Assembly (NCBI GenBank): GCA_009773765.1
Contig: WTWZ01000007.1
Span: 1-63,816, forward strand
DNA: 63,816 nt
Direction of reading: 5' to 3'
DNA from: Prolixibacteraceae bacterium
Lineage (GTDB): Bacteria; Bacteroidota; Bacteroidia; Bacteroidales; Prolixibacteraceae
The position numbers and the translations under genes were made by a program. The notes under the pieces were generated by a model. The model ran no database searches and was not told the DNA's origin. It was given only the letters and a program-made list of their open reading frames with translations. Below, one piece after another: positions 1-63,816 of the stretch. Numbering within the stretch: position 1 is the first letter of the stretch; every line of letters begins with the position of its first letter.

Positions 1-1104
1 GCCAATCATGGTTGGCCAGAAATAACATACGCCCACCGCAAATACTGCTGCTGATAAAACTGTCATTACAGGGCCGGTTGAGATGCTGAGCAAATACAAA
101 CCGGCAACCGAGAAAATGGCCGAACCCAGCAACACTCCGGGAGGGTTCAAACGGTGAATCAAACCACCGGCAAAATAACGGCCAACAGCCATTAATCCGG
201 TAACCACTGCGAGAATAATCATCGGGTGAATTCCGTTATTGGCAAGTAATGCATTAATCCATTGAGTTGTGCCCAATTCGGTTGAAGCAGTGAGCAACAT
301 ACAGAAAAAGATAAACGGAAAAAGCAATGTGATTTTATTAACCAACCGTCCTTCGATAATTATGGCAACCGCAACGACCCCCACAATAATCAGCGGCAGC
401 GAATAGCTTGAAGTAACTGCTGCCGAAATATTTGCATTGGTAGCCACAAGGATCATAAAAATTACAGCAAGTGTAATGGTTACCGGAGCCCCCACGTTTC
501 GCATCATTTCCTTGTAAGTAACGCCGGTGGAAACACGTTCAGTTTCGGGGATATTTTGACCATAGAACAGGAACCCGTAAATTGCAAGCGGTATAAATAA
601 CAGGCCTACAAGTATTTCCCAACGCAAGTTCAATTGGTCCATTACCAGCGCAGCCAGCAAACTGCCAACCACTATTCCACCTGGAAACCACACATGGAAC
701 CGGTTCAGCATTTTGGTCTTTTTATCGGGAAAAAGCGCCGTTACCAGAGGATTACAGGCAGCTTCAACACTTCCGTTGCCTAACCCGATAAATACATTGG
801 CAACAAACAGGGAAGTGTAGTTCTTGGCCATCAACAATAAAACAATCCCAATTAAATGCATTCCAAAAGCCATCCAAACAATGGATTTTGTTTTTACAAT
901 GTCGATAAAATAACCCCCTGCAAACATGGCCACGGCAAACCCCCAGAACGCAGGGCCAAAAGCCCTGCCTACCTGCTCGGCGCTTAAACCGTAATCATCG
1001 ATAAAAACACTTTCAATCCGGGCCCTGATGGCAAACGTAATGGCCGTTACCAGCAAAGCGAGGCACGAGGCCACAAACAATCTTTTTTGATTTACTTCTT
1101 TCAT
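1..1104 (-). CDS. MFS transporter (C-terminus beyond the left edge)
   Basis: This open frame of 368 codons starts at an ATG and runs off the window, so its C-terminus is missing. Read from the complement, the protein begins MKEVNQKRLFVASCLALLV and continues with alternating hydrophobic helices and short charged loops, including FAGGYFIDIVKTKS and, near the edge, VCYFWPTMIG. These are typical of major facilitator superfamily sugar or organic-anion permeases of the inner membrane. It lies 40 bases downstream of the ThuA-like gene on the same strand, so the two are probably co-transcribed. ThuA-family proteins often sit with sugar uptake genes, which suggests a sugar or sugar-derivative substrate. 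The substrate itself cannot be read from the sequence. Confidence 0.85.
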   Translation of the reverse strand, partial: MKEVNQKRLFVASCLALLVTAITFAIRARIESVFIDDYGLSAEQVGRAFGPAFWGFAVAMFAGGYFIDIVKTKSIVWMAFGMHLIGIVLLLMAKNYTSLFVANVFIGLGNGSVEAACNPLVTALFPDKKTKMLNRFHVWFPGGIVVGSLLAALVMDQLNLRWEILVGLLFIPLAIYGFLFYGQNIPETERVSTGVTYKEMMRNVGAPVTITLAVIFMILVATNANISAAVTSSYSLPLIIVGVVAVAIIIEGRLVNKITLLFPFIFFCMLLTASTELGTTQWINALLANNGIHPMIILAVVTGLMAVGRYFAGGLIHRLNPPGVLLGSAIFSVAGLYLLSISTGPVMTVLSAAVFAVGVCYFWPTMIG

Positions 1105-1144
1105 AATAATTTGATTTTAAACTGGTTGAATATTGATTTAAATT

Positions 1145-1852
1145 TCATTTTCCGGTAAGGTATTTAATAGATTGTAAAAGAAGTTTACGGTATTCTTCGT
1201 TTTGATAGGTCCTGTAATCGTGCCCGGGCTGCAGATAAATAATTTTCGAATTATTGTACCGGTTTTCCCATGCAACTATTTCCATGCTTTTCGGATGCCG
1301 GGTTTTAAGTAACGGGAATACGTCTTCCGAAATGCGCACATTTCCATAAACCTCATCAAAAAAACGGGGTTCAGAAAGTCCAACAGTTACTGGTGTATAA
1401 TTTTCAACTTTAGTATAAACCCACACATCATGTTCGTAATACGATAGTTCATCAACAGGCACCCCCCTGCCCTTTTCAATGTATTTACCGCCGAGAATCT
1501 TCTCAAAATCAGGCCAATCCTGGTACGAGGCAATGGAATGGTGCAAAAACAAAAACGGCTTTCCCTGCAGCGTAAGTTTTAAATATGCACTTTTTTCAGC
1601 TTCAGAAATGCCGTTCCACATATCGTAAAAAACCAGCACATCAAAATCTTTGGCCAAATCTTTCACCAGTTTCTGGTTGGCTTTAGGCTGTTGAAAATGC
1701 TCGTATTCAATTCCTGTAAGGGCATCGAACATTTCGAAAAACTGGAGTGTGTCATAAGAATGGCCTCCTGTAACTAACATGATTTTAATGGGTTGGGCAG
1801 GTAAAATTATGACTGAAATGAGAAAAATGAACAGTAATTTAATTCTTATCAT
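1145..1852 (-). CDS. ThuA-like domain protein, secreted
   Basis: This 235-aa protein has an N-terminal signal peptide (MIRIKLLFIFLISVIILPA) and then a ThuA-like, glutamine-amidotransferase-fold domain. Family motifs visible are LVTGGHSYD near residue 28, LHHSIASY near 105 and LQPGHDY near the C-terminus. ThuA (trehalose utilisation) proteins are linked to sugar catabolism in Bacteroidota and often accompany glycosidases and transporters, but their biochemical role is poorly defined. The gene lies upstream of and in line with the MFS transporter. The start ATG fits the signal peptide. The family call is firm; the function is not. Confidence 0.85.
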   Translation of the reverse strand: MIRIKLLFIFLISVIILPAQPIKIMLVTGGHSYDTLQFFEMFDALTGIEYEHFQQPKANQKLVKDLAKDFDVLVFYDMWNGISEAEKSAYLKLTLQGKPFLFLHHSIASYQDWPDFEKILGGKYIEKGRGVPVDELSYYEHDVWVYTKVENYTPVTVGLSEPRFFDEVYGNVRISEDVFPLLKTRHPKSMEIVAWENRYNNSKIIYLQPGHDYRTYQNEEYRKLLLQSIKYLTGK

Positions 1853-2104
1853 CGGTTTAGCTTTTAAATTTCACTATTTAAAGTTTTAAAAATAGCAAAT
1901 TCATTGAAACCCGATTCTATATTTTTAAACAGGCCCGAAAAAAATCTCAAAAAAAACAACTTTCGACAAATCTAAACTGTAAGTAGGCAAAAAAACATTC
2001 TAAACATTTTCTTGCTTCAGTAGTTATTAAATTTAGTTAATTTTACAACGAGGCTTACATCAAAAAAAGTCTGTATTTTTAAACTTGAAAAACCATAATT
2101 TATC

Positions 2105-3340
2105 ATGAAAAGTCTGTCAAAATACGTTTTAATAATGCTTTTTGCACTGGTGGCACTTTTAAACGGATGTGATTTAACCAACAACAATGAACCGGAACCA
2201 ACAGACAGATACCTGGTAAGTTTCGAAAAACACAAAACATACCTGCCTTCGTTTATAAAGGCGATTTTAACTCCTTTGCTAACACCGTATCCGGAGTTAA
2301 AAACGATAGTTGATAATTTGAAGCATGGAATTGAAGTTTACAAAATTACTTACAACACCAAATTTGAAGGTAAGGATATTGTTGCATCAGGCCTGGTTTC
2401 GGTGCCCATCGGCAAAGGTTCGTTCCCTGTAATCAGTTATCAAAACGGCACTAACACCCTGAACAGCAACGCGCCTTCGGTTAATCCCGACTACGAATTG
2501 TATCTGTTACTTGAATTTGTGGCATCCACCGGTTTTATTGTTTCTGTTCCCGATTATCTCGGTTTTGGAGCCTCCTCCGGCATGTACCACCCGTATTACG
2601 ACAGAAAATCGACCGTGGAATCGGCTACAGACATGTTGAGAGCTGTAAACGAACTGGTTAAAAACTATCTGGTGATTACCAATAAAAAAGATTTGTACAT
2701 CATGGGCTACTCGCAGGGAGGCTGGGCCACCATGGAACTGCAGAAATACATCGAGGAAAACTATGCTTCGGAATTTAACCTGAAAGCCAGTGCATGTGGC
2801 GCAGGTGGGTATGATTTGCGTTACATTAACAACTACATTCTGGCTAAAAATGAATATCCGATGCCTTATTTTATCGGTTATGTTATGAACAGCTATATTA
2901 AATCGGGCAAAATTACCATTCCGGCATCCGATGTTTTTAAATCGCCTTACAGTGAAAGAATTTTGACCTTATATGACGGAACTAAATCGGGCGAACAGAT
3001 TAATGCCCAGCTTACAACCAAAACAACAGATTTGTTTACAGCAGAATACTTGAATGGCGCCAATACCAATTCAAAATTTATATCGGTAATGAGCAGTTTG
3101 GGCAACAACAGCCGGACGGCATGGAAAACCAATGTTCCCACCATGATTTTGCATGGAACAGAGGACAATTATGTACCATACAAGGTTTCAGACAACATTT
3201 ATAAAGATTTTATAGCTAAGGGAGTTCCTGCAGGTACCGTTACCCTTGTACTAATTCCGGGCATCGGCCACAATTCGGGCATCATCCCCATTGGAGTTGC
3301 CTCAATCAACTGGTTTATAGAGTTAAGCAAAAATAACTGA
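2105..3340 (+). CDS. Lipoprotein alpha/beta hydrolase (secretory lipase/esterase-like)
   Basis: This 411-aa protein has a lipoprotein signal with the lipobox LLNGC (Cys22). The alpha/beta-hydrolase nucleophile elbow GYSQGG places the catalytic serine at residue 203. The acid is probably Asp354 in HGTEDNYVP and the base His389 in GIGHNSG, so the triad is complete and correctly ordered. The layout resembles the secretory lipase (LIP) and prolyl-oligopeptidase-like esterases that Bacteroidota anchor in the envelope. It is likely to hydrolyse ester bonds outside the cytoplasm, perhaps acyl groups on polysaccharides or lipids. It is transcribed alone, divergent from the ThuA gene. Confidence 0.82.
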   Translation: MKSLSKYVLIMLFALVALLNGCDLTNNNEPEPTDRYLVSFEKHKTYLPSFIKAILTPLLTPYPELKTIVDNLKHGIEVYKITYNTKFEGKDIVASGLVSVPIGKGSFPVISYQNGTNTLNSNAPSVNPDYELYLLLEFVASTGFIVSVPDYLGFGASSGMYHPYYDRKSTVESATDMLRAVNELVKNYLVITNKKDLYIMGYSQGGWATMELQKYIEENYASEFNLKASACGAGGYDLRYINNYILAKNEYPMPYFIGYVMNSYIKSGKITIPASDVFKSPYSERILTLYDGTKSGEQINAQLTTKTTDLFTAEYLNGANTNSKFISVMSSLGNNSRTAWKTNVPTMILHGTEDNYVPYKVSDNIYKDFIAKGVPAGTVTLVLIPGIGHNSGIIPIGVASINWFIELSKNN

Positions 3341-3391
3341 TTTTCAGGAATAGTTCTCCAGACAACCTAATCACTGAAAGATACAAATACT

Positions 3392-3828
3392 ATGTCCAAA
3401 GAAACAGCTATTAAACTATTTGAGCAAAAACAGGTTCGCTCTGTTTGGAACGATGAAGAAGAAAAGTGGTACTTTTCAGTTGTCGATGTAATTGAAGTTC
3501 TATCTGAAACCGATCGACCGCGTAAATACTGGAGCGATTTAAAAGCCAAACTGAAAAAGGAAGGTAGTGAACTGTCCGAAAAAATCGGACAGTTGAAAAT
3601 GGCTGCGGAAGATGGTAAAATGCGCGTAACGGATGTGGCCGATACTCAACAATTATTCCGCCTCATTCAATCTGTTCCATCACCAAAAGCAGAACCTTTC
3701 AAACTATGGCTGGCACAGGTTGGCAATGAACGCATAGATGAAATTGAAGACCCGGTAAAAAGGTAGTAACTAAAATCAACGCCAAACAATTGCCGCAAAA
3801 GACAAATAACGAAATTGACAAGGAATAA
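3392..3828 (+). pseudogene. BRO-N domain (phage antirepressor-like) gene with internal deletion
   Basis: The open frame gives 124 aa and stops at 3766. Residues 1 to about 119 form a BRO-N domain, recognisable by WYFSVVDVIEVLSETDRPRK, DVADTQQLFRLIQ and SPKAEPFKLWLAQVG. Family members in Bacteroidota continue after IDEIEDP for roughly another 150 residues and end in a segment like GKKVVT-NAK. Here that end is present immediately after the junction but in another frame: GKKVVTKINAKQLPQ, ending at a TAA at 3826-3828. The middle was therefore deleted with a frame change. These genes are common phage- or mobile-element-derived cargo in Bacteroidota. A truncated product could still be made. Family length is from memory. 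Confidence 0.8.
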
Positions 3829-3836
3829 AAAAGTAG

Positions 3837-3866
3837 TTGGCCTAAACCGGTTTTTTCCTATTTTAG
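3837..3866 (+). promoter_or_regulatory. Bacteroidota-type promoter for the GH5 gene
   Basis: TTGG at 3837-3840 and TATTTTAG at 3859-3866 are separated by 18 bases. This is close to the Bacteroidota consensus TTTG-N17-21-TAnnTTTG. The GH5 start codon lies 27 bases downstream of the -7 element, a sensible leader. Confidence 0.5.
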
Positions 3867-3892
3867 CATCCCAAAATTAAATACAGGTTGCT

Positions 3893-5626
3893 ATGAAAAC
3901 AGTTTTAACAGCATTACTTTTTATTGTCACGTTTAATTTATACTCCCAAAATCGCGAACATGCTTTCGAAGTAAACAAACGACTTGGTCGCGGTATTAAT
4001 TACGGGAATATGTTTGAAGCCCCTTCCGAAACCGGTTGGGGAAATCCGTGGAAACCACAGTATGCCAAAATGATTGCTGATTTGGGATTCAAACATGTTC
4101 GCATTCCCATTCGCTGGGAACCTGCCAACAGAAGTTCGGCAACAGCGCCTTACACCATTTCGGCCACTTTTTTGAACCGAATAAAACAGGTTGTCGATTC
4201 GGCTCTGAACAATAATCTGCACGCCATAATCAATATGCACCACCATGATGCTTTATTTGCCAACCCCGATGCCCAGAAAGAGAGGTTTTTGGCACATTGG
4301 CGGCAAATCTCATCCTTTTTTAAAGATTACCCCGATAGTTTGTTGTTCGAAATTTTGAATGAACCTCACGGTAATATCACACCTGAAAAATGGAATGTTT
4401 TTCTGGCAGGTGCGCTTACTGAAATCAGAAAAGACAATCCGGACAGGATTGTGGCAATAGGTACGCCCGATTGGGGCGGCCTGGGCGGCCTACCCTACCT
4501 GCTGTTGCCCGATGATGAAAATATCATTTTAACCATTCATTATTACAACCCGTTTCAGTTTACCCACCAGGGCGCCGAATGGGTGGGCAACGGCACCGAA
4601 GCCAACGCCTGGCTGGGCACCAAATGGAACGATACCGAAACCGAACGCGAAATTGTTCAGAACGAGTTTTCGCCGCTCCTTAAACTGGGAAAAACCAAAA
4701 ATGTACCGGTTCATATCGGCGAGTTTGGCGCTTACAGTAAAGCCGACGAAACTTCGCGCAAAAAATGGACAACTTATATGTCACGTTATTTCGATTCGCT
4801 CGGCTGGAGTTGGGCTTACTGGGAATTCAGCGCCGGTTTCGGCATTTACAACCCATCAAACGGAACATGGAATAAGTATCTGGTTGATGCACTGTTGCAT
4901 AACGAATTGCCCGAACCGGCCAGATATGTTGGGACGCCGGTTTACACTTCCAATTTCAGGACCTCAAACGACGGATGGAACCTGTACTGGCAAAGTACTG
5001 CTGCAAGCCAGCTTTCGCGTACCGACAACTCGCTGAAGGTAAGCATTACAAAAGGCGGCTCCGAAGGATGGCATGTGCAGTTGGTTAAAAACAATATTCA
5101 GTTAAAGGCCGGAAAAAAATACCGGTTCTCTTTTAAGGCAAAAACCGATACCGAACGCAGTTTAAGCGCGTACATCGGTAAGAGTTCCGATCCGTGGACG
5201 GCTTACAGCGGGTACAATTCGGCGACGGTAACCGATACCTTTAAAGTTTATACGTTTGTTTTCGACCAGGCCACAAACGACAATGTTGCCCGGATGGTAT
5301 TCGATTTGGGGAAATCAACCGAAGGTTTTACAGTTACTGAAGTAAAACTGGAAGAGGTTGTTTTACAATGGCCAACCACCGCTGAAACCATTGAAGATTT
5401 GAAAACCACGGTTTTTCCAAACCCTGCAACCCATTTCTTTACCATTCATAATCTGGATGGTTTTAAAAGCTACACTCTTGTAAATACACAGGGAATGACA
5501 GTAAAATCAGGTATTCTGAATAATTTCAGTAATTTTATTTCATTCGAAGAATTTACACCCGGAATGTATTTCGTTCATTTAAAGGGGGAAAACAGTGTTC
5601 ACTCGGCAAAAATCCTGAAGCGGTAA
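3893..5626 (+). CDS. GH5 endoglucanase with carbohydrate-binding module and T9SS sorting domain
   Basis: This 577-aa secreted enzyme has a signal peptide ending near LYSQN, then a GH5 TIM-barrel domain at about residues 25-345. Motifs seen are NMHHHDALF, the acid/base glutamate E157 in ILNEPHG, and the nucleophile E277 in HIGEFGAYS. A CBM4/9-like beta-sandwich follows at about 350-490. The last 75 residues form a type A T9SS sorting domain (VFPNPATHFF, then PGMYFVHLKG). It probably cleaves beta-1,4- or beta-1,3-linked glucans or mannans at the cell surface. A promoter-like element precedes it, and it converges on the GH16 gene with only 16 bases between the stops. The GH5 subfamily cannot be decided here. 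Confidence 0.92.
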   Translation: MKTVLTALLFIVTFNLYSQNREHAFEVNKRLGRGINYGNMFEAPSETGWGNPWKPQYAKMIADLGFKHVRIPIRWEPANRSSATAPYTISATFLNRIKQVVDSALNNNLHAIINMHHHDALFANPDAQKERFLAHWRQISSFFKDYPDSLLFEILNEPHGNITPEKWNVFLAGALTEIRKDNPDRIVAIGTPDWGGLGGLPYLLLPDDENIILTIHYYNPFQFTHQGAEWVGNGTEANAWLGTKWNDTETEREIVQNEFSPLLKLGKTKNVPVHIGEFGAYSKADETSRKKWTTYMSRYFDSLGWSWAYWEFSAGFGIYNPSNGTWNKYLVDALLHNELPEPARYVGTPVYTSNFRTSNDGWNLYWQSTAASQLSRTDNSLKVSITKGGSEGWHVQLVKNNIQLKAGKKYRFSFKAKTDTERSLSAYIGKSSDPWTAYSGYNSATVTDTFKVYTFVFDQATNDNVARMVFDLGKSTEGFTVTEVKLEEVVLQWPTTAETIEDLKTTVFPNPATHFFTIHNLDGFKSYTLVNTQGMTVKSGILNNFSNFISFEEFTPGMYFVHLKGENSVHSAKILKR

Positions 5627-5642
5627 GAAATCCATTCACGCA

Positions 5643-6476
5643 TTACTTCTTCTTTCTGTAAACTTTTACATAATCAATGTAATACTTTTGCGGAAATATG
5701 GTTTCGTCAATCCCCTTTTGTCCGCCCCAGGCGCCGCCAACCGCAAAATTAATAAGCAGGTAATGTGGTTTGTCGAAAGGCCATGTACCCGAACCGGTTC
5801 CTTCATTTTTAAATGAAAAATAAAGTTTGTCGTTCAGGTAAAAATCCATGTGTCCTTCGAACCACTCAACTGCGTAAACATTAAATTTTTCGTATGGTTT
5901 CTCGATGGTAATTTTATTGCCTTTGTTGGTGCCTTTTACATGGTTGTATGCTTTGGTGTGAATGTTGGCATGGATTACATCGGGTTCGTAACCCACATTT
6001 TCCATGATGTCGATTTCGCCGCAGGCAGGCCAGCCCGTTCCTTGTTTGAAAACATCACCCAGCATCCAGATTGCAGGCCAGGTACCAATCCCGGTGGGCA
6101 GCTTGGCTTTAACCTCGATGCGGCCATACAATATGCTTTTCTTTCCGTAGGTATTAATACTGGCAGACGTGATTTTATGTCCGTTCCAGTTGTCCTTTCG
6201 TGCCTCAATCACCAGGTTGCCATTTTCAACACGCACATTTTCAAGGCGTTCTTTGGTGTAATACTGCGCTTCATTGTTGCGGATGTAGCCTTCCTCGTAA
6301 CTCCAGATTTTGGAATCGGGCAAACCTGCAACATCAAAATGGTCTTCCCAAACCAGTTCCCACTGAACCGGCGATTTGGTTGATGTTTTGTTTTCCTTTT
6401 CAGCAGTTGAATTCAGTTTATTGCCGGAAACAGCAACTGATGTTAATATTAAAACGGGAATAATCAGATACTTCAT
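5643..6476 (-). CDS. GH16 beta-glucanase (laminarinase-like)
   Basis: This 277-aa secreted enzyme consists of a signal peptide followed by one GH16 jelly-roll domain. The active-site strand GEIDIMENVG gives the nucleophile Glu154 and the acid/base Glu159. Aromatic cleft residues surround it (GIGTWPAIWMLG, INFAVGGAWGG). This pattern fits the laminarinase/lichenase branch, so beta-1,3 or mixed-linkage glucans such as laminarin are the likely substrate. There is no T9SS domain, so it may be periplasmic. It lies tail-to-tail with the GH5 glucanase, which suggests related substrates but separate promoters. Confidence 0.92.
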   Translation of the reverse strand: MKYLIIPVLILTSVAVSGNKLNSTAEKENKTSTKSPVQWELVWEDHFDVAGLPDSKIWSYEEGYIRNNEAQYYTKERLENVRVENGNLVIEARKDNWNGHKITSASINTYGKKSILYGRIEVKAKLPTGIGTWPAIWMLGDVFKQGTGWPACGEIDIMENVGYEPDVIHANIHTKAYNHVKGTNKGNKITIEKPYEKFNVYAVEWFEGHMDFYLNDKLYFSFKNEGTGSGTWPFDKPHYLLINFAVGGAWGGQKGIDETIFPQKYYIDYVKVYRKKK

Positions 6477-6502
6477 AACATTTGATATTTTTGGTTTAGC
6501 TT

Positions 6503-6532
6503 CAAAGATATTTCTTTTAACTGATTTTTAAA
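6503..6532 (-). promoter_or_regulatory. Bacteroidota-type promoter for the GH16 gene
   Basis: On the minus strand, TTTA (6532-6529) and TATCTTTG (6510-6503) are separated by 18 bases. The second element matches TAnnTTTG exactly. The GH16 ATG lies 26 bases downstream. Confidence 0.5.
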
Positions 6533-6603
6533 TATGATTGAAAAGATTCGGCAAAAAACATTTTTCGGTTTCAGAATGTTACTTTCGCAGCAAATTTCTG
6601 ATA

Positions 6604-7209
6604 ATGAAGATTAAAGTTCATCCAAAAGCCAAAGCGCTGATATTCGATTTAGACGGGACACTTTCCGATTCACTGCCGGTTCACCTGTCCACCTGGAACC
6701 TTGTGGGGGAAAAATACGGATTTGTTTTCGATCCTCAGATTTTACACGAAATGACAGGCCGTCCAACCATCGAGTTTGCGCAAAGAGTGGTTGAACAATA
6801 CAAACTGAATGCCGATCCTCACGAACTGGTGCGGATGAAACAGCAGGCATTCTGGTCAATGGCCAACTTGCTAAGGCCTGTTGACGAGGTGGTTTCGATT
6901 GTGAAGGAAAATTATGGCAGGCTGCCGATGAGCGTAGGAACCGGCGCAGGCCGAAAAAGTGCAATGGTCCAGCTTGAAACCCTTGATTTACTTCGCTATT
7001 TTGATGCTGTTGTTTCGGCTGACGATGTAAAAAAACACAAACCTGAACCCGAAACTTTTCTTGAATGTGCGCGGTTAATGGGTGTTGAGCCGCAATATTG
7101 CCAGGTTTTTGAAGATGGCGTTCTTGGAATTGAAGCCGCCCAAAAAGCCGGGATGAAGGTTACTGATGTACGCCCGTTTATTAATTACGGCGAGTGGGCG
7201 CTCTCCTGA
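6604..7209 (+). CDS. HAD-superfamily phosphatase (beta-phosphoglucomutase/YqaB-like)
   Basis: This 201-aa protein starts at the ATG of MKIKVHPK, which fits the domain start better than the longer upstream frame. The HAD motifs are in order: FDLDGTLSD (Asp15 nucleophile, Asp17 acid/base), SVGTGAG (motif II), KKHKPEPETF (motif III lysine) and FEDGVLGIEAA (motif IV). The alpha-helical cap between motifs I and II is of the beta-phosphoglucomutase type. Likely substrates are sugar phosphates, as for YqaB-like fructose-1-phosphatases. It is cytoplasmic and stands alone, convergent with the CobW gene. Confidence 0.88.
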   Translation: MKIKVHPKAKALIFDLDGTLSDSLPVHLSTWNLVGEKYGFVFDPQILHEMTGRPTIEFAQRVVEQYKLNADPHELVRMKQQAFWSMANLLRPVDEVVSIVKENYGRLPMSVGTGAGRKSAMVQLETLDLLRYFDAVVSADDVKKHKPEPETFLECARLMGVEPQYCQVFEDGVLGIEAAQKAGMKVTDVRPFINYGEWALS

Positions 7210-7268
7210 TTCTTTCTTATGGAAACGTTGCTTACCTGGGTATTCCGTTTTGGATGGTGGTACTCGAA

Positions 7269-8189
7269 TCAGTATATGTATTCAAAGTTTACGTTTTTCA
7301 GCCGCCCAATTAAAACGATGTCGGAATTCATTCCCGCAGAAAAAAGTTCGCTTTCGGTAATTTCGAAACCCCCGCCCACTCCCTGTAACACAAAAAGATA
7401 GGGCTCATTTTCGAAATGAAGGATTCCTTTTACGCGATAGATTTGTTTTTTATACAAATCGAGGGTGTAGGAAAGCCAGTTGGTAAATTGCTCCCTGTTT
7501 AACGGGTGCTGAAAAATGAGGGTTTGCGATGTTATTTCTGGATGAATGGATTTTACCGCTGAATAATCAGGAATAAACTTTTGCTGATGAATGGTTGAAC
7601 CCAGATCAAAACTAGGGGAATTGCCAAATTGTGAAAAATGAATTTTGCCCGACGGATTTATTTGTAAAATCTCCTCCTTAATTTTTTCTTTTTGAGTTGC
7701 CATTAACAGCTCCGATTTATTAATCAGAATGCAATCGGCTGCAGCCAACTGTTTCAGCGAGATTTCCTTTTCAGTTAAAAGATTAAAATTCAAAGTGTCA
7801 ACCAGACAAATCGTTCCGTTGAAATGATAAACCGATTGCAGGTTTTCGTCCCTGAAAAATGGGCGGATTACGGGCGCCGGGTCTGCAATACCAGTGGTTT
7901 CGATTAAAAGATGGTTAACGTTTGGAAACCTTTCTGCCAGTTCGAGCAAAACCAGTTCATATTCACCGGAAATGGTGCAGCAAATACAGCCGTTTTTTAG
8001 TTCAAACATTTGGCTGGCATCCAAACCTTTTATCAGTTTTGTATCGATTGCAACTTCGCCAAACTCATTCTCAACCAATGCAAATTGTATATCAGGATTG
8101 TTTTTCAGCAAATCGTTTATAAACGTAGTTTTCCCGGCTCCAAGAAAACCGGTGATAATGGTAACGAGTATTTTATTTTTCGAAATCAT
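7269..8189 (-). CDS. CobW/YjiA-family GTPase metallochaperone
   Basis: This 306-aa P-loop GTPase has the Walker A motif GFLGAGKTT (about residues 14-22), the switch VENEFGEV, and the metal-binding CxCC motif (Cys68, Cys70, Cys71 in GCICC). The guanine-specificity element reads NKSE rather than the more usual NKxD. A CobW C-terminal domain follows the GTPase. COG0523 proteins deliver zinc, cobalt or other metals to target enzymes using GTP. No metal-transport gene is adjacent, so the metal is unknown. A perfect TAnnTTTG element sits at 8202-8195, only six bases before the ATG, so it may be coincidental or give a leaderless transcript. Confidence 0.9.
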   Translation of the reverse strand: MISKNKILVTIITGFLGAGKTTFINDLLKNNPDIQFALVENEFGEVAIDTKLIKGLDASQMFELKNGCICCTISGEYELVLLELAERFPNVNHLLIETTGIADPAPVIRPFFRDENLQSVYHFNGTICLVDTLNFNLLTEKEISLKQLAAADCILINKSELLMATQKEKIKEEILQINPSGKIHFSQFGNSPSFDLGSTIHQQKFIPDYSAVKSIHPEITSQTLIFQHPLNREQFTNWLSYTLDLYKKQIYRVKGILHFENEPYLFVLQGVGGGFEITESELFSAGMNSDIVLIGRLKNVNFEYIY

Positions 8190-8758
8190 CGGTTCAAAAA
8201 TAACATTTCAAATCAGAATTGCCATTCAAAATATCAGAACACTTCATAAGCCCGGCAAGGTAAGGCTGAGGATGTGACAAATTCTTTCTTTCCGTTTGTA
8301 CAGGACAAGTTATTCTTTGTCGGAATGACAAGTATTGTTACGTAGGACAGATTTCTCGTTGCGATTTCTTTGATAAAGCAAGCATGGCGCTGACAGGTTC
8401 CCCGCTGCGGTAACAAAGACAGAATTTAATTTTCTTGTCATCTCGACGAAGGAGAGATCTGCCACTCGAAGAGATTTCTCCTCGTTCCTCGTCGAAATGA
8501 CAGCATTGAGGTAGCTTTCTGTCATTTGCACATTATGCCTAATAAAATTAGTTAAACTCTCGGAATGACAGGTTTTCCCTCCCTACGATTACAAACTAAA
8601 TTGTCATTCCTATGGAGGTACGACTAAGAAACCTCAAACTGTTTTTATCAAAAAGCCCCGAAGAATATCAATTCCCCAGAGCCTTTTCTATCTCATTAAA
8701 TCCAAACTTTGAACAATATTCCCGGAATTCTAAACCCGGAACCCTGAACTCAGGACTG
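8190..8758. other. 569-base gene-free region with repeat sequences
   Basis: I see no credible gene here. The stretch holds recurring GGAATGACA-type fragments, an imperfect 67-base palindrome, and short CCCGGAA-type repeats near its right end. Reading frames across it are low-complexity by-products of the repeats. It separates the CobW and glyA transcription units, both on the minus strand. Confidence 0.6.
8436..8502. repeat. Imperfect palindrome, intergenic repeat
   Basis: Outer arms TGTCATCTCGACGA (8436-8449) and TCGTCGAAATGACA (8489-8502) are complementary at 13 of 14 positions. Inner segments (GGAGAGATCT against AGAGATTTCTCC) also pair partly. It resembles the multi-copy palindromic repeats often seen between Bacteroidota genes. 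Confidence 0.65.
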
Positions 8759-10039
8759 TTAATACGCAAACAGCGGAAAATCCTTCATCATCTGATGTAC
8801 TTTTCCGCCTACAAGTTTCAGCGTGTTTTCATCTTCAATATTTGAAATAACTTCGTCAATCAACTGAACAATAACCGGCATCAAATCTTCTTTTACGCCA
8901 CGGGTTGTAATTGCTGGTGTTCCAACTCTTATTCCTGAAGTCTGGAACGGGCTGCGGCTATCGAACGGAACCATGTTTTTATTTACGGTGATTTCGGCTT
9001 TCACCAAAGTATTTTCCACTTGTTTACCCGTAATTTCAGGGAATTTGGAACGCAGATCAATCAGCATCGAGTGGTTATCTGTTCCCCCTGAAATTACTTT
9101 GTAACCCAAATCCATAAACGCTTTTGCCATTGCTTTTGCATTAACAATTACCTGTTTCTGATATTCTTTGTACTCTGGTGCCAGGGCTTCTCCAAAAGCA
9201 ACTGCTTTTGCTGCAATCACATGTTCCAGCGGTCCGCCCTGCTGACCTGGAAAAATGGCAGAATCCAGTAATGCCGACATCATTTTCACTTCGCCTTTTG
9301 GCGTTTTCAACCCCCACGGATTTTCAAAATCTTTTCCAATCAGAATAATTCCGCCACGCGGGCCACGCAATGTTTTATGGGTTGTCGATGTTACAACGTG
9401 TGCATATTCCAGCGGATTTTTCAACCATCCGGCGGCGATTAATCCGGCAGGGTGTGCCATGTCAATCATCAGCAAAGCGCCAATTTTATCGGCAATTTCG
9501 CGCATACGTTTGTAATCCCAGTCGCGGCTGTATGCAGAAGCGCCGCCAATAATCAGTTTTGGTTTGTGTTCCAGCGCCAGTGTTTCCATTTGGCCATAAT
9601 CCACCAAATTGGTGTCTTCCTTTACCATGTATGCAATGGGATTGTATAAAATTCCCGAAGAGTTAACAGGCGAACCATGCGAAAGATGCCCTCCATGCGA
9701 TAAATTCAAACCTAAAAAAGAATCGCCGGGTTGTAAAATCACACTTAAAACAGCGGCATTTGCCTGCGCGCCCGAGTGAGGCTGAACGTTAGCCCATTCG
9801 GCGCCATACAATTCTTTAATGCGATCTATTGCCAGTTGCTCGGTCATATCCACAAACTGGCAACCGCCGTAATAACGCTTTCCCGGGTAACCTTCGGCAT
9901 ATTTATTGGTCATTACCGAACCCATTGCTTCCAAAACCTGGTCGCTTACAAAGTTTTCCGATGCTATTAATTCGATGCCTCCCAACTGACGCAAGCGCTC
10001 TTTCTCAATGATTTCGAAAACCAAATTATCTCTATTCAT
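8759..10039 (-). CDS. glyA: Serine hydroxymethyltransferase
   Basis: This 426-aa PLP enzyme interconverts serine and glycine and produces methylene-tetrahydrofolate. Diagnostic segments are [10 protein letters not shown] near the N-terminus, [13 protein letters not shown], the PLP-lysine motif [12 protein letters not shown], and [13 protein letters not shown] chose the ATG of [10 protein letters not shown] longer frame begins with TTG at 10072, but that position overlaps a perfect promoter -7 element and is not conserved SHMT sequence. Length and domain are complete. This is a housekeeping gene of one-carbon metabolism. Confidence 0.97.
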
Positions 10040-10069
10040 TTTTGGATTTATCTTAAAATTTGAATGTGC

Positions 10070-10077
10070 CAAAGTTA
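10070..10077 (-). promoter_or_regulatory. -7 promoter element upstream of glyA
   Basis: The minus strand reads TAACTTTG, a perfect match to the Bacteroidota -7 consensus TAnnTTTG. It lies 30 bases before the chosen glyA ATG. No clear -33 element is visible. Confidence 0.4.
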
Positions 10078-10256
10078 ATATATTTTAGGGCAGGCCTTGA
10101 ATAAACCCATTTCAAATGGCTATTAGTTTTTAACATTTAACTCACAGTTTTGAAATCCAGTCACCAGGGGAAAAAAGTAAAAAAAAAAGGATGATTGAAA
10201 TATTCTCATTGTTACCTGTTTTGGAATTGAAGACAGATCAATTTTTGAAAAAAGTT

Positions 10257-11507
10257 TTAAACTTTAAATAATTCCGGTTTTGCCTGCCCAAAATATTTTT
10301 GAAAAAGTGCAAACCGATGCGATTTGGAATGCGATTTTTTCTGACGTAAAAAATCGAAATGTAAAGGTGAATACCGCTCCATTTCGGCCAAATATTCCTT
10401 TAAAAACACGGAATTGTTTAAACCTACCGATTCAATGGCCATGGTTTCGATGCTGCGGTTCATTAAATTCAGGAATACATCAACATTCGGCGCTTCAAAA
10501 CATTTCATTTCTTTCAGCGCCGCCCTTCCAAAATGGATGGTACGGTTTACAAATTCACCGAGATTATTTTGTTTCAGCGATGAACACATGGTTTTTGTAT
10601 TTGCATCGGCATCCTCCTTCATATCCTGAATATCGTCGATCATTTGCAGGTAAATACCGTAGCCGAAAAGCGCCTGTTGTTCATGTTTCGTAAGTTTTCC
10701 TGCCACCAGGTAACCATCGGCAAGAACAGATGCCCCACCCTTTTCAAAACATACCCGCTGAATTTCGCTTTCGGCTAATCCCCCGGTTTTTAACAATTTC
10801 AAACTATCGGTTTGCCCTTTTTGAATTGCGTATAAACTTTCATAAACTTCCGGAAAATCAATTCGTTTGTATTGTTCCTCAAACATGCCAACCAATTGAA
10901 ACAATTGTGTTTCGGTATGATTTATTGGTGAAATATTTTCGCCATGCAACCGCCGGTTAAAACGTTCGCTGAATTCACTTTTTTCTTTCCCCGTAATGTT
11001 TGGATTGTCGAGTAAATTATCGCTGTAAGGGTAAATCATACTGTATGCAAATACCGAAGGGGTAATTTCAACAGGTAAATTCATCATTAGCTGAAGGCCA
11101 TTCATTATCCAAACGTTTCGCAAGCCCTGGTAAATATTTTCGGGCGAAAGTTCGGGGCCAAATTCGCGCGACTGGTAAAAAAAATCCTTGCTCACCCCCC
11201 TGAATTGTTCAGAAAGGATGATTTCAAGATGAGCCTCTTCGAAATCGAAAATGCTTTGTAAAAACGACCTGAATACCGGAAAGAATTTACTTTCAGGATT
11301 GCTCGTTTTCAGTTTTTTTATAGCTGACCGCGATTGCAGCGATTTCATTTTTAACTGAATTTGTTCAAAATTGTTCTCCCTTTCCAGTTGATCAGATTCT
11401 GAATAAGCACGATTAAAAACAGGAAAACTGGTTGGACTTTTTTCCCAGATATTGATAAAATGGTTGATGTAAGAATCTACAGTTTGCATGGCTTGTTGTT
11501 TGAGCAT
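10257..11507 (-). CDS. Class 1 isoprenoid-biosynthesis-fold protein
   Basis: This 416-aa cytoplasmic, mostly helical protein carries a DDIQD motif in GYGIYLQMIDDIQDMKED, like the second Asp-rich motif of trans-prenyltransferases. An upstream NLLDN-containing segment (YSDNLLDNPN, near residue 160) may take the place of the first motif. I recognise it as a class 1 isoprenoid-fold protein, a lineage related to polyprenyl synthases. The degenerate first motif makes its exact reaction uncertain: it could bind prenyl diphosphates without chain extension. It stands alone between glyA and the toxin-antitoxin pair. Start and stop are clear. Confidence 0.65.
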   Translation of the reverse strand: MLKQQAMQTVDSYINHFINIWEKSPTSFPVFNRAYSESDQLERENNFEQIQLKMKSLQSRSAIKKLKTSNPESKFFPVFRSFLQSIFDFEEAHLEIILSEQFRGVSKDFFYQSREFGPELSPENIYQGLRNVWIMNGLQLMMNLPVEITPSVFAYSMIYPYSDNLLDNPNITGKEKSEFSERFNRRLHGENISPINHTETQLFQLVGMFEEQYKRIDFPEVYESLYAIQKGQTDSLKLLKTGGLAESEIQRVCFEKGGASVLADGYLVAGKLTKHEQQALFGYGIYLQMIDDIQDMKEDADANTKTMCSSLKQNNLGEFVNRTIHFGRAALKEMKCFEAPNVDVFLNLMNRSIETMAIESVGLNNSVFLKEYLAEMERYSPLHFDFLRQKKSHSKSHRFALFQKYFGQAKPELFKV

Positions 11508-11697
11508 AAAGTTAAATAAACGAACAACAACTCTGGCATTTTTTAGACGAACGAATCATTTTAACAGGGTGAACGCTAAATTGGAAACGGTGATTTCAGA
11601 ATTCAAAAATATTATGAGGTTAGCATACTGACTACCTGATTTAAAAATTACCAATCCTGCTGTTAAACCTGTCGTCTGAATTGATTATCTTCGTTGC

Positions 11698-12000
11698 ATG
11701 AATGTAAAACAGAAACCGATATTTGAAAAGCGCATTTTCTGGGATGTGAACTTTGAGCAGATTGATTATGATGCCAAGGCAAACTTCGTAATTGAACGGG
11801 TTTTTGAAAGGGGTGATGTTGAAGATATCCGTCAATGCCGAAGGTACTATGGGGATGAAAAAATTACTCAGGTTTTAATAAACACCCGGTTTTTGCCTGA
11901 GCACAGAATACATCTTGCCAGCGCGATTATTGATAGACCACTCGAAGAATTCAGATGTTATATATTAAGACAGTTGAACCCGGGACTTTATCCCTATTAA
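11698..12000 (+). CDS. DUF6922-type antitoxin-like protein
   Basis: This 100-aa protein has the pattern IFEKRIFWDVNFEQIDYDAKANFVIERVFERGD, then a region rich in Arg, Tyr and Asp. This resembles the DUF6922 family often found before AbiEii-type nucleotidyltransferase genes. The coding sequence overlaps the next gene by 46 bases in another frame, which suggests tight coupling and control of relative dosage. By analogy with AbiE systems it should neutralise the downstream toxin, possibly also as a DNA-binding autorepressor. A TATCTTCG element at 11686-11693 immediately precedes the ATG, so the transcript could be nearly leaderless. The antitoxin role is inferred from context. Confidence 0.7.
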   Translation: MNVKQKPIFEKRIFWDVNFEQIDYDAKANFVIERVFERGDVEDIRQCRRYYGDEKITQVLINTRFLPEHRIHLASAIIDRPLEEFRCYILRQLNPGLYPY

Positions 12001-12581
12001 AGGATTTGATGGAAATTCGTTCGCTTCAACCTTTTTCACTGGTTGGGGGAACAGCCTTGTCTCTGCGTTACGGCCACCGCAGTTCTGTTGATTTGGATTT
12101 ATTTTATCATGAAGAATTCGATAGTACTTTAATAGAAGAGGAATTAAAAAGCAACTTTGGCGATGATTTTTTCACAGAAGGAGGACACAAAAATTTTGGC
12201 ATTTTCTGTTACATCAAAAAAATAAAAGTGGATATTGTTAGTTTTCCACATTTACCCATTGCACCGTTTGAAATTGAACAACGAATCCGCTTTTACAGCA
12301 GCGCTGATATTGCAGCCATGAAAATTCAAGCCATTTTAGGACGTGGCAAAAAAAAGGATTTTTGGGATTTGCATGAGTTATTAAAACACTTTTCACTGCA
12401 ACAAATCATGGATTGGCATAAACAGAAATATCCTAATCAAATGCTTGCAATCAGTATTCCGAATGCCATAACTTATTTTACTGATGCTGACGAAAGCGAA
12501 ACACCTGTCAGCTTTAAAAAGCAAACCTGGGAAAGTGTTAAAAAAAATATCAGCCGGGTTGTAAGTGACTATTTAAGGTAA
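11955..12581 (+). CDS. AbiEii/AbiGii-family nucleotidyltransferase toxin
   Basis: This 208-aa protein has the hallmark motif GGTALSLRYGHRSSVDLDLF near residues 30-49. The nucleotidyltransferase glycines and metal-binding Asp-x-Asp (DLD) are intact, and KIQAILGRGKKKDFWDLHEL follows. Family members of the AbiE and MenT type transfer nucleotides, in studied cases to tRNA, and arrest growth, often aborting phage infection. It overlaps the DUF6922-like gene, forming a type IV-like toxin-antitoxin pair. All key residues are present, so the toxin is probably active. It converges on yebC with seven bases between the stops. Confidence 0.88.
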   Translation: MLYIKTVEPGTLSLLKDLMEIRSLQPFSLVGGTALSLRYGHRSSVDLDLFYHEEFDSTLIEEELKSNFGDDFFTEGGHKNFGIFCYIKKIKVDIVSFPHLPIAPFEIEQRIRFYSSADIAAMKIQAILGRGKKKDFWDLHELLKHFSLQQIMDWHKQKYPNQMLAISIPNAITYFTDADESETPVSFKKQTWESVKKNISRVVSDYLR

Positions 12582-12588
12582 ATGCCGA

Positions 12589-13299
12589 TTAGGCAATATT
12601 TGTGTAAACCGCCTGCACATCATCGTCTTCTTCCAGTTTATCTATCAGTTTTTCAATATCAACCAGTTGTTCTTCGGCAAATTCAACAGGGGTAGTCGGA
12701 AAGCGCTTTAACACGGCTTTTGTAACCTGAATTTTTAAATTTTCGAGCGCGTGTGCCATTACTCCAAATGATGTATAATCGGAATAAACATAAACTGTTC
12801 CTTCGTTTTCCTCAATTTCTTCCAAACCGGCATCAATCAATTCCAATTCCAAATCTTCAAGGTTCATTCCCCCGGGTTTGTGAAATTCGAAAACCGCTTT
12901 TCTTGAGAACATAAATTCAAGCGACCCGGTTGGGCCCAATGTTCCGTGAAATTTATTGAAATAACTTTTTACATTGGCTATAGTACGGGTGGTATTATCG
13001 GTGGCACATTCAACAAAAATAAGAACACCGTGCGGGCCTTTTCCTTCGTAATTTACTTCTGTAAAGTCAGCGGCATCTTTCCCTGTGGCACGTTTTATTG
13101 CCGCATCGATATTGGCTTTGGGCATGTTTTGCGCTTTAGCGTTTAAAATTGCCGTACGGAGCGCTGCATTTGTATCGGCTTCGGGCCCACCTTCTTTGGC
13201 TGCAATGGTTATTTTCTTTGCAATTTTTGGAAAAATCCTCGACATTTTGTCCCACCGTTTTTCTTTGGCCGCCCTGCGGTATTCAAATGCTCTTCCCAT
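12589..13299 (-). CDS. yebC: YebC/PmpR-family protein
   Basis: This 236-aa protein opens with the family signature [20 protein letters not shown] and continues with [16 protein letters not shown] and [15 protein letters not shown]. YebC/TACO1 proteins bind nucleic acid. Some act as transcription regulators, and others help ribosomes translate difficult stretches such as polyproline. Length is normal for the family. A promoter-like pair lies just upstream. It is a conserved housekeeping gene with no functional link to the neighbouring toxin-antitoxin pair. Confidence 0.95.
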
Positions 13300-13329
13300 G
13301 AATTAAATCTTTTTTGAATAAATTTTGTG

Positions 13330-13361
13330 CGAAAATAAACAACTGAAACGACAATAACCAA
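13330..13361 (-). promoter_or_regulatory. Bacteroidota-type promoter for yebC
   Basis: On the minus strand TTGG (13361-13358) is followed after 20 bases by TATTTTCG (13337-13330). This differs from TAnnTTTG at one position. The yebC ATG lies 30 bases further on. Confidence 0.45.
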
Positions 13362-13364
13362 AAC

Positions 13365-13493
13365 TCAATTCACTTTTCGTGGTTTACAAACTTTTTCCTC
13401 TTTCTTCACCATTGCCCCACATTTTTTACACTGATATTTTGGTTGGCCGGAATTTTCGAAATCTTTCCTTTTACAGACTGGTTGTTTTCCCAT
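13365..13493 (-). CDS. Small zinc-ribbon protein (42 aa)
   Basis: This short gene begins at an ATG two bases after the stop of the phosphotransferase-RapZ fusion gene. It encodes 42 residues starting MGKQPVCKRKDFENSG. Cysteines in KYQCKKCGAMVKKEEKVC give CxxC-x8-C, with another cysteine at residue 7, as in a minimal zinc ribbon. The remainder is strongly basic (ending KPRKVN), so RNA binding is plausible. The tight spacing suggests translation with the RapZ-domain protein. No function is known to me. Confidence 0.7.
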   Translation of the reverse strand: MGKQPVCKRKDFENSGQPKYQCKKCGAMVKKEEKVCKPRKVN

Positions 13494-13495
13494 TA

Positions 13496-14923
13496 TTACA
13501 TTTGCTGTTCACGATGAAAAAGAACAACGTTAACCGAAAAATTGTTTCGAAGGTGTTCGGCCATTTTTTCGGCGGCGTAAACCGAGCGATGCCGTCCGCC
13601 GGTACACCCAAAACCCACAGAAAGATGTGTAAAATTCCTTTCGAGATAAGTTTTTACTGATTGGCCAACTATAACTTTTACCGCATTTAAAAAAATCCCG
13701 ATTTCTGATTTCTGTTCCAAAAATTCCTGAACTTCCCAATCTTTTCCTGTCAGGTTATTGTATTCAGGATAACGGCCGGGATTATTCAAAGCACGGCAGT
13801 CGAAAACATGTCCTCCGCCGTTTCCTGATGTATCGGCCGGATAACCGCTTTTGTAAGAAAAACTGCTGACTGTAACAGTTAAATTGTTTTTGGCCTGACC
13901 AATTTCCTTTAAAACTTCTGAATGGGCAAGTTGGCCTAAAACACTGAAAAGTTCAGGTATTTCAACTGGCAGGGCCACATCTTCCAGCAAAAGTTCCAGG
14001 TTTTTCAATGCAAACGGAATACTCTTCAGAAAATGTTCCTTTTTTTCGTAAAACCCCCTGAAACCGTACGCACCCATCGCCTGCATAATCCTTATCAACA
14101 CAAATCCTTTAAAATGAGCTTCGAAACCTTTATCATTTACAGGAATGTATTTTTTCAGTTCTGATACATAAAAATCGAATAATTGCTGCCTTACACTTTG
14201 CGGGATATCGGCCTTTCCATCATAAAGCAGCGATGCCAAATCGTATTGCAAAGCGCCACGCCGGCCACCCTGATAATCGATAAAATAAACCTCGCCATTT
14301 TTCAGCATCACGTTTCGCGACTGAAAATCACGGTATAAAAAATAATCAGAATCAGCGCTTAGCAAATAGTCGCAAAAAGCCTGGTAATCATCCTCGAGCG
14401 CTTGCTCGTCGAACTGAATTTTTGCCAGTTTCAGAAAGTAATATTTGAAATAATTCAAATCCCACATCATCGATTGCTTGTCGAATGCAGCACGTGGGTA
14501 ACAAACCGAGTAATCCAAATCTTTCCCTGCAACAATCTGAATCTTTGGGAGTACTTTCAACACTTTTTTGTATTGAGCAATGATGTTTTCCGAAAAACCT
14601 TCTTTCTCCCGTACTTCACTTAAAAAATCGAACAGCGTAACATCGCCCAAATCTTCGAGCAGGTATTTTTTTAAATCGGCGCTGACGGCATAAACCTCAG
14701 GAACCGGCAAATCGTTTATTTTGAAATGATTGGTAAACGACAAAAATGCAGTGTTTTCCTTCACATCGGCATTGAATGCCCCGATTACAGTCCTGGAAGA
14801 ACTGGTTAACCTGCAATATTCGCGGTACGAACCAGAACCGGGAAGCATGGAAAAATCGCCGGTTTTTTCATTGAAATGATTTTCGAAAAGTTGTATTATC
14901 TCGTTTTTTTCTGAAGTTTTCAA
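13496..14923 (-). CDS. Aminoglycoside-phosphotransferase/RapZ C-terminal domain fusion
   Basis: The N-terminal two thirds are an APH/choline-kinase fold with the catalytic loop YLFYRDFQSRNVML (catalytic Asp) and YFIDYQGGRRGALQYDLASL (metal-binding Asp). The last 150 residues match the RapZ C-terminal domain, ending IGFGCTGGRHRS-like (here VGFGCTGGRHRSVYAAE). RapZ is an RNA-binding RNase adaptor that controls amino-sugar synthesis in enterobacteria. The fused kinase domain resembles cell-wall sugar kinases such as AmgK. Regulation or recycling of amino sugars is therefore a reasonable inference. No ATG is near the N-terminus: TTG at 14923 is my choice, and TTG at 14959 would add 12 residues. 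Confidence 0.85.
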   Translation of the reverse strand: MKTSEKNEIIQLFENHFNEKTGDFSMLPGSGSYREYCRLTSSSRTVIGAFNADVKENTAFLSFTNHFKINDLPVPEVYAVSADLKKYLLEDLGDVTLFDFLSEVREKEGFSENIIAQYKKVLKVLPKIQIVAGKDLDYSVCYPRAAFDKQSMMWDLNYFKYYFLKLAKIQFDEQALEDDYQAFCDYLLSADSDYFLYRDFQSRNVMLKNGEVYFIDYQGGRRGALQYDLASLLYDGKADIPQSVRQQLFDFYVSELKKYIPVNDKGFEAHFKGFVLIRIMQAMGAYGFRGFYEKKEHFLKSIPFALKNLELLLEDVALPVEIPELFSVLGQLAHSEVLKEIGQAKNNLTVTVSSFSYKSGYPADTSGNGGGHVFDCRALNNPGRYPEYNNLTGKDWEVQEFLEQKSEIGIFLNAVKVIVGQSVKTYLERNFTHLSVGFGCTGGRHRSVYAAEKMAEHLRNNFSVNVVLFHREQQM

Positions 14924-14955
14924 CCTGTTAAAATTTAAAGTTCCACATTTTGATA

Positions 14956-14970
14956 CCAATTATAAATTGG
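14956..14970. promoter_or_regulatory. Inverted repeat between divergent genes
   Basis: CCAATTATAAATTGG has perfect 6-base arms around ATA. It lies between the RapZ-fusion gene (minus) and the YdcF gene (plus), so it could serve both. A binding protein is not identifiable. Confidence 0.35.
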
Positions 14971-14991
14971 ATTAATTGTACTTTTATCATC

Positions 14992-15726
14992 ATGAAAAAA
15001 GTAACGGGCAAAAGCAAAACCAAAAGTATTCAATTTTTGAGTATAGTCAGAAATTTGCTGACAGGAATTGGCATTTTCTTTTTGGCATGCATTATTCTGG
15101 CGCTTACCGAACAACCTTTCTGGGGTTATCACTGGCTGGGAACCAGTAAATCTGAACTGAAATGGAAACCCGAAGTAATTATTGTACTTGGTGGCGGTGG
15201 AATGCCCAGCCAATCGAATTTAATGCGGGGCTGGTATGTTGGAAACGCTGCAAAATCGTTCCCCGGTGCAACAGTTGTAGTTGCTATGCCCGGTGATATT
15301 TCTGACAGTTTGAGCACACCCCGGATCATGAAAAATGAACTGATTCTGAGAGGAGTAAAACCCGATAAAATTGTTTTTGAATTCGATGGCACCAACACCC
15401 GCGCGCAGGCTTTGAATTGCAAAAACCTGGTAAAAATGCAAACTCCAGTTTTGCTGGTTACTTCGCCCGAACACATGCGGCGGGCGGTACTCTGTTTCAG
15501 GAAAGCAGGTTTTGAAAAAGTAAATGGATTGCCCGCTTTTGAAAATGCGCTGGAAGCCGATTTAAAATTCGACGACGATAAACTGGGAGGAAATAAAACT
15601 CTTGTACCCGATGTTGGCGAAAGCATTAACGCCCGTTATCAACTCTGGAACCACCTGAAATACGAAATTTTAATTGCACGCGAAATAGTGGCGCTTGCAT
15701 ATTACAGATTAAGAGGGTGGATTTGA
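14992..15726 (+). CDS. YdcF family (DUF218) membrane-anchored protein
   Basis: I start this 244-aa protein at the ATG of MKKVTGKSKTKS, after which a single membrane helix follows (LLTGIGIFFLACIILAL). The DUF218 domain shows VIIVLGGGGMPSQSN, NTRAQALNCKNL and VTSPEHMRRAVLCF. YdcF-type proteins (SanA/ElyC relatives) act at the cell envelope and affect peptidoglycan or vancomycin permeability in some bacteria, but no enzymatic reaction is firmly assigned. It is divergent from the RapZ-fusion gene and convergent with DUF302. Confidence 0.87.
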   Translation: MKKVTGKSKTKSIQFLSIVRNLLTGIGIFFLACIILALTEQPFWGYHWLGTSKSELKWKPEVIIVLGGGGMPSQSNLMRGWYVGNAAKSFPGATVVVAMPGDISDSLSTPRIMKNELILRGVKPDKIVFEFDGTNTRAQALNCKNLVKMQTPVLLVTSPEHMRRAVLCFRKAGFEKVNGLPAFENALEADLKFDDDKLGGNKTLVPDVGESINARYQLWNHLKYEILIAREIVALAYYRLRGWI

Positions 15727-15733
15727 TTTCGAT

Positions 15734-16126
15734 TCAACGCAAATTTTCAATTACCCGTTTTAGTTTTTGCTGAACTTCCTCTGCTAAACTGCCAAGTGCA
15801 GGATTATTTACAGAAATCATCGAAGCGATCGGGTCAACCGCGGCAACTTCAATTTCGCCGTTTTCATGTTCCTGAACAATTACGTTGCATGGAAGAAAGA
15901 CGCCGATTTTATCTTCGGCTGATAAGGATTTGTATGCAAAATGAGGGTTACAGGCACCCAGTATTTTGTATTTTTTGAAATCAACATCAATTCTCTTTTT
16001 TAAAGTATCCTGCACATCAATTTCGGTTAATACTCCGAAACCTTCTTTTTTCAGTTCATTGGCAACTTTTTCAACAGCTTCATCGAAACTTGTGTTTTCC
16101 AATACTTTATTAAAAAAATAACTCAT
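15734..16126 (-). CDS. DUF302 domain protein
   Basis: This 130-aa protein matches DUF302: FDEAVEKVANELKKEGFGVL, then ILGACNPHFAYKSL, IGVFLPCNVIVQE and VDPIASM. DUF302 proteins bind heme or metal in some described cases and often occur with oxidative- or sulfur-stress genes, but the role is not established. Two conserved cysteines (GACNP and LPCNV) could bind a ligand. It is cytoplasmic, with no signal peptide, and monocistronic. Confidence 0.9.
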   Translation of the reverse strand: MSYFFNKVLENTSFDEAVEKVANELKKEGFGVLTEIDVQDTLKKRIDVDFKKYKILGACNPHFAYKSLSAEDKIGVFLPCNVIVQEHENGEIEVAAVDPIASMISVNNPALGSLAEEVQQKLKRVIENLR

Positions 16127-16234
16127 AATTTCTACATTTTATTTTCATCACTACAACAACAAATAACGGTGTAAATTGTTGCAGCCCTTTTTACTCACAT
16201 GTTGGCTCAAAGGTAAATATGCGTAAATGAAAAA

Positions 16235-17116
16235 CTATCTATTGGCCAGCCCCCTGCAATACCGATTTATCCAGCTTTCTCCCTTTAACAGGTTATGCCT
16301 GTCGAGAAACGCTTCAGTTTTTGCCAGCGTTTTTTTGAAGTATTTGGGGCTTTTGCTGTAGTTAAAAAATCCGTGTCCCTGTTTCTTGTAACCCACCAGT
16401 GTGCATTTATTGCCCTGTTGTTTCATAAGGTAATTAAACCTGTGCACATTTTCATAAGGAACTATTGTATCTGCTTTTCCATGCATAATTAAAGTCTCCG
16501 GTACATCAGGGGTTAAATGATGGACCGGGCTGAGTTCAAACTCGCGGCCAGCCAGTTTTTGCTGCCCATAACCTTTTTTGCCCGTGTCAACCACCGGATT
16601 GAAAAGCACCAGCAACATTGGAACTGAAGAAACTGTTAAATCGTCGGCAGCTTCGTTTATATCATCAATAACTGCTGTACAAGCTGCAAGGTGACCGCCT
16701 GCCGAACCACCCGATGCCACAATACGGTTGATATCAATTCCAAGTTCGTCACCGTGAATTTTAAGATAGCGGATGGCCGATTTTGCATCCTTTACACTTT
16801 CGAATGGCGTGGTTGAATGACGGGATTGCGTGCGGTAATCGGGACAAAATGCCACCATTCCGCGCGTGGCCAGGTATTCGGCCTGAAACTGAAACTGCGA
16901 TGGATCGCCTTTGACCCAACCCCCGCCAAAGAAAAATACAATGGCCGGAAGTTTTAAACCTGCAGGCGCCTGTGGCTTGTACATAACCATTTCCAACTCG
17001 ACCCCATCCACATTCTTATAAACAAAACTGCTTTTTTCAAATTTATAGGCCTGCGAAAAAAGCTGGGGGGCCGAAACAACAATCAAAAACAATATCGAAA
17101 CCAGTATTCTTTTCAT
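16235..17116 (-). CDS. Secreted alpha/beta hydrolase (esterase, COG0657-like)
   Basis: This 293-aa protein has a signal peptide (MKRILVSILFLIVVSAPQLF). The oxyanion-hole motif, usually HGGGW, reads FFGGGWVKGD here. The nucleophile elbow is SGGSAGGHLAA, the acid lies in HGKADTIVP and the base in GHGFFNY. The family includes carbohydrate acetyl esterases and lipolytic enzymes of the hormone-sensitive-lipase type. It starts one base after the stop of the M28 peptidase gene on the same strand, so the two are probably co-expressed exported hydrolases. Confidence 0.88.
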   Translation of the reverse strand: MKRILVSILFLIVVSAPQLFSQAYKFEKSSFVYKNVDGVELEMVMYKPQAPAGLKLPAIVFFFGGGWVKGDPSQFQFQAEYLATRGMVAFCPDYRTQSRHSTTPFESVKDAKSAIRYLKIHGDELGIDINRIVASGGSAGGHLAACTAVIDDINEAADDLTVSSVPMLLVLFNPVVDTGKKGYGQQKLAGREFELSPVHHLTPDVPETLIMHGKADTIVPYENVHRFNYLMKQQGNKCTLVGYKKQGHGFFNYSKSPKYFKKTLAKTEAFLDRHNLLKGESWINRYCRGLANR

Positions 17117-18883
17117 TTACAACTGTACAATTAAAACGGTTTCCTTTTCATCGCGAATAATATCAACCGAAACCTGCTGTCCAACTTCCATGGTTTGCAA
17201 CCGGCTCATATAATCATGAATTCCGCCCACTTTTTTTCCATCGATTGCAGTAATAATATCTCCTTTTTTCATCCCTGCCTTATCGGCGGGTTTGCCTTTG
17301 GTAACGGCGTCAATCCGTAAACCGCGTTTTTCAAGCCCGGCAAAATCGGGCATAACCCCAAATGTAACTTTTAACCGGCCACCGCGACTGCGCTGAAATT
17401 TTGGCCCAGCTTCCTGAAAAGTTAAAGCGGTTTCACGGTTAGCTAATTCATTAATAAGCAAATAACTGTACCCGGCCACTTCTGCAGCTCCTTCGAAATT
17501 GATTAATTCAGCATCATCAAACGGAGTATGGTAATCGGAATGAGCGCCGGTTGAAATAAAAAACACCGGAATATTTTGCAGATAAAACGCTGCATGGTCC
17601 GACGGGCCAATACCTTCAGGCGAAAAAGCCAGTTCGAAACCCGTATTTAAACCGGTTAAAACAGCTTCTGCTTCTTTCGAAGTTTGCGTGCCGCCAATGC
17701 TTAACCCGTTTGTTGCGTTATCTAATCTTCCAACCATATCGAAGTTAAACATTGCTACCATTTTTTTAGTTTCAACCGGAGGTTTGCCTGTAAATGCTTT
17801 CGAACCAACAAGTCCCATTTCCTCGGCGCCAAAAGCTACAAAAATAATGCTGCGCTTGTTTTTCTTTTCCGATGCCAGTTTTTCAGCCAACTGAATAATG
17901 GCTGCCACTCCCGAGGCATTGTCATCCGCCCCGTTGTGTACCGCCATAATATCTGTAACGCGCGAACCGGAGCCAGGGCCGCCCATTCCCAGATGGTCGA
18001 AATGAGCGCCGACAACTATGTATTCATTTTTCAGAAAACTGTGAGTGCCAGGTAAAAGCGCCACCACATTTTGTGTTTCGGTTTCTTTTTGATTAACGTT
18101 TACTGTGGCTGAAACTTTTGTTGTTAATTTCAAACTTAGAGTTCTGTTCAAACTGTCAATTACTGATTCCAGTTTTTCAATGGCCGTATCGCTGCCTGCA
18201 AGAATTTTATTGGCAACTTCGCGGGTAACCTGAATTACCGGAATATCATACCTGCTGCTGTTTTTGTCGAAAATCAAAGACGTTAGCTGATCTGTTTCGC
18301 TGAATTTTTTGCCGGCTACCAAAATCAGGCCGGCAGCATTTTTATCGGCAGCAAACAAAGCTTTCGATCTTTCGGATGAGAACTCAATGAACGGGCTTTG
18401 GTGATTTTCCAAATCGGGGTCGCCCTGCAATGCCAGCACCCATTTGCCCGAAACATCAATATTTTGGTAATCATTCCATTGTAAAGAATCTTTATCCACT
18501 TCCAAACCGTAACCGGCAAAAACTACTTCGGCGGTTACCGTTGTATTGGCTGAAAATGCGAAAGGAAGAAAATCTTTACCGATTTCATACAAATTCTGAT
18601 TCAAAACCAGTTTATTCCCTTCACCGGGTTCAGCCGAAGTTACAAGGCTAAATTTTTGAAAACCATTGTCATACATCAAATTCAATCCGGCATTTTTAAA
18701 TTTTGAGCGAATAAATTCAGCGGCTAATAAATCGCCTGGCCCGCCCGGTTTTCTTCCTTTCAGTTCATCAGAAGCCAAATACTGAATGTCTTCTTTTAAT
18801 TCTTTAACGGTAATTTCGGGAATAAACTTTTGGGCGACTGCCTGGGAATTGATAATAACTAAAAGTAAAACCAATAATCTCAT
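17117..18883 (-). CDS. M28 zinc aminopeptidase with PA and PDZ domains
   Basis: This 588-aa exported protein starts at the ATG of MRLLVLLLVI; a TTG two codons earlier is less likely. A protease-associated domain fills about residues 110-260. The M28 catalytic domain follows with the metal and catalytic residues in GAHFDHLG, HNGADDNASG, FVAFGAEEMG, NFDMVGRL and GPSDHAAFY, all intact. A C-terminal PDZ domain (KPADKAGMKKGDIITAIDG) probably binds substrate termini. It should release N-terminal amino acids from peptides outside the cytoplasm. The downstream esterase follows without a gap. Confidence 0.93.
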   Translation of the reverse strand: MRLLVLLLVIINSQAVAQKFIPEITVKELKEDIQYLASDELKGRKPGGPGDLLAAEFIRSKFKNAGLNLMYDNGFQKFSLVTSAEPGEGNKLVLNQNLYEIGKDFLPFAFSANTTVTAEVVFAGYGLEVDKDSLQWNDYQNIDVSGKWVLALQGDPDLENHQSPFIEFSSERSKALFAADKNAAGLILVAGKKFSETDQLTSLIFDKNSSRYDIPVIQVTREVANKILAGSDTAIEKLESVIDSLNRTLSLKLTTKVSATVNVNQKETETQNVVALLPGTHSFLKNEYIVVGAHFDHLGMGGPGSGSRVTDIMAVHNGADDNASGVAAIIQLAEKLASEKKNKRSIIFVAFGAEEMGLVGSKAFTGKPPVETKKMVAMFNFDMVGRLDNATNGLSIGGTQTSKEAEAVLTGLNTGFELAFSPEGIGPSDHAAFYLQNIPVFFISTGAHSDYHTPFDDAELINFEGAAEVAGYSYLLINELANRETALTFQEAGPKFQRSRGGRLKVTFGVMPDFAGLEKRGLRIDAVTKGKPADKAGMKKGDIITAIDGKKVGGIHDYMSRLQTMEVGQQVSVDIIRDEKETVLIVQL

Positions 18884-18974
18884 ATTCAAAAACCCCTTAT
18901 AATTGGTATTAATACTAAAACAATTTTAAAAGTATATCAGCAGGGGTTAAAATCCGCCGTAATAATACACATTA

Positions 18975-21119
18975 ATGCCATTAAAAAAAAGGAGTTGTGT
19001 ATATTTACGCCCGCATCAAAAACACGATATATTGATTTCGTTTGGCACAAAATACTGGTTTTTAATTCTCTTAGCCGCTGTTATTGCGGCGTTGGGCATA
19101 GCTTTGTTGCTCTATTTCAGAAATAAGGAAAACAACGAATTGAGCAAAACCCGGGTTCGCTTTTTGATGTCGTTGCGTTTTTGTTCGTTTTTTATTATCG
19201 CGTTTTTATTATTGCAGCCTTTTGTAAAAAACCTGAAAAAGATTACCCGGAACCCTGTGATTATTGCTGCCTGGGATAATTCATCGTCCATCGTTTCCAC
19301 GTCGGATTCATTAAATATTGCCACTGAAATTGACTATATCAGGGAAAAAATCAAAAGCGGACTTTCTCCGGCTTATTCTTTGGTTGAATATTCTTTCGGA
19401 CAGAAAACCAGGTTACTTGAAGGGTTCAGTTTTGAAGAAAAAAGGACCGATTACAGCGAGTTGATCAATACAGTGGCCAACAATCATTTTAATGAAAACA
19501 TCGGCGCTTTGATTTTGATTGGGGACGGCATTTACAACCAGGGTAAAAATCCCCTGAACATGATAAAAGATATCAGTTTTCCGGTTTACACCATTGGACT
19601 TGGCGATACAACCAAAATTGTTGACTCAAGGGTTCAGGATATCAGGGTAAACCGGACCTCGTTTGCGGGCAACAAATTTACGGTTGAAGCAGATGTCCGG
19701 TTTTCAAAATTAAAAGGAAAAACGGCCAGGATTTCTGTAATCCATGAAAATCAGGAAATTGCAAGTGTTGTGGTTACGCCGCCCAATGAAAACTATTTTT
19801 ATACCCATCAGTTTATTCTCGATGCCGGCCAGGCAGGATTAAAACATTTCACGGTTAAAACTGAAATTGTTGAAAACGAACGAAATACAAAAAATAACCA
19901 GGCAGGTTTTGTGATTAATGTGCTTGACAAAAAGCAAAAAATACTGATCCTTTCCGATGGCCCGCATCCGGATATCGGGGCAATAAAAAACACGCTCAAT
20001 CTGCAAACTACATACGATGTTTCGGTTTTCACCGAAGAACCGTTCCCTGCAAATCTTGCTGAGTTTAACCTGTTAATCCTGAATCAGTTACCAACATCGG
20101 GCAAATCGGCCGCCGATATTGTGGCCAACGCACAAAAAAGCCGTATTCCAATCCTGTTTGTTGTTGGGAACAAAACTTTTCTGCCCCAGCTAAACGCACT
20201 GGCACAAGGCACAGTAATTACCCCGCTTGCAGGATCGGGAGAAGAAGCCCAGGCAATTCTGAACACCGGATACGTTATTTTCAACCTTAGCGGGGATTTC
20301 AGGGAAATGTTGCCCAGGTTTCCCCCGCTTCAGGTTCCTTTTGCCGAATACGAGCTTCAACCCGGATTTACGCCATTGTTTTACCAGAAAATAATGAATA
20401 CTGAAACTGTAAGACCTTTGCTGGCAACCGGCGCCATAAATGGCCGAAAAACCGGTTTTATTTTTGGTGAAGGAATCTGGCGCTGGCGGTTGTTTAACTT
20501 TTACGTCAATCAAAATCATGCCCTGTTTAATGAACTTATAAATCAACTGGTCCAATATCTTGCCTTGCGACAAAACGAGGATAATTTTATCATCGATTTT
20601 AAACCGGTTTATGCCGAAACTGATGAAATTATTTTTAATGGCGAGGTTTACAATGATTTATTTGAACGCATCAACACGCAGGAAGTAAACCTGAAAATAC
20701 AAAGCGCAACAGGCGAAGAATTCGACTATACATTCGATGTGCAGGGAAATGATTACATTTTGAATGCAGGGCATTTACCGGAAGGCGATTACACTTTTAC
20801 TGCCGGCGTTGAACTTGGGGGCAATACCTTAACCGAAACAGGAAAATTTGCAATTACACCGGTAAACCTTGAAAATCTCGATTTACAGGCTAATCATAAT
20901 CTGCTCTTTCAACTGGCCGCCGAAAGCGGGGGAAAATTTTACCTGCCCAACCAAAGCGAACAAATGGTTTCAGGCCTGAAAAACAGCAACAGGCTAAAAG
21001 CCAGCAGTTATTTTCAGGAAATGATTAATGAACTTTTAAACCTGAAATGGGTGTTTTTTGTTGCACTATTATTGTTAAGTGTGGAATGGTTTTTGAGAAA
21101 ATTCTGGGGCCTTTATTAA
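18975..21119 (+). CDS. VWA-domain inner-membrane protein
   Basis: This protein, up to 714 aa, has two N-terminal membrane helices (WFLILLAAVIAALGIALLLYF and FCSFFIIAFLLLQPF). A von Willebrand A-like region follows with a MIDAS-type motif DNSSS in IIAAWDNSSSIV, and LILIGDGIYNQG further on. A long beta-rich extracytoplasmic part leads to a C-terminal helix ending LSVEWFLRKFWGLY. The arrangement resembles BatA/B-like proteins, with the bulk outside the cytoplasm. The first ATG gives an odd basic leader (MPLKKRSCVYLR), and TTG at 19032 just before ISFGTKYW is an alternative start. It is followed by three DUF6340 lipoprotein genes, suggesting one envelope complex. Confidence 0.75.
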   Translation: MPLKKRSCVYLRPHQKHDILISFGTKYWFLILLAAVIAALGIALLLYFRNKENNELSKTRVRFLMSLRFCSFFIIAFLLLQPFVKNLKKITRNPVIIAAWDNSSSIVSTSDSLNIATEIDYIREKIKSGLSPAYSLVEYSFGQKTRLLEGFSFEEKRTDYSELINTVANNHFNENIGALILIGDGIYNQGKNPLNMIKDISFPVYTIGLGDTTKIVDSRVQDIRVNRTSFAGNKFTVEADVRFSKLKGKTARISVIHENQEIASVVVTPPNENYFYTHQFILDAGQAGLKHFTVKTEIVENERNTKNNQAGFVINVLDKKQKILILSDGPHPDIGAIKNTLNLQTTYDVSVFTEEPFPANLAEFNLLILNQLPTSGKSAADIVANAQKSRIPILFVVGNKTFLPQLNALAQGTVITPLAGSGEEAQAILNTGYVIFNLSGDFREMLPRFPPLQVPFAEYELQPGFTPLFYQKIMNTETVRPLLATGAINGRKTGFIFGEGIWRWRLFNFYVNQNHALFNELINQLVQYLALRQNEDNFIIDFKPVYAETDEIIFNGEVYNDLFERINTQEVNLKIQSATGEEFDYTFDVQGNDYILNAGHLPEGDYTFTAGVELGGNTLTETGKFAITPVNLENLDLQANHNLLFQLAAESGGKFYLPNQSEQMVSGLKNSNRLKASSYFQEMINELLNLKWVFFVALLLLSVEWFLRKFWGLY

Positions 21120-21131
21120 AATTCAAAAAAA

Positions 21132-22184
21132 GTGAAAATCTTTACCCGTAAAATAGTAAATCATACAATGGTATTTCTACAGATCATCACCTTGTTTTCG
21201 TGCATGTCGGCAAAACCATTGTTAATCGAGATTCCGCAAAAATCGAAAAAGGAACTGCCCGAAAATATACAAAGTTTACTGCTGATTGCCCGTGTGGTTG
21301 ACGACAGCTTCACCAACCTCGACAGCGATTCGCTGCAACGCATTTTTTATCGCCAGCAATTTGATTACGACACGATAATTAATGATATCCAGGCTGTTGA
21401 CACCACCTTGAAAGCATTGGGCGAACTGCTTTTTGAAACGGGCAGATATGATTTTGTGATACCCGAAAACCGTTTTCCGGCATTCGAAAGCAATGCTTTT
21501 ATGACAAGTGAAATGCCGTGGGAAGAAGTAAAAACACTTTGCGAAACCTTCAACACCGATGCAGTTTTATCGATCGACTATTTTAAAACAAGGGTAAAAA
21601 CATCATACAACAAGGAAGATTATTTCAACCCGTACGATAATTCATTTTCAACAATATCGGAAGCAGAAATGCAAATTTCTTTTGAAACCATCATCAGAAT
21701 TTATGATCCGGCCCAGGAAAAGATAATTACCCGTCAATTTTTGCGTGATACCCTGTTTTGGGAAGATACTGGCCAAAATTCCAGGGAATTATTTTCGAGG
21801 TTTACACCGGTAAAGAAAGCATTAAGCGAAGTTGGAATTGCCATTGCTTTAGACTTTTCCGGCATAATAGGGCCGGTTTGGCTGCGGGAGAGAAGAAGTT
21901 ATTTTGCCACCGGCAACGAAAACCTGAAACAGGCGGTGCTGTTGGTTAATACTGGCCAATGGCTGTCTGCAATTGAGTTGTGGAAAGAAACTGCCGGGAA
22001 AACAAAATCGAAATCGGTAAAAAGTAAAGCTGAATTTAATATTGCCCTCGGTTACGAAATGCTCGGTGATATTGATACCGCCATTGAATGGGCTTTGAAA
22101 TCGTACAACACAATGTACCGTACAAACACATATAACTATTTGAAGACGCTCAAGTTCAGAAAGAATGATTTAAAAACACAGTAA
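21132..22184 (+). CDS. DUF6340 lipoprotein, paralogue 1
   Basis: This 350-aa protein starts at GTG, giving a basic n-region and a lipobox ending in TLFSC (Cys near residue 24). ATG at 21168 would remove the basic residues and is less likely. A mixed alpha/beta domain follows, with IQSLLLIARVVDD and the family-like FNTDAVLSIDYF. The C-terminus is TPR-like: AEFNIALGYEMLGDIDTAIE then WALKSYN. It lies 12 bases after the VWA gene and 2 bases before paralogue 2. Function is unknown. Confidence 0.75.
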   Translation: MKIFTRKIVNHTMVFLQIITLFSCMSAKPLLIEIPQKSKKELPENIQSLLLIARVVDDSFTNLDSDSLQRIFYRQQFDYDTIINDIQAVDTTLKALGELLFETGRYDFVIPENRFPAFESNAFMTSEMPWEEVKTLCETFNTDAVLSIDYFKTRVKTSYNKEDYFNPYDNSFSTISEAEMQISFETIIRIYDPAQEKIITRQFLRDTLFWEDTGQNSRELFSRFTPVKKALSEVGIAIALDFSGIIGPVWLRERRSYFATGNENLKQAVLLVNTGQWLSAIELWKETAGKTKSKSVKSKAEFNIALGYEMLGDIDTAIEWALKSYNTMYRTNTYNYLKTLKFRKNDLKTQ

Positions 22185-22186
22185 GC

Positions 22187-23209
22187 ATGAAACATTTATC
22201 AACCTGGCTTTTAATGCTTTCGCTGGCATTCGCATCGTGCACGGTTTACAAAGAATATCCAATCGATATTTTTAAACCGGGCGAGATTGCAATACCGCCA
22301 AATATTGAGAATATTGCGCTCATAACCCGGAATTTTAAATACAGCAACGATACGCTCCAGCATTATTACAAAGACAACAACGTGCTGAAAAAGGCAACAA
22401 ACGACCCTAAAAAACTGGATAGCATTTTAGTAAGCAATTGCATGAACGAACTGGCATCCAATTTAAAAGCCAACAAAAACTTTAACCGAATCCATATTTT
22501 CCCTGAAGTTTTTAAAATTCATACCAGTTCAAAATTGCCGCCAATCGACTTTGAAATTCTGGATAAACTAACCAGCGAAACTCTAACCGATTTAATTATT
22601 TCACTTGAAACTTTTTCATATTTCTATGCCGAATATTCAGCCGATGCCGGTGTGCAAAAACCGAGGGAAGTAATTACAGCCAGTGTTTGGGCTGTTTACG
22701 ACCCGGCCTTGAATAAAACCATTGAGCGCAAAACAATGATTGATACCGTTTTCTGGAGTGTTTACGATGAACAGGGAAATTACCAGAAAAACAGCAAGTT
22801 GCCACCTCGCCTGTCAGCGCTTCAAATTGCCTCGCGAATAGCCGGCGAAAATTATTCGAAACGTTTTTTTGCATCGTGGCAACCTGTGAAACGAATGTAT
22901 TCCATTCCTCCCCTGCCCGATTTTGAAGCCGCCGAAAAATACCTGGTGAAAGGCGAATGGGACAATGCAATAATGTTGTGGAAACGATACGCAGCCGATA
23001 AAAACGGGAAAATGGCCATTAATGCACGATACAATCTGGCACTGGCTTACGAAATGAAGGACGACCTTGAAACCGCAATGCAATGGCTGGCAGCAGCGCA
23101 GCAAATTGCCGCCGATTACAGGAGCAAAGATGATCTGAAAATGATAACTGCTTACCAAAAAGTGCTGGCACAAAGAAAAAAAGAAGTCGAACGGTTAAAC
23201 AGCATGTAA
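22187..23209 (+). CDS. DUF6340 lipoprotein, paralogue 2
   Basis: This 340-aa protein has a clear lipoprotein signal (MKHLSTWLLMLSLAFASC). Its layout mirrors its neighbours: PPNIENIALITRNF in the first strand region, LTDLIISLETFSYF, a shared ASVWAVYDPALNKTIERK segment, and a TPR-like end (ARYNLALAYEMKDDLETAMQ). It is separated from paralogue 1 by two bases and from paralogue 3 by one. The three are diverged enough that they probably have distinct roles rather than being recent duplicates. Confidence 0.78.
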   Translation: MKHLSTWLLMLSLAFASCTVYKEYPIDIFKPGEIAIPPNIENIALITRNFKYSNDTLQHYYKDNNVLKKATNDPKKLDSILVSNCMNELASNLKANKNFNRIHIFPEVFKIHTSSKLPPIDFEILDKLTSETLTDLIISLETFSYFYAEYSADAGVQKPREVITASVWAVYDPALNKTIERKTMIDTVFWSVYDEQGNYQKNSKLPPRLSALQIASRIAGENYSKRFFASWQPVKRMYSIPPLPDFEAAEKYLVKGEWDNAIMLWKRYAADKNGKMAINARYNLALAYEMKDDLETAMQWLAAAQQIAADYRSKDDLKMITAYQKVLAQRKKEVERLNSM

Positions 23210-23210
23210 A

Positions 23211-24419
23211 ATGTTACGGTTTGTAAATGTGTTGTATTTTTTGATGTGCTTTGCTCTTCTGCAAAGCTGCAATACACTGTACAGCACACGAATGACAAAA
23301 CTCGAAATTCTGGTTCCCGGTAAAGTAAAAATGCCCCCTGAATACAAAAAAGCTGTCATCAGGTACAACAATTGTAATGTTGCACTGAATCCAAATTTCT
23401 CGTTTTACGCTGAAGACGAAATTAAAATAAACGATACAGCAAATACCGACAGCATTGCGTCCAAAATTTATTTCCGGTCATTTGCCGGCCATCTTAAAAA
23501 CCAGCAATTTTTTGACAGTATTGTTGAAATCGAACCGTTTGATTACAGCAATACCCGGTTGAGTAATTTGCGTGTCCGGTTATTTAACACCTATGATTCT
23601 GTTAACACTGCAACCAAATCAACCATAAATCCTGAAATTCAGAATTTCGCCAAACTGATTAGCAGTTTTTCGTTTCCCGGCGAAGACAAACCAAACACAA
23701 AATTCATCGATCCTGATTTTGGGCTTTACACAAGGGAAGAAATAAAACAAATAGCAGATTCGACCGGAGCAGACCTGTTGTTTTCATTCGACTGGTTTGC
23801 TGCCGTTGATGGCATTTATTCGCCAAAATATTTGAAAAACAACTATTCCCATAGCGCTAAAGAAATAGTTAAAATTATTGTATGCTGGAATTTTTATGAT
23901 CTGAATAAACTGGAAATCAATTATTCTCACATAAAAATGGATACAATTTCATGGATTAGGCCGGCTTACAATTTACGCGAAGCCCGTAAAGTTTTACCAA
24001 ACCGGCCCGAAGCAAATTATGTGGCTGCCGACATTGCAGGAAAAGAATTTGCCGAATTTATGGTACCACACTGGGTTGAAGTTGACAGGATGTATTACAA
24101 ATCGGGGCGTGGTGAACTAAAAAGAACAGATGGCATGGTAAAACAAAATCAGTGGCTTGAAGCCGCAGCAATCTGGAAAAAACATACTTCACACAAAAAC
24201 AAAGCAATTGCTGCCCTGAGTATGTACAACATGGCACTTGCCTGCGAAACGCTTGGCGAAATGGATGCGGCGCTCGATTGGGCTATTAAATCGTTTTATG
24301 TTATAAAGAACAAAAACGATTTCCATTCAGAAAACTGCAAAGATTATATCCGGATTTTAAGCATCCGCAAACACGATATAAATAATATTGAAAGTAGCTT
24401 TGAGTTTTTAGAAAATTAG
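23211..24419 (+). CDS. DUF6340 lipoprotein, paralogue 3
   Basis: This 402-aa protein is the longest of the three paralogues. The signal MLRFVNVLYFLMCFALLQSC ends in a lipobox cysteine at residue 20. Family-like segments are MPPEYKKAVIRYNN, TGADLLFSFDWFAAVDG and IIVCWNFYDLNKLEINY. The C-terminal TPR-like unit reads MYNMALACETLGEMDAALDW. It is the last gene of the VWA/DUF6340 operon and converges on the GH51 gene. An outer-membrane location facing the periplasm or surface is likely from the lipobox. Confidence 0.76.
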   Translation: MLRFVNVLYFLMCFALLQSCNTLYSTRMTKLEILVPGKVKMPPEYKKAVIRYNNCNVALNPNFSFYAEDEIKINDTANTDSIASKIYFRSFAGHLKNQQFFDSIVEIEPFDYSNTRLSNLRVRLFNTYDSVNTATKSTINPEIQNFAKLISSFSFPGEDKPNTKFIDPDFGLYTREEIKQIADSTGADLLFSFDWFAAVDGIYSPKYLKNNYSHSAKEIVKIIVCWNFYDLNKLEINYSHIKMDTISWIRPAYNLREARKVLPNRPEANYVAADIAGKEFAEFMVPHWVEVDRMYYKSGRGELKRTDGMVKQNQWLEAAAIWKKHTSHKNKAIAALSMYNMALACETLGEMDAALDWAIKSFYVIKNKNDFHSENCKDYIRILSIRKHDINNIESSFEFLEN

Positions 24420-24434
24420 AAATTCTTGGATTAA

Positions 24435-25979
24435 CTAATTCAATTCCAGCATTATCACCGACTTTGCCGGAATTTGAACAGTTACCTTGTTTCCGGTAAC
24501 TTTAACATCCGAAAAATCTTTCAGCGAAACTTCCTCGTTTTTTCCAAAATCGTTGTACGAATTAATTTTTGCGCCGGTAACCACCTGCCCACGAACAAAC
24601 GAAATCTTTTCTGTTCCCCGTAAATCACAGGTTACTTCTTTGCCATTTGTTGGGTCGAGGTTGGAAATGGTAACGTGGATTTTTCCTGAATCATCTTTTG
24701 AAGCCGAAGCCGACAGCGCCGGAACCGATTCGTTGCCAAATGTATATTTATCTGATGTTACATCCGAAGGCAAAAGCGTTGCATCGTGGTGAACGGCATA
24801 CATTTTAAACACATAAAACGATGGGGTTTTAACAATTTTATCGTCTTTGGTAAGAATCATTGCCTGCAAAACATTCACTGTTTGAGCAATGTTCGCCATT
24901 TTCACACGGCGTGCATAGTTGTTAAAAAGGTCAAGATTAACCGAGGCTACAAGTGCATCGCGCAGTGTATTCTGCTGATACAAAAATCCGGGATTTGTTC
25001 CGGGCTCCACATCGTGCCAGTTTCCCCATTCGTCAACTATTAAACCAACACGGTTTTGAGGATCGTATTTGTCCATAATACGAATGTGTTTTTCAAGCAA
25101 TTCATCCATAAACAAAGTTTTTTTCATGGTAGTGAAATACTCTTTTTCATCGAATTGGGTAGCAGAGCCCTTTTTATTCCAGTCGTGGCAAATGGTGTAA
25201 TAATGCAGTGAAATCCCTTGAAAACTGCGTCCCGGGTTACCATCGCGCATCAGGGTTTCCATCCAGTTGTAATCGGCGTCGCTGGGTCCGGTTGCTATTT
25301 TGTACAATCTGTTATCACCGTAATTTTTGGTAAAAGTTGAATAACGCCGCATTTCATTGGCATAGTATTCAGCAGTCATATTTCCGCCGCAACCCCAGTT
25401 TTCGTTGCCAACTCCCCAGTATTTCACTCCCCAGGGCTCTTCCCTGCCGTTGGTTTTTCGTAAATCGGTCATCGGACTAACATTGTTTGAGTTCAGGTAT
25501 TCAACCCATTGGGACATTTCCTGAACAGAGCCGCTTCCAAGGTTACCGCAAATTACAGGCTCGCAAGCCAGTTGGTTGCAAAGTTCGAGAAACTCATGAG
25601 TTCCGAAATGATTGTTTTCAGTAACCCCACCCCAGTGCGTATTAATCATTGTTGGCCGTTCGTTTCTCGGGCCGATGCCATCCATCCAGTGGTATTCGTC
25701 GGCAAAACAGCCACCGGGCCAACGCAAATTCGGGATTCCCATTTCTTTCAAGGCCGAAACCACATCGTTTCTGATTCCGGCGGTATTCGGAATTTTTGAA
25801 TCCTCGCCCACCCAGTAACCTCCGTAAATACAGGTTCCGAGGTGTTCAGAGAAATGTCCGTAAATGTGTTTACTGATTTTTTCTTTACCCAAATCGGTAT
25901 TGATGATGATTTTGTTTTGGGCAGTTGCAGAAAAAACAACTAATGTTATTAATGCGAAAAGTAAATTTCTGGTTTTCAT
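24435..25979 (-). CDS. GH51 alpha-L-arabinofuranosidase
   Basis: This 514-aa secreted enzyme has a signal peptide ending near [12 protein letters not shown]51 TIM barrel carries the acid/base Glu193 in [12 protein letters not shown] and the nucleophile Glu317 in [26 protein letters not shown] and [15 protein letters not shown] are further family marks. A C-terminal beta-sandwich completes the fold. It removes terminal arabinofuranose from arabinans or arabinoxylans, probably in the periplasm. The leader contains a strong inverted repeat at 26001-26033 that may be an operator. Confidence 0.96.
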
Positions 25980-26000
25980 TTTTATTTTAGTTTTGGTTAA

Positions 26001-26033
26001 AAATTTTAAGTGCTAAACTAACACTTAAAATTT
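26001..26033. promoter_or_regulatory. 12-base inverted repeat in the GH51 leader
   Basis: Arms AAATTTTAAGTG (26001-26012) and CACTTAAAATTT (26022-26033) are perfectly complementary around a 9-base spacer. The element ends 22 bases upstream of the GH51 start. It could be a repressor or activator site or a transcript hairpin. No run of T follows in the gene direction to make it a terminator. Confidence 0.5.
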
Positions 26034-26125
26034 AAAAAACAACACCGATAAATTCAAAATGAATTTTTCAGTGGTTGGTTAAATTTGGTAAAATAAACAT
26101 CTTTAATCCATCTTGAAATTTAATG

Positions 26126-26278
26126 TTACACTTTTACTCCTTTCCCAAATTCAGCCAATTGATTTACATCTGCATCGTCTTTTGAACGTGCTTCCTGCTT
26201 CATATAACTTTCGTTCCCTTCCAACTTGCTTATAGTATCCTTTTTTACCTGTTCAATTTCTTTTTTCAAGGATTCCAT
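26126..26278 (-). CDS. Possible 50-aa charged helical peptide
   Basis: An ATG-started frame of 50 codons begins MESLKKEIEQVKKDTISKLE and ends EFGKGVKV. The composition is highly charged and helical, with heptad-like spacing in the first 25 residues, unlike random AT-rich sequence. It lies 289 bases beyond the AlbA_2 gene on the same strand and could be the last gene of the island. I recognise no family. It may be a regulator or small antitoxin-like partner, or it may not be expressed. Confidence 0.4.
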   Translation of the reverse strand: MESLKKEIEQVKKDTISKLEGNESYMKQEARSKDDADVNQLAEFGKGVKV

Positions 26279-26567
26279 TGTTTTAATAAGGGTTTGGTTT
26301 ATCTAAAACTACGATAGTCTCGTCTAATCATCATCTAAATTATTTGCAATAAAGCATTAAATATCAGTGCAATATACTCTTTCAACTTTTATTTAAACAT
26401 CTAAAATCATCTAAAACTGTCTAATTTATTTCCTTAACTTTTATTATATGTACTTTCTAATATTTTTAACAGTTAATTAGTAAATATTAGAACATTAACA
26501 CATTGATATTTAGCTACAAATAATAAATTCATCTAATTAATTACTAATAAATCAACTAATAAATCAA
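26279..26567. other. Very AT-rich gene-free stretch with ATCTAAA repeats
   Basis: This stretch is visibly far richer in A and T than its neighbours. It contains recurring ATCTAAA and ATCTAAT units (for example near 26310, 26332 and 26399-26423) and TAATAAATCAA units near the right end. It marks the downstream side of the accessory island. I see no gene or clear terminator hairpin. Confidence 0.5.
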
Positions 26568-28236
26568 TTAATGATTTTTCACCCATAACGGTTTATTGTC
26601 AGTCCCTTCGTTTCTGATTTTTTTATTTCTGCTTAATTCTGAAATCAGATTATTAATCTTCACTTTCTTTTGTTTATCATTGTAAATATCTGGCAGTTTT
26701 TCCCAAATTAAACCTTCGATATCGGTTCTGCTCAGACTTTTGTGTTCTTTTAATGCCCTCAAAATTAAATCATGGTAATATTCTTTATTAAATCCTTTGT
26801 TTCTGGTATAAGCCGCTTTTTGACCAGTGATTTTTGCCACAGTAACTGAAATAAAAAAGTTGGGTTTTCTTCCTTCAATCAGTTTCTTTTCCCTGAGCCT
26901 ATTTATTTCCCAATCGGTTAAGCTTATTTTTTTCTGAACCTTATCCAACATCATAATTTCGATGAGTGTAAGCGATGGAATCTGTGCCAGAACACGGGCA
27001 TAATGTAAATCAATAACTTTTCCGGTAACCTTAACCACCACTTTATTGTCGGCAAACTGGTAGTCGGGCATAGGGAAAAAACGTTGCCTTTGGTAGTTGA
27101 ACATGCGTTTTATACCGCTGCCAATGGTATCAACCATTTTCAGGTTAAACATGGCTGCTGCCAGAAAAGGATTGCGATAGTGTTCTTCAGGTGCATCTTC
27201 GCGAATTACCCGCTCAATATTTCCGGGAATGAAACTGCCTAAATTGCTGAATGTTAAATATCCATCTTCATTCTCCACTACATTGACATAACCTCCCAAC
27301 CGGTAGTCCTGATGGGCAATACAATTATTTATTGCTTCGCGGATTACATAGGGCTCATATTGGTCGATTTCTTCAGGGAACAGCGACCCTTCGCGCATAT
27401 ACCGGTATTTTACTTTCCTGATTTTGTTATAAATTTCTTCTGCGTTTAAAAGAAACGGACATGGTAATACTGTATAATCTTTTTCGATATTGTCCTTGTC
27501 CTTTAGTATCCATCGGATTTTAGCAACTGCAGGAGAAATAAAATGTTCCGATTCGGGTTTCCCCAGCAAGATAATAGCCGCATTTGTAATTTTACCGCGT
27601 TTTGTAATTTTTGCTTTATTTAAAAAGGTAATATCGTCCCAAACATCGACATCTATAGCCTGTTCCGGAAATTTATTTTTGTAATTCTCCCTTGCTTTTG
27701 CAATGGCTGTTTCCGATAAACTTGCAAGGGTTGCCTCCTTGCAAATCTCAGCGCTCCAATCGTCAATAATAGCCAGTGGTTCGTTTAATATGGCCTGTTC
27801 TCTTTCGGGGCGCATCCTGACAAGACTGTTTTCAACGCGCTGCCAGGGTTTGTTGTGGGCTAAAACCGGTTTACGGGGTTGATGTTTGGGAATATGGAAT
27901 ACCCAAACTGTTTTTGAAGTATCGGTTGTTGTAAACGGTTCTACATAAAATCCTTCGGAACTAAGATTGGGTGTTTGCTCCAGGATTTTTAAAATAATAT
28001 TTTGGAAGTGTAGTTATGAAAATCTTCAATCCCGGTAATGTTCAGCGTATTGTCCTCGACCCCGATAACCAGGTGCCCGCCTTCCATATTGGCAATAGCT
28101 GAAACATACGAAATAATATCTTCTCCTTCGTGGCCTTTGACAAAGTGCTTTAAATTTCTAAACTCTTTCCATTCACATGAAGGTGATTCTTTGGGGAAAT
28201 GAGTCTGTAAATAATGTTTAAGTTTTTTTCGGTCAT
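26568..28236 (-). pseudogene. AlbA_2 (Schlafen-like) / HATPase_c_4 protein, disrupted by two frameshifts
   Basis: A natural start ATG at 28236 would give MTEKKLKHYLQTHFPKE if the T-run at 28223-28229 had one more base. The frame then encodes an AlbA_2 domain (CEWKEFRNLKHFVKGHEGED, ANMEGGHLVIGVED). A second loss, in the T-run at 28000-28003, breaks it again before NIILKILEQTPNL. The rest continues through AHNKPWQRVENSLVR into an intact 415-codon frame with a HATPase-like region (YVIREAINNCIAHQDYRLGG) and winged-helix tail. Repaired, it is about 556 aa. Such proteins are often called transcriptional regulators or helicase-like and recur in restriction loci. Both lesions are in homopolymers, so sequencing error or phase variation is possible. 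Confidence 0.8.
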
Positions 28237-28267
28237 TGATAATAAATATTTATCTCTGTATTTTAAA

Positions 28268-28870
28268 CTATCTACATATTTCCTCAATAAAATCTTTTAA
28301 TCTGGCAAAGGTTTCATGTTTACGGGCAATTTTATCAAAGTCGTCAATGTTTTTGGCTATTCTTATTGCTTCTGTAATGTCATTATATCGTCTTTCGAGG
28401 TATTTACTTATAGTCTTTTTGCTGAAGTCACTTTTTGCTGACAGTTTTACACCGTTAAACTTTTTTACCGGATGCGGATGGCAAATTCCGGTTTTGTATT
28501 TGGTAAGGGCTGTCCCTTCAACAATTAGCCAACCTTCGAGTTCTGGCTCTATACAGATAAGTTTAACTTTCGCCAAATCGACATTGGCAGCATTCAAATT
28601 ATTAATAATGGCTTCCACGTCATCCTTACGACAAGCTGTGCCGCCCCATGCAGGTATTAAATCCCACAAAATGGCAACTCTATCACAATGTTCAGCGTCG
28701 ATGAGTGTTTTAGCAATTTCGCCACATTTGGCAATCATACCAGGTTTATTGGTAGAACCTGAAGGAACAACAATAACTTCGATGTCACGACAAAGCTTCT
28801 GGATTACATATTCATAAACCTGATGGTCGGTTCCCTGCTTGGGGCATTCGAGTATTAAACCTAATTTCAT
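28268..28870 (-). CDS. DUF4276/TOPRIM-like partner of AAA ATPase
   Basis: This 200-aa protein begins MKLGLILECPKQGTDHQVYE, with an acidic residue placed as in TOPRIM-like folds. An Asp follows in RVAILWDLIPAWGG, and the acidic stretch LICIEPELEGWLIVEG resembles the conserved element of DUF4276 proteins. TOPRIM-like proteins of this sort act as nucleases or effectors next to AAA_15/AAA_21 ATPases in defence loci such as PARIS (AriA/AriB), OLD and the RloA/RloB-like pairs. Its ATG overlaps the stop of the ATPase gene by four bases, so the two are translationally coupled. The family assignment is by motif memory only. Confidence 0.65.
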   Translation of the reverse strand: MKLGLILECPKQGTDHQVYEYVIQKLCRDIEVIVVPSGSTNKPGMIAKCGEIAKTLIDAEHCDRVAILWDLIPAWGGTACRKDDVEAIINNLNAANVDLAKVKLICIEPELEGWLIVEGTALTKYKTGICHPHPVKKFNGVKLSAKSDFSKKTISKYLERRYNDITEAIRIAKNIDDFDKIARKHETFARLKDFIEEICR

Positions 28871-30027
28871 GTGCGTGAAAGTTTATTCATTGTGTATAGG
28901 TTTCCGGCAGAGAATTTGGTTTTCCATGCATTCAATCGCTCATCATCATCGGGACGATAATAGTCGGTTTTGCCGTTAGTTCGTTCAGCTACTATAATAT
29001 GTTTTAAAGCTACAAGGTCTAAAAAATAAGGTGAATGAGTTGTAGTAATAAATTGGTGTTCAGGAATTAAACTCCGTATTTCTTCCACCAATAAATTCAA
29101 TGTTCGTGGGTCTAATCCGTTTTCAATTTCTTCGATAAAAACAATAGAAGGCGGTGTTTCGCTGTTAAGGATGGCCAATATTGCCAGAATACGTAATGTA
29201 CCCGACGAAAAGAGCCAGCTTGGTAAGCGCCGTTTACTATTATGTTCCTGTAAAAAAAGATAGATTTGTTTTTGAATTGAAATCTCTTCTCTACCAACAT
29301 TGTCCAAATCGGGTAATACATAGCGCATTTTGTCGAGGATAATATCGCTAATGTTTGGATTATCCTGCATACGGCTGAAAACGTCGGCAAGGTTTTCTCC
29401 TGTACTTTTCATACGGATTGAAGTGGAACTATAATCTCTTCGGATAGGAAAATACATTCGTTCCGGTTCGAGCGAAAGGAATTGCCACGAGGAAATGTAA
29501 TTTTTGAAATCCTGAACAAATGAGTTGTCGCCCAACAAGTTTTTAGCTGACAACACTAAATTATTGGCAATTCTATTGGTTGGTAATGGCTCATTTTTAA
29601 GAAAAAATTCTGTATAACCTTTCTCATCAATAACTTCCGATTTAAATATTTCAGTTTTATTCTGAAGAAGGCTTTCGTGTGTTACCAGATACAAATCACC
29701 ATTTGGAATGGTATTAAAGCAAACTTTGTATTGATATTTTCCCGCAGGTAATTTACCTTTTATCTCTATTTCAATATCGTTTGTAAACAGCTTTTTATCT
29801 GCGCTTTTAGCTGGTGTTGAAGTATTTCGTATATGCTCCAATCCAAACCAACGTTCGTTAAATCCGTTGGAAAGTCCGTAAAGTAAAACGTTTTGAAGTG
29901 TTTGCAATGCTTCAATCACACTACTTTTGCCACTGCCATTGTTGCCTACAAATACTGACAAGTCAGAAAGTTTGATGGTTGCCGACTGAATGGCCTTGAA
30001 GTTTTTAATTGTAATTTTATCAATCAT
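28867..30027 (-). CDS. AAA_21/OLD-like ABC-type ATPase
   Basis: This 386-aa SMC/ABC-like ATPase has Walker A GNNGSGKSS (residues 28-36), a signature-like segment LPSWLFSSGTLRILAIL, Walker B PSIVFIEEIENGLDP and the switch TTTHSPYFLD. There is no TOPRIM domain at the C-terminus. That domain is probably supplied by the next gene, with which it overlaps by four bases. Such ATPase/TOPRIM-like pairs sense phage products or DNA ends and trigger an effector. The gene starts 11 bases after the stop of the methylase gene, so it is built into the restriction-modification operon. Confidence 0.88.
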   Translation of the reverse strand: MIDKITIKNFKAIQSATIKLSDLSVFVGNNGSGKSSVIEALQTLQNVLLYGLSNGFNERWFGLEHIRNTSTPAKSADKKLFTNDIEIEIKGKLPAGKYQYKVCFNTIPNGDLYLVTHESLLQNKTEIFKSEVIDEKGYTEFFLKNEPLPTNRIANNLVLSAKNLLGDNSFVQDFKNYISSWQFLSLEPERMYFPIRRDYSSTSIRMKSTGENLADVFSRMQDNPNISDIILDKMRYVLPDLDNVGREEISIQKQIYLFLQEHNSKRRLPSWLFSSGTLRILAILAILNSETPPSIVFIEEIENGLDPRTLNLLVEEIRSLIPEHQFITTTHSPYFLDLVALKHIIVAERTNGKTDYYRPDDDERLNAWKTKFSAGNLYTMNKLSRT

Positions 30028-30038
30028 GTTGCTACGTT

Positions 30039-33000
30039 TTAGCGGATGTATTCTTTGAAATTAAATTGTATCTCCCTGCGCTCAGCCTCACTTACATCAG
30101 GCATTTGTAAAAGGGTAGTCATCATTTCATCCTCGGTAAAACCATATAAGACAAACACTAAAGCATCTATTTCGGCTTCGAGGCGAAAGGTATTTTTCCC
30201 GCTTTCCTTGAAATCTAAAATAGTGTTCACATTATCAACGATTTTATCGTGACAAAATTTTTCATTTTTATTCTTAAAATCAATTCTTTTGACAGGAAAT
30301 GGTTTCAAATACTCGGTTTTAAAAGTAAAGTAGCCACCACGCAACACATAACCCGTTGAGTTTAAGAAAAACCAAAGTAACTTTGAATTGAGTAAGCCAA
30401 GCCAGTAGTACTGTTTTTCTTCAGTGTTATCTTTAAAAACAAAGCTGTAAACTTTGGTTGTATGATAACAAATACCTTCACTATCAAGTGTTAATTGAGG
30501 TTTAATTGCTATTTCTGGGGTAATTACTTTTATGGCATCAAATTCAATAAGGTTTTGAGGTCTACTATATTGCCACCAAGTCTTTTCAAATCTATTATTT
30601 TCCCTTTCCTTTAATACTTCTTGATTTTTAAACAAATATTCCCAAGCTAATGGAAATTGTTTTTTTATCTCCGTTTCCTCATAAAGAACATATTTGTTTT
30701 TCAATAATTTATAAGGGAAAAGTACGTAATTAACAATTTCTGGCTTTTCATATCGTCTAACATCTTTTCCCATTAAAAATGGCTTTACAAAATCTTTTTC
30801 AATAATTATTTCTTTATTGAGTTCGTTTGAATAACATTTCAATAATTTAGTTGATTCAAAACCTTTATATTTCAAAACAAAAACTTTGTCTGCTCCGGTA
30901 GGAATTCCTTGAAATATTTTTCTTGTTATATTTTCAAGTTTTTGAGGTTGATTTTGTAACTTATCCAAAATATTTTGCTTTTCCTCACTTGTAAACGCCC
31001 ATTTTTGGTCTTTTTCAGGTTGTGGCAGAATAAAATCAGCTGCACTGTTTGTGTTTTGCAACCATTCGTCGGGTTTATCTACTTTAATGTATTTAAATGT
31101 TTTATGAACTTTCTTTTGCAAGAAAAATAAGCAAGTATAATTAGTGGCACTTTCAAACATCTGCTCGGCACCAAAATGAACTATCTGGTAAAGACATTTT
31201 TCTTTGGCAACATAATTTCGTAATCCCATACCAAAATCACCCTGAAAAAACTTGTGAGGTTGGATAAATGCTAAGAGGCCATTTGTTTTAAGTAATTTGT
31301 ATCCAGCTTCAGAAAATAGTACATATAAATCCCAATTACCTCTTTGTGCAGAAACAAATTGTTTTCTTGCATAAGGTATCAAATCAGGTGTGACCTCCTG
31401 TACACCTTGAATTCGAAGATATGGTGGATTACCTATCACAATGTCGAAACCTTGTATAATCCCAAACATCCATTCAGCATCGAAAAAGGTAGCTGAAGTA
31501 TTTTGGTCGTAAGGGTTCCAGTGGGCAATCTGGTCAGCATCGGTAGGTGGAAAACCAACTTTTTTGAGTTCGATGCTTATTTGTTCGCGCAACCCGGCAT
31601 CCTTTTCACGGTATTTCTTTTTAGTTTCGGGTGTACGGGCCGAAAAGTGTTTATGCCGGACATCCTTCAAATCGTTTTCGAGCGGGTAAACACTGATAGG
31701 TTTGGCCGTATTTGATTTACTTAACCCAATTAAAGTATTTGCCGCCACAAATTTGGTTTCGAGGTTGGGCAGGGTAAGAATACCCCTGTTCTTTTTACTG
31801 TCGTCTATCTTCTGGTCGATAATCAGCGAAATAAAGAACCGCAGTTTGGCAATTTGCACTGCAATGGGCTGAATATCTACACCATAAATGCAATTCTCAA
31901 CCAGGAACAGTTTTCGGGCATAATCAGGTTCGTTAATGTCGGTGTCAAAAGAATCGTGGATTTCATCGAGCCTTTCGTCGAGTTCTTTCAGCAGTTTTTT
32001 TCGTATATCATCGAAACTTATGTGTTGGGCGTATTCTTTGTCTTTTTGAACACGGGTTACCAAAACCTGGTGTTCTGTCCTTGCCCTTTCTTCCTGAATT
32101 TTCAACCAGTGCAGGTTGTCTTTATCCATTTTTTGCAAAATCAGCACCAGCTTTTGTAAAATACCCATCGGAAATGCGCCCGAACCACAGGCAGGGTCAA
32201 GAATGGTGCAACCATCAATGGCTTTCATTAAAAGCAGCGTATCCTTTTCGTTAAAAGGGTTATTCTCATTATGGTAATCAATTAACAATCGCAGGTTATC
32301 TTCCAGCTCCTGTTCTTTGCCAATCCAATGGCTTTCATTTATTTTTTGCTCAAAGGTTAATTGTCCTTTCCGGGTTTCGTTACCAAACATTTCTATCTGG
32401 GATTTCCCCAAAACTTTAACACCGGAATTTTCTTCCAATAACTGGTTCTTTAAAAATGCAATTATTGATTCATCAACCATGTAGTTGACAATTTCGCGGG
32501 GAGTGTAAAACGAACCTGTTTGTTTTCGCGCCGTGGTTTTTGTTTCGGGATTGTAGCTTGCCAGCAGGTTCTCGAAAACTTTCCCCAGAAGTTCAGGGTC
32601 GAGGGCAACTTCAATTTCAAAGGGGGTATTTTCTTCTATGGTGAAATTATAGCTTTTTAAAAGTTGAATCAGGCCACGAATTTTTACATTTCCGTGGTTG
32701 TTATCGGGGTATGAGCGGCTCAGGTCGGCATGTTCAGTTCCGGCAAAGAAAAGATAATCAGGAACTGACAAACGGGTTTCGTTTGTTATTTTATTTGAAA
32801 AACAATCGATTCGTTTTTCTCCAGGCTCACCTACATTTTTATCGAGGTTTTCGAACAAGCCACCATTTAAAAAGGGAATGTTTTGGGTAAGTTGAAGAAA
32901 ACGTTCCTTGTTGTTAAAAAAACGTTCGTAACGGTAAAATCCCTGCACACCGTATTGCCGGTTCACGAACTTTCGTTTGTCGCATCCCATTTCTGTATTC

Positions 33001-33803
33001 AGGGTGGCAAAAAAGAGGTTTTGTAAAATGGCTTTGTAATAGGTACTTCCAGTTTTATCGGTAAAATTCAACAGTTGTTTTATTTCACGTTCATCAAAAA
33101 GTTCTTCAGGTATCAACTTTTTCTGCTTCAGAAACCAGACAAAAATAAGTCGTGTAATCAGCCGAATAACCGAAGTGGCATTTCTTACTTCCTCATCCTT
33201 TTCAAAATCATCAGGGAACTTTACATTCTGCAATGCCCAGAAATACCAGTTTGAAAGTTCGTTGTAAAAATCTTTATTCAGTTTTTCAACTGAGAAAGCT
33301 TCCTTAATATCACTTAGCGCAATGGGTTTGCCATATAAAATGCTAAAACGGTCGGTTGCTGTACGGCAAACCTCACCTTCACCCAATAAATAAGTATATC
33401 GTTTTGATTCGGTTTTTGTTTGCAAAATATTTCCTTCGTCATCCAATTCCCTTATTTCCGAGACAAATGAAAACCGCCATTTGTGTTCGTTTACAAAAAC
33501 AATTAATGCCCCGTCAACATCTTTATTGTACACATTCCGGAGGAGGTTGCGTAATCCTACGCGGTTGGTTTCAATCCATACATTGGGTTTAAGGTTAACC
33601 AGATAAAACCCGATTAACCGTTCGTCGGAAGTGTTTGTGTTTCCCAGTTCAAAAGCATCGTATGCCAAATCGTTTGCAGGAAGGGGTATTTGTTTGGGCT
33701 GCTGTCGAATTGTTTTCACACTGAATAGCGACTGCATAACTTCGCGCCATTTTTCGAGGTTAAACGGCGATTCGAAAATGTTTCTTAATTCAGTTTTTTC
33801 CAT
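30039..33803 (-). CDS. Eco57I-type DNA adenine methyltransferase with recognition domain
   Basis: This 1254-aa protein carries the N6-adenine methylase motifs: the SAM-binding ILDPACGSGAFPMGIL near residue 540 and the catalytic FDIVIGNPPYLR near 790. SFYTPREIVNYMVDE lies before motif I near 430, a typical place. The region after about residue 950 fits a TaqI/Eco57I-like target-recognition domain (GIPTGADKVFVLK, then LLNSKLLWFFLNSTG). I cannot identify a nuclease in the first 400 residues. It should methylate host sites and give specificity. Its ATG overlaps the stop of the PLD-helicase gene in TAATG, so the two are made together. The C-terminal part looks more AT-rich than the rest. Confidence 0.9.
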   Translation of the reverse strand: MEKTELRNIFESPFNLEKWREVMQSLFSVKTIRQQPKQIPLPANDLAYDAFELGNTNTSDERLIGFYLVNLKPNVWIETNRVGLRNLLRNVYNKDVDGALIVFVNEHKWRFSFVSEIRELDDEGNILQTKTESKRYTYLLGEGEVCRTATDRFSILYGKPIALSDIKEAFSVEKLNKDFYNELSNWYFWALQNVKFPDDFEKDEEVRNATSVIRLITRLIFVWFLKQKKLIPEELFDEREIKQLLNFTDKTGSTYYKAILQNLFFATLNTEMGCDKRKFVNRQYGVQGFYRYERFFNNKERFLQLTQNIPFLNGGLFENLDKNVGEPGEKRIDCFSNKITNETRLSVPDYLFFAGTEHADLSRSYPDNNHGNVKIRGLIQLLKSYNFTIEENTPFEIEVALDPELLGKVFENLLASYNPETKTTARKQTGSFYTPREIVNYMVDESIIAFLKNQLLEENSGVKVLGKSQIEMFGNETRKGQLTFEQKINESHWIGKEQELEDNLRLLIDYHNENNPFNEKDTLLLMKAIDGCTILDPACGSGAFPMGILQKLVLILQKMDKDNLHWLKIQEERARTEHQVLVTRVQKDKEYAQHISFDDIRKKLLKELDERLDEIHDSFDTDINEPDYARKLFLVENCIYGVDIQPIAVQIAKLRFFISLIIDQKIDDSKKNRGILTLPNLETKFVAANTLIGLSKSNTAKPISVYPLENDLKDVRHKHFSARTPETKKKYREKDAGLREQISIELKKVGFPPTDADQIAHWNPYDQNTSATFFDAEWMFGIIQGFDIVIGNPPYLRIQGVQEVTPDLIPYARKQFVSAQRGNWDLYVLFSEAGYKLLKTNGLLAFIQPHKFFQGDFGMGLRNYVAKEKCLYQIVHFGAEQMFESATNYTCLFFLQKKVHKTFKYIKVDKPDEWLQNTNSAADFILPQPEKDQKWAFTSEEKQNILDKLQNQPQKLENITRKIFQGIPTGADKVFVLKYKGFESTKLLKCYSNELNKEIIIEKDFVKPFLMGKDVRRYEKPEIVNYVLFPYKLLKNKYVLYEETEIKKQFPLAWEYLFKNQEVLKERENNRFEKTWWQYSRPQNLIEFDAIKVITPEIAIKPQLTLDSEGICYHTTKVYSFVFKDNTEEKQYYWLGLLNSKLLWFFLNSTGYVLRGGYFTFKTEYLKPFPVKRIDFKNKNEKFCHDKIVDNVNTILDFKESGKNTFRLEAEIDALVFVLYGFTEDEMMTTLLQMPDVSEAERREIQFNFKEYIR

Positions 33804-36800
33804 TATTTCACAAAGGTTTCGGAGATTACAATTTCGGGTTCAATGTTTGAGGATAATTCTTCAATAAATGAAATTCTTTCTTCATCCTCTTTTTCTGCTG
33901 CGTCGTATTTGCTGGCAATCAGCATTAAAATGTTTTCTGCCTGGGCGTAGGTAATTTGTTTTTTATCGAGTTTCAAACGGATTTTTTTAATCTCGTTGGG
34001 CAGCGGAGTATGGGTTCCCAATTCAACCAATTCCTTTAGATTATCGCAAGCCTTTTTAACAGGCGCTTTTTTAGTAAGCGTTTTCATGTCCCTGAGAAAC
34101 TTGTTTGCCAGTTTTGTAATGGCATCGGCCTTTTCGGTGGTTGTTACAGCATCGCCAGATGAGATAAGGAAATCTTTTTCAAATTCGGCAAGCGCACTTT
34201 GTACCTGCTCAAAATGAGTGTCGGGCAGACTGTAAGAAGTTTCAGTTGATTTGGCTTCGAGAATGTTGGCGGTTTCGAGGAAAGTAAGCGATTTCACCTG
34301 ATTTTTGGGATTAATACCGTAAAACTCCATTTTGTATGGGGACTTTAGGAAAACTATTGTATTCTCCAACAAATCGGTTTTACTGCTTTCTTTTACGGAC
34401 CTTCCGGTTCGGGCTTTCTGGGGCAGGATTTTTAAACGGCGGAACTCTTTTGGATTGTTATCCTTAAACTCGCGTATAAACCGGAGATAGTATAAACGCT
34501 TGTCTTCATCGTCGGGCATTCCCTGTTCAAACAATTCAAATTGTTCCACCAACTCTTCGTGAGTATAAATCTGGGCATCTTCGCCAAATGCGGAGTGAAA
34601 TCCCTGCAGTTTTACGAGTGCGTTGTTATATAAATGAATCTCACTGTCGCCCTGCTGCGATGGATAAAAACTGTAATTGTATATGACATCTGAAATGCTT
34701 CCAATGCGGTTTACCCTGCCAATACGCTGCATTAACCGGGTTGCATTCCAGGGCGTGTCGTAATTAATTATCACATTTGCCCGGTGCAGGTTTACTCCTT
34801 CAGCCAGAATATCGGTTGTTAAAATGATTGAAAAGTCATCTTTTTGTGCACCATCATAATTCGCATCGAAATTCTGCTGAATGGTTTCAAATGTCTTGTT
34901 TCTATTTTTGGAAGAAACCGATAAAACTCTGGTAAAATTATTTTTTTCAAGATTTTCCTCAAGGTAATCGGCTGTGTCGGTACTTTCAGTAAAAATTACC
35001 AGTTTACCGGTGGGATTTAAATCTTTTCTGAATACCTCGTTTTTTAGCAATTCAATAAAATTATCGAGCTTTGGGTCTTGTACTACCTTTGCCCATTCTT
35101 TCTTTAATTCTTCCAGATGTTTAACATCCTTTTTCAGTCCTTCTATAAACCCCAGTTCAAAATCATCAGGAGAAAAAACATTATTCCTTGGATTTTCGGC
35201 ACTCAATTCAATAATCAATTCCTCAATATCATCCATCGACATTCCCTTTTCCATGAGGTTATTGATGTTCAAATCGGGCGCAATAAACACTTTTCCATTC
35301 TCAAACATTGCAATCATCCGGTTGGTGGCAGTCAAAATATTGTTTAATGATATTTTAAAAGCGTTGAAACTGCTTTCCAATCGTTTTACCATCAATGTTT
35401 TTATAATGGCAGCCAATGATTTGGATATTAACGGCGCTTTTTCGTAAAACTGTTCCTGAATCTCTTTTTTTAAAAACCGGATTGCCTGGTAACGGTAAAA
35501 ATTGATTTTATCTTCGTCGGCGAGGAAAAAAATGGTTTGAAAAAACAATTTGCCCAAAGCAGCATCCATAAGGTATGTCCGGGCTTTAGGCGGGGCAATT
35601 TCGGGGAAAACGATGCCTTGTTCCTTTAAATCTTTCTGATATTCAGGATAACTTTTTAAGTCGCTTCGTGTGCGACGAATAGTAATTGGTTGAATCACCC
35701 TTTCGCGAATGGTTTTGTACAATTCCCTAATTCTGCCAATATTCGGATGTTCATCGCCGATAATTTCCCTGTATTCCTGAATGATTGGACCGAAAAAACT
35801 TTGGAGATTTGTTTCGGGTAATGTACTTCGTCGCGCATCCTGAAACAATAAAAGCTGGTAATACAAATCCTGCGGCCGGTTGTTTAGTGGTGTGGCAGAA
35901 ATAAGCATCACTTTTTTCTTTTTACTTTCAATTAATCCTTCACCTCTGCGCGGAGCTTTGCATATTCGCTGCAATGCCGAAAACATTTGAGATGTATGAT
36001 TTCTGTACCTGTGGGCCTCGTCCACCAATATCAGGTCATAATCCTCTTTTGCCCAAAAGTTAAGGTCTCCGTCAAGGATTTTTTCCAAACGTCCATTGGT
36101 AATAAATTTTGTGTGCCGGTCAATCCCGAACAATCGAAATGTTGTCTTCCAGTTTTTTTCAATGGCAGGAGGATAAACCACCAAAACCTTTGTATTTAAA
36201 GAACCATTAGCAATCAGAAATCGTTTGGTAATCATTGCAGCCACAACAGTTTTACCCAGACCAACCACATCGGCAAGAAAAAAACCGTTATGTTCCAGAA
36301 GCATGTGAAATCCCTGGTTAACTGCATCAATCTGGTAACTCAGTTTTTTAAAACTTTTCGGCAAGTCGCCAACTGTATCAGGGTCGTAATCGATATTCTT
36401 TCCAAAATATTCGATTAAAAATTTGATGTATAATTCAAATGGGGTATAAGTTTGTCCAATGTGCGTTTTCTGTCTGAACTGTTCAATGTCGGCAGGTAAA
36501 ATTGGTGTGGAATGTTCCCACAGGCTCTTAAATTCAGAATTGGCAAAATCCACTTCATCAAAATCTTTCAGGGCAATATTCATTTCGTAATTCGGGGACT
36601 TTTTAATTCCCAGTCCGGCTTCAGTCAGGTTTGAAGAACCCATGATAACCCAGCCATCCGAATTTACTGTATGGTTCTTTGGTAAAAACAAATAGAATTT
36701 GGCATGTAATGTTTTAGTCTGGTGCGCCCTTACTTCAATTCTCCCATCAATGAGGTCATTTACGAATTTTAGGATGCCATTTTCAACTTCTGCCGAATAC

Positions 36801-37102
36801 TTGGCTTCCCTGATGTCCTGAATAAACCATTTTAAAAATTCATCTTTGGTTTTTTCGATATCACCAAAAAACATCATGCCTTTCCGTTGTGCTTCGGCAA
36901 ACATCTGGTCAACATTAATGCCTACCAGAATTTTTACACTTGATATGTTTTCGAGATAGGGCTGCAATGCAAAATAACCCGAAGACCTGAAATAGCCAAC
37001 AACCGCATGAAAGGCATATAAGTCTCTCATGGTTTGAGTAATTCCTTTGAATTTCTCAAATAAAGTATTGGTATCTGTATTGGTAAAAAATTTTGAAGAC
37101 AT
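33803..37102 (-). CDS. PLD-nuclease and SNF2-helicase fusion
   Basis: This 1099-aa protein begins with a phospholipase-D-like domain. Its HxK motif is in KTLHAKFYLFLP (His133, Lys135), followed by VIMGSSNLTEAGLG. One HKD half-site is expected to pair with another on dimerisation to cut DNA. A superfamily 2 Snf2-type motor follows: Walker A ADVVGLGKT near 280, DEAH at about 361-364, LISATPLNNRP near 405, and the C-terminal lobe ILTTDILAEGVNLH with MQRIGRVNRIG. The tail is helical. It probably translocates on and cleaves unmethylated DNA, guided by the coupled methylase. It heads the five-gene minus-strand operon. Confidence 0.88.
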   Translation of the reverse strand: MSSKFFTNTDTNTLFEKFKGITQTMRDLYAFHAVVGYFRSSGYFALQPYLENISSVKILVGINVDQMFAEAQRKGMMFFGDIEKTKDEFLKWFIQDIREAKYSAEVENGILKFVNDLIDGRIEVRAHQTKTLHAKFYLFLPKNHTVNSDGWVIMGSSNLTEAGLGIKKSPNYEMNIALKDFDEVDFANSEFKSLWEHSTPILPADIEQFRQKTHIGQTYTPFELYIKFLIEYFGKNIDYDPDTVGDLPKSFKKLSYQIDAVNQGFHMLLEHNGFFLADVVGLGKTVVAAMITKRFLIANGSLNTKVLVVYPPAIEKNWKTTFRLFGIDRHTKFITNGRLEKILDGDLNFWAKEDYDLILVDEAHRYRNHTSQMFSALQRICKAPRRGEGLIESKKKKVMLISATPLNNRPQDLYYQLLLFQDARRSTLPETNLQSFFGPIIQEYREIIGDEHPNIGRIRELYKTIRERVIQPITIRRTRSDLKSYPEYQKDLKEQGIVFPEIAPPKARTYLMDAALGKLFFQTIFFLADEDKINFYRYQAIRFLKKEIQEQFYEKAPLISKSLAAIIKTLMVKRLESSFNAFKISLNNILTATNRMIAMFENGKVFIAPDLNINNLMEKGMSMDDIEELIIELSAENPRNNVFSPDDFELGFIEGLKKDVKHLEELKKEWAKVVQDPKLDNFIELLKNEVFRKDLNPTGKLVIFTESTDTADYLEENLEKNNFTRVLSVSSKNRNKTFETIQQNFDANYDGAQKDDFSIILTTDILAEGVNLHRANVIINYDTPWNATRLMQRIGRVNRIGSISDVIYNYSFYPSQQGDSEIHLYNNALVKLQGFHSAFGEDAQIYTHEELVEQFELFEQGMPDDEDKRLYYLRFIREFKDNNPKEFRRLKILPQKARTGRSVKESSKTDLLENTIVFLKSPYKMEFYGINPKNQVKSLTFLETANILEAKSTETSYSLPDTHFEQVQSALAEFEKDFLISSGDAVTTTEKADAITKLANKFLRDMKTLTKKAPVKKACDNLKELVELGTHTPLPNEIKKIRLKLDKKQITYAQAENILMLIASKYDAAEKEDEERISFIEELSSNIEPEIVISETFVK

Positions 37103-37507
37103 TTAGTTTAGTTTTCCGTGTAATTCATTTAATGTTTCCTGCTTTTTTAGCTTAATTTTAACACAATTATGTCAAAAATAAACATAAAAAGAAAAGTAAA
37201 GCACTTTGAAATCATTAAAAGTAAAAACACTTTTTTTATTTACACAATTTTACATTTTTGTATTTTAAGGGTTGATAAGAAGTACAATTGTTATAATTGC
37301 GATGGCGTGCTTGTTGATAATGAGGCAATTTCGGCCAAAATATTTCAGTGAAAGGCATCCGGTTTAGGATGTAAAGAGGTTTGCCTGCCGTTTTGATGTT
37401 TTCGGATTTGCAGATGGTTGAATTAACCACGTTTTTTCAAATATTAACAGGCACATCCTGAATGTTGGCTGTTCTTTTTCTGAATAAAGGTTATCTTAAG
37501 GGGATCA
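37103..37507. other. 405-base intergenic region, no gene seen
   Basis: This gap lies upstream of the PLD-helicase gene and downstream of the CvfB-like gene, both on the minus strand. The first 160 bases are AT-rich and should carry the island promoter, but no clear -7/-33 pair is present. Reading frames across it show no recognisable protein. Confidence 0.5.
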
Positions 37508-38341
37508 TTATTTCACCAGCCTAATCCCGTCGGAATCAAAAGTTATCATCCGTTTTTTAAACAAACTGCCAACTGCTTTTTTAAAGTTTTTTTTGCTGAT
37601 GCCAAAAAGTGCATTTATCATTTCGGGCGAAGTATTGTCGGAAACGGCCATAAAGCCGCGGTTTTGTTTTAGTTCGTCGAGAATTTTCTGCGATATGGCA
37701 TCCACTTTTTCGTAACCGGGTTTTTCAAGTAGCAGGTCAATTTTTTCATCATCACGAACTTTATTAACATAACCGGTTATTTTCTGACCCTGTGAAAGTG
37801 GCTGGTAAATCTGGTTTTTATATAACATCCCCCAGTGTTCGTTATTCACGATTGCTTTAAAACCGAGGCCGGTTACTTCGGCAATCAACAGATTAACTTC
37901 ATCTCCCGGATTGTATTCCGGCGGGGTGTTGTCCAGAAATTTATCAATCTTTGCAGAAGCCGCAATCCGGTTGGTCAGCAAATCAAGGAACAAATAAACC
38001 AGGTAATTTCCCCCTTCAACCATTTTTGCCTTTTGTTCCCGGAAAGGCACCAGCAAATCTTTGGGCAAACCCCAGTCGAGAAATGCGCCAAAATTACTGG
38101 TAGCCACAACTTTTAAAAAGGCAAACTCGCCCACCATGGCAAAAGGTTTTTCGGTGGTGGCCACCAAACGGTCTTCCGAATCGGTATAAACAAAAACATC
38201 GGCCCATCCCAGGGTTCTAACCTCTTCGGCAATAAATTTCCGGGGCATTAAAATTTCGCCCAGTTCCCTGCCATCCAGATACAAGCCGTTATCGGTTTCA
38301 CGAACCACTTCAAGTGTGTTTACCCTTCCAATTGCTACCAT
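37508..38341 (-). CDS. CvfB/YitL-like S1 RNA-binding protein
   Basis: This 277-aa protein has S1-like domains in tandem and a C-terminal winged helix. FLKVVATSNFGAFLDWGLPKDLLVPF is split across the second S1 unit; shorter marks are GLGFKAIVNNEHWGMLY and GYVNKVRDDEKIDLLL. The end (MINALFGISKKNFKKAVG) is the winged helix. CvfB proteins bind RNA and modulate virulence factors in staphylococci; the target in Bacteroidota is unknown. A perfect -7 element precedes the gene. It marks the return to conserved chromosome beside the accessory island. Confidence 0.88.
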   Translation of the reverse strand: MVAIGRVNTLEVVRETDNGLYLDGRELGEILMPRKFIAEEVRTLGWADVFVYTDSEDRLVATTEKPFAMVGEFAFLKVVATSNFGAFLDWGLPKDLLVPFREQKAKMVEGGNYLVYLFLDLLTNRIAASAKIDKFLDNTPPEYNPGDEVNLLIAEVTGLGFKAIVNNEHWGMLYKNQIYQPLSQGQKITGYVNKVRDDEKIDLLLEKPGYEKVDAISQKILDELKQNRGFMAVSDNTSPEMINALFGISKKNFKKAVGSLFKKRMITFDSDGIRLVK

Positions 38342-38364
38342 TGGTTTTTATTTAAAATAAGCCT

Positions 38365-38372
38365 CAAAAGTA
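38365..38372 (-). promoter_or_regulatory. -7 promoter element for the CvfB-like gene
   Basis: The minus strand reads TACTTTTG, an exact TAnnTTTG match, 23 bases before the start codon. A -33 element is not evident. Confidence 0.4.
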
Positions 38373-38384
38373 CATTTAATCAGT

Positions 38385-39320
38385 TTAATTCAGCGATTTT
38401 AATTTTAGAAACAGTTCTTGCGAAACTTTAAAAACAGTTCCGTGCCTTGTCCCTTTCGGGAAAGAAACCTCATCTGAAATATCTTCCCAGTTTTTCAAAT
38501 CTTTCGAACGTACAGCGCCCATTTTATGGTCCATATATTTATCGAAATAAACTATCCACGAATCGCCTATTTTCATCGGCGTTGGACCTTCTGCCCAGTA
38601 ATCGCCGGTAATAGGTATGGTTGGTTTGCTGTATCCGCCTGTTAATTTTTTGCTGGTTGCAATCCTGATATTTTTTTGCGGAGGAGTACGGGTTTCGTCT
38701 TTTAAAAACAGAATGTATTTGTTGTTTTCACTTATTAAAGTCCCGTCGATTACGTTAAAACCCTGGTCGTAAAAAAGTTCCGTTTTGCTGAAGGTTTTAA
38801 AATCGGGGGTAGTTACATAATACATCCGGTGGTTGTATTTATCGTCGCCGGTTTTTTCGGTTTCGGGAAAACGCCCGTGAATGGTAGTTGACCAGAAAAT
38901 GATGTATTGTTTCGATTTTTCATCGTAAAAAACCTCCGGCGCCCAGCAGTTTCTCGCGTCAGGTTCATGTTCCATTACCGGAATATATTGCTGTTCCGAC
39001 CAGTTTACCAAGTCGTTGGAACAGGCGTAACCAATTCCCTTTTCATTCCAGCTTACGGTCCAAACCATGTGGAACTTTCCATCGGCGCCGGAAATGATGC
39101 AGGGGTCGCGCATCAGTTTGTCATTTCCGGCAGTTGGCGTCAGAAACGATTTGTTATTTTTCAGCGCTTCCCATTTCAAACCATCCTTACTATATGCCAA
39201 ATGTAGCCCATCCCCGCCGTTTCCCATGAAATAGGAAAACAGGTAAACCTCATTTTTGTCCTGGGCTTTTAAAAAGAATACAGAACTCAGTAACACTAAA
39301 ATAACCAGTAATTTTTTCAT
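38385..39320 (-). CDS. GH43-like secreted glycosidase (Bt3655 type)
   Basis: This 311-aa protein has a signal peptide (MKKLLVILVLLSSVFFLKA) and a five-bladed beta-propeller glycosidase fold. Blade motifs are YFMGNGGDGLHLAYS, KLMRDPCIISGADGKFHMVW, NCWAPEVFYDEKS, NVIDGTLI and YWAEGPTPMKIGDSW. The Asp of RDPC and Glu of WAEGPT fit the catalytic acid pair. Related Bacteroides proteins are filed as GH43_Bt3655-like and act on arabinose- or galactose-containing glycans, but many lack tests. The GH51 enzyme 12 kb away may have related substrates. Confidence 0.85.
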   Translation of the reverse strand: MKKLLVILVLLSSVFFLKAQDKNEVYLFSYFMGNGGDGLHLAYSKDGLKWEALKNNKSFLTPTAGNDKLMRDPCIISGADGKFHMVWTVSWNEKGIGYACSNDLVNWSEQQYIPVMEHEPDARNCWAPEVFYDEKSKQYIIFWSTTIHGRFPETEKTGDDKYNHRMYYVTTPDFKTFSKTELFYDQGFNVIDGTLISENNKYILFLKDETRTPPQKNIRIATSKKLTGGYSKPTIPITGDYWAEGPTPMKIGDSWIVYFDKYMDHKMGAVRSKDLKNWEDISDEVSFPKGTRHGTVFKVSQELFLKLKSLN

Positions 39321-39370
39321 TTATTTAATTTGATTTTGAAAAGGAAATTCTATCTGACAGCCCGACAAAC

Positions 39371-39407
39371 TTTTGAACTTTGAACCTTGAACTTTAAACT
39401 TTAAACC
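39371..39407. repeat. Short imperfect tandem repeat
   Basis: Units close to GAACTTT, GAACCTT and AAACTTT recur about five times between the GH43 and YciH genes. This is low-complexity intergenic sequence with no coding sense. Confidence 0.5.
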
Positions 39408-39412
39408 CAAAC

Positions 39413-39757
39413 CTACCCTCCGCTTCGTTTCACTTTATATCCCTCGTTTTTCAGGATGTCAATAATTTTATTGCAGAAATCGCCCTGAACCAGAATTTCG
39501 CCATCTTTTACCGTTCCGCCAACGCCGCATTTTGTTTTCAGCATTTTGCCCAAAGCTTTTAAATCATCCCCGGTGCCAATAAAACCTGTTACCAAAGTTG
39601 CACTTTTACCTGCCCGCTTTTTCCGGTCGAGCTGTATTTTTAAATCCTGTTGCCTGGGTGGCAAGGTTGGTTGTCCTTCGCTTTCCCCGCTTTCGTAATT
39701 AAAATCAGGGTTGGTGGAAAAAACCACGCCCAACCTGTCTTTCCAATCGTTCGACAT
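39413..39757 (-). CDS. SUI1/YciH-family translation factor
   Basis: This 114-aa protein matches the eIF1/SUI1 fold: QLDRKKRAGKSATLVTGFIG, then LKALGKMLKTKCGVGGTVKD and GDFCNKIIDILKNEGYKVKR. YciH-type proteins resemble eIF1 and probably help select start codons or work under stress. It begins four bases after the stop of the HsmA-like gene, so they form a two-gene operon. The N-terminal 40 residues are a charged extension. Confidence 0.93.
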   Translation of the reverse strand: MSNDWKDRLGVVFSTNPDFNYESGESEGQPTLPPRQQDLKIQLDRKKRAGKSATLVTGFIGTGDDLKALGKMLKTKCGVGGTVKDGEILVQGDFCNKIIDILKNEGYKVKRSGG

Positions 39758-39761
39758 AAAT

Positions 39762-40148
39762 TTATCCTATGGGCCAAATAACTAAAATACTGCCGGTTAT
39801 GTACACAATTAACCACCAGGCGTATGCAATTTTTGAATACATTATCACAGAATTACCGATTACCGAATCCAGACCATTTTTAAAATAAAGGCGCCAAACC
39901 AGGAACACGTTAATTATCATTGTAATTATGGCTGAATACCCCAATAACCCATGCAATGAAAACAACGATTTTCCAGAATTCATGATCATCATAATCACTG
40001 CAACAAAATCAAGTAAAACGCCAAGTGTCAAAAATACCAGAATGCCGGTTGTCACAATTTTAAACCTTACTACGGCAATACTCCCAATACCATACGAGAG
40101 TAGTGAAAGGGTAATAATAAAAGCGCCAACAACAGCCAGAAAATTCAT
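39762..40148 (-). CDS. HsmA-like (TIGR03987) four-helix membrane protein
   Basis: This 128-aa protein has four hydrophobic segments, roughly at residues 3-25, 32-55, 64-88 and 105-126. The element SLHGLLGYSAIITMIINVF after the second helix and IAYAWWLIVYITGSIL at the end match the HsmA/TIGR03987 pattern as I remember it. Function is not established. It is the first gene of the operon with the YciH-family factor. Confidence 0.6.
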   Translation of the reverse strand: MNFLAVVGAFIITLSLLSYGIGSIAVVRFKIVTTGILVFLTLGVLLDFVAVIMMIMNSGKSLFSLHGLLGYSAIITMIINVFLVWRLYFKNGLDSVIGNSVIMYSKIAYAWWLIVYITGSILVIWPIG

Positions 40149-40199
40149 CTTTTCTTATTTCTTATTCCAGACAAATATAGTTCACCAAACAGACTCTTT

Positions 40200-41720
40200 T
40201 CAGTATTTCACAAATTTCTTTACTCCCCGATTCATATTGTTTTGCAATATCCTTATAAAATAAACGCCATTTGCCAGGCCGGAAATGGATACCTGGTAGG
40301 TCTCTCCAATGTTCTGATCCTGAATTTTTTGCCGGTAAACAATCTTCGAATTCAGATTCAGAATTTGTATTTCAACGGGCGATTCGAACGGTTTAAGAAA
40401 AGCAAATTCAATTTTGTCCCTGGACTGATTTTTAAGAACGAACGCCTCTGTAAAGTTTTGAATTTCAGTTTTACCGGCTGTTGTGACATCAAAAAAATTA
40501 TTGTTCCTGATGAAAAAATCCTTCCCGAGAAATTGGGGCAATGCTGCCAGTCCGAAAAGCATTGTAGAATAATCAATCCCCTGCACTTCAGGCGCTTTCC
40601 AGGTTGAATTTGTCAAACTGTAGCGCCACAAAATGGTATCATTTGAAAACTGAGGAAAAACATATCTCCCCTTTTTGCTTTTCCACATTTCTGCTAAATG
40701 ATTTTCAGCTTCAGGAAAAACAGGCAGAAAACCGGCAATTATGTGGGGTGAAACGGTTCGGGTCGAATTACCGTTGATTTTGTCGGCATTATATCCGTTA
40801 GGCCCGGTGCCGGCTCCACAGCCCCACTCCCATTCAGCGGCAGTTGAAATGGTTCTCCACCAGGCAATATCCGCATTTAGCGCCATTTTATAATATCCTA
40901 AATATTTTTCGGAAGTGGTAAAATAATGGCAGAGGTAATAATTAAACTGATGGGTGAACGATGACAAAAATCCTCCCGGATAATCGGTTAAAACGCGGTT
41001 GCTGCCATACATGGTATATGGAAGTTTATCGGGATCGGCATAAAATTTATTCCATAAAACATGAGCAGGCGAACTTGTATTTTTGGTGGCGTTTTTTGCC
41101 ATCCAGGCCACAATCATATACTCGTTATAAACCGAAGTTACGCTTCCCGGGTTGCCGTTTCCGTTGGCGTTCATAGTCAGATAAATTTTACCGTTGGCAG
41201 CATCGGCAATCGCCTTTTCGTGCTGAACTGAATTCCACATTACGAGGGCATATTTAGTAATGCTGTCGTTTTTAAAATAATTTTTGGCAAAAAGCGCCCC
41301 GGCCACCAGAATTTCGGTGTCAATGGTGCTGAATTCAGAACTCCATTCCTGTGCGCCAGTGTTCATATTGATAAAATGGCGGTAAAAACCTGAGGCATTT
41401 CGTTCAGGTTTAAACCCCGGCGTGTGGCCTGTCATTGATTTTAAAGTGAGCAGGGCTTTTTGTTCGGCATCTGCATCCCATCCCATCGAATCGGCAATAC
41501 ACAGCGCTACCAGCCCAATTCCAACGTTTGCAACCGAACTGGGATGATAATCGGCCCCGGTAAAAAGTTTTGAATCGCGGTAAACCCCAATGCCATTTCG
41601 CTGTAATTCCCATACATGGTAGCTACTCCTGAAAAGCTTATTAATTGTGTTTTCCCGGGCATTTAATCCCGATGTAATTAATAATAAGACAAAAAAAAGA
41701 AATATGGATTTTTTCATCAT
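40200..41720 (-). CDS. COG5368/GH144-like (alpha/alpha)6-barrel protein with T9SS domain
   Basis: This 506-aa secreted protein has a signal peptide and a helical toroid. Family marks are SSVANVGIGLVALCIADSMG, GFYRHFINMNTGAQEW, SEFSTIDTEILVAGALF and EWEWGCGAGTGPNGYNADK. These match the COG5368 glucoamylase-like proteins, which include GH144 endo-beta-1,2-glucanases. The acidic residues of SSEFSTIDTE probably lie in the cleft. The last 80 residues are a T9SS type A domain (PVEIQILNLNSKIVYRQ, then NGVYFIRIL). The substrate may be a beta-1,2- or other glucan. It is monocistronic. Confidence 0.78.
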   Translation of the reverse strand: MMKKSIFLFFVLLLITSGLNARENTINKLFRSSYHVWELQRNGIGVYRDSKLFTGADYHPSSVANVGIGLVALCIADSMGWDADAEQKALLTLKSMTGHTPGFKPERNASGFYRHFINMNTGAQEWSSEFSTIDTEILVAGALFAKNYFKNDSITKYALVMWNSVQHEKAIADAANGKIYLTMNANGNGNPGSVTSVYNEYMIVAWMAKNATKNTSSPAHVLWNKFYADPDKLPYTMYGSNRVLTDYPGGFLSSFTHQFNYYLCHYFTTSEKYLGYYKMALNADIAWWRTISTAAEWEWGCGAGTGPNGYNADKINGNSTRTVSPHIIAGFLPVFPEAENHLAEMWKSKKGRYVFPQFSNDTILWRYSLTNSTWKAPEVQGIDYSTMLFGLAALPQFLGKDFFIRNNNFFDVTTAGKTEIQNFTEAFVLKNQSRDKIEFAFLKPFESPVEIQILNLNSKIVYRQKIQDQNIGETYQVSISGLANGVYFIRILQNNMNRGVKKFVKY

Positions 41721-42163
41721 TACAGAATTAAATTGTTTACCATTTTACATTATCGTTTAATAATACGGCAGAAGCTGGCAGCGGGTTTAATCCCGAAAAT
41801 ACCCCCATTGGTTCGCAGGAACCAATTAGATGCCTACTTCCTTAAATTCGCCATTTTATCATGATCAGCTTTCAGGCTTAACTACTATTCCCTAATGAAT
41901 AACTTAATTTTTAACCTCATTTTTCAAATTTCATTTCAATGTCCGGCCACGTAATAAATGACCCCATTGAGGGCTGCATTTTCGAAACCAAACATCATCC
42001 TGCCAATTGCAGCTACAAATGTATCAAAGTATTGGTACCGCCTCATGTTTTTTTAATCAGGTTTATCGTTCGGCTGAAGATAACATTTGAATTTAAATTG
42101 CAGTATAACTACCTTTTTATTTGCGATATTGCTATTTTTGAAAATCAACTAATTCGAAACAAA
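41721..42163. other. 443-base intergenic region with two small hairpins
   Basis: I see no gene between these divergent transcription units. A hairpin ATTGGTTC-GCAG-GAACCAAT occupies 41807-41826, and CGGG-TTTAAT-CCCG lies at 41782-41795. An element TATTTTTG at 42133-42140 matches the -7 consensus 23 bases before the isomerase start, but no -33 partner is at the right distance. Confidence 0.5.
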
Positions 42164-43099
42164 ATGATTACAAGAAGAGACACCTTAAAAAGCCTGGCAA
42201 TTTTAACCGGCGGCGCAATTGTGGTTCCGAAAACCAGTTCCGGCGCTGAAAAAGCAAAATCCGGCCAGTTCGCGTACTGCCTGAACACAAGCACCATTTC
42301 GGGGCAGAAAGTTGGATTTTTAAAAGAGTTTGAAATTACCTCCAAAGCAGGGTACGACGGTATTGAAATATGGATTCGCGACCTGCAGAAATACCTTGAA
42401 GAAGGTGGTAATTTAAAAGATTTGAAAAAGCATATTGATGATTTGGGGTTAAAAGTGGAAAATGCAATCGGTTTTGCCGAATGGATCGTGGATGATGAAG
42501 CCAAACGAAAAGCAGGAACCGAACAATTGAAAAAGGAAATGGATTTGCTGGCACAAATTGGGTGCAAACGGATTGCCGCACCGCCTGCCGGAAAGTACAG
42601 CGAACCCATTACCGATTGGTTTGAAGCTGCAGGGCGCTACCGGAAAATTCTTGAAATTGGCGATCAAACAGGAGTTGCCCCGCAACTTGAATTCTGGGGC
42701 GCATCAACGAGCCTGTTCCATATTTCGCAGGCCATGTTTATTGCAACGGCAGCCAACCATCCAAAAGCGTGCATTTTGCCCGATGTTTATCACATGTTCC
42801 GCGGTGGCAGCAGTTTCCACAGCTTAAAACTAATTTCGGGCAGAGCCATTGAAATATTTCATTTAAACGATTTTGTGGCCAATATTCCGAGGGAAAAGCA
42901 AACCGACAGCGATCGCGTTTACCCAGGCGATGGCGCAGCGCCTTACAATCAAATCATCACCGACCTTCAAAAGTCAGGTGGAAATATAGTGTTGTCGCTT
43001 GAGTTGTTTAATAAAACTTACTGGGAAAAAGACGCGCTTGAAGTTGCCAAAACGGGGCTAAGTAAAATGAAAAAACTGGTAAATGAAGCAGTTTCTTAA
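42164..43099 (+). CDS. Tat-exported sugar-phosphate isomerase/epimerase-like TIM barrel
   Basis: I start this 311-aa protein at the ATG of MITRRDTLKSLAILTGG, a twin-arginine export signal; the 75-codon upstream extension has no such logic. The xylose-isomerase-like AP-endonuclease fold shows KAGYDGIEIWIRDL, GLKVENAIGFAEW, QLEFWGASTSLFHI, LPDVYHMFRGGSSF and VLSLELFNK. Metal-binding Glu, Asp, His and Glu appear at the usual barrel positions. Family members interconvert ketoses or oxidised sugars. Periplasmic members in Bacteroidota are common but mostly uncharacterised. It converges on the thioredoxin gene with one base between the stops. Confidence 0.88.
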   Translation: MITRRDTLKSLAILTGGAIVVPKTSSGAEKAKSGQFAYCLNTSTISGQKVGFLKEFEITSKAGYDGIEIWIRDLQKYLEEGGNLKDLKKHIDDLGLKVENAIGFAEWIVDDEAKRKAGTEQLKKEMDLLAQIGCKRIAAPPAGKYSEPITDWFEAAGRYRKILEIGDQTGVAPQLEFWGASTSLFHISQAMFIATAANHPKACILPDVYHMFRGGSSFHSLKLISGRAIEIFHLNDFVANIPREKQTDSDRVYPGDGAAPYNQIITDLQKSGGNIVLSLELFNKTYWEKDALEVAKTGLSKMKKLVNEAVS

Positions 43100-43100
43100 G

Positions 43101-43406
43101 TTATCCGTTAATATGCTCAAGTAAAGCCGATTTTATTTCGTGTGCCTGATGTAAACCAACCCCTTTCCAGCAGGGTTTGCCATTTTTAAAAACGATGACA
43201 GTCGGAATACTTTGAACCTGAAATTGGCTGACAATTAATGGGTTTTTATCAACATCAACTTTTACGATTTTTACATTGCTGCGTAATTCCGATTTCACCT
43301 CTTTTAAAATGGAAGGAACCTGTTTACAAGACTCGCACCACTCGGCATAAAAATCGACAACCACCGGTTTTTTTGAATTGATGATATGCAAGAACCTGGG
43401 ATTCAT
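43101..43406 (-). CDS. Thioredoxin-fold protein
   Basis: This 101-aa protein has the active site WCESCK (Cys24 and Cys27) within VVVDFYAEWCESCKQVP and the cis-proline element FQVQSIPTVIVFKNGK. It is the size of a free thioredoxin with no signal peptide, so it is cytoplasmic unless exported through its partner. It overlaps the DUF6132 gene by four bases. The pair recurs in Bacteroidota and may link thiol chemistry to the membrane. Confidence 0.93.
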   Translation of the reverse strand: MNPRFLHIINSKKPVVVDFYAEWCESCKQVPSILKEVKSELRSNVKIVKVDVDKNPLIVSQFQVQSIPTVIVFKNGKPCWKGVGLHQAHEIKSALLEHING

Positions 43407-43639
43407 TGTTCCGTGCCCCCTTTCCTTTTATTCCTTTTTTTCACCAAATCAGCAACAAAATTTCCAACAAGGTAACCAACGGCCGCTCCCCATAAAGTAC
43501 TCCAGTACCAAACCGATTTTATGGCACAAGTTCCACTGCTACATCCTATAAAGCGCCAGTATAGAAAACCGCCTGTTGCGCCGGCAAGCAAAAAAATAAT
43601 CTGTGTCCGATTTGAACGAACTAATCCTTTTATATCCAT
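43403..43639 (-). CDS. DUF6132 small membrane protein
   Basis: This 78-aa protein has two membrane helices around the conserved cysteine element IGCSSGTCAIKSVWYWS, which matches DUF6132. The basic C-terminus (KKRNKRKGG) should stay in the cytoplasm. The two cysteines may be handled by the thioredoxin encoded immediately downstream with a four-base overlap. The function is unknown; a role in thiol or sulfur handling is inference. Confidence 0.85.
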   Translation of the reverse strand: MDIKGLVRSNRTQIIFLLAGATGGFLYWRFIGCSSGTCAIKSVWYWSTLWGAAVGYLVGNFVADLVKKRNKRKGGTEQ

Positions 43640-43704
43640 GATAAACAGTTAAACACCAATTGTGTTTTTAGGTTTTATCTGAATCAATCAGAAATAATGA
43701 TGGG

Positions 43705-44209
43705 TTATAGAGTTTTTCGAAAAGCCCCGGGAACTCTATTATCGCCGGTCCCATCCTCTTTTCCAACATAAAACGAGTAATCGAGGTTATTGAAAACAGC
43801 CCCGCCTGCCATCTTTGGGTTGAGGATCGAGTGTTCTCAAAGTCCTCATCACTTTTACACCATTGTCGGCCCAGGGTTCATTCTGTATTTCATAGAAAAC
43901 ATTATCGAAACCATTTAATTCTGTAACCAGTTTTTCCGCCAGCTTTTGCTGAAAACCGGTTAAACTGCCATTTGCAAGCGTGTTCGATTTTTTTCTGTCC
44001 AGATTTCCGGGAAGGTTGTTGATGTTATTGCCCGGATTAAAGGGGTTGCGTTCCCAGATTTTGTCGTCGTAAGTCGAACAAAAAAAGGTGACTTCCACCA
44101 CAATTCCATACTCACCGGCAAGCGTAATGAAATCTTTCAGCCTTTCAAAATATTCGGGGTTCCATTCGTTCAAATCAATTAGTATCGGGCCAGTATTGAA
44201 AAACCGGTT
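43705..44209 (-). pseudogene. Remnant of a cellulase-family (GH5-like) glycosidase gene
   Basis: The first readable part, RFFNTGPILIDLNEWNPEYF through GIVVEVTFFC, belongs to a GH5-like barrel. It continues to the catalytic VFYEIQNEPWADNGVK. The N-terminus is gone: a stop at 44210-44212 precedes it. After the NEP motif about half the domain is missing, and at 43787-43800 the frame changes. The true C-terminal sequence then resumes as AGGAVFNNLDYSFYVGKEDG and ends at 43705. The nucleophile region is lost, so no active enzyme is possible. It is a decayed gene, once a secreted or cytoplasmic glycosidase. Confidence 0.8.
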
Positions 44210-44452
44210 TTAACTTTTAATAATTTTAACCCAAACACCATCCTGGTTTTCAATGGTAATCTCGATATATAACCCTATATTTGCAAAAGTTTGGGATTTG
44301 AGAATTTGTGATTTATCAACTGTTCCTTTTCAGCTATTGGTTCATCGATGACCATTTTTTAAATCTAAAATTTTACTTCAATACCATTTAAGTAAAACAA
44401 AACCAATGTTATTTTCAAAATAAAGGGTTTTGTATGAATAATTAAATTCTGC

Positions 44453-45325
44453 ATGAGGCAATTAAAAATAACACAACAAATCACCCAGCGCAACGACCAA
44501 TCCACCGTGCGTTATTTCCAGGATATCAATAAATATTCGCTTATAACCGCCGAAGAGGAAGTGTCGCTTTCCGTCCGCATCAGAAACGGGGACACGGTTG
44601 CGCTCGAAAAATTGGTTGTGGCAAATCTCCGGTTTGTGGTTTCGGTAGCCAAACAATATCAAAACCAGGGGCTTTCGTTCCCTGATTTAATTAACCAGGG
44701 AAATTTGGGCCTTGTAAAGGCAGCAACAAAATTCGACGAAACACGGGGGTTCAAATTTATTTCGTACGCGGTATGGTGGATTCGCCAGTCGATAATGGAA
44801 GCCATTTCAGAACACACCCGCATTGTGCGGTTGCCGTTAAACCGGATCTCGTCGATTAACAAAATTTCAAAAGCCATTCCTTTTTTAGAGCAACATTTGG
44901 AACGCGAACCCACAAACTCTGAAATAGCAGAATACATGGAAATTTCTCTGGAAGAAGTCGAAACGGCAAATTCAATTAAAAAGAAGCAGATTTCGTTCGA
45001 TATGCCTTTAATGAACGACGGCGACAGCGATTTCAGCTTATACGACATTGTTCAGAATGAAGATTTTCCCACGCCCGATAATCACTTAATCGATGAATCG
45101 CTTAGGACAAACATACAGCGTGCAATCGGTAAACTTACTGAACGCGAGGCAGGTGTGCTGACAATGTTCTATGGGTTGAATAATTCACAGGTATTATCGC
45201 TTTTAGATATTGCAGTTATATTTGGAACTTCAACTGAGCGAATCAGGCAAATAAAAAACAGTGCTTTGGTTAAATTGCGAAACCTTTTAAAGCACAGTAA
45301 CGAATACGCACAAGTAACGTTTTAA
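44453..45325 (+). CDS. RpoD-type sigma factor, divergent paralogue
   Basis: This 290-aa protein has the Bacteroidota RpoD layout without an acidic N-terminal region 1.1. Region 1.2 starts MRQLKITQQITQR. Region 2 is well conserved (ANLRFVVSVAKQYQNQGLSF, GFKFISYAVWWIRQSI). Region 3 shows RIVRLPLNRISSINKISKA. Region 4 differs from the housekeeping form: the usual MTLEEIGDKFGLTRERVRQI is replaced by LSLLDIAVIFGTSTERIRQI. Promoter -33 recognition may therefore be altered. It is likely a secondary sigma factor rather than the primary one. A TATATTTG element at 44276-44283 may be its distant promoter. Confidence 0.87.
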   Translation: MRQLKITQQITQRNDQSTVRYFQDINKYSLITAEEEVSLSVRIRNGDTVALEKLVVANLRFVVSVAKQYQNQGLSFPDLINQGNLGLVKAATKFDETRGFKFISYAVWWIRQSIMEAISEHTRIVRLPLNRISSINKISKAIPFLEQHLEREPTNSEIAEYMEISLEEVETANSIKKKQISFDMPLMNDGDSDFSLYDIVQNEDFPTPDNHLIDESLRTNIQRAIGKLTEREAGVLTMFYGLNNSQVLSLLDIAVIFGTSTERIRQIKNSALVKLRNLLKHSNEYAQVTF

Positions 45326-45361
45326 AAAGAAAAGAACAAATAATTATAATTAAAATCATTT

Positions 45362-45808
45362 ATGGGTAAATCGCAGGAATCTTTCAACAAAAAAGACGTC
45401 AGGAACAAAAAAGAAAAAAAAAGAAAAGAAAAAGAAGCCAAAAAACTGGCCAGAAAAGATGGCGAAAAAGCCAGTTTTGACGACATGATAGCTTATGTTG
45501 ACGAAAACGGAGTAATCACCAGCGAACCAATTGATCCGACCAGTAAAACCGAAGTTAAACTTGAGGATATTGCCGTCAGCGTACCGAAAGGAAGCGCTGA
45601 AGAGGTAGATCCGGTTAGAAAAGGAACAGTATCTTTTTATAATGAATCGAAAGGCTTTGGGTTCATTAAAGATATGGAAACAAAACAGGATGTATTTGTC
45701 CATGCCAACAACGTATTAGGTGAAATCAGGGAAGGCAACCTGGTCACGTACGAGGTTGAAAAGGGACAACGCGGCCCGAATGCAGTACGGGTGCAAATCA
45801 GCAAATAA
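45362..45808 (+). CDS. Cold-shock domain protein with basic N-terminus
   Basis: This 148-aa protein starts with a Lys/Glu-rich segment (KKDVRNKKEKKRKEKEAKK) and an acidic linker. A C-terminal cold-shock OB fold follows, with RNP1 SKGFGFIKD and RNP2 DVFVHANNV. The domain binds single-stranded RNA or DNA, as in CspA chaperones. The extended N-terminus is common in Bacteroidota versions. It lies 36 bases after the sigma factor gene, so the two may be co-transcribed under stress. Confidence 0.93.
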   Translation: MGKSQESFNKKDVRNKKEKKRKEKEAKKLARKDGEKASFDDMIAYVDENGVITSEPIDPTSKTEVKLEDIAVSVPKGSAEEVDPVRKGTVSFYNESKGFGFIKDMETKQDVFVHANNVLGEIREGNLVTYEVEKGQRGPNAVRVQISK

Positions 45809-45869
45809 TTTACAAACACTCTTTTTTGGCAGCATTTTTTATTGCTGAATAAAACTAAACGTAAAACGA

Positions 45870-46337
45870 ATGGACAACAACGATATTTTACGCAGAGTAC
45901 GTTATGCCCTCGACTTTGACGATTCTAAAATGATGGAAATCTTTGCGCTGGGCGGAATAACAGCTTCGCGCGGAGAAATAAGCCAGTGGCTGAAAAAAGA
46001 TATCGACCCCGATTATGTTGCCCTGAACGGTTTTCAACTGGCTGCCTTCCTGAACGGTTTAATTATCAATAAGCGGGGTAAAAAAGAGGGACCGCAACCC
46101 ATTCCCGAAAAACAACTGAACAACAACATCATTTTCAGAAAATTTAAAATTGCCCTCAATTTAAAAGACGAAGATATTTTAGAGTTACTAAAACTGGCAG
46201 ATTTGGAACTCAGCAAACACGAACTGAGCGCATTTTTCCGAAAACCCGGACAAGAACAGTACCGTGAATGCAAAGACCAGGTGCTGCGAAATTTTCTGCG
46301 GGGAATGCAGATAAAATTCAGGGAGAATAAGGGTTAA
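45870..46337 (+). CDS. DUF1456 (YehS) family protein
   Basis: This 155-aa cytoplasmic protein is built of two DUF1456 repeats. The first is MDNNDILRRVRYALDFDDSK with LNGFQLAAFLNGLII, and the second is NNIIFRKFKIALNLKDEDIL with CKDQVLRNFLRGMQI. The family (E. coli YehS) has no known biochemical role. It lies 61 bases after the cold-shock gene on the same strand. Confidence 0.92.
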   Translation: MDNNDILRRVRYALDFDDSKMMEIFALGGITASRGEISQWLKKDIDPDYVALNGFQLAAFLNGLIINKRGKKEGPQPIPEKQLNNNIIFRKFKIALNLKDEDILELLKLADLELSKHELSAFFRKPGQEQYRECKDQVLRNFLRGMQIKFRENKG

Positions 46338-46518
46338 AAAAGACAGGGGCAAAGGCGGAGGCGGAGAGTAAAGGCAGTAACCGGCAGGCAGTTGAAAGAC
46401 CGTACAAGTAACCAGCAGCAAGTTACCAACTAAAATATCCAGTAAGGAACAAGCAATAACCAATTTTCAATATTTCCTGATACCTGATACCAATTCGAAT
46501 AAAAATCTATTGTCAGTT

Positions 46519-46548
46519 TTTGTGTGACCAACAAATTTCTTACCTTGC
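46519..46548 (+). promoter_or_regulatory. Bacteroidota-type promoter for the DUF1080 gene
   Basis: TTTG at 46519-46522 and TACCTTGC at 46541-46548 are separated by 18 bases and resemble the strong Bacteroidota promoter pair. The start codon follows 27 bases later. Confidence 0.5.
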
Positions 46549-46575
46549 TTTCCTAAACCAATAAATTATAGTGAA

Positions 46576-47355
46576 ATGAAAAAAGCAACATTTATTCTCA
46601 CGGTTTTAATCCTTTACGTATTATTGATTGGAGCAACTTTACTTCCAAAAGAAAACACAGGAGTTGGAGTTAAAGCGCCAAAAAAAGCAACGGTACTTTT
46701 CGATGGAACTGAAAAAATGCTTCACGAAAACTGGAAGTACTGGGAAGGCCCGCGATTTGGGGCACAAATGCCAATCAAATGGAAAATACAACCCGATCCT
46801 GCAGGCAAGGGAACTGTGATGAACAGCAACGATCCCGCTGCCGCCGGTGGTTTATACGGCGCTGCCGACATTGTAACCAAAAAGGAGTTCCGCGACTTCA
46901 GGTTGCACGTTGAATTCCTGATACCCAGCAAAGGGGGAAACAGCGGCGTTTACCTGCAAAACCGTTATGAAATCCAGATTCTCGATGGCGACTCAACCCG
47001 TCACGGACTGGCGACAGTAATCAACGAAACTGAATCTCCATATTATGCATACAACGGCCTGGGAAAATGGAATGCGTACGATATCCAGTTCAGGGCAGCC
47101 CGCTTTAATGACGGGAAACTCACCGAAAAAGCGCTTGTGACCGTTTATTTTAACGGACAAAAAGTACATAAAAACGTGAGAATAAACCAGGTTTGGGGCG
47201 GCCCAAACTCAGGACTTGACGGTGGAAACGACGGTGGAAAAGGAATAACCGATGTTCCCGGAGGAATAAAACTGCAGGCCGAGGGCCACGATGTTTTATA
47301 CCGGAATATCTGGATTGAGGAGTTGGACTTGAAAAAAGCAGATACAGATTTTTAA
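46576..47355 (+). CDS. DUF1080 (3-keto-disaccharide hydrolase-like) secreted protein
   Basis: This 259-aa protein has a signal peptide and one DUF1080 jelly-roll domain. Family marks are ATVLFDGTEKMLHENWKYW, FRDFRLHVEFLIPSKGGNSG, VYLQNRYEIQILDG and GIKLQAEGHDVLYRNIWIEE. Pfam names the family 3-keto-disaccharide hydrolase because members act on oxidised disaccharides; other activities occur in the same fold. It is monocistronic with a promoter-like element. It may act with the sugar isomerase about 3.5 kb upstream. Confidence 0.92.
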   Translation: MKKATFILTVLILYVLLIGATLLPKENTGVGVKAPKKATVLFDGTEKMLHENWKYWEGPRFGAQMPIKWKIQPDPAGKGTVMNSNDPAAAGGLYGAADIVTKKEFRDFRLHVEFLIPSKGGNSGVYLQNRYEIQILDGDSTRHGLATVINETESPYYAYNGLGKWNAYDIQFRAARFNDGKLTEKALVTVYFNGQKVHKNVRINQVWGGPNSGLDGGNDGGKGITDVPGGIKLQAEGHDVLYRNIWIEELDLKKADTDF

Positions 47356-47385
47356 CTGGCAACACTCAACAGTCGACTAAGGCCA

Positions 47386-47519
47386 GACGGCAAAGGATAG
47401 AGTCACTATCAATCTTCGATGTCAATCTATATTCAGATAACATTGTTTTTTCGCCGGTTCAAACCCCTTTATAACAAATTAAAACTCACCAGATTGCAAT
47501 CTCTCTATCCTTTGCCGTC
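47386..47519. repeat. MITE-like element with 17-base inverted arms
   Basis: GACGGCAAAGGATAGAG (47386-47402) and its exact complement (47503-47519) bound a 100-base gene-free core. The layout resembles a miniature inverted-repeat element or intergenic palindromic repeat. I cannot see a target-site duplication with confidence. Confidence 0.6.
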
Positions 47520-47534
47520 ACATTCATGTGACGG
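47515..47534. repeat. 20-base palindrome
   Basis: CCGTCACAT-TC-ATGTGACGG is perfectly complementary around two bases. It overlaps the right arm of the MITE-like element and could be part of it or an operator. Confidence 0.5.
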
Positions 47535-47644
47535 ATTTGTAGTTGATTGATAGTTTTGTGTACAGTAAGCAATCCGGCTGTTAAGATTTTGGTTTTCGCT
47601 GCTTCTTCTATCAATACTTTTATTCATTATCATCAATTTATACC

Positions 47645-47652
47645 TAAATTTG
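47645..47652 (+). promoter_or_regulatory. -7 promoter element for the ABC-F gene
   Basis: TAAATTTG is an exact match to TAnnTTTG, 45 bases before the ATG. Only a weak TATT lies at the -33 position. Confidence 0.4.
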
Positions 47653-47685
47653 CCCGCCTTTTTGCATAAAGCGGAAGCATAATAA

Positions 47686-49314
<1,629 letters not shown>

Positions 49315-49323
49315 AGGGATAAC

Positions 49324-50005
49324 ATGAAAAAAGAAAACTGGACAACCACAAATATTCCTGATTTAACAGGAAAAGTAATCATTGTAACCGGAGGTAACAG
49401 CGGGCTGGGTTACGAATCGGTAAAAGCATTTTCTGAAAAAGGCGCCGATGTTATTTTGGCCACCCGTTCCATTGAAAAAGGCGAAACTGCCAAAAAAACT
49501 ATGGGAAATGTAAAAGGGGACATTTCGGTGATGCAGTTGGATTTGATGAATTTTTCCTCGATTCAAAGTTTTGCTGAAAAATTTGCTGTGAAATACAACC
49601 GCCTGGATGTATTGCTGAATAACGCCGGAATTATGACTACTCCTTATTTTTTAACCAAAGCGAAGATTAGAATCAAACGGGATCAAAAGTGTTTCAGTTG
49701 CTGCGCATCCCGGTGTTTCGAGCACAAATTTGTTTCAGTACCTTGAGGACAAAATGATATTTAAAGTTTTTAAACCTTTAATGTCGCCCTTCATACAGGA
49801 ACAGGAAATGGGAGCCCTGCCACAAATTCGCGCTTCAGTTGATGCAAACGTAAAAGGTGGCGAATATTAAGGCCCCGATGGATTTAATGAAATGAAAGGA
49901 TTTCCGGTTTTGGTCCGGTCGAATGCAGCATCGCATAATCTGCAGGATGCCGCAAAATTGTGGGAGATATCAGAAAAAATTACAGGAATTTCTTATTCGT
50001 TTTGA
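49324..50005 (+). pseudogene. Short-chain dehydrogenase gene with internal deletion and nonsense codon
   Basis: The first 115 residues are an intact Rossmann start: VIIVTGGNSGLGYESVKAFS, ILATRSIEKGETAKKT and VLLNNAGIMTTPYF. The sequence then jumps to a later part of the family in another frame (RRLESNGIKSVSVAAHPGVS). The catalytic Tyr-xxx-Lys segment is therefore lost. A TAA at the end of KGGEY further interrupts the C-terminus, which continues GPDGFNEMKGFPVLVRS. The open frame gives 140 aa with a scrambled tail. Family members act on small alcohols or ketones. The gene cannot make a working enzyme. Confidence 0.85.
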
Positions 50006-50083
50006 ATAGTTAAATCATCACAATAAAAATCAATATGTAAATTTTATCTTAGTTTTGTTTACTTATTAAATATTTTTAAAAAG

Positions 50084-51382
50084 ATGGATTTTAATCAAGT
50101 GAAAAAACCGGTGATTTTTATTGCAACACTGTTTATTTTGTGGAGTTGCCAGGCCAAATATCCCGGTGTTCCCGTGTTCTACCACACACTTTTAGATTCA
50201 GCCCTGGTAAAAGCCGGAGAAAATGCTGTTGAACTTCAAAAAGCCTTAACCGAAGCACCCACCGAACAAAAAGAAGGGATGGCTTTCATTATCAGCTACA
50301 TGCCGCAGCGTGATTTAACAACTTTAACTGGGGAATTTTTACTCGAAAATTCGGAATACGCTTATAAAGCCCGCGAAAAGTATTCGTGGTGTGCCGCCCT
50401 TCCCGATTCCATTTTTTTCAACGATGTTCTTCCTTACGCCATCATTTCCGAAAACCGCGACCCTTGGAGGAAGGATTTTTTTGAACGGTTTTCAAAATAT
50501 GTTGATGATAAGGACAACATTGTTGACGCCATTTTTGCCATCGCCCGCCCTATAAATAAAGAAGTTAAGGTTGAATACAACACCAAACGCTCGAAAGTTG
50601 ATTTAAGCCCAAAGGAAGCCATGGCCGAAAATATGGCAACCTGCACCGGATTGTCGATTATTTTAACCGATGCTTTCCGTTCGGTGGGAATTCCCTCGCG
50701 ACTGGCCGGAACTGCCATGTGGACCAATTACAAAGGAAACCACACCTGGAGCGAAGTTTGGGTTGATAACCAATGGCAATTCATTGAATATTATCCCGAT
50801 ACGTTAAACCAGTCGTGGTTTTTGGCCGATGCCGGTAAAGCCGACCCAAACAACATGCTGCACTGGATTTACGCAACTTCTTACAAACCAACCAGACTTT
50901 ATTATTACGCCGCTGTTGACGGAGCCCATATATTGGATTCAATTGATACAAGTGGATTTCCAGAAGAAATGCAGGCCCGTTATCAAAGAATGAAATCGCG
51001 CCCCAAAAAAGGAGAACCTTATATCTGGGGTGTAAACGTTACCCAAAAATACATCGATCTTTATCAGAAATCATTGGAGAACAGCCAACTGAATAAAAAT
51101 GAACTGATGGCCAATTTTGTAGTTTTCGCAAATGAAAATACATCAAATAGTGAATCAAGAATCAGTTGCAGGGTTGATGTTTTTGAAGGAGATAATTTGG
51201 TGGATTTTGGTTATTCGCCCCAAAAAACAGATGATATGAACCTGTTTCTGAAATTCAGGCTGAAAAAAGAAACCGAATATAAAGCTGTTGTTACCAATAC
51301 AGGAGAAGGGATCAATCAGACCTTCCCAATTTTAACTGGCAACAATTCTACCCAGGAATTTAAACTGATTATAAAAAAATGA
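50084..51382 (+). CDS. Transglutaminase-like lipoprotein
   Basis: This 432-aa protein has a lipoprotein signal (VKKPVIFIATLFILWSC). A transglutaminase-like papain fold carries the triad Cys187 (MATCTGLS), His220 (NHTWSEVWV) and Asp239 (EYYPDT). The C-terminal 110 residues look like an added beta-sandwich. Bacterial members are mostly proteases or peptide-bond-modifying enzymes rather than true crosslinkers. It is probably anchored at the outer membrane. The 20-base hairpin downstream may end its transcript. Confidence 0.88.
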   Translation: MDFNQVKKPVIFIATLFILWSCQAKYPGVPVFYHTLLDSALVKAGENAVELQKALTEAPTEQKEGMAFIISYMPQRDLTTLTGEFLLENSEYAYKAREKYSWCAALPDSIFFNDVLPYAIISENRDPWRKDFFERFSKYVDDKDNIVDAIFAIARPINKEVKVEYNTKRSKVDLSPKEAMAENMATCTGLSIILTDAFRSVGIPSRLAGTAMWTNYKGNHTWSEVWVDNQWQFIEYYPDTLNQSWFLADAGKADPNNMLHWIYATSYKPTRLYYYAAVDGAHILDSIDTSGFPEEMQARYQRMKSRPKKGEPYIWGVNVTQKYIDLYQKSLENSQLNKNELMANFVVFANENTSNSESRISCRVDVFEGDNLVDFGYSPQKTDDMNLFLKFRLKKETEYKAVVTNTGEGINQTFPILTGNNSTQEFKLIIKK

Positions 51383-51423
51383 AAATTTCAAAAGTGAATT
51401 TATTTTGAATAATTATAAAATAG

Positions 51424-51469
51424 CCACAGATTGCACAGATTAACACAGATTAATCTGTGCAATCTGTGG
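51424..51469. repeat. Perfect 20-base stem hairpin (intergenic repeat)
   Basis: CCACAGATTGCACAGATTAA (51424-51443) and its exact complement (51450-51469) flank a 6-base loop. The motif CACAGATTAA repeats inside it. It lies between two plus-strand genes and may act as a transcription-end or mRNA-stability structure, or be a palindromic mobile repeat. Confidence 0.7.
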
Positions 51470-51515
51470 TTAAAAAGAACAAATTCCAAAACCGAAAATT
51501 AAAAACTGAAATGAC

Positions 51516-53420
51516 ATGCGAAATCTGATAATTATCCTCGTTTTCTTTGTAGCAGCAGGCAATGCTACATCTCAAACCACAAATGTTATCACCCACAATA
51601 AAGTCCTTATCAATACCGATCCCTCAAAAGGTGAAAAAAGTTTTAAAGCATGGGGCAACTTTCCGTCCAAAAACAAGGAAGTACGCCGGATTGCCATGAA
51701 AGTCACCCTGGCTTATCCTCAAGACCGGCCGATTGCGCACTGGGATTACATGGACCGCATTAAAATACTTCGGAAAGGCGGTGTGAAAGGTAAAAACATC
51801 GGTTACGAAATTGGCCGGATGATAACGCCTTACGGCAGTAATTTCAAGGAAGGCTGGAGTTATACCTGGAGTGTTGATGTTACCGATTTTGAGTCGTTTT
51901 TGCGCGACAGTGTTGAAATTGAATACATTCATACAGGATACGAGCCGCCTGAACTGGGATGGGATTTAACTATTGATTTTGAGTATTTATTTGGGCCGGC
52001 AATAGCAAAATTTATTTCGGTTGAGAAAATATGGGATGGTAATTTTCAATATGGTAACCCGCAAAACGATATTGAGAACCAGTTAACCAAAAAAAAAATC
52101 AAGCGGGCAAAAGGAAGTTCATTTGGACGTTTCCGCATTCAGCATACAGGGCACGGAATGGACAGGCCCAGTGGTTGCAGCGAGTTTTGCAGCCGGTGGC
52201 GCGAGTTGGTTTTCGATGGGAATGTTGTTGATCACCGCAACTTGTGGAAAGATTGTGGCAACAACCCGCTTTATCCGCAGGGCGGAACCTGGATTTTCGA
52301 CCGTGCACACTGGTGCCCCGGCGATTTGCAGGAGCCGGATATTATAGATATCCCGCTCACAAAGTCAACACACACCCTCGATCTGAACATGCAACCGTTT
52401 ACCGCAAACGATTTGGATCAACCCAAAGAACAAATCACATCTTACTTTTTCCAGTTTGCCGAACCAAACCATTCGAACGATGTGGCCATCGAAGAAATTA
52501 TTGCACCCAATAAACTTTCCAACTACAACCGGTTAAACCCAACCGGATTTAATCCCCAAATCAAAATCAGGAATCTTGGAAAGGAAAATCTGAGAACACT
52601 GGAAATCAGATATAAAACCATTGGTTTCGAAGAGAAAAAGTTTCATTGGAAAGGCGAACTGGCATTTTATGAAACTGCAATAATTACGCTTCCGGGCGAA
52701 ATAGATGCAAAAAACGGAACTAACACCTTTTCGGTGATTTTGAACAATCCAAATAAGTTTGAAGATGAATGGGATGGCGACAATTCAATGGAATCTGAAT
52801 TTATCGATATCCCCACTTTACCATCAAAGATTGTAGTCGATTTTCTGACCAACAACAAACCAAAAGAGAACTCACTTTTTATTGTGAACAGCGCAAACGA
52901 TACGGTTTACATGAAATCGCCGGAAATGCTTGAACCGGCAAAAAAATATTCAGATACGCTTGAACTGGCCGAAGGGAACTACTTTTTAATGCTCACCGAT
53001 TCAGTTGGCGACGGTTTGGAATTCTGGTTTCAACCCGAATCAGGTTATGGAAGGCTCCAGTTAAAAGATGCTTTTGGAAACTTGATTCACCTGTTTGAGA
53101 GCGACTGCGGAAATGGACAGTTTTATGGTTTTCGTGCCAAAAACGATGCGGTTGCCGACACTACTGTAACACAGCTTTCGGTAAACATTTTCCCGCGAAT
53201 GGTAAACGACCGGTTGTCGATTTACACAACCACCAACAAAACTTCAACATTAAAAATACGCATTACCAAAGATGGAAAATACATCGAACAGCACGAATAC
53301 ACCAACATCAAAGATTCAGTTACCGGATTGGATGTCAGGCATCTGGCCGAAGGAAGATATGTGATGGAGATTTTTGTAAATGGCGAACATAAAATGAACC
53401 GGCGATTTAATAAAAGATAA
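51516..53420 (+). CDS. PNGase F-like peptide-N-glycosidase with T9SS domain
   Basis: This 634-aa secreted protein has a signal peptide ending near GNATSQ. Two N-glycanase domains follow, with AHWDYMDRIKILRK (candidate catalytic Asp), GRMITPYGSNFKEGW, WDLTIDFEYLFG and the disulfide-bounded PSGCSEFCSRWRE (candidate catalytic Glu223). An additional beta domain (about 380-540) precedes a T9SS tail. PNGase F cleaves the asparagine-linked glycan of glycoproteins between GlcNAc and Asn. Here it would release glycans from algal, animal or fungal glycoproteins at the cell surface. Length is greater than the founding 354-aa enzyme because of the added domains. Confidence 0.88.
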   Translation: MRNLIIILVFFVAAGNATSQTTNVITHNKVLINTDPSKGEKSFKAWGNFPSKNKEVRRIAMKVTLAYPQDRPIAHWDYMDRIKILRKGGVKGKNIGYEIGRMITPYGSNFKEGWSYTWSVDVTDFESFLRDSVEIEYIHTGYEPPELGWDLTIDFEYLFGPAIAKFISVEKIWDGNFQYGNPQNDIENQLTKKKIKRAKGSSFGRFRIQHTGHGMDRPSGCSEFCSRWRELVFDGNVVDHRNLWKDCGNNPLYPQGGTWIFDRAHWCPGDLQEPDIIDIPLTKSTHTLDLNMQPFTANDLDQPKEQITSYFFQFAEPNHSNDVAIEEIIAPNKLSNYNRLNPTGFNPQIKIRNLGKENLRTLEIRYKTIGFEEKKFHWKGELAFYETAIITLPGEIDAKNGTNTFSVILNNPNKFEDEWDGDNSMESEFIDIPTLPSKIVVDFLTNNKPKENSLFIVNSANDTVYMKSPEMLEPAKKYSDTLELAEGNYFLMLTDSVGDGLEFWFQPESGYGRLQLKDAFGNLIHLFESDCGNGQFYGFRAKNDAVADTTVTQLSVNIFPRMVNDRLSIYTTTNKTSTLKIRITKDGKYIEQHEYTNIKDSVTGLDVRHLAEGRYVMEIFVNGEHKMNRRFNKR

Positions 53421-53440
53421 TCAGTTGTGAGCTAGTGCAG

Positions 53441-53490
53441 ACAGACTTCGACTACGCTCAGTCTGACAGTCACCCTGAGTGTAGTCGAAG
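53441..53490. repeat. Hairpin repeat, copy A (possible terminator)
   Basis: CTTCGACTACGCTCAG (53446-53461) pairs with CTGAGTGTAGTCGAAG (53475-53490) with one G-T mismatch. The first 27 bases (53441-53467) recur exactly in inverted orientation at 54636-54662, on the other side of the esterase gene. It follows the PNGase-like gene and could stop transcription. Confidence 0.65.
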
Positions 53491-53559
53491 GGTGCTTATA
53501 ATACAGATGTTTATAAATTTTAACTTAACTCGAATTGAAACTATAATTCCAAATTAATG

Positions 53560-53588
53560 TTTGTTTTTATCTAATTTTCATATTTTTG
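53560..53588 (+). promoter_or_regulatory. Strong Bacteroidota promoter for the esterase gene
   Basis: TTTG at 53560-53563 and TATTTTTG at 53581-53588 are separated by 17 bases; both match the consensus. The ATG at 53622 lies 33 bases downstream. The promoter overlaps the longer TTG-started frame at 53586 and so excludes it. Confidence 0.65.
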
Positions 53589-53621
53589 GAATTGAATCAT
53601 TCACCAACTAAAACCAAAATA

Positions 53622-54485
53622 ATGAAAAATTCAATCCTTTTTTTTCTGATTTTAACTTTCCCCATTCTTTCAATCGCGCAATCCAGTAAAGTCTTAGACA
53701 ACCTTTCCATGAAAAGCGAAATACTGAAAATGGATCGAAAATATGCCATTTACCTGCCACCCGGTTACGAAACTTCGGCTCGTAGTTACCCTGTTTTGTA
53801 TCTTTTGCATGGCGGCGGCGACGACCAAACCGGCTGGGTACAATTTGGCGAAGTACAACACATTACAGACAAAGCTATTGCTGACGGCAGTGCAACTGCA
53901 ATGATTATTGTTATGCCCGATGCAAATACTGGTCAGCGCGGTTATTTCAACAGTATCAAAGGCGATTTTCAGTATGAGGATTTTTTCTTTAAAGAGTTCA
54001 TGCCGTTTATCGAAAAAACTTACCGCATAAAGGCTGAAAAACGGTACCGTGCAGTTGCCGGCTTGTCGATGGGCGGGGGCGGCAGTTTCGTTTACGCGCT
54101 TCGTCATCCGGAATTATTTTCTTCGGCTTGTCCGTTAAGCGCCTCATGTGGTCCGTTGAACATGACCGAAATGGAACGCTACAAATCGCGTCCCGGAATG
54201 CAGGATGTAACCACTGAACAACTTGAAACTTATTTCAAAAAACACAGCGTTGTTGACATGGTGAAAAACATGCCCGACGATCAGAAAAAAGCAGTCCGCT
54301 GGTTTATAGATTGCGGCGACGACGATTTTCTGTACGAAGGAAACGCGCTGGTTCATATTGAAATGCGTAAAAAGGAAATCCCGCATGAATACCGCGTTCG
54401 CAACGGTGGCCACACATGGACTTACTGGCGCGAATCGCTGCCGGTGGTGCTTTCGTTTGTATCGGATGCGTTCCACCAGTTTTGA
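53622..54485 (+). CDS. Secreted esterase D/feruloyl-esterase-like hydrolase
   Basis: This 287-aa protein begins MKNSILFFLILTFPILSIAQ, a signal peptide. An esterase-D-type alpha/beta hydrolase follows, with YPVLYLLHGGGDDQTGW, IIVMPDANTG, the nucleophile Ser149 in AGLSMGGGGSF, and GGHTWTYWRESL carrying the catalytic His. Such enzymes remove feruloyl or acetyl groups from hemicellulose or cleave other esters. The gene is bordered on both sides by inverted copies of a 27-base repeat. No ATG earlier fits because of the promoter. Confidence 0.9.
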   Translation: MKNSILFFLILTFPILSIAQSSKVLDNLSMKSEILKMDRKYAIYLPPGYETSARSYPVLYLLHGGGDDQTGWVQFGEVQHITDKAIADGSATAMIIVMPDANTGQRGYFNSIKGDFQYEDFFFKEFMPFIEKTYRIKAEKRYRAVAGLSMGGGGSFVYALRHPELFSSACPLSASCGPLNMTEMERYKSRPGMQDVTTEQLETYFKKHSVVDMVKNMPDDQKKAVRWFIDCGDDDFLYEGNALVHIEMRKKEIPHEYRVRNGGHTWTYWRESLPVVLSFVSDAFHQF

Positions 54486-54594
54486 AAAGCGGCTGGCGGC
54501 TGGCTTTTAGCTTCTGGCAACCTAATTAAGAATTACATACCAATGTCTTTTAACCAAGATAAAAATAAAAAGTGTTTGAATATTAAACACACTT

Positions 54595-54613
54595 CCCTGC
54601 CCGTCCGGCAGGC
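54595..54613. repeat. Short GC-rich hairpin
   Basis: CCTGCC (54596-54601) pairs with GGCAGG (54607-54612) around CGTCC. The motif type recurs widely between Bacteroidota genes. It is part of a GC-rich patch in an otherwise AT-rich gap. Confidence 0.45.
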
Positions 54614-54635
54614 GGGGACTCCGCTTATTGTGAAA

Positions 54636-54662
54636 GTCAGACTGAGCGTAGTCGAAGTCTGT
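54636..54662. repeat. 27-base repeat, copy B, inverted relative to copy A
   Basis: This is an exact reverse complement of 53441-53467. With copy A it flanks the esterase gene and its promoter. Confidence 0.75.
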
Positions 54663-54703
54663 TCCACAAACTAAAAGTCTTTTTAATTACTAATTTTTAT
54701 AAA

Positions 54704-57637
54704 ATGAAAACACTTACTTTTAAAATTCTTTTACTGCTTATTTCATTCCATTCCCTGGGGCAGGACCGCACCAAATGGTTCGAGTTTTACCTTCCGTGGA
54801 CCGATTCAACAAAAACCGTTACCGATATGTCGGCATATTTGGATGCTCCGGCCGGGAAGCATGGATTTCTGCAGGTAACCCCCGACGGGCATTTCAAATT
54901 TGAAAACAAGACCGAAACCGAACGGTTTGTTGGTGTTGTAAACGTTGCTATTGCCAATTTCCCGACAAAATCCGAGGCAAAAATTATAGCCGCACGGATG
55001 GCAAAATTTGGCATCAACCTGGTCCGCATCCATTTAATGGATGTGGAAGGGGTTTACGGGCTTTTCCAGAATTCTGCCCAAAATACCCTTCAAATCAGCC
55101 CCGACCGGCTCGATAAAATGGATTACTTCATTAAATGCCTGAAAGACAAAGGGATTTATTTTAACTTTTGTATTCATGCCGGGCGGATTTACAAAACCGG
55201 CGATGGAATTGACTCGCCGGTAAAAAACGACCAAAGCAAATATGTTACCTTGTTTAACCAGAAAATTATTGACCTCCAAAAAGATTTCGCCCAAAAAATT
55301 ATCGGTCATGTAAATCCTTATACTAAACTAACTTATGCTGATGACCCGGCCATGGCCAATCTCGAACTTACCAACGAAAACTCGATGTTTCTTGGCTGGC
55401 TGAGTTGGCAGGGTGACTATATTTTTGGAGAAACCACAGGTGGAATCGGCCCTTTTTATTCCAATGAACTCGATGTGAAATTTAACAACTGGCTGGCTGA
55501 AAAATATGAAAACGATAGTTCTCTGGCTGAAGCATGGAAGGGGGAAGAAAGTGGAACTGTGACCGAACATGTAAAAAACGGATCGTTCGAACAAAACCTG
55601 ACCAACTGGAGTACCTGGATAAACACCCCGTCGGTGCAGGGAACTTTTACAATCGACAACACAGTTGCAAAAGACGGATCGAAATCGTTAAAGGTGAATG
55701 TCACAAAAACAGGGGATTACGGCTGGTACTTTCAGATTAAAACCAACAATTTCAGTGTAAAACAAAATTCATCGTACAAACTGAGTTTTTATGCCCGTGG
55801 CGATGTTGAGAAAGAACTTTACATGGATATCATGGAAAATGACACGTGGAAATACGTTGCAGGTCCGGCATTTACCACAACCACGGACTGGAAACGACAT
55901 GATATTTTTTTTACAAGTCCATTTCTATCGAATAAAGTAATTGTACAATTTAACTTCGGAAAACAAACCGGCACTTTCTGGATTGACTCTGTTTCGATAA
56001 CAGAAACTTTCGGGACAGGGCTCGAAGCAGGGGAATCGCTTGCATCAAAAAATATAAAGCGCGTAAAAAACAGCGAGATAGGAAAATACACCAAACAGCG
56101 GGTTGGCGACAATGCTGAATTCTATTTCGATATTGAAAGAAAATACACCGAAGAACTTTCAGGATTTTTGAAAAACGATTTAAACGTAAAATGCCCTGTT
56201 ACTTTTACCAATAACTATTTCGGACTGGCAGATATGTATGCCCAAAGTCAGGCCGATTACATCGATTTTCACATGTACTGGGACCATCCGAATTTCCCGA
56301 ATGGCTGGTCGAACATCAATTTCACATTAAATAATAAATCAATTTTATTGAATCCCGAAGGATCGACCATAAACAAAATGCCATTGACAAAAGTGAAAAA
56401 TATGCCACACGTTTTAAGCGAATACAATCACGCGTATCCCTATATTTTTCAGACCGAAGCGCCATCTTTGCTGTTTGCTTATGGTTCGTTTTTCGATTTG
56501 GATGGAATTGTATGGCATGCTTACTACGATTACATGAACAATTTTAGCCAGCGCCACCAGGATATGTTTTTCGATATTGCCATGCACCCTGTTATGATGA
56601 CACAAATGCTGCTGGCGCTACCCTACCGGATGAAATACATTCAGAAAGCCCAAACTTTGGTTGAAGGAAATTACCGGAAACAGGATGTTTTTAACAATAC
56701 AAAAATATACCAGGCCAATGATGTTATTAATATTGAAAACGCAAATTACGGAACTTCATTTTTAAAACACGGATTTCAACATGCCAGTTTTGAAGCCGAC
56801 AGTACGTTTTTAACGGGGACATTAACCAATCCGGGAAAAGTTATAACCTCTGAAACCGGAGAACTGAAGTGGGATGGAAACCTCGGCTTTTTCACCGTCG
56901 ATAATCCTTACTGGCAGGGAGCAACCGGTTATTTGGGAGGTAAAAACATCGAATTGGGAAATATCACCATTTCGGATGTAACCACTACCGATAACCTGAA
57001 TTTTGCCTCAATCCAGCTTATTTCGCTTGATTCGCTGCCAATTTCGAAATCGAAAAAAATGATATTGCTGACGAGCGCCCGGCTCGAAAACCAGGGTTTG
57101 AAGTGGAACGAAACCAAAACTTCTTTATTAAGTGCAGGCGGGACGAAAGCTTTGTGTGAGCCGGTTGAAGCAGTTGTAACTTTTAAATCTTCAAATGCCG
57201 ATTCGCTTTCGGTTTATATGTTAAACCCAACCGGAAACCGGTCAGATTCGCTGCTGGTGAATCAATCCGGGGAATCTGTTAAGTTCAGCATGAACAAAAA
57301 TACATTGTGGTACGAAATTTCAAATCACACTAAAAAAGTAATCACCCAGGGAACAAAAATTAAAAATAAATCCGACGGAAACAGTCTGAAAGCCAGACCC
57401 AATCCGGGTAAAAATTATACCACAATTGAGTTTTCATTTCCTGAAAATACAGAAGCCAGTTTTATCTTGTACAATGCAACCGGGCAAATGATTATGAAGG
57501 AGCCTGTATTATTGGCCAGCAATCAATTACAGCAAAAAAGAGTTGATGTTTCGCACTTGGGGGATGGTATTTATTTTTATGGCTTTCAGTTTAAAAACGG
57601 GAAAAGAATAATTGATAAATTGGTCGTTTCAAAATAG
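54704..57637 (+). CDS. Large GH5-like glycosidase with inserted CBM and T9SS domain
   Basis: This 977-aa secreted protein has a signal peptide (MKTLTFKILLLLISFHSLGQ). A clan A-like TIM barrel starts near residue 75 and shows FGINLVRIHLMD, the acid/base Glu in LELTNENSMF (near 226) and the nucleophile Glu in HVLSEYNHAYPY (near 573). A CBM4/9-like beta-sandwich (about 288-432, VKNGSFEQNLTNWS to IDSVSITE) is inserted between these two catalytic strands. Beta domains follow, and the last 80 residues are a T9SS tail (ARPNPGKNYTTIEF). The substrate is not predictable; beta-glucan or beta-mannan are possible. Confidence 0.85.
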   Translation: MKTLTFKILLLLISFHSLGQDRTKWFEFYLPWTDSTKTVTDMSAYLDAPAGKHGFLQVTPDGHFKFENKTETERFVGVVNVAIANFPTKSEAKIIAARMAKFGINLVRIHLMDVEGVYGLFQNSAQNTLQISPDRLDKMDYFIKCLKDKGIYFNFCIHAGRIYKTGDGIDSPVKNDQSKYVTLFNQKIIDLQKDFAQKIIGHVNPYTKLTYADDPAMANLELTNENSMFLGWLSWQGDYIFGETTGGIGPFYSNELDVKFNNWLAEKYENDSSLAEAWKGEESGTVTEHVKNGSFEQNLTNWSTWINTPSVQGTFTIDNTVAKDGSKSLKVNVTKTGDYGWYFQIKTNNFSVKQNSSYKLSFYARGDVEKELYMDIMENDTWKYVAGPAFTTTTDWKRHDIFFTSPFLSNKVIVQFNFGKQTGTFWIDSVSITETFGTGLEAGESLASKNIKRVKNSEIGKYTKQRVGDNAEFYFDIERKYTEELSGFLKNDLNVKCPVTFTNNYFGLADMYAQSQADYIDFHMYWDHPNFPNGWSNINFTLNNKSILLNPEGSTINKMPLTKVKNMPHVLSEYNHAYPYIFQTEAPSLLFAYGSFFDLDGIVWHAYYDYMNNFSQRHQDMFFDIAMHPVMMTQMLLALPYRMKYIQKAQTLVEGNYRKQDVFNNTKIYQANDVINIENANYGTSFLKHGFQHASFEADSTFLTGTLTNPGKVITSETGELKWDGNLGFFTVDNPYWQGATGYLGGKNIELGNITISDVTTTDNLNFASIQLISLDSLPISKSKKMILLTSARLENQGLKWNETKTSLLSAGGTKALCEPVEAVVTFKSSNADSLSVYMLNPTGNRSDSLLVNQSGESVKFSMNKNTLWYEISNHTKKVITQGTKIKNKSDGNSLKARPNPGKNYTTIEFSFPENTEASFILYNATGQMIMKEPVLLASNQLQQKRVDVSHLGDGIYFYGFQFKNGKRIIDKLVVSK

Positions 57638-57657
57638 AAGATTTAAAAGAAAATTCG

Positions 57658-58521
57658 ATGAAATCCACTTTATTCTTTTTGGTACTAATTTTTACAATAA
57701 CTTCCTGCACGTCAAAAACCAAAACAGTAACTGAAACTTCTGTTAAAGCGGTTTATCTTCAAAAAGACAAGGAAATTCTGGAGCAGATTTTACAGCTTTA
57801 TTCAAACGAAAAAAATACTGCCACTTCTGATTTAATTATTAAAGTGGGTACTTTTTTCAAAGAAATGCCATATATTGCGCATACCCTTGAAACTGAACCT
57901 GAACAACTCATCGTCAATTTACGCGAATTCGACTGCACCACATTTGCGGAAAACGTACTTGCTGTTTCGCGCACTATCAAATGCGGAACTCCGTCATTTG
58001 AGCAGTTTGCCAAAGAACTTCAAAGCATTCGTTACCGGAATGGAATCATTAATGGCTACCCTTCCCGGATTCATTATTTCAGCGACTGGATTTATGAAAG
58101 CAATAAAAGAAACCTGATTAAAGATGTTTCGGAGGAAATTGCAAATATTCCGTACACGTTAAAAGTTAACTTCATGAGCACACACCCTGAAAGTTATGCC
58201 CAATTGAAAGACACAACCTTGATTCCGTTGATTGCAGCTCAGGAACAGGAAATCTCAAAACGAAAAATGTATTTCATTCCTGAAGAAAAAATTGTTGAAT
58301 TTGAAAATCTTTTAAAGGATGGCGACATTGCCGGAATAACCACAAGTATAAAAGGCCTTGATATTTCGCATGTTGTAATTTTACAGCGGGTTGGCGAAAG
58401 GATTCACATTCTTCATGCTTCACAAACTGCGAACAAAGTAATTCTTTCAGAAGAAACACTGGAAGAATACCTGAAAAGCAGCAAATCGGCAACGGGAATA
58501 ATGGTTGCAAGGCCGCTTTAA
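57658..58521 (+). CDS. DUF1460 amidase-like lipoprotein
   Basis: This 287-aa protein has a lipobox (IFTITSC, Cys17). Its NlpC/P60-related DUF1460 domain shows the candidate nucleophile Cys93 in FDCTTFAENVLAVS, RYRNGIINGYPSRIHYFSDW, and ISHVVILQRVGERIHILHAS with the probable catalytic His. A solved family member hydrolyses peptidoglycan-derived peptides as an N-acetylmuramoyl-L-alanine amidase. This suggests cell-wall turnover or recycling in the periplasm. It is 20 bases after the 977-aa glycosidase gene. Confidence 0.9.
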   Translation: MKSTLFFLVLIFTITSCTSKTKTVTETSVKAVYLQKDKEILEQILQLYSNEKNTATSDLIIKVGTFFKEMPYIAHTLETEPEQLIVNLREFDCTTFAENVLAVSRTIKCGTPSFEQFAKELQSIRYRNGIINGYPSRIHYFSDWIYESNKRNLIKDVSEEIANIPYTLKVNFMSTHPESYAQLKDTTLIPLIAAQEQEISKRKMYFIPEEKIVEFENLLKDGDIAGITTSIKGLDISHVVILQRVGERIHILHASQTANKVILSEETLEEYLKSSKSATGIMVARPL

Positions 58522-58601
58522 AAAGCTGAAATTGAAAAAACAGAAGAAACAGTTTCCTAAACGGAGAATCAATCGTTATAATTTTTTCATTGAATATATT
58601 A

Positions 58602-58613
58602 ACAAACGTTTGT
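58602..58613. promoter_or_regulatory. Perfect 12-base palindrome upstream of the barrel gene
   Basis: ACAAACGTTTGT lies 21 to 25 bases upstream of TTTG elements (58635-58638, 58639-58642) and a TTATTTTG element (58659-58666), which together resemble a promoter. It may be an activator site. The binding protein is unknown. Confidence 0.4.
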
Positions 58614-58739
58614 GTAAATTTAAACCTCTCAATTTTTGTTTGATAATGACTTTTAAAGTTATTTTGTTCCCAGTGAGAATTTAAATTAGAACACCTCAAA
58701 TAAATTCATTTTAAATTGTAAACAAAAATTAAAATTACA

Positions 58740-59195
58740 ATGAAAAAAGGTTTGAGACATTTACTTGCCGTAATTGCAATTGTTGCTGTAGGGGCGTTAA
58801 CTGCAAATGCCCAGGAGTTAGGTATTCGTTTTGGCGGGACAAACAGCAATGGCGGGGTTGCTATCGACGGAGTTTTTGAAGCAGGCCGGTTTAGCCGTAT
58901 CCACGCTAACCTCGGCATTTACGACGGAGGTATCGGTATTGATGCGCTTTGGGATTTTCTTTATAAACCTCTTGGTGATGAAGCATTTAACTGGTACCTG
59001 GGAGTTGGCCCTTCAACTTACCTCGGCAGCGATTTCTGGTTGGGAATTAGCGGTGAAATAGGGCTTGAATATCGTTTTACCGGGGTTCCAATTGCATTGG
59101 GAATTGACTGGAGGCCAACTTTCTGGCTTTTTGAAGAAACCAGTTTTGGGGCAGGTTCATTTGGTTTAAATGTGCGTTATGTTTTTGGGAAATAA
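58740..59195 (+). CDS. Small outer-membrane beta-barrel protein
   Basis: This 151-aa protein has a signal peptide (LLAVIAIVAVGALTANAQ). The rest shows alternating hydrophobic beta-strands with glycine turns (IGIDALWDFLYK, WYLGVGPSTYLG, LGISGEIGLEYRF) and ends in an aromatic strand FGLNVRYVFGK, as needed for barrel assembly. Eight strands are expected. No ligand is recognisable. It ends shortly before a terminator hairpin. Confidence 0.82.
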   Translation: MKKGLRHLLAVIAIVAVGALTANAQELGIRFGGTNSNGGVAIDGVFEAGRFSRIHANLGIYDGGIGIDALWDFLYKPLGDEAFNWYLGVGPSTYLGSDFWLGISGEIGLEYRFTGVPIALGIDWRPTFWLFEETSFGAGSFGLNVRYVFGK

Positions 59196-59215
59196 TGTCC
59201 GTATATTATATTTTC

Positions 59216-59241
59216 AAAAAACGCCGGTAAGGCGCTTTTTT
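59216..59241. terminator. Bidirectional intrinsic terminator
   Basis: AAAAAACGCC-GGTAA-GGCGC-TTTTTT has a stem CGCC/GGCG extended by A-T pairs and a T-run on both strands. It sits between the convergent barrel gene and the 125-aa gene and could end both transcripts. Confidence 0.8.
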
Positions 59242-59257
59242 GCTTCAACATAAAGTT

Positions 59258-59635
59258 TTATTTCTGATTCCTGAAATATCTTCGAAGCAGTACTTTTTTT
59301 AAATCGCGCACAATTACCTGATGGGCAATAATTTCAACCTGATTGTAATGAGGCAGTTCCCTTGTGGCCTTTGCAATTTCGCTATCGGTAATATCAACCT
59401 GGTACAAAACCGAAAGCAACAATTCATAATTGCGTTCAAGCAATAAAGAAATCTGACCAATCAACTGTTGGTGCAGTTCGTTGTATGCATTGTTTGTGTC
59501 GCCTGAGAATGTGATTTCAACGCCAAACATGCCAAAATCTTTCATAATCTGTTCGGCGGTTTCCTGAACTATTTCGGCTTCGGTAAATAGCCCCGAAACA
59601 TTGCTGTTGCTTACCTGCGGAAGGCCTAAATTCAT
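59258..59635 (-). CDS. Hypothetical 125-aa helical protein
   Basis: I start this at the ATG of MNLGLPQVSN; an upstream TTG would add four residues. The protein is cytoplasmic and mostly helical, with ALNEL-like repeats absent but NELHQQLIGQISLLLERNYE and LPHYNQVEIIAHQVIVRDLK prominent. A basic end (LLRRYFRNQK) follows. I do not recognise a family. Codon use and the terminator on its 3' side support a real gene. Confidence 0.7.
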   Translation of the reverse strand: MNLGLPQVSNSNVSGLFTEAEIVQETAEQIMKDFGMFGVEITFSGDTNNAYNELHQQLIGQISLLLERNYELLLSVLYQVDITDSEIAKATRELPHYNQVEIIAHQVIVRDLKKVLLRRYFRNQK

Positions 59636-59747
59636 TTTTTGATTCAAAACTATTGTAAAATTCCCGTATCACAAATTTTATCCGGTTGATGAATCAAATT
59701 ATTTAGCAGAAAATAATATCAACAGCAATAATTCCTATTTTTAGCAC

Positions 59748-60368
59748 ATGGAAATCAGCAATAGAAAAATACACTGGGAAACCGTTTTTAAAACAAAAGA
59801 CACAACAAAAGTCAGTTGGTACCAACCCGTTCCCGAAACATCGCTAAAACTGATTGAAAAATTAAAACTGCCAAAAACTGCCAGAATTATCGAAGTTGGT
59901 TCGGGCGACAGTTATCTTGGCGACTTTCTGTTGGAAAAAGGTTATTCTGAAATTACGCTACTGGATATTTCGGAAAAAGCGCTTGATACAATTCAAAAAC
60001 GACTTTCTGCAAAAGCAGAAAAAATTACATTTATTGTAGCTGATGTAACAGGGTTTTCATCTTCTGAAACTTATGATCTTTGGCACGATCGCGCTGTATT
60101 TCATTTTCTTGCGGAGATTCGCGACATTCAAAAATATGTAAAAAATGTTTCTGAAAAATTGGTTTCTGGTGGTTACCTTATTTTGGGAACTTTTTCGAAA
60201 AATGGCCCCGATATGTGCAGCGGATTACACGTTCACAAGTATTCAGAAGCGGAACTAACCGGGGTATTCGAAAAGAATTTCAAAAAAATTGAATGTTTCT
60301 CCGAAGAACACCAAACACCTTCGGGTACACAACAGAATTTTCTTTTTTGTGTTTTTCAAAGAATTTAA
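59748..60368 (+). CDS. Class I SAM-dependent methyltransferase
   Basis: This 206-aa protein starts WETVFKTKDTTKVSWYQPVP. Motif I ARIIEVGSGDSYLG binds SAM, ITLLDISEKAL supplies the acidic residue for the ribose, and FIVADVTGF and LVSGGYLILGTFS are motifs II-III. The N-terminal WY(Q)P pattern is seen in small-molecule methyltransferases of the thiopurine/tellurite-like group. The substrate is unknown. It is cytoplasmic and monocistronic. Confidence 0.88.
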   Translation: MEISNRKIHWETVFKTKDTTKVSWYQPVPETSLKLIEKLKLPKTARIIEVGSGDSYLGDFLLEKGYSEITLLDISEKALDTIQKRLSAKAEKITFIVADVTGFSSSETYDLWHDRAVFHFLAEIRDIQKYVKNVSEKLVSGGYLILGTFSKNGPDMCSGLHVHKYSEAELTGVFEKNFKKIECFSEEHQTPSGTQQNFLFCVFQRI

Positions 60369-60432
60369 ACGACAGACATTGTTAATTAAAATTTGTATTT
60401 TTATCCATCTAAATCTTTAAAACTGATAAATC

Positions 60433-60954
60433 ATGAAAAATCTTTTCTTATTACTTGTTTTTGTTGCTTTTACCTTAGTTTCAACTGCACAGAAAGCGCC
60501 GATACCCAACGAGTTCAGCAACCCGACCATTTTTGTGGGTTCGGTGGTTACCGACCTGACAAAATCGGTGGATTTTTACACCAAAATTATTGGAATGACA
60601 AAAACCGGGGCTTTTTCGGTTGATGGGGTAAAAGCAAAAGAACTGGGTTTGACCGATGGACGCCCGATTGATGTTACCGTGCTAAAACTGGAAGACAGCC
60701 CGCAGGCCAACGAATGGAAACTGATGAGTTTCGGCACAAAACCTGGACACAAAAAACCAAAATACATTCACGATGATACTGGAATGCAGTATATTACCAT
60801 TTTGGTAAACCACTTAAATCCCATCATCGAAAGAATCGAAAAAAACAACATTAAAATCCTGAGCGGCAAACCATCTGATTTAGGCGAAGGAAGATTCTTT
60901 ATTTTGGTGCAGGACCCGGACGGAACTTTTGTTGAATTGATTGGGCCGAAGTAG
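60433..60954 (+). CDS. VOC (glyoxalase-like) exported protein
   Basis: This 173-aa protein has a signal peptide (MKNLFLLLVFVAFTLVSTAQ). A paired beta-alpha-beta-beta-beta VOC domain follows: VVTDLTKSVDFYTKIIGM in the first unit and TILVNHLNPIIERIEKNNI in the second, ending VQDPDGTFVELIGPK with the usual metal-ligand Glu. VOC proteins bind a metal and act on small molecules such as hydroperoxides or glyoxals. Periplasmic location is inferred from the signal. Function is otherwise open. Confidence 0.88.
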   Translation: MKNLFLLLVFVAFTLVSTAQKAPIPNEFSNPTIFVGSVVTDLTKSVDFYTKIIGMTKTGAFSVDGVKAKELGLTDGRPIDVTVLKLEDSPQANEWKLMSFGTKPGHKKPKYIHDDTGMQYITILVNHLNPIIERIEKNNIKILSGKPSDLGEGRFFILVQDPDGTFVELIGPK

Positions 60955-60960
60955 AAAAAA

Positions 60961-61046
60961 TGCGTGAATGCGAGAATGCTATAATGCGAGAATGCTATAA
61001 TGCGAGAATGTTATAATGCATGAATGTTATAATGCATGAATAAATA
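60961..61046. repeat. Short tandem repeat (ATGCGAGAATGCTATA type)
   Basis: Units close to ATGCGAGAATGCTATA and ATGCATGAATGTTATA repeat about five times with small changes. The same GCGTGAATGC/GCGAGAATGC motif recurs on the other side of the hemolysin III gene at 61875-61927. Confidence 0.7.
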
Positions 61047-61078
61047 AAAAAGGATATTTCTAAACAACAACTTTTTTT

Positions 61079-61117
61079 AGTCCTTTAAACTTTTGATAAA
61101 CAGAAATTTAAAGGACT
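61079..61117. terminator. 11-base inverted repeat downstream of the VOC gene
   Basis: AGTCCTTTAAA (61079-61089) pairs perfectly with TTTAAAGGACT (61107-61117) around 17 bases. A T-rich run flanks both sides, so it may end transcription of the VOC gene or of an RNA. An operator is an alternative. Confidence 0.5.
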
Positions 61118-61168
61118 TTCTTATTTGAATTGCTGAAATATAATTATAAAATGAATCATATTATTTAT

Positions 61169-61201
61169 AAATTAGAACAAAAATTAAATTTGTTCTAATT
61201 T
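61169..61201. promoter_or_regulatory. 13-base inverted repeat just before the hemolysin III start
   Basis: AAATTAGAACAAA (61169-61181) and TTTGTTCTAATTT (61189-61201) are exact complements with a 7-base loop. The element ends 14 bases before the ATG, in a position to cover a ribosome site or serve as operator. Confidence 0.55.
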
Positions 61202-61215
61202 CTCTCTGTAAAACA

Positions 61216-61875
61216 ATGGAAAAACAGAATCAGGAAATAACAACCTACAGAAAGCTAACAGTTAAAGAAGAGATATTCAACAGCATCACTCACGGAATAG
61301 GCACTCTGCTAAGTGTTGCAGCGCTTGTATTACTGGTAGTTCACGCCGTTGGAAAAGGTGATGCCTGGCACATTGTAAGTTATTCAGTTTATGGTTCTTC
61401 GCTGGTTTTGTTATACCTGTGTTCAACATTATACCACAGTTTTACAAAAGAAAAAATCAAAAACCTGTTTGCACGCTTCGACCACGCGGCCATATTTTTA
61501 CTGATTGCAGGCACATATACCCCATTTCTATTAACGGTTTTACGAGGTACGCTTGGCTGGACCCTTTTTGGCATCATTTGGGGAGTTGCATTATTTGGGG
61601 TGGTTATCTGCTCGATTTACCTCACCCGTTTCAGAAAACTGATGGTTGCGTTGTACCTTGCAATGGGCTGGATGTTTGTTGTTGCGGTTGGCCCGATGAT
61701 GCGGAATTTGCCACAGTTGAGTATCATTTTCCTTTTTCTGGGTGGAATATTTTATTCGGTAGGTGTTATATTTTATGCAAAACGAAACCTGAAATACGGC
61801 CACGGCATCTGGCATTTGTTTGTTCTGGCCGGCAGTATCATGCACTTCTTTGCAGTTATTTACAGCGCACAGTAA
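61216..61875 (+). CDS. Hemolysin III (TrhA/PAQR-like) membrane protein
   Basis: This 219-aa protein has seven membrane helices. Conserved PAQR elements are FNSITHGIGTLLSVAAL at the start, STLYHSF, FDHAAIFLLIAGTYTPFLL and the C-terminal YGHGIWHLFVLAGSIMHFF. These His and Asp residues form the metal site of the family. TrhA-like proteins affect membrane energetics or lipid homeostasis rather than acting as true hemolysins. A strong inverted repeat overlaps its leader. Confidence 0.93.
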   Translation: MEKQNQEITTYRKLTVKEEIFNSITHGIGTLLSVAALVLLVVHAVGKGDAWHIVSYSVYGSSLVLLYLCSTLYHSFTKEKIKNLFARFDHAAIFLLIAGTYTPFLLTVLRGTLGWTLFGIIWGVALFGVVICSIYLTRFRKLMVALYLAMGWMFVVAVGPMMRNLPQLSIIFLFLGGIFYSVGVIFYAKRNLKYGHGIWHLFVLAGSIMHFFAVIYSAQ

Positions 61876-62087
61876 TGCGTGAATGCTGCAGGAATGCGAG
61901 AATGCTTGAATATATGAATGCGAGAATACAAGAATTGAAAAACTGAAGGACTGAGAGACCCAAATGATAAATGTCGATTAACGATTAACGATTAACGATT
62001 AACGATTTATCTGGTGACCAGCATCCAGTATCCAGTATCCAGCATCCAGTATCAAGTATCAAGTATCCAGTATCAAGTATCCGTCAA
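61876..62087. repeat. Cluster of short tandem repeats
   Basis: GAATGCGAGAATGC-type units (61875-61927), GATTAAC units repeated four to five times (61976-62006) and ATCCAGT/ATCAAGT units repeated about nine times (62022-62081) fill this gap. No gene is present. They separate convergent hemolysin III and rhamnosidase genes and may be recombination-prone. Confidence 0.75.
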
Positions 62088-63816
62088 CTAAAAATCAATC
62101 TTCGTTTTTCCGGTTAATTCCAAATTTCTATTGTTCCAGATAAAAGTACCTTTCAGGTTTTCAGGAAGTGTAATTTCTCCTTCAATTCCATTGTTTCCTT
62201 TTCGTTTTAAATTGAACAAAATGGTTCCGGCAGGATGTGGCATTTTCCCTTCAATTTGGGTTAATGTACCCAAATGGGGTTCAATTTTTACAGTTTTAAA
62301 TCCGGGAGAAGCGGGTTCAATTCCGGCAACGGTGGCAAGAAAATCGTAATTTGGGCTGGCACTCCAGGCGTGACAATCTGAACGGGCTGGGTCAGGCTTT
62401 TCTGCAAATGTGGTTAATCCCAGTCCAAGCATATCGCGCCACAAACCCAGTGTTTCGAGATAATTATCAGATAAACCGGCTTTTTTCAGTGCCTGAGTTA
62501 AATAAAACCTGAAATACATGGTTGGCTGAACCAGCGATTTATCTTTTTCAAAACGGGCGACAAATCCTTTGATTTCATTATCGGGAACAGCGCCTGTTAA
62601 TACTGCAAAAATCTGGCTGTGCATACTGAATTCAGTTTTGTCAGGTGTATCGGCAAAATATTTTTTGGCATCGTCCCAGCATTTTTCTTTAACCGATTGG
62701 TTAAGATTTTCAGCAATTTTTTCGTAGTAAGCCGCTTTATTTTCATCTCCTGCCCAACGATTTAAACCGGCTGCATGTTTTGCAGAATAAGCCAGGTGCA
62801 AACTCAAAATGGTTGATTGCCCGAAATAACCGCCTGCAGGAACCCCGCCAATCTGTTTTTCATTGTCCCAAGGCCATTCGTCGGCCCAATCCACAAAGTT
62901 CCAGTATCCGGTTTTTCCAAGCAGACCGGTTTCCTTATCAATTTTCGAAATAAAGAAATGTAGCACATTGTCGATACCATTGATAAACGATTTAACAAAA
63001 GCTTCGTCATCGCGGTGCATCCGGTAATCGTGCACCATATCAATCCAATACAATGAATATGGAGGAATAACCTGCGGCATTGCCGATGGATAACGGCTCA
63101 TAGTCAGTCCTTCACTAAACCGCGAGTCTTCAAATTGTTGAATCGAATTGCGCATCAAACGATCATCGCCCGAAACATAAAGCGAAATGAGCGCCTGAAT
63201 GCGTGTGTCGCCAACATATTGCATCTGTTCGTAATAGGGACAATCGTAGTAGGTTTCGCCAGCGCATAGCCGGGCTGTGTGCCAGCCCACATTCCAAATG
63301 TCGGTTAACTGAGTGTCGTTACTTTTGAAAACCGCGTTTTCCTGAAACGGGTATCCTGTAAATTCGCTTTCAAATGTATTGATAGTCAGCGGCTCGTCTT
63401 TTGTTGTGACGGTCATTTCAAGGTATCGCCATGTGCGCAGCCAAAGTGGGCGGAACAAACGTTTTTCGCCGCCGTCGGGCAAAAAGAAATCGATGTAACC
63501 CTGCATTTTTTTGCCTTCAATTTCATTGCGGTTGCCTTTTCTGTTTTGTGCATCGAAAAGGGCTTCAGCATATTGCAATTCTATTTTTGAACCTTTACCT
63601 CCCGAAACTGTGAGTTCAGGATAAGCCGTTGTTAATTCCCCCTGGTCGAAAAGGACCACTACTTTTTTGTTGGCCGGGATAAACAACTGACTTTTCCCTG
63701 GTACAAAATCTTCATCAACATTAATATTTTCCGACCTGCGAACTGCGGCAAAATTTTGCCTTTTAGCTTCCATCAGCGGAATTTCGCGGGGTTCCAAACC
63801 CCAGGCAATCCCGGTT
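62088..63816 (-). CDS. GH78 alpha-L-rhamnosidase (N-terminus beyond the right edge)
   Basis: The frame is open to the window edge, and 576 codons are visible (575 residues plus the stop). The part seen starts in the beta-sandwich region and covers the (alpha/alpha)6-barrel. Family marks are KMQGYIDFFLPDGGEKR, the cleft segment YYDCPYYEQMQYVGDTRIQA, GYWNFVDWADEWPWDNE and CHAWSASPNYDFLATVAGI. The Asp/Glu residues of DCPYYEQ and GDTR are the usual catalytic acids. It releases terminal L-rhamnose from plant or algal glycans such as ulvan or pectin side chains. The signal peptide lies outside the window. Confidence 0.93.
   Translation of the reverse strand, partial: TGIAWGLEPREIPLMEAKRQNFAAVRRSENINVDEDFVPGKSQLFIPANKKVVVLFDQGELTTAYPELTVSGGKGSKIELQYAEALFDAQNRKGNRNEIEGKKMQGYIDFFLPDGGEKRLFRPLWLRTWRYLEMTVTTKDEPLTINTFESEFTGYPFQENAVFKSNDTQLTDIWNVGWHTARLCAGETYYDCPYYEQMQYVGDTRIQALISLYVSGDDRLMRNSIQQFEDSRFSEGLTMSRYPSAMPQVIPPYSLYWIDMVHDYRMHRDDEAFVKSFINGIDNVLHFFISKIDKETGLLGKTGYWNFVDWADEWPWDNEKQIGGVPAGGYFGQSTILSLHLAYSAKHAAGLNRWAGDENKAAYYEKIAENLNQSVKEKCWDDAKKYFADTPDKTEFSMHSQIFAVLTGAVPDNEIKGFVARFEKDKSLVQPTMYFRFYLTQALKKAGLSDNYLETLGLWRDMLGLGLTTFAEKPDPARSDCHAWSASPNYDFLATVAGIEPASPGFKTVKIEPHLGTLTQIEGKMPHPAGTILFNLKRKGNNGIEGEITLPENLKGTFIWNNRNLELTGKTKIDF

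Follow-up and report, generated by a model that had tools for sequence, protein, structure and literature searches.

Does a compact run of minus-strand genes, made of parts that occur in several anti-phage systems, encode one defence system or a stack of two? The case considered here lies in the 63,816 nt of DNA that we analysed (the window), from a Prolixibacteraceae bacterium (GCA_009773765.1, contig WTWZ01000007.1, positions 1 to 63,816, forward strand). A first-pass annotation had proposed a five- to six-gene island there, combining a restriction-modification (R-M) machine with an ATPase/TOPRIM-like pair and an AlbA_2 gene, and had left the choice between one system and two undecided.

Gene layout and insertion site

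ORF analysis places four long, tightly spaced genes on the minus strand at 28268-37102, and these form one tight operon. In order, they encode a PLD(HKD)-SNF2 helicase, the proposed restriction motor-nuclease (33803-37102, 1099 aa); an Eco57I/TaqI_C-class N6-adenine DNA methyltransferase with its own target-recognition domain, hereafter the methylase (30039-33803, 1254 aa); an OLD/PtuA-like ABC ATPase (28867-30027, 386 aa); and a small DUF4276-related protein, a putative effector (28268-28870, 200 aa). The helicase and methylase genes overlap by one base, the methylase and ATPase genes are separated by 11 bp, and the ATPase and fourth genes overlap by 4 bases.

Based on comparison within the genus, the operon sits in an inserted block of ~11.5 kb (25980-37507), flanked by genes for an arabinofuranosidase and a CvfB-like protein. 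These two genes are ~0.2 kb apart in the same-genus genome G1105, and the block's genes are missing from the same site in 8/8 same-genus genomes fetched. The block is probably a single inserted defence operon that was acquired horizontally.

The four genes account for the part of the proposed island that held. The fifth, a Schlafen-type gene (26568-28249, minus strand), is frame-broken and finds no support as a working member: when its pieces were searched apart with Pfam, the ORF at 26568-27815 carried HATPase_c_4 only, while AlbA_2 (PF04326, 37.1 bits) lay in a different frame at 27992-28249, the remainder of the gene being open from 28013 to 26568. The window has 62 ORFs of 40 aa or more, real genes counted in, and the sixth proposed member, a small charged peptide of 50 aa (26126-26278), is among them; its sole Pfam line has E = 0.052, and its standing as a gene has no support.

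The helicase-methylase core and its adaptor

The helicase combines PLDc_2, SNF2-rel_dom and Helicase_C domains (Pfam) and matches the PADLOC model C3a139 'HKD+Snf2' at 156 bits. Its H133, K135, GSSN (N158) and E173 are invariant in 29/29 aligned helicases, the window's among them, as are the Walker A lysine and three motif VI arginines. At E 1e-40, no match to the helicase was present in the phage records searched. The methylase matches Eco57I (128 bits) and TaqI_C (39 bits) in Pfam and retains motif I, DPACGSGAF, at 536 and NPPY at 792. Its first ~176 residues have no Pfam match, and a structural model of residues 1-190 (block pLDDT 62-91) reached only TM 0.10-0.12 with its five best-ranked PDB matches.

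This N-terminal segment has a history of its own. Residues 1-150 are 53-57% identical to those of four loci whose helicases are 68-69% identical to the window's, and 19-24% identical to those of two loci whose helicases are 28-30% identical. Over residues 151-440 the pattern is reversed, with 35-45% identity to the four helicase-similar loci and 53-54% to the two helicase-distant ones. This comparison was made without L037, L040, L042, L057 and L060, which have an incomplete helicase or a methylase that is cut, split or missing. A single breakpoint at residues 176 to 182 explains 123/131 informative sites. On these alignments the window's own methylase is a mosaic, in which the first ~176 residues (33276-33803, minus strand), which we call the adaptor, travel with the helicase and not with the methylase body. 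A second mosaic is found between G1038 and Anabaena, with 54% identity over 1005 positions of the methylase body, 21% at the N-terminus and 23% in the helicase. Additionally, across 31 loci (Thermus and Calothrix left out) the partial rank correlation of helicase with N-terminus given body was 0.76, a value reached in 0/2000 permutations; that of helicase with body given N-terminus was 0.33, reached in 4/2000. An N-terminus that travels with the helicase counts as support for helicase and methylase being one enzyme, and such co-variation may reflect contact between the two proteins without proving it.

The helicase-methylase pair is a common core, present in 27/28 loci of the same phylum: the methylase adjoins the helicase in 19/28 and is one to two genes off in 8/28, and the 28th lies at a contig end. 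A search from the methylase N-terminus found a helicase adjacent in 14/16 viral-contig loci. These same-phylum and viral-contig loci were examined over 6-19 kb each; at some of them, L037, L040, L043, L057 and L060 included, a contig end cuts the stretch short. Plasmids gave 29 records with a helicase match, several of them versions of one plasmid; of the 13 inspected, 10 carry an annotated methylase that adjoins the helicase or lies at a distance of one to two genes.

One of these plasmids, Synechocystis pSYSX, carries two DNA methylase annotations. The first is part of a Type I locus; the second, SGL_RS01600, follows a homologous helicase, from which two small genes separate it. According to the available portions of the two reports, M.Ssp6803IV is encoded on pSYSX (PMC6604393) and produces GAm6AGGC (PMC7296061). 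By elimination, SGL_RS01600 would be M.Ssp6803IV and hence an active methylase in this family; this assignment is less secure because excerpts of PMC6560206 also mention a methyltransferase mutant in a different gene, sll8009.

Could the methylase instead be a self-sufficient Type IIG R-M enzyme, with the helicase as a separate accessory? The PADLOC Type IIG models match it at 282 bits, and one of them matches the pSYSX homologue end to end at 2662 bits, as this reading would predict. However, Type IIG enzymes carry their own nuclease, and residues 1-440 of the methylase gave no match to a nuclease family in Pfam. The methylase is also regularly paired with a helicase that bears its own intact nuclease motif, and its N-terminus tracks that helicase. 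We consider a stand-alone Type IIG enzyme very improbable.

The ATPase/DUF4276 pair and the recurrence of the four-gene order

The ATPase has AAA_21/AAA_15 matches in Pfam (AAA_21, 105 bits), matches HEC-01A (168 bits), AriA (100 bits) and mad3 (88 bits) in PADLOC and PtuA and OLD chains in the PDB, and keeps its Walker A, Walker B and H-loop regions across aligned relatives. From these sequence features we class it as an OLD/PtuA-type ABC ATPase. The 200-aa fourth protein has no Pfam domain of its own; its relatives match PF14103 (DUF4276), two of them slightly under the Pfam cut-off, and its only PADLOC match is mad4 at 22 bits. TOPRIM domains carry a DxD motif, and a single acidic residue stands at the corresponding position. 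We did not assign a TOPRIM by fold, as the model, built from a two-sequence alignment, is of low confidence (pLDDT 56; best fold matches riboflavin synthase, TM ~0.35, not interpretable), and the two matches of a PDB profile search (E = 1.7) are at chance level. The first-pass annotation was right in seeing an R-M machine with an ATPase/TOPRIM-like pair, the TOPRIM fold itself being presumed.

The pair is rare. It was seen in 0/28 same-phylum loci (BLAST cut-off 1e-4) and 0/16 viral-contig loci (1e-6 and >55 bits) within the stretch examined, and in one of the 13 plasmid records inspected (Anabaena). From the 0/28 we had taken it for an unrelated neighbour, a reading revised once the four-gene order recurred. 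A search for the same order in other genomes recovered it on the Anabaena plasmid pANACY.05, in G469, a genome of the window's class, and in G1038, a genome whose phylum is that of a MAG labelled Planctomycetaceae. The counterparts in these three records share ~21-25% identity with the window's helicase and methylase. Since the Anabaena and G469 units are close to each other (helicase 53%, methylase 52% identical), the four records of the order do not represent four independent origins. A relative of the fourth gene lies behind ATPase and methylase in 6/8 records found; among these relatives, the G433 copy is truncated and lies close to a contig end, and in Calothrix no HKD-SNF2 gene stands upstream. 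Viral contigs scanned with the helicase, the ATPase and the fourth protein, the last both singly and as an alignment, gave no confirmed relative.

The question of one system versus two stacked ones has a partial answer: the core mostly occurs without the module, yet all four genes stand together in three other records. Two independent systems, an HKD-SNF2 R-M system and a separate HEC-01/PARIS-like ATPase/DUF4276 pair that landed alongside, would account for the 0/28 and 0/16 counts and for the distant lone ATPase and DUF4276 pair of G958, which has no methylase within the stretch seen. Such a stack is harder to reconcile with an order shared by four records despite the low helicase and methylase identity, which means that the arrangement either lasted or was rebuilt, and with the 6/8 placement of the fourth gene. 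We regard it as rather unlikely. Recurrence of the four-gene order in three other records, together with the block's absence from the eight same-genus sites, indicates more than chance; since the same order turns up in Anabaena, G469 and G1038, a chance stack of genes was not retained as the leading explanation.

At the other extreme, the ATPase and the DUF4276 protein might be working parts of a four-subunit restriction complex, serving in loading, licensing or self-protection. The genes overlap tightly, MADS likewise has a methylase, a MAD3-type ATPase and MAD4, and a different ABC ATPase family lies behind the methylase in 9/28 core loci (among these neighbours, ATPase family C2 takes its Pfam name from three members and DUF1016 family C3 from one, their other members being assigned by clustering). 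Most core loci lack both proteins, however, so the core must function without them, and we think a four-subunit enzyme improbable.

The locus looks like a helicase-methylase core kept together with an exchangeable module that the core does not need, given the three other records and the 6/8 fourth-gene records. The explanation we favour, with somewhat better than even confidence, is a two-subunit ATP-dependent R-M enzyme plus a PARIS/MADS-like guard module in one inserted defence operon. The methylase would place N6-methyladenine on host DNA, with its TaqI_C-type recognition domain choosing the site. Where such a site is unmarked, the methylase's N-terminal adaptor would engage the HKD-SNF2 protein, which would translocate on DNA with ATP and cut by means of its PLD domain (H-K-N-E site). 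The ATPase may keep the DUF4276 protein inactive, releasing or activating it when restriction is blocked or overrun, a guard role that we liken to that of PARIS, which responds to an anti-restriction protein; the released protein would then mount a second, probably host-damaging, response.

More tentatively, and with some doubt on our part, the locus may represent a class of its own among two-subunit ATP-dependent restriction enzymes. The ~176-residue adaptor would then be a swappable clutch for the HKD-SNF2 cutting motor, a socket behind the methylase would take different alarm modules, and the ATPase/DUF4276 pair would serve in this four-gene form as a built-in guard, set off by inhibition of the restriction enzyme. 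A recurrent, loosely named helicase-methylase pair gains a build plan of adaptor, motor, recognition domain and exchangeable back-up module, and the two natural mosaics point to the part that should decide helicase choice. The rare ATPase/DUF4276 pair is now tied to R-M systems in distant bacteria, making the idea of a guard of restriction testable.

Relation to known defence systems

No gene-for-gene match was found among the named systems compared, namely DISARM, PARIS, MADS, Hma and Type-2 BREX-related (BR) systems, as the first-pass annotation had anticipated for the first two. The PADLOC models C3a139 'HKD+Snf2' and 'REase_MTase_IIG' match the helicase and the methylase respectively; these are single-protein models, and they do not cover the four-gene unit. 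Our searches of a limited literature returned no paper on DUF4276 with an ATPase, methyltransferase or defence, on slr6050 in Synechocystis or on HEC-01, which does not make the four-gene unit unpublished.

DISARM shares SNF2 (DrmD-like), PLD and adenine methylase parts (PADLOC), but in the window the PLD is fused to the SNF2, and no DrmA or DrmB gene was found beside the methylase among the block's five proteins and four neighbours scanned. A weak match to DrmA (58 bits) comes from the helicase itself, and one MZB-domain gene lies elsewhere in the genome, on contig C99. PARIS (AriA/AriB) likewise pairs an OLD-like ABC ATPase with a small putative nuclease, whereas the window's partner protein is DUF4276-related, has no AriB match in the PADLOC models and is joined to an R-M core. 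MADS has further genes beyond MAD2, MAD3 and MAD4, in an order with methylase, MAD3-type ATPase and MAD4. The window's methylase, ATPase and fourth protein match these three NCBIfam models below cut-off (26.7/720, 133.5/420 and 24.1/160 bits, respectively), so that the locus falls short of MADS at those cut-offs. Hma also has a helicase, a methylase and an ATPase; its methylase, HmaB, is described as m5C in the portion of PMC8565338 available, whereas the window's is of the N6 (Eco57I) class.

Type-2 BR cores are the closest known relatives. In the accessible part of PMC12839542, an HKD-Swi2/Snf2 helicase and an N6-methylase form their restriction core, a combination that the window shares. 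Membership was ruled out because the window's whole genome has no match to DUF499 (PF04465), the ATPase gene of these systems; one control genome gave a match. A search for DUF3780, another protein of Type-2 BR systems, found no match in the window's genome or in any control. DUF499 matched in 3/29 helicase-bearing genomes, none near the helicase: on other contigs in G270 and G213, and on the same contig ~0.9 Mb away in G236. The same excerpts describe OLD-ABC/TOPRIM and Schlafen genes near Type-2 BR systems as back-up effectors.

Four genes and their insertion site

The locus is neither ordinary nor wholly new; it is an HKD-SNF2/N6-methylase restriction-modification system with an ATPase/DUF4276 module that recurs elsewhere. 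Within its 4.27 Mb genome the window makes up contig C64, and four almost unspaced genes lie on its minus strand. The first encodes a PLD-SNF2 helicase (1099 aa; 33803..37102) and shares one base with the gene for an Eco57I/TaqI_C methylase (1254 aa; 30039..33803); an ABC ATPase gene (386 aa; 28867..30027) follows after 11 bp and overlaps by four bases the gene for a 200-aa protein (28268..28870). The tight spacing described in the first-pass annotation is thus borne out. The first three proteins are named clearly by Pfam and PADLOC; the fourth has only a weak mad4/MADS4 match of its own, and its relatives match DUF4276. The AlbA_2 gene previously counted as fifth proved to be broken, with its AlbA_2 and HATPase halves in different frames, and the small peptide counted as sixth, a 50-aa ORF, has nothing to support it.

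The block is an insertion. A CvfB-like gene is present in 10 of the 12 same-genus genomes searched, and eight of these loci were fetched for comparison. In one (G1105), the block's flanking genes, encoding an arabinofuranosidase (81% identical) and the CvfB-like protein (71%), are separated by about 0.2 kb; in the seven others, where the arabinofuranosidase had no match, CvfB lies about 0.2-0.6 kb from the next gene on that side. None of the eight carries the block's genes at this site, and the window yielded no tRNA.

Schlafen AlbA_2/HATPase_c_4 genes occur near HKD-SNF2 loci of relatives, directly upstream in a Parabacteroides plasmid (L079:6439-7983), within 1 kb (L044:1678-3234) and at about 10 kb (L048:17322-18641); L055:12897-13481, about 6 kb away, holds the HATPase part only. 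Methylase-similar stretches are also present on contigs C21, C22, C24, C30 and C94 of the window's own genome.

Distribution of the ATPase/DUF4276 module

The fourth gene is rare. A single-sequence search (E 1e-8) found none in 394 other same-phylum genomes, and a four-sequence profile found two besides the genome's own in 375 class genomes and two besides G713, a Planctomycetaceae-labelled MAG, in 382 genomes of that phylum. With contig L067 (the G713 match, whose organism label may be wrong) and two plasmids, there are eight records, window included. An ATPase gene is upstream in seven, as two separate pieces in L067. In six records a methylase gene lies ahead of the ATPase gene, immediately so in the window, Anabaena, Calothrix, G469 (same class) and G1038 (phylum of G713), and in L067 with a recognition-domain cassette and a recombinase in between. 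Ahead of the methylase, four of the records have an HKD-SNF2 helicase: the window, Anabaena plasmid pANACY.05, G469 and G1038. A gene-order search was proposed in the first-pass annotation; the full order was recovered in three other records. The genome of L067 carries HKD-SNF2 genes too, on two separate short contigs.

Since G469 and G1038 came to light only once the four-gene idea had been formed, they are a fair test of it; G469 and Anabaena share part of their history, being 52-53% identical in helicase and methylase. The counter-cases are G433, whose fourth-gene copy is truncated and lies close to the end of its contig; G958, the most remote relative (E 1.7e-6), which has the pair but no methylase in the stretch covered; and Calothrix, where the upstream gene is not an HKD-SNF2 helicase. 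Genes for an AAA+ ATPase-like protein and an apparent Hsp90-type ATPase, read by eye only, follow the four genes in G469 (L104:2262-5432).

The helicase-methylase pair and the methylase N-terminus

Helicase relatives (E <= 1e-60) occur in 29 of 395 same-phylum genomes, own included. The methylase follows directly in 19 of the 28 other loci and lies one to two genes off in eight, the contig ending first in one. Within the DNA stretch around each of the 28, neither the module-type ATPase nor the fourth gene was found; a different ABC ATPase family stands behind the methylase in nine (three members named by Pfam, the others by clustering), and a DUF1016-family gene separates helicase and methylase in four (one named by Pfam, the others by clustering). 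The methylase N-terminus as query found 16 viral contigs, 14 with an adjoining helicase. All 29 aligned helicases have intact catalytic residues, namely H, K, N and E at the PLD site, the active-site set of BfiI, and the SNF2 motifs with DEAH or DESH.

Some relatives carry additional genes. A KAP-type NTPase gene lies directly behind the methylase at L045:6116-8341, whose protein matches PifA (260 bits), and at L047:5905-8343, linked by clustering only. In three cyanobacterial plasmids, helicase and methylase are separated by a gene annotated as VapC together with a small partner (L072:12487-13120, L073:11473-12106, L078:11484-12114).

The first ~176 methylase residues (33276..33803, minus strand) and the helicase show a rank correlation of 0.90 across 31 loci. 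At the same loci, the partial correlation of helicase and N-terminus, with the methylase body held fixed, was 0.76 (reached by 0/2000 permutations), against 0.33 for helicase and body with the N-terminus held fixed (4/2000); leaving out two mosaics gave 0.72 and 0.35. The window methylase (30039-33803) is itself a natural mosaic, its breakpoint falling between residues 176 and 182: residues 1-176 match relatives with a 68-69% identical helicase, and the sequence from residue 182 on matches two loci at which helicase identity is just 28-30%. One breakpoint fits 123 of 131 informative sites (0/10000 permutations, an optimistic value as sites were treated as independent). The G1038 methylase body is 54% identical to that of Anabaena over 1005 positions, the N-terminus 21% and the helicase 23%. 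We read the N-terminus as a putative docking domain for the helicase; it has no Pfam or fold match.

Proposed mechanism and known systems

In the four-gene unit, the motifs are intact and the linkage is conserved. The methylase would modify one asymmetric site, as does M.Ssp6803IV, whose motif is GAm6AGGC in the available text of PMC7296061 and which is said to be pSYSX-encoded in that of PMC6604393. An incomplete gene table of pSYSX has two DNA methylase annotations, one in a Type I locus and the other beside a homologous helicase. Since the accessible part of PMC6560206 also mentions a methyltransferase mutant in a different gene, sll8009, the helicase-linked methylase is assigned to M.Ssp6803IV by elimination only. 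From its protein families, the helicase would combine ATP-driven translocation with PLD cutting. The ATPase/DUF4276 module may act as a guard, by analogy with what is described for PARIS and BREX; this account is at its weakest where it goes from structure to function for the module.

In the available text of PMC12839542, BREX and Type-2 BREX-related loci have OLD-ABC/TOPRIM pairs and Schlafen genes beside them that are presented as back-up effectors. These systems are close to the window locus, which limits its novelty. The window locus differs from the systems in that text in that no DUF499 gene, for the ATPase of the BREX-related systems, was found in the window's genome, in that a four-gene unit including DUF4276 recurs, and in the adaptor-like co-variation of the methylase N-terminus with the helicase.

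The same scan for inverted recognition-domain repeats found none at positions 26100-37200 of the window and longest exact inverted repeats of 20 to 111 bases in four relatives. These four have an opposite-strand second piece of the methylase recognition domain (L035:8294-9126, L039:10461-11218, L044:9641-11478, L067:3483-5190) adjoining a serine recombinase-like gene, as read by eye, an arrangement that suggests specificity switching by inversion.
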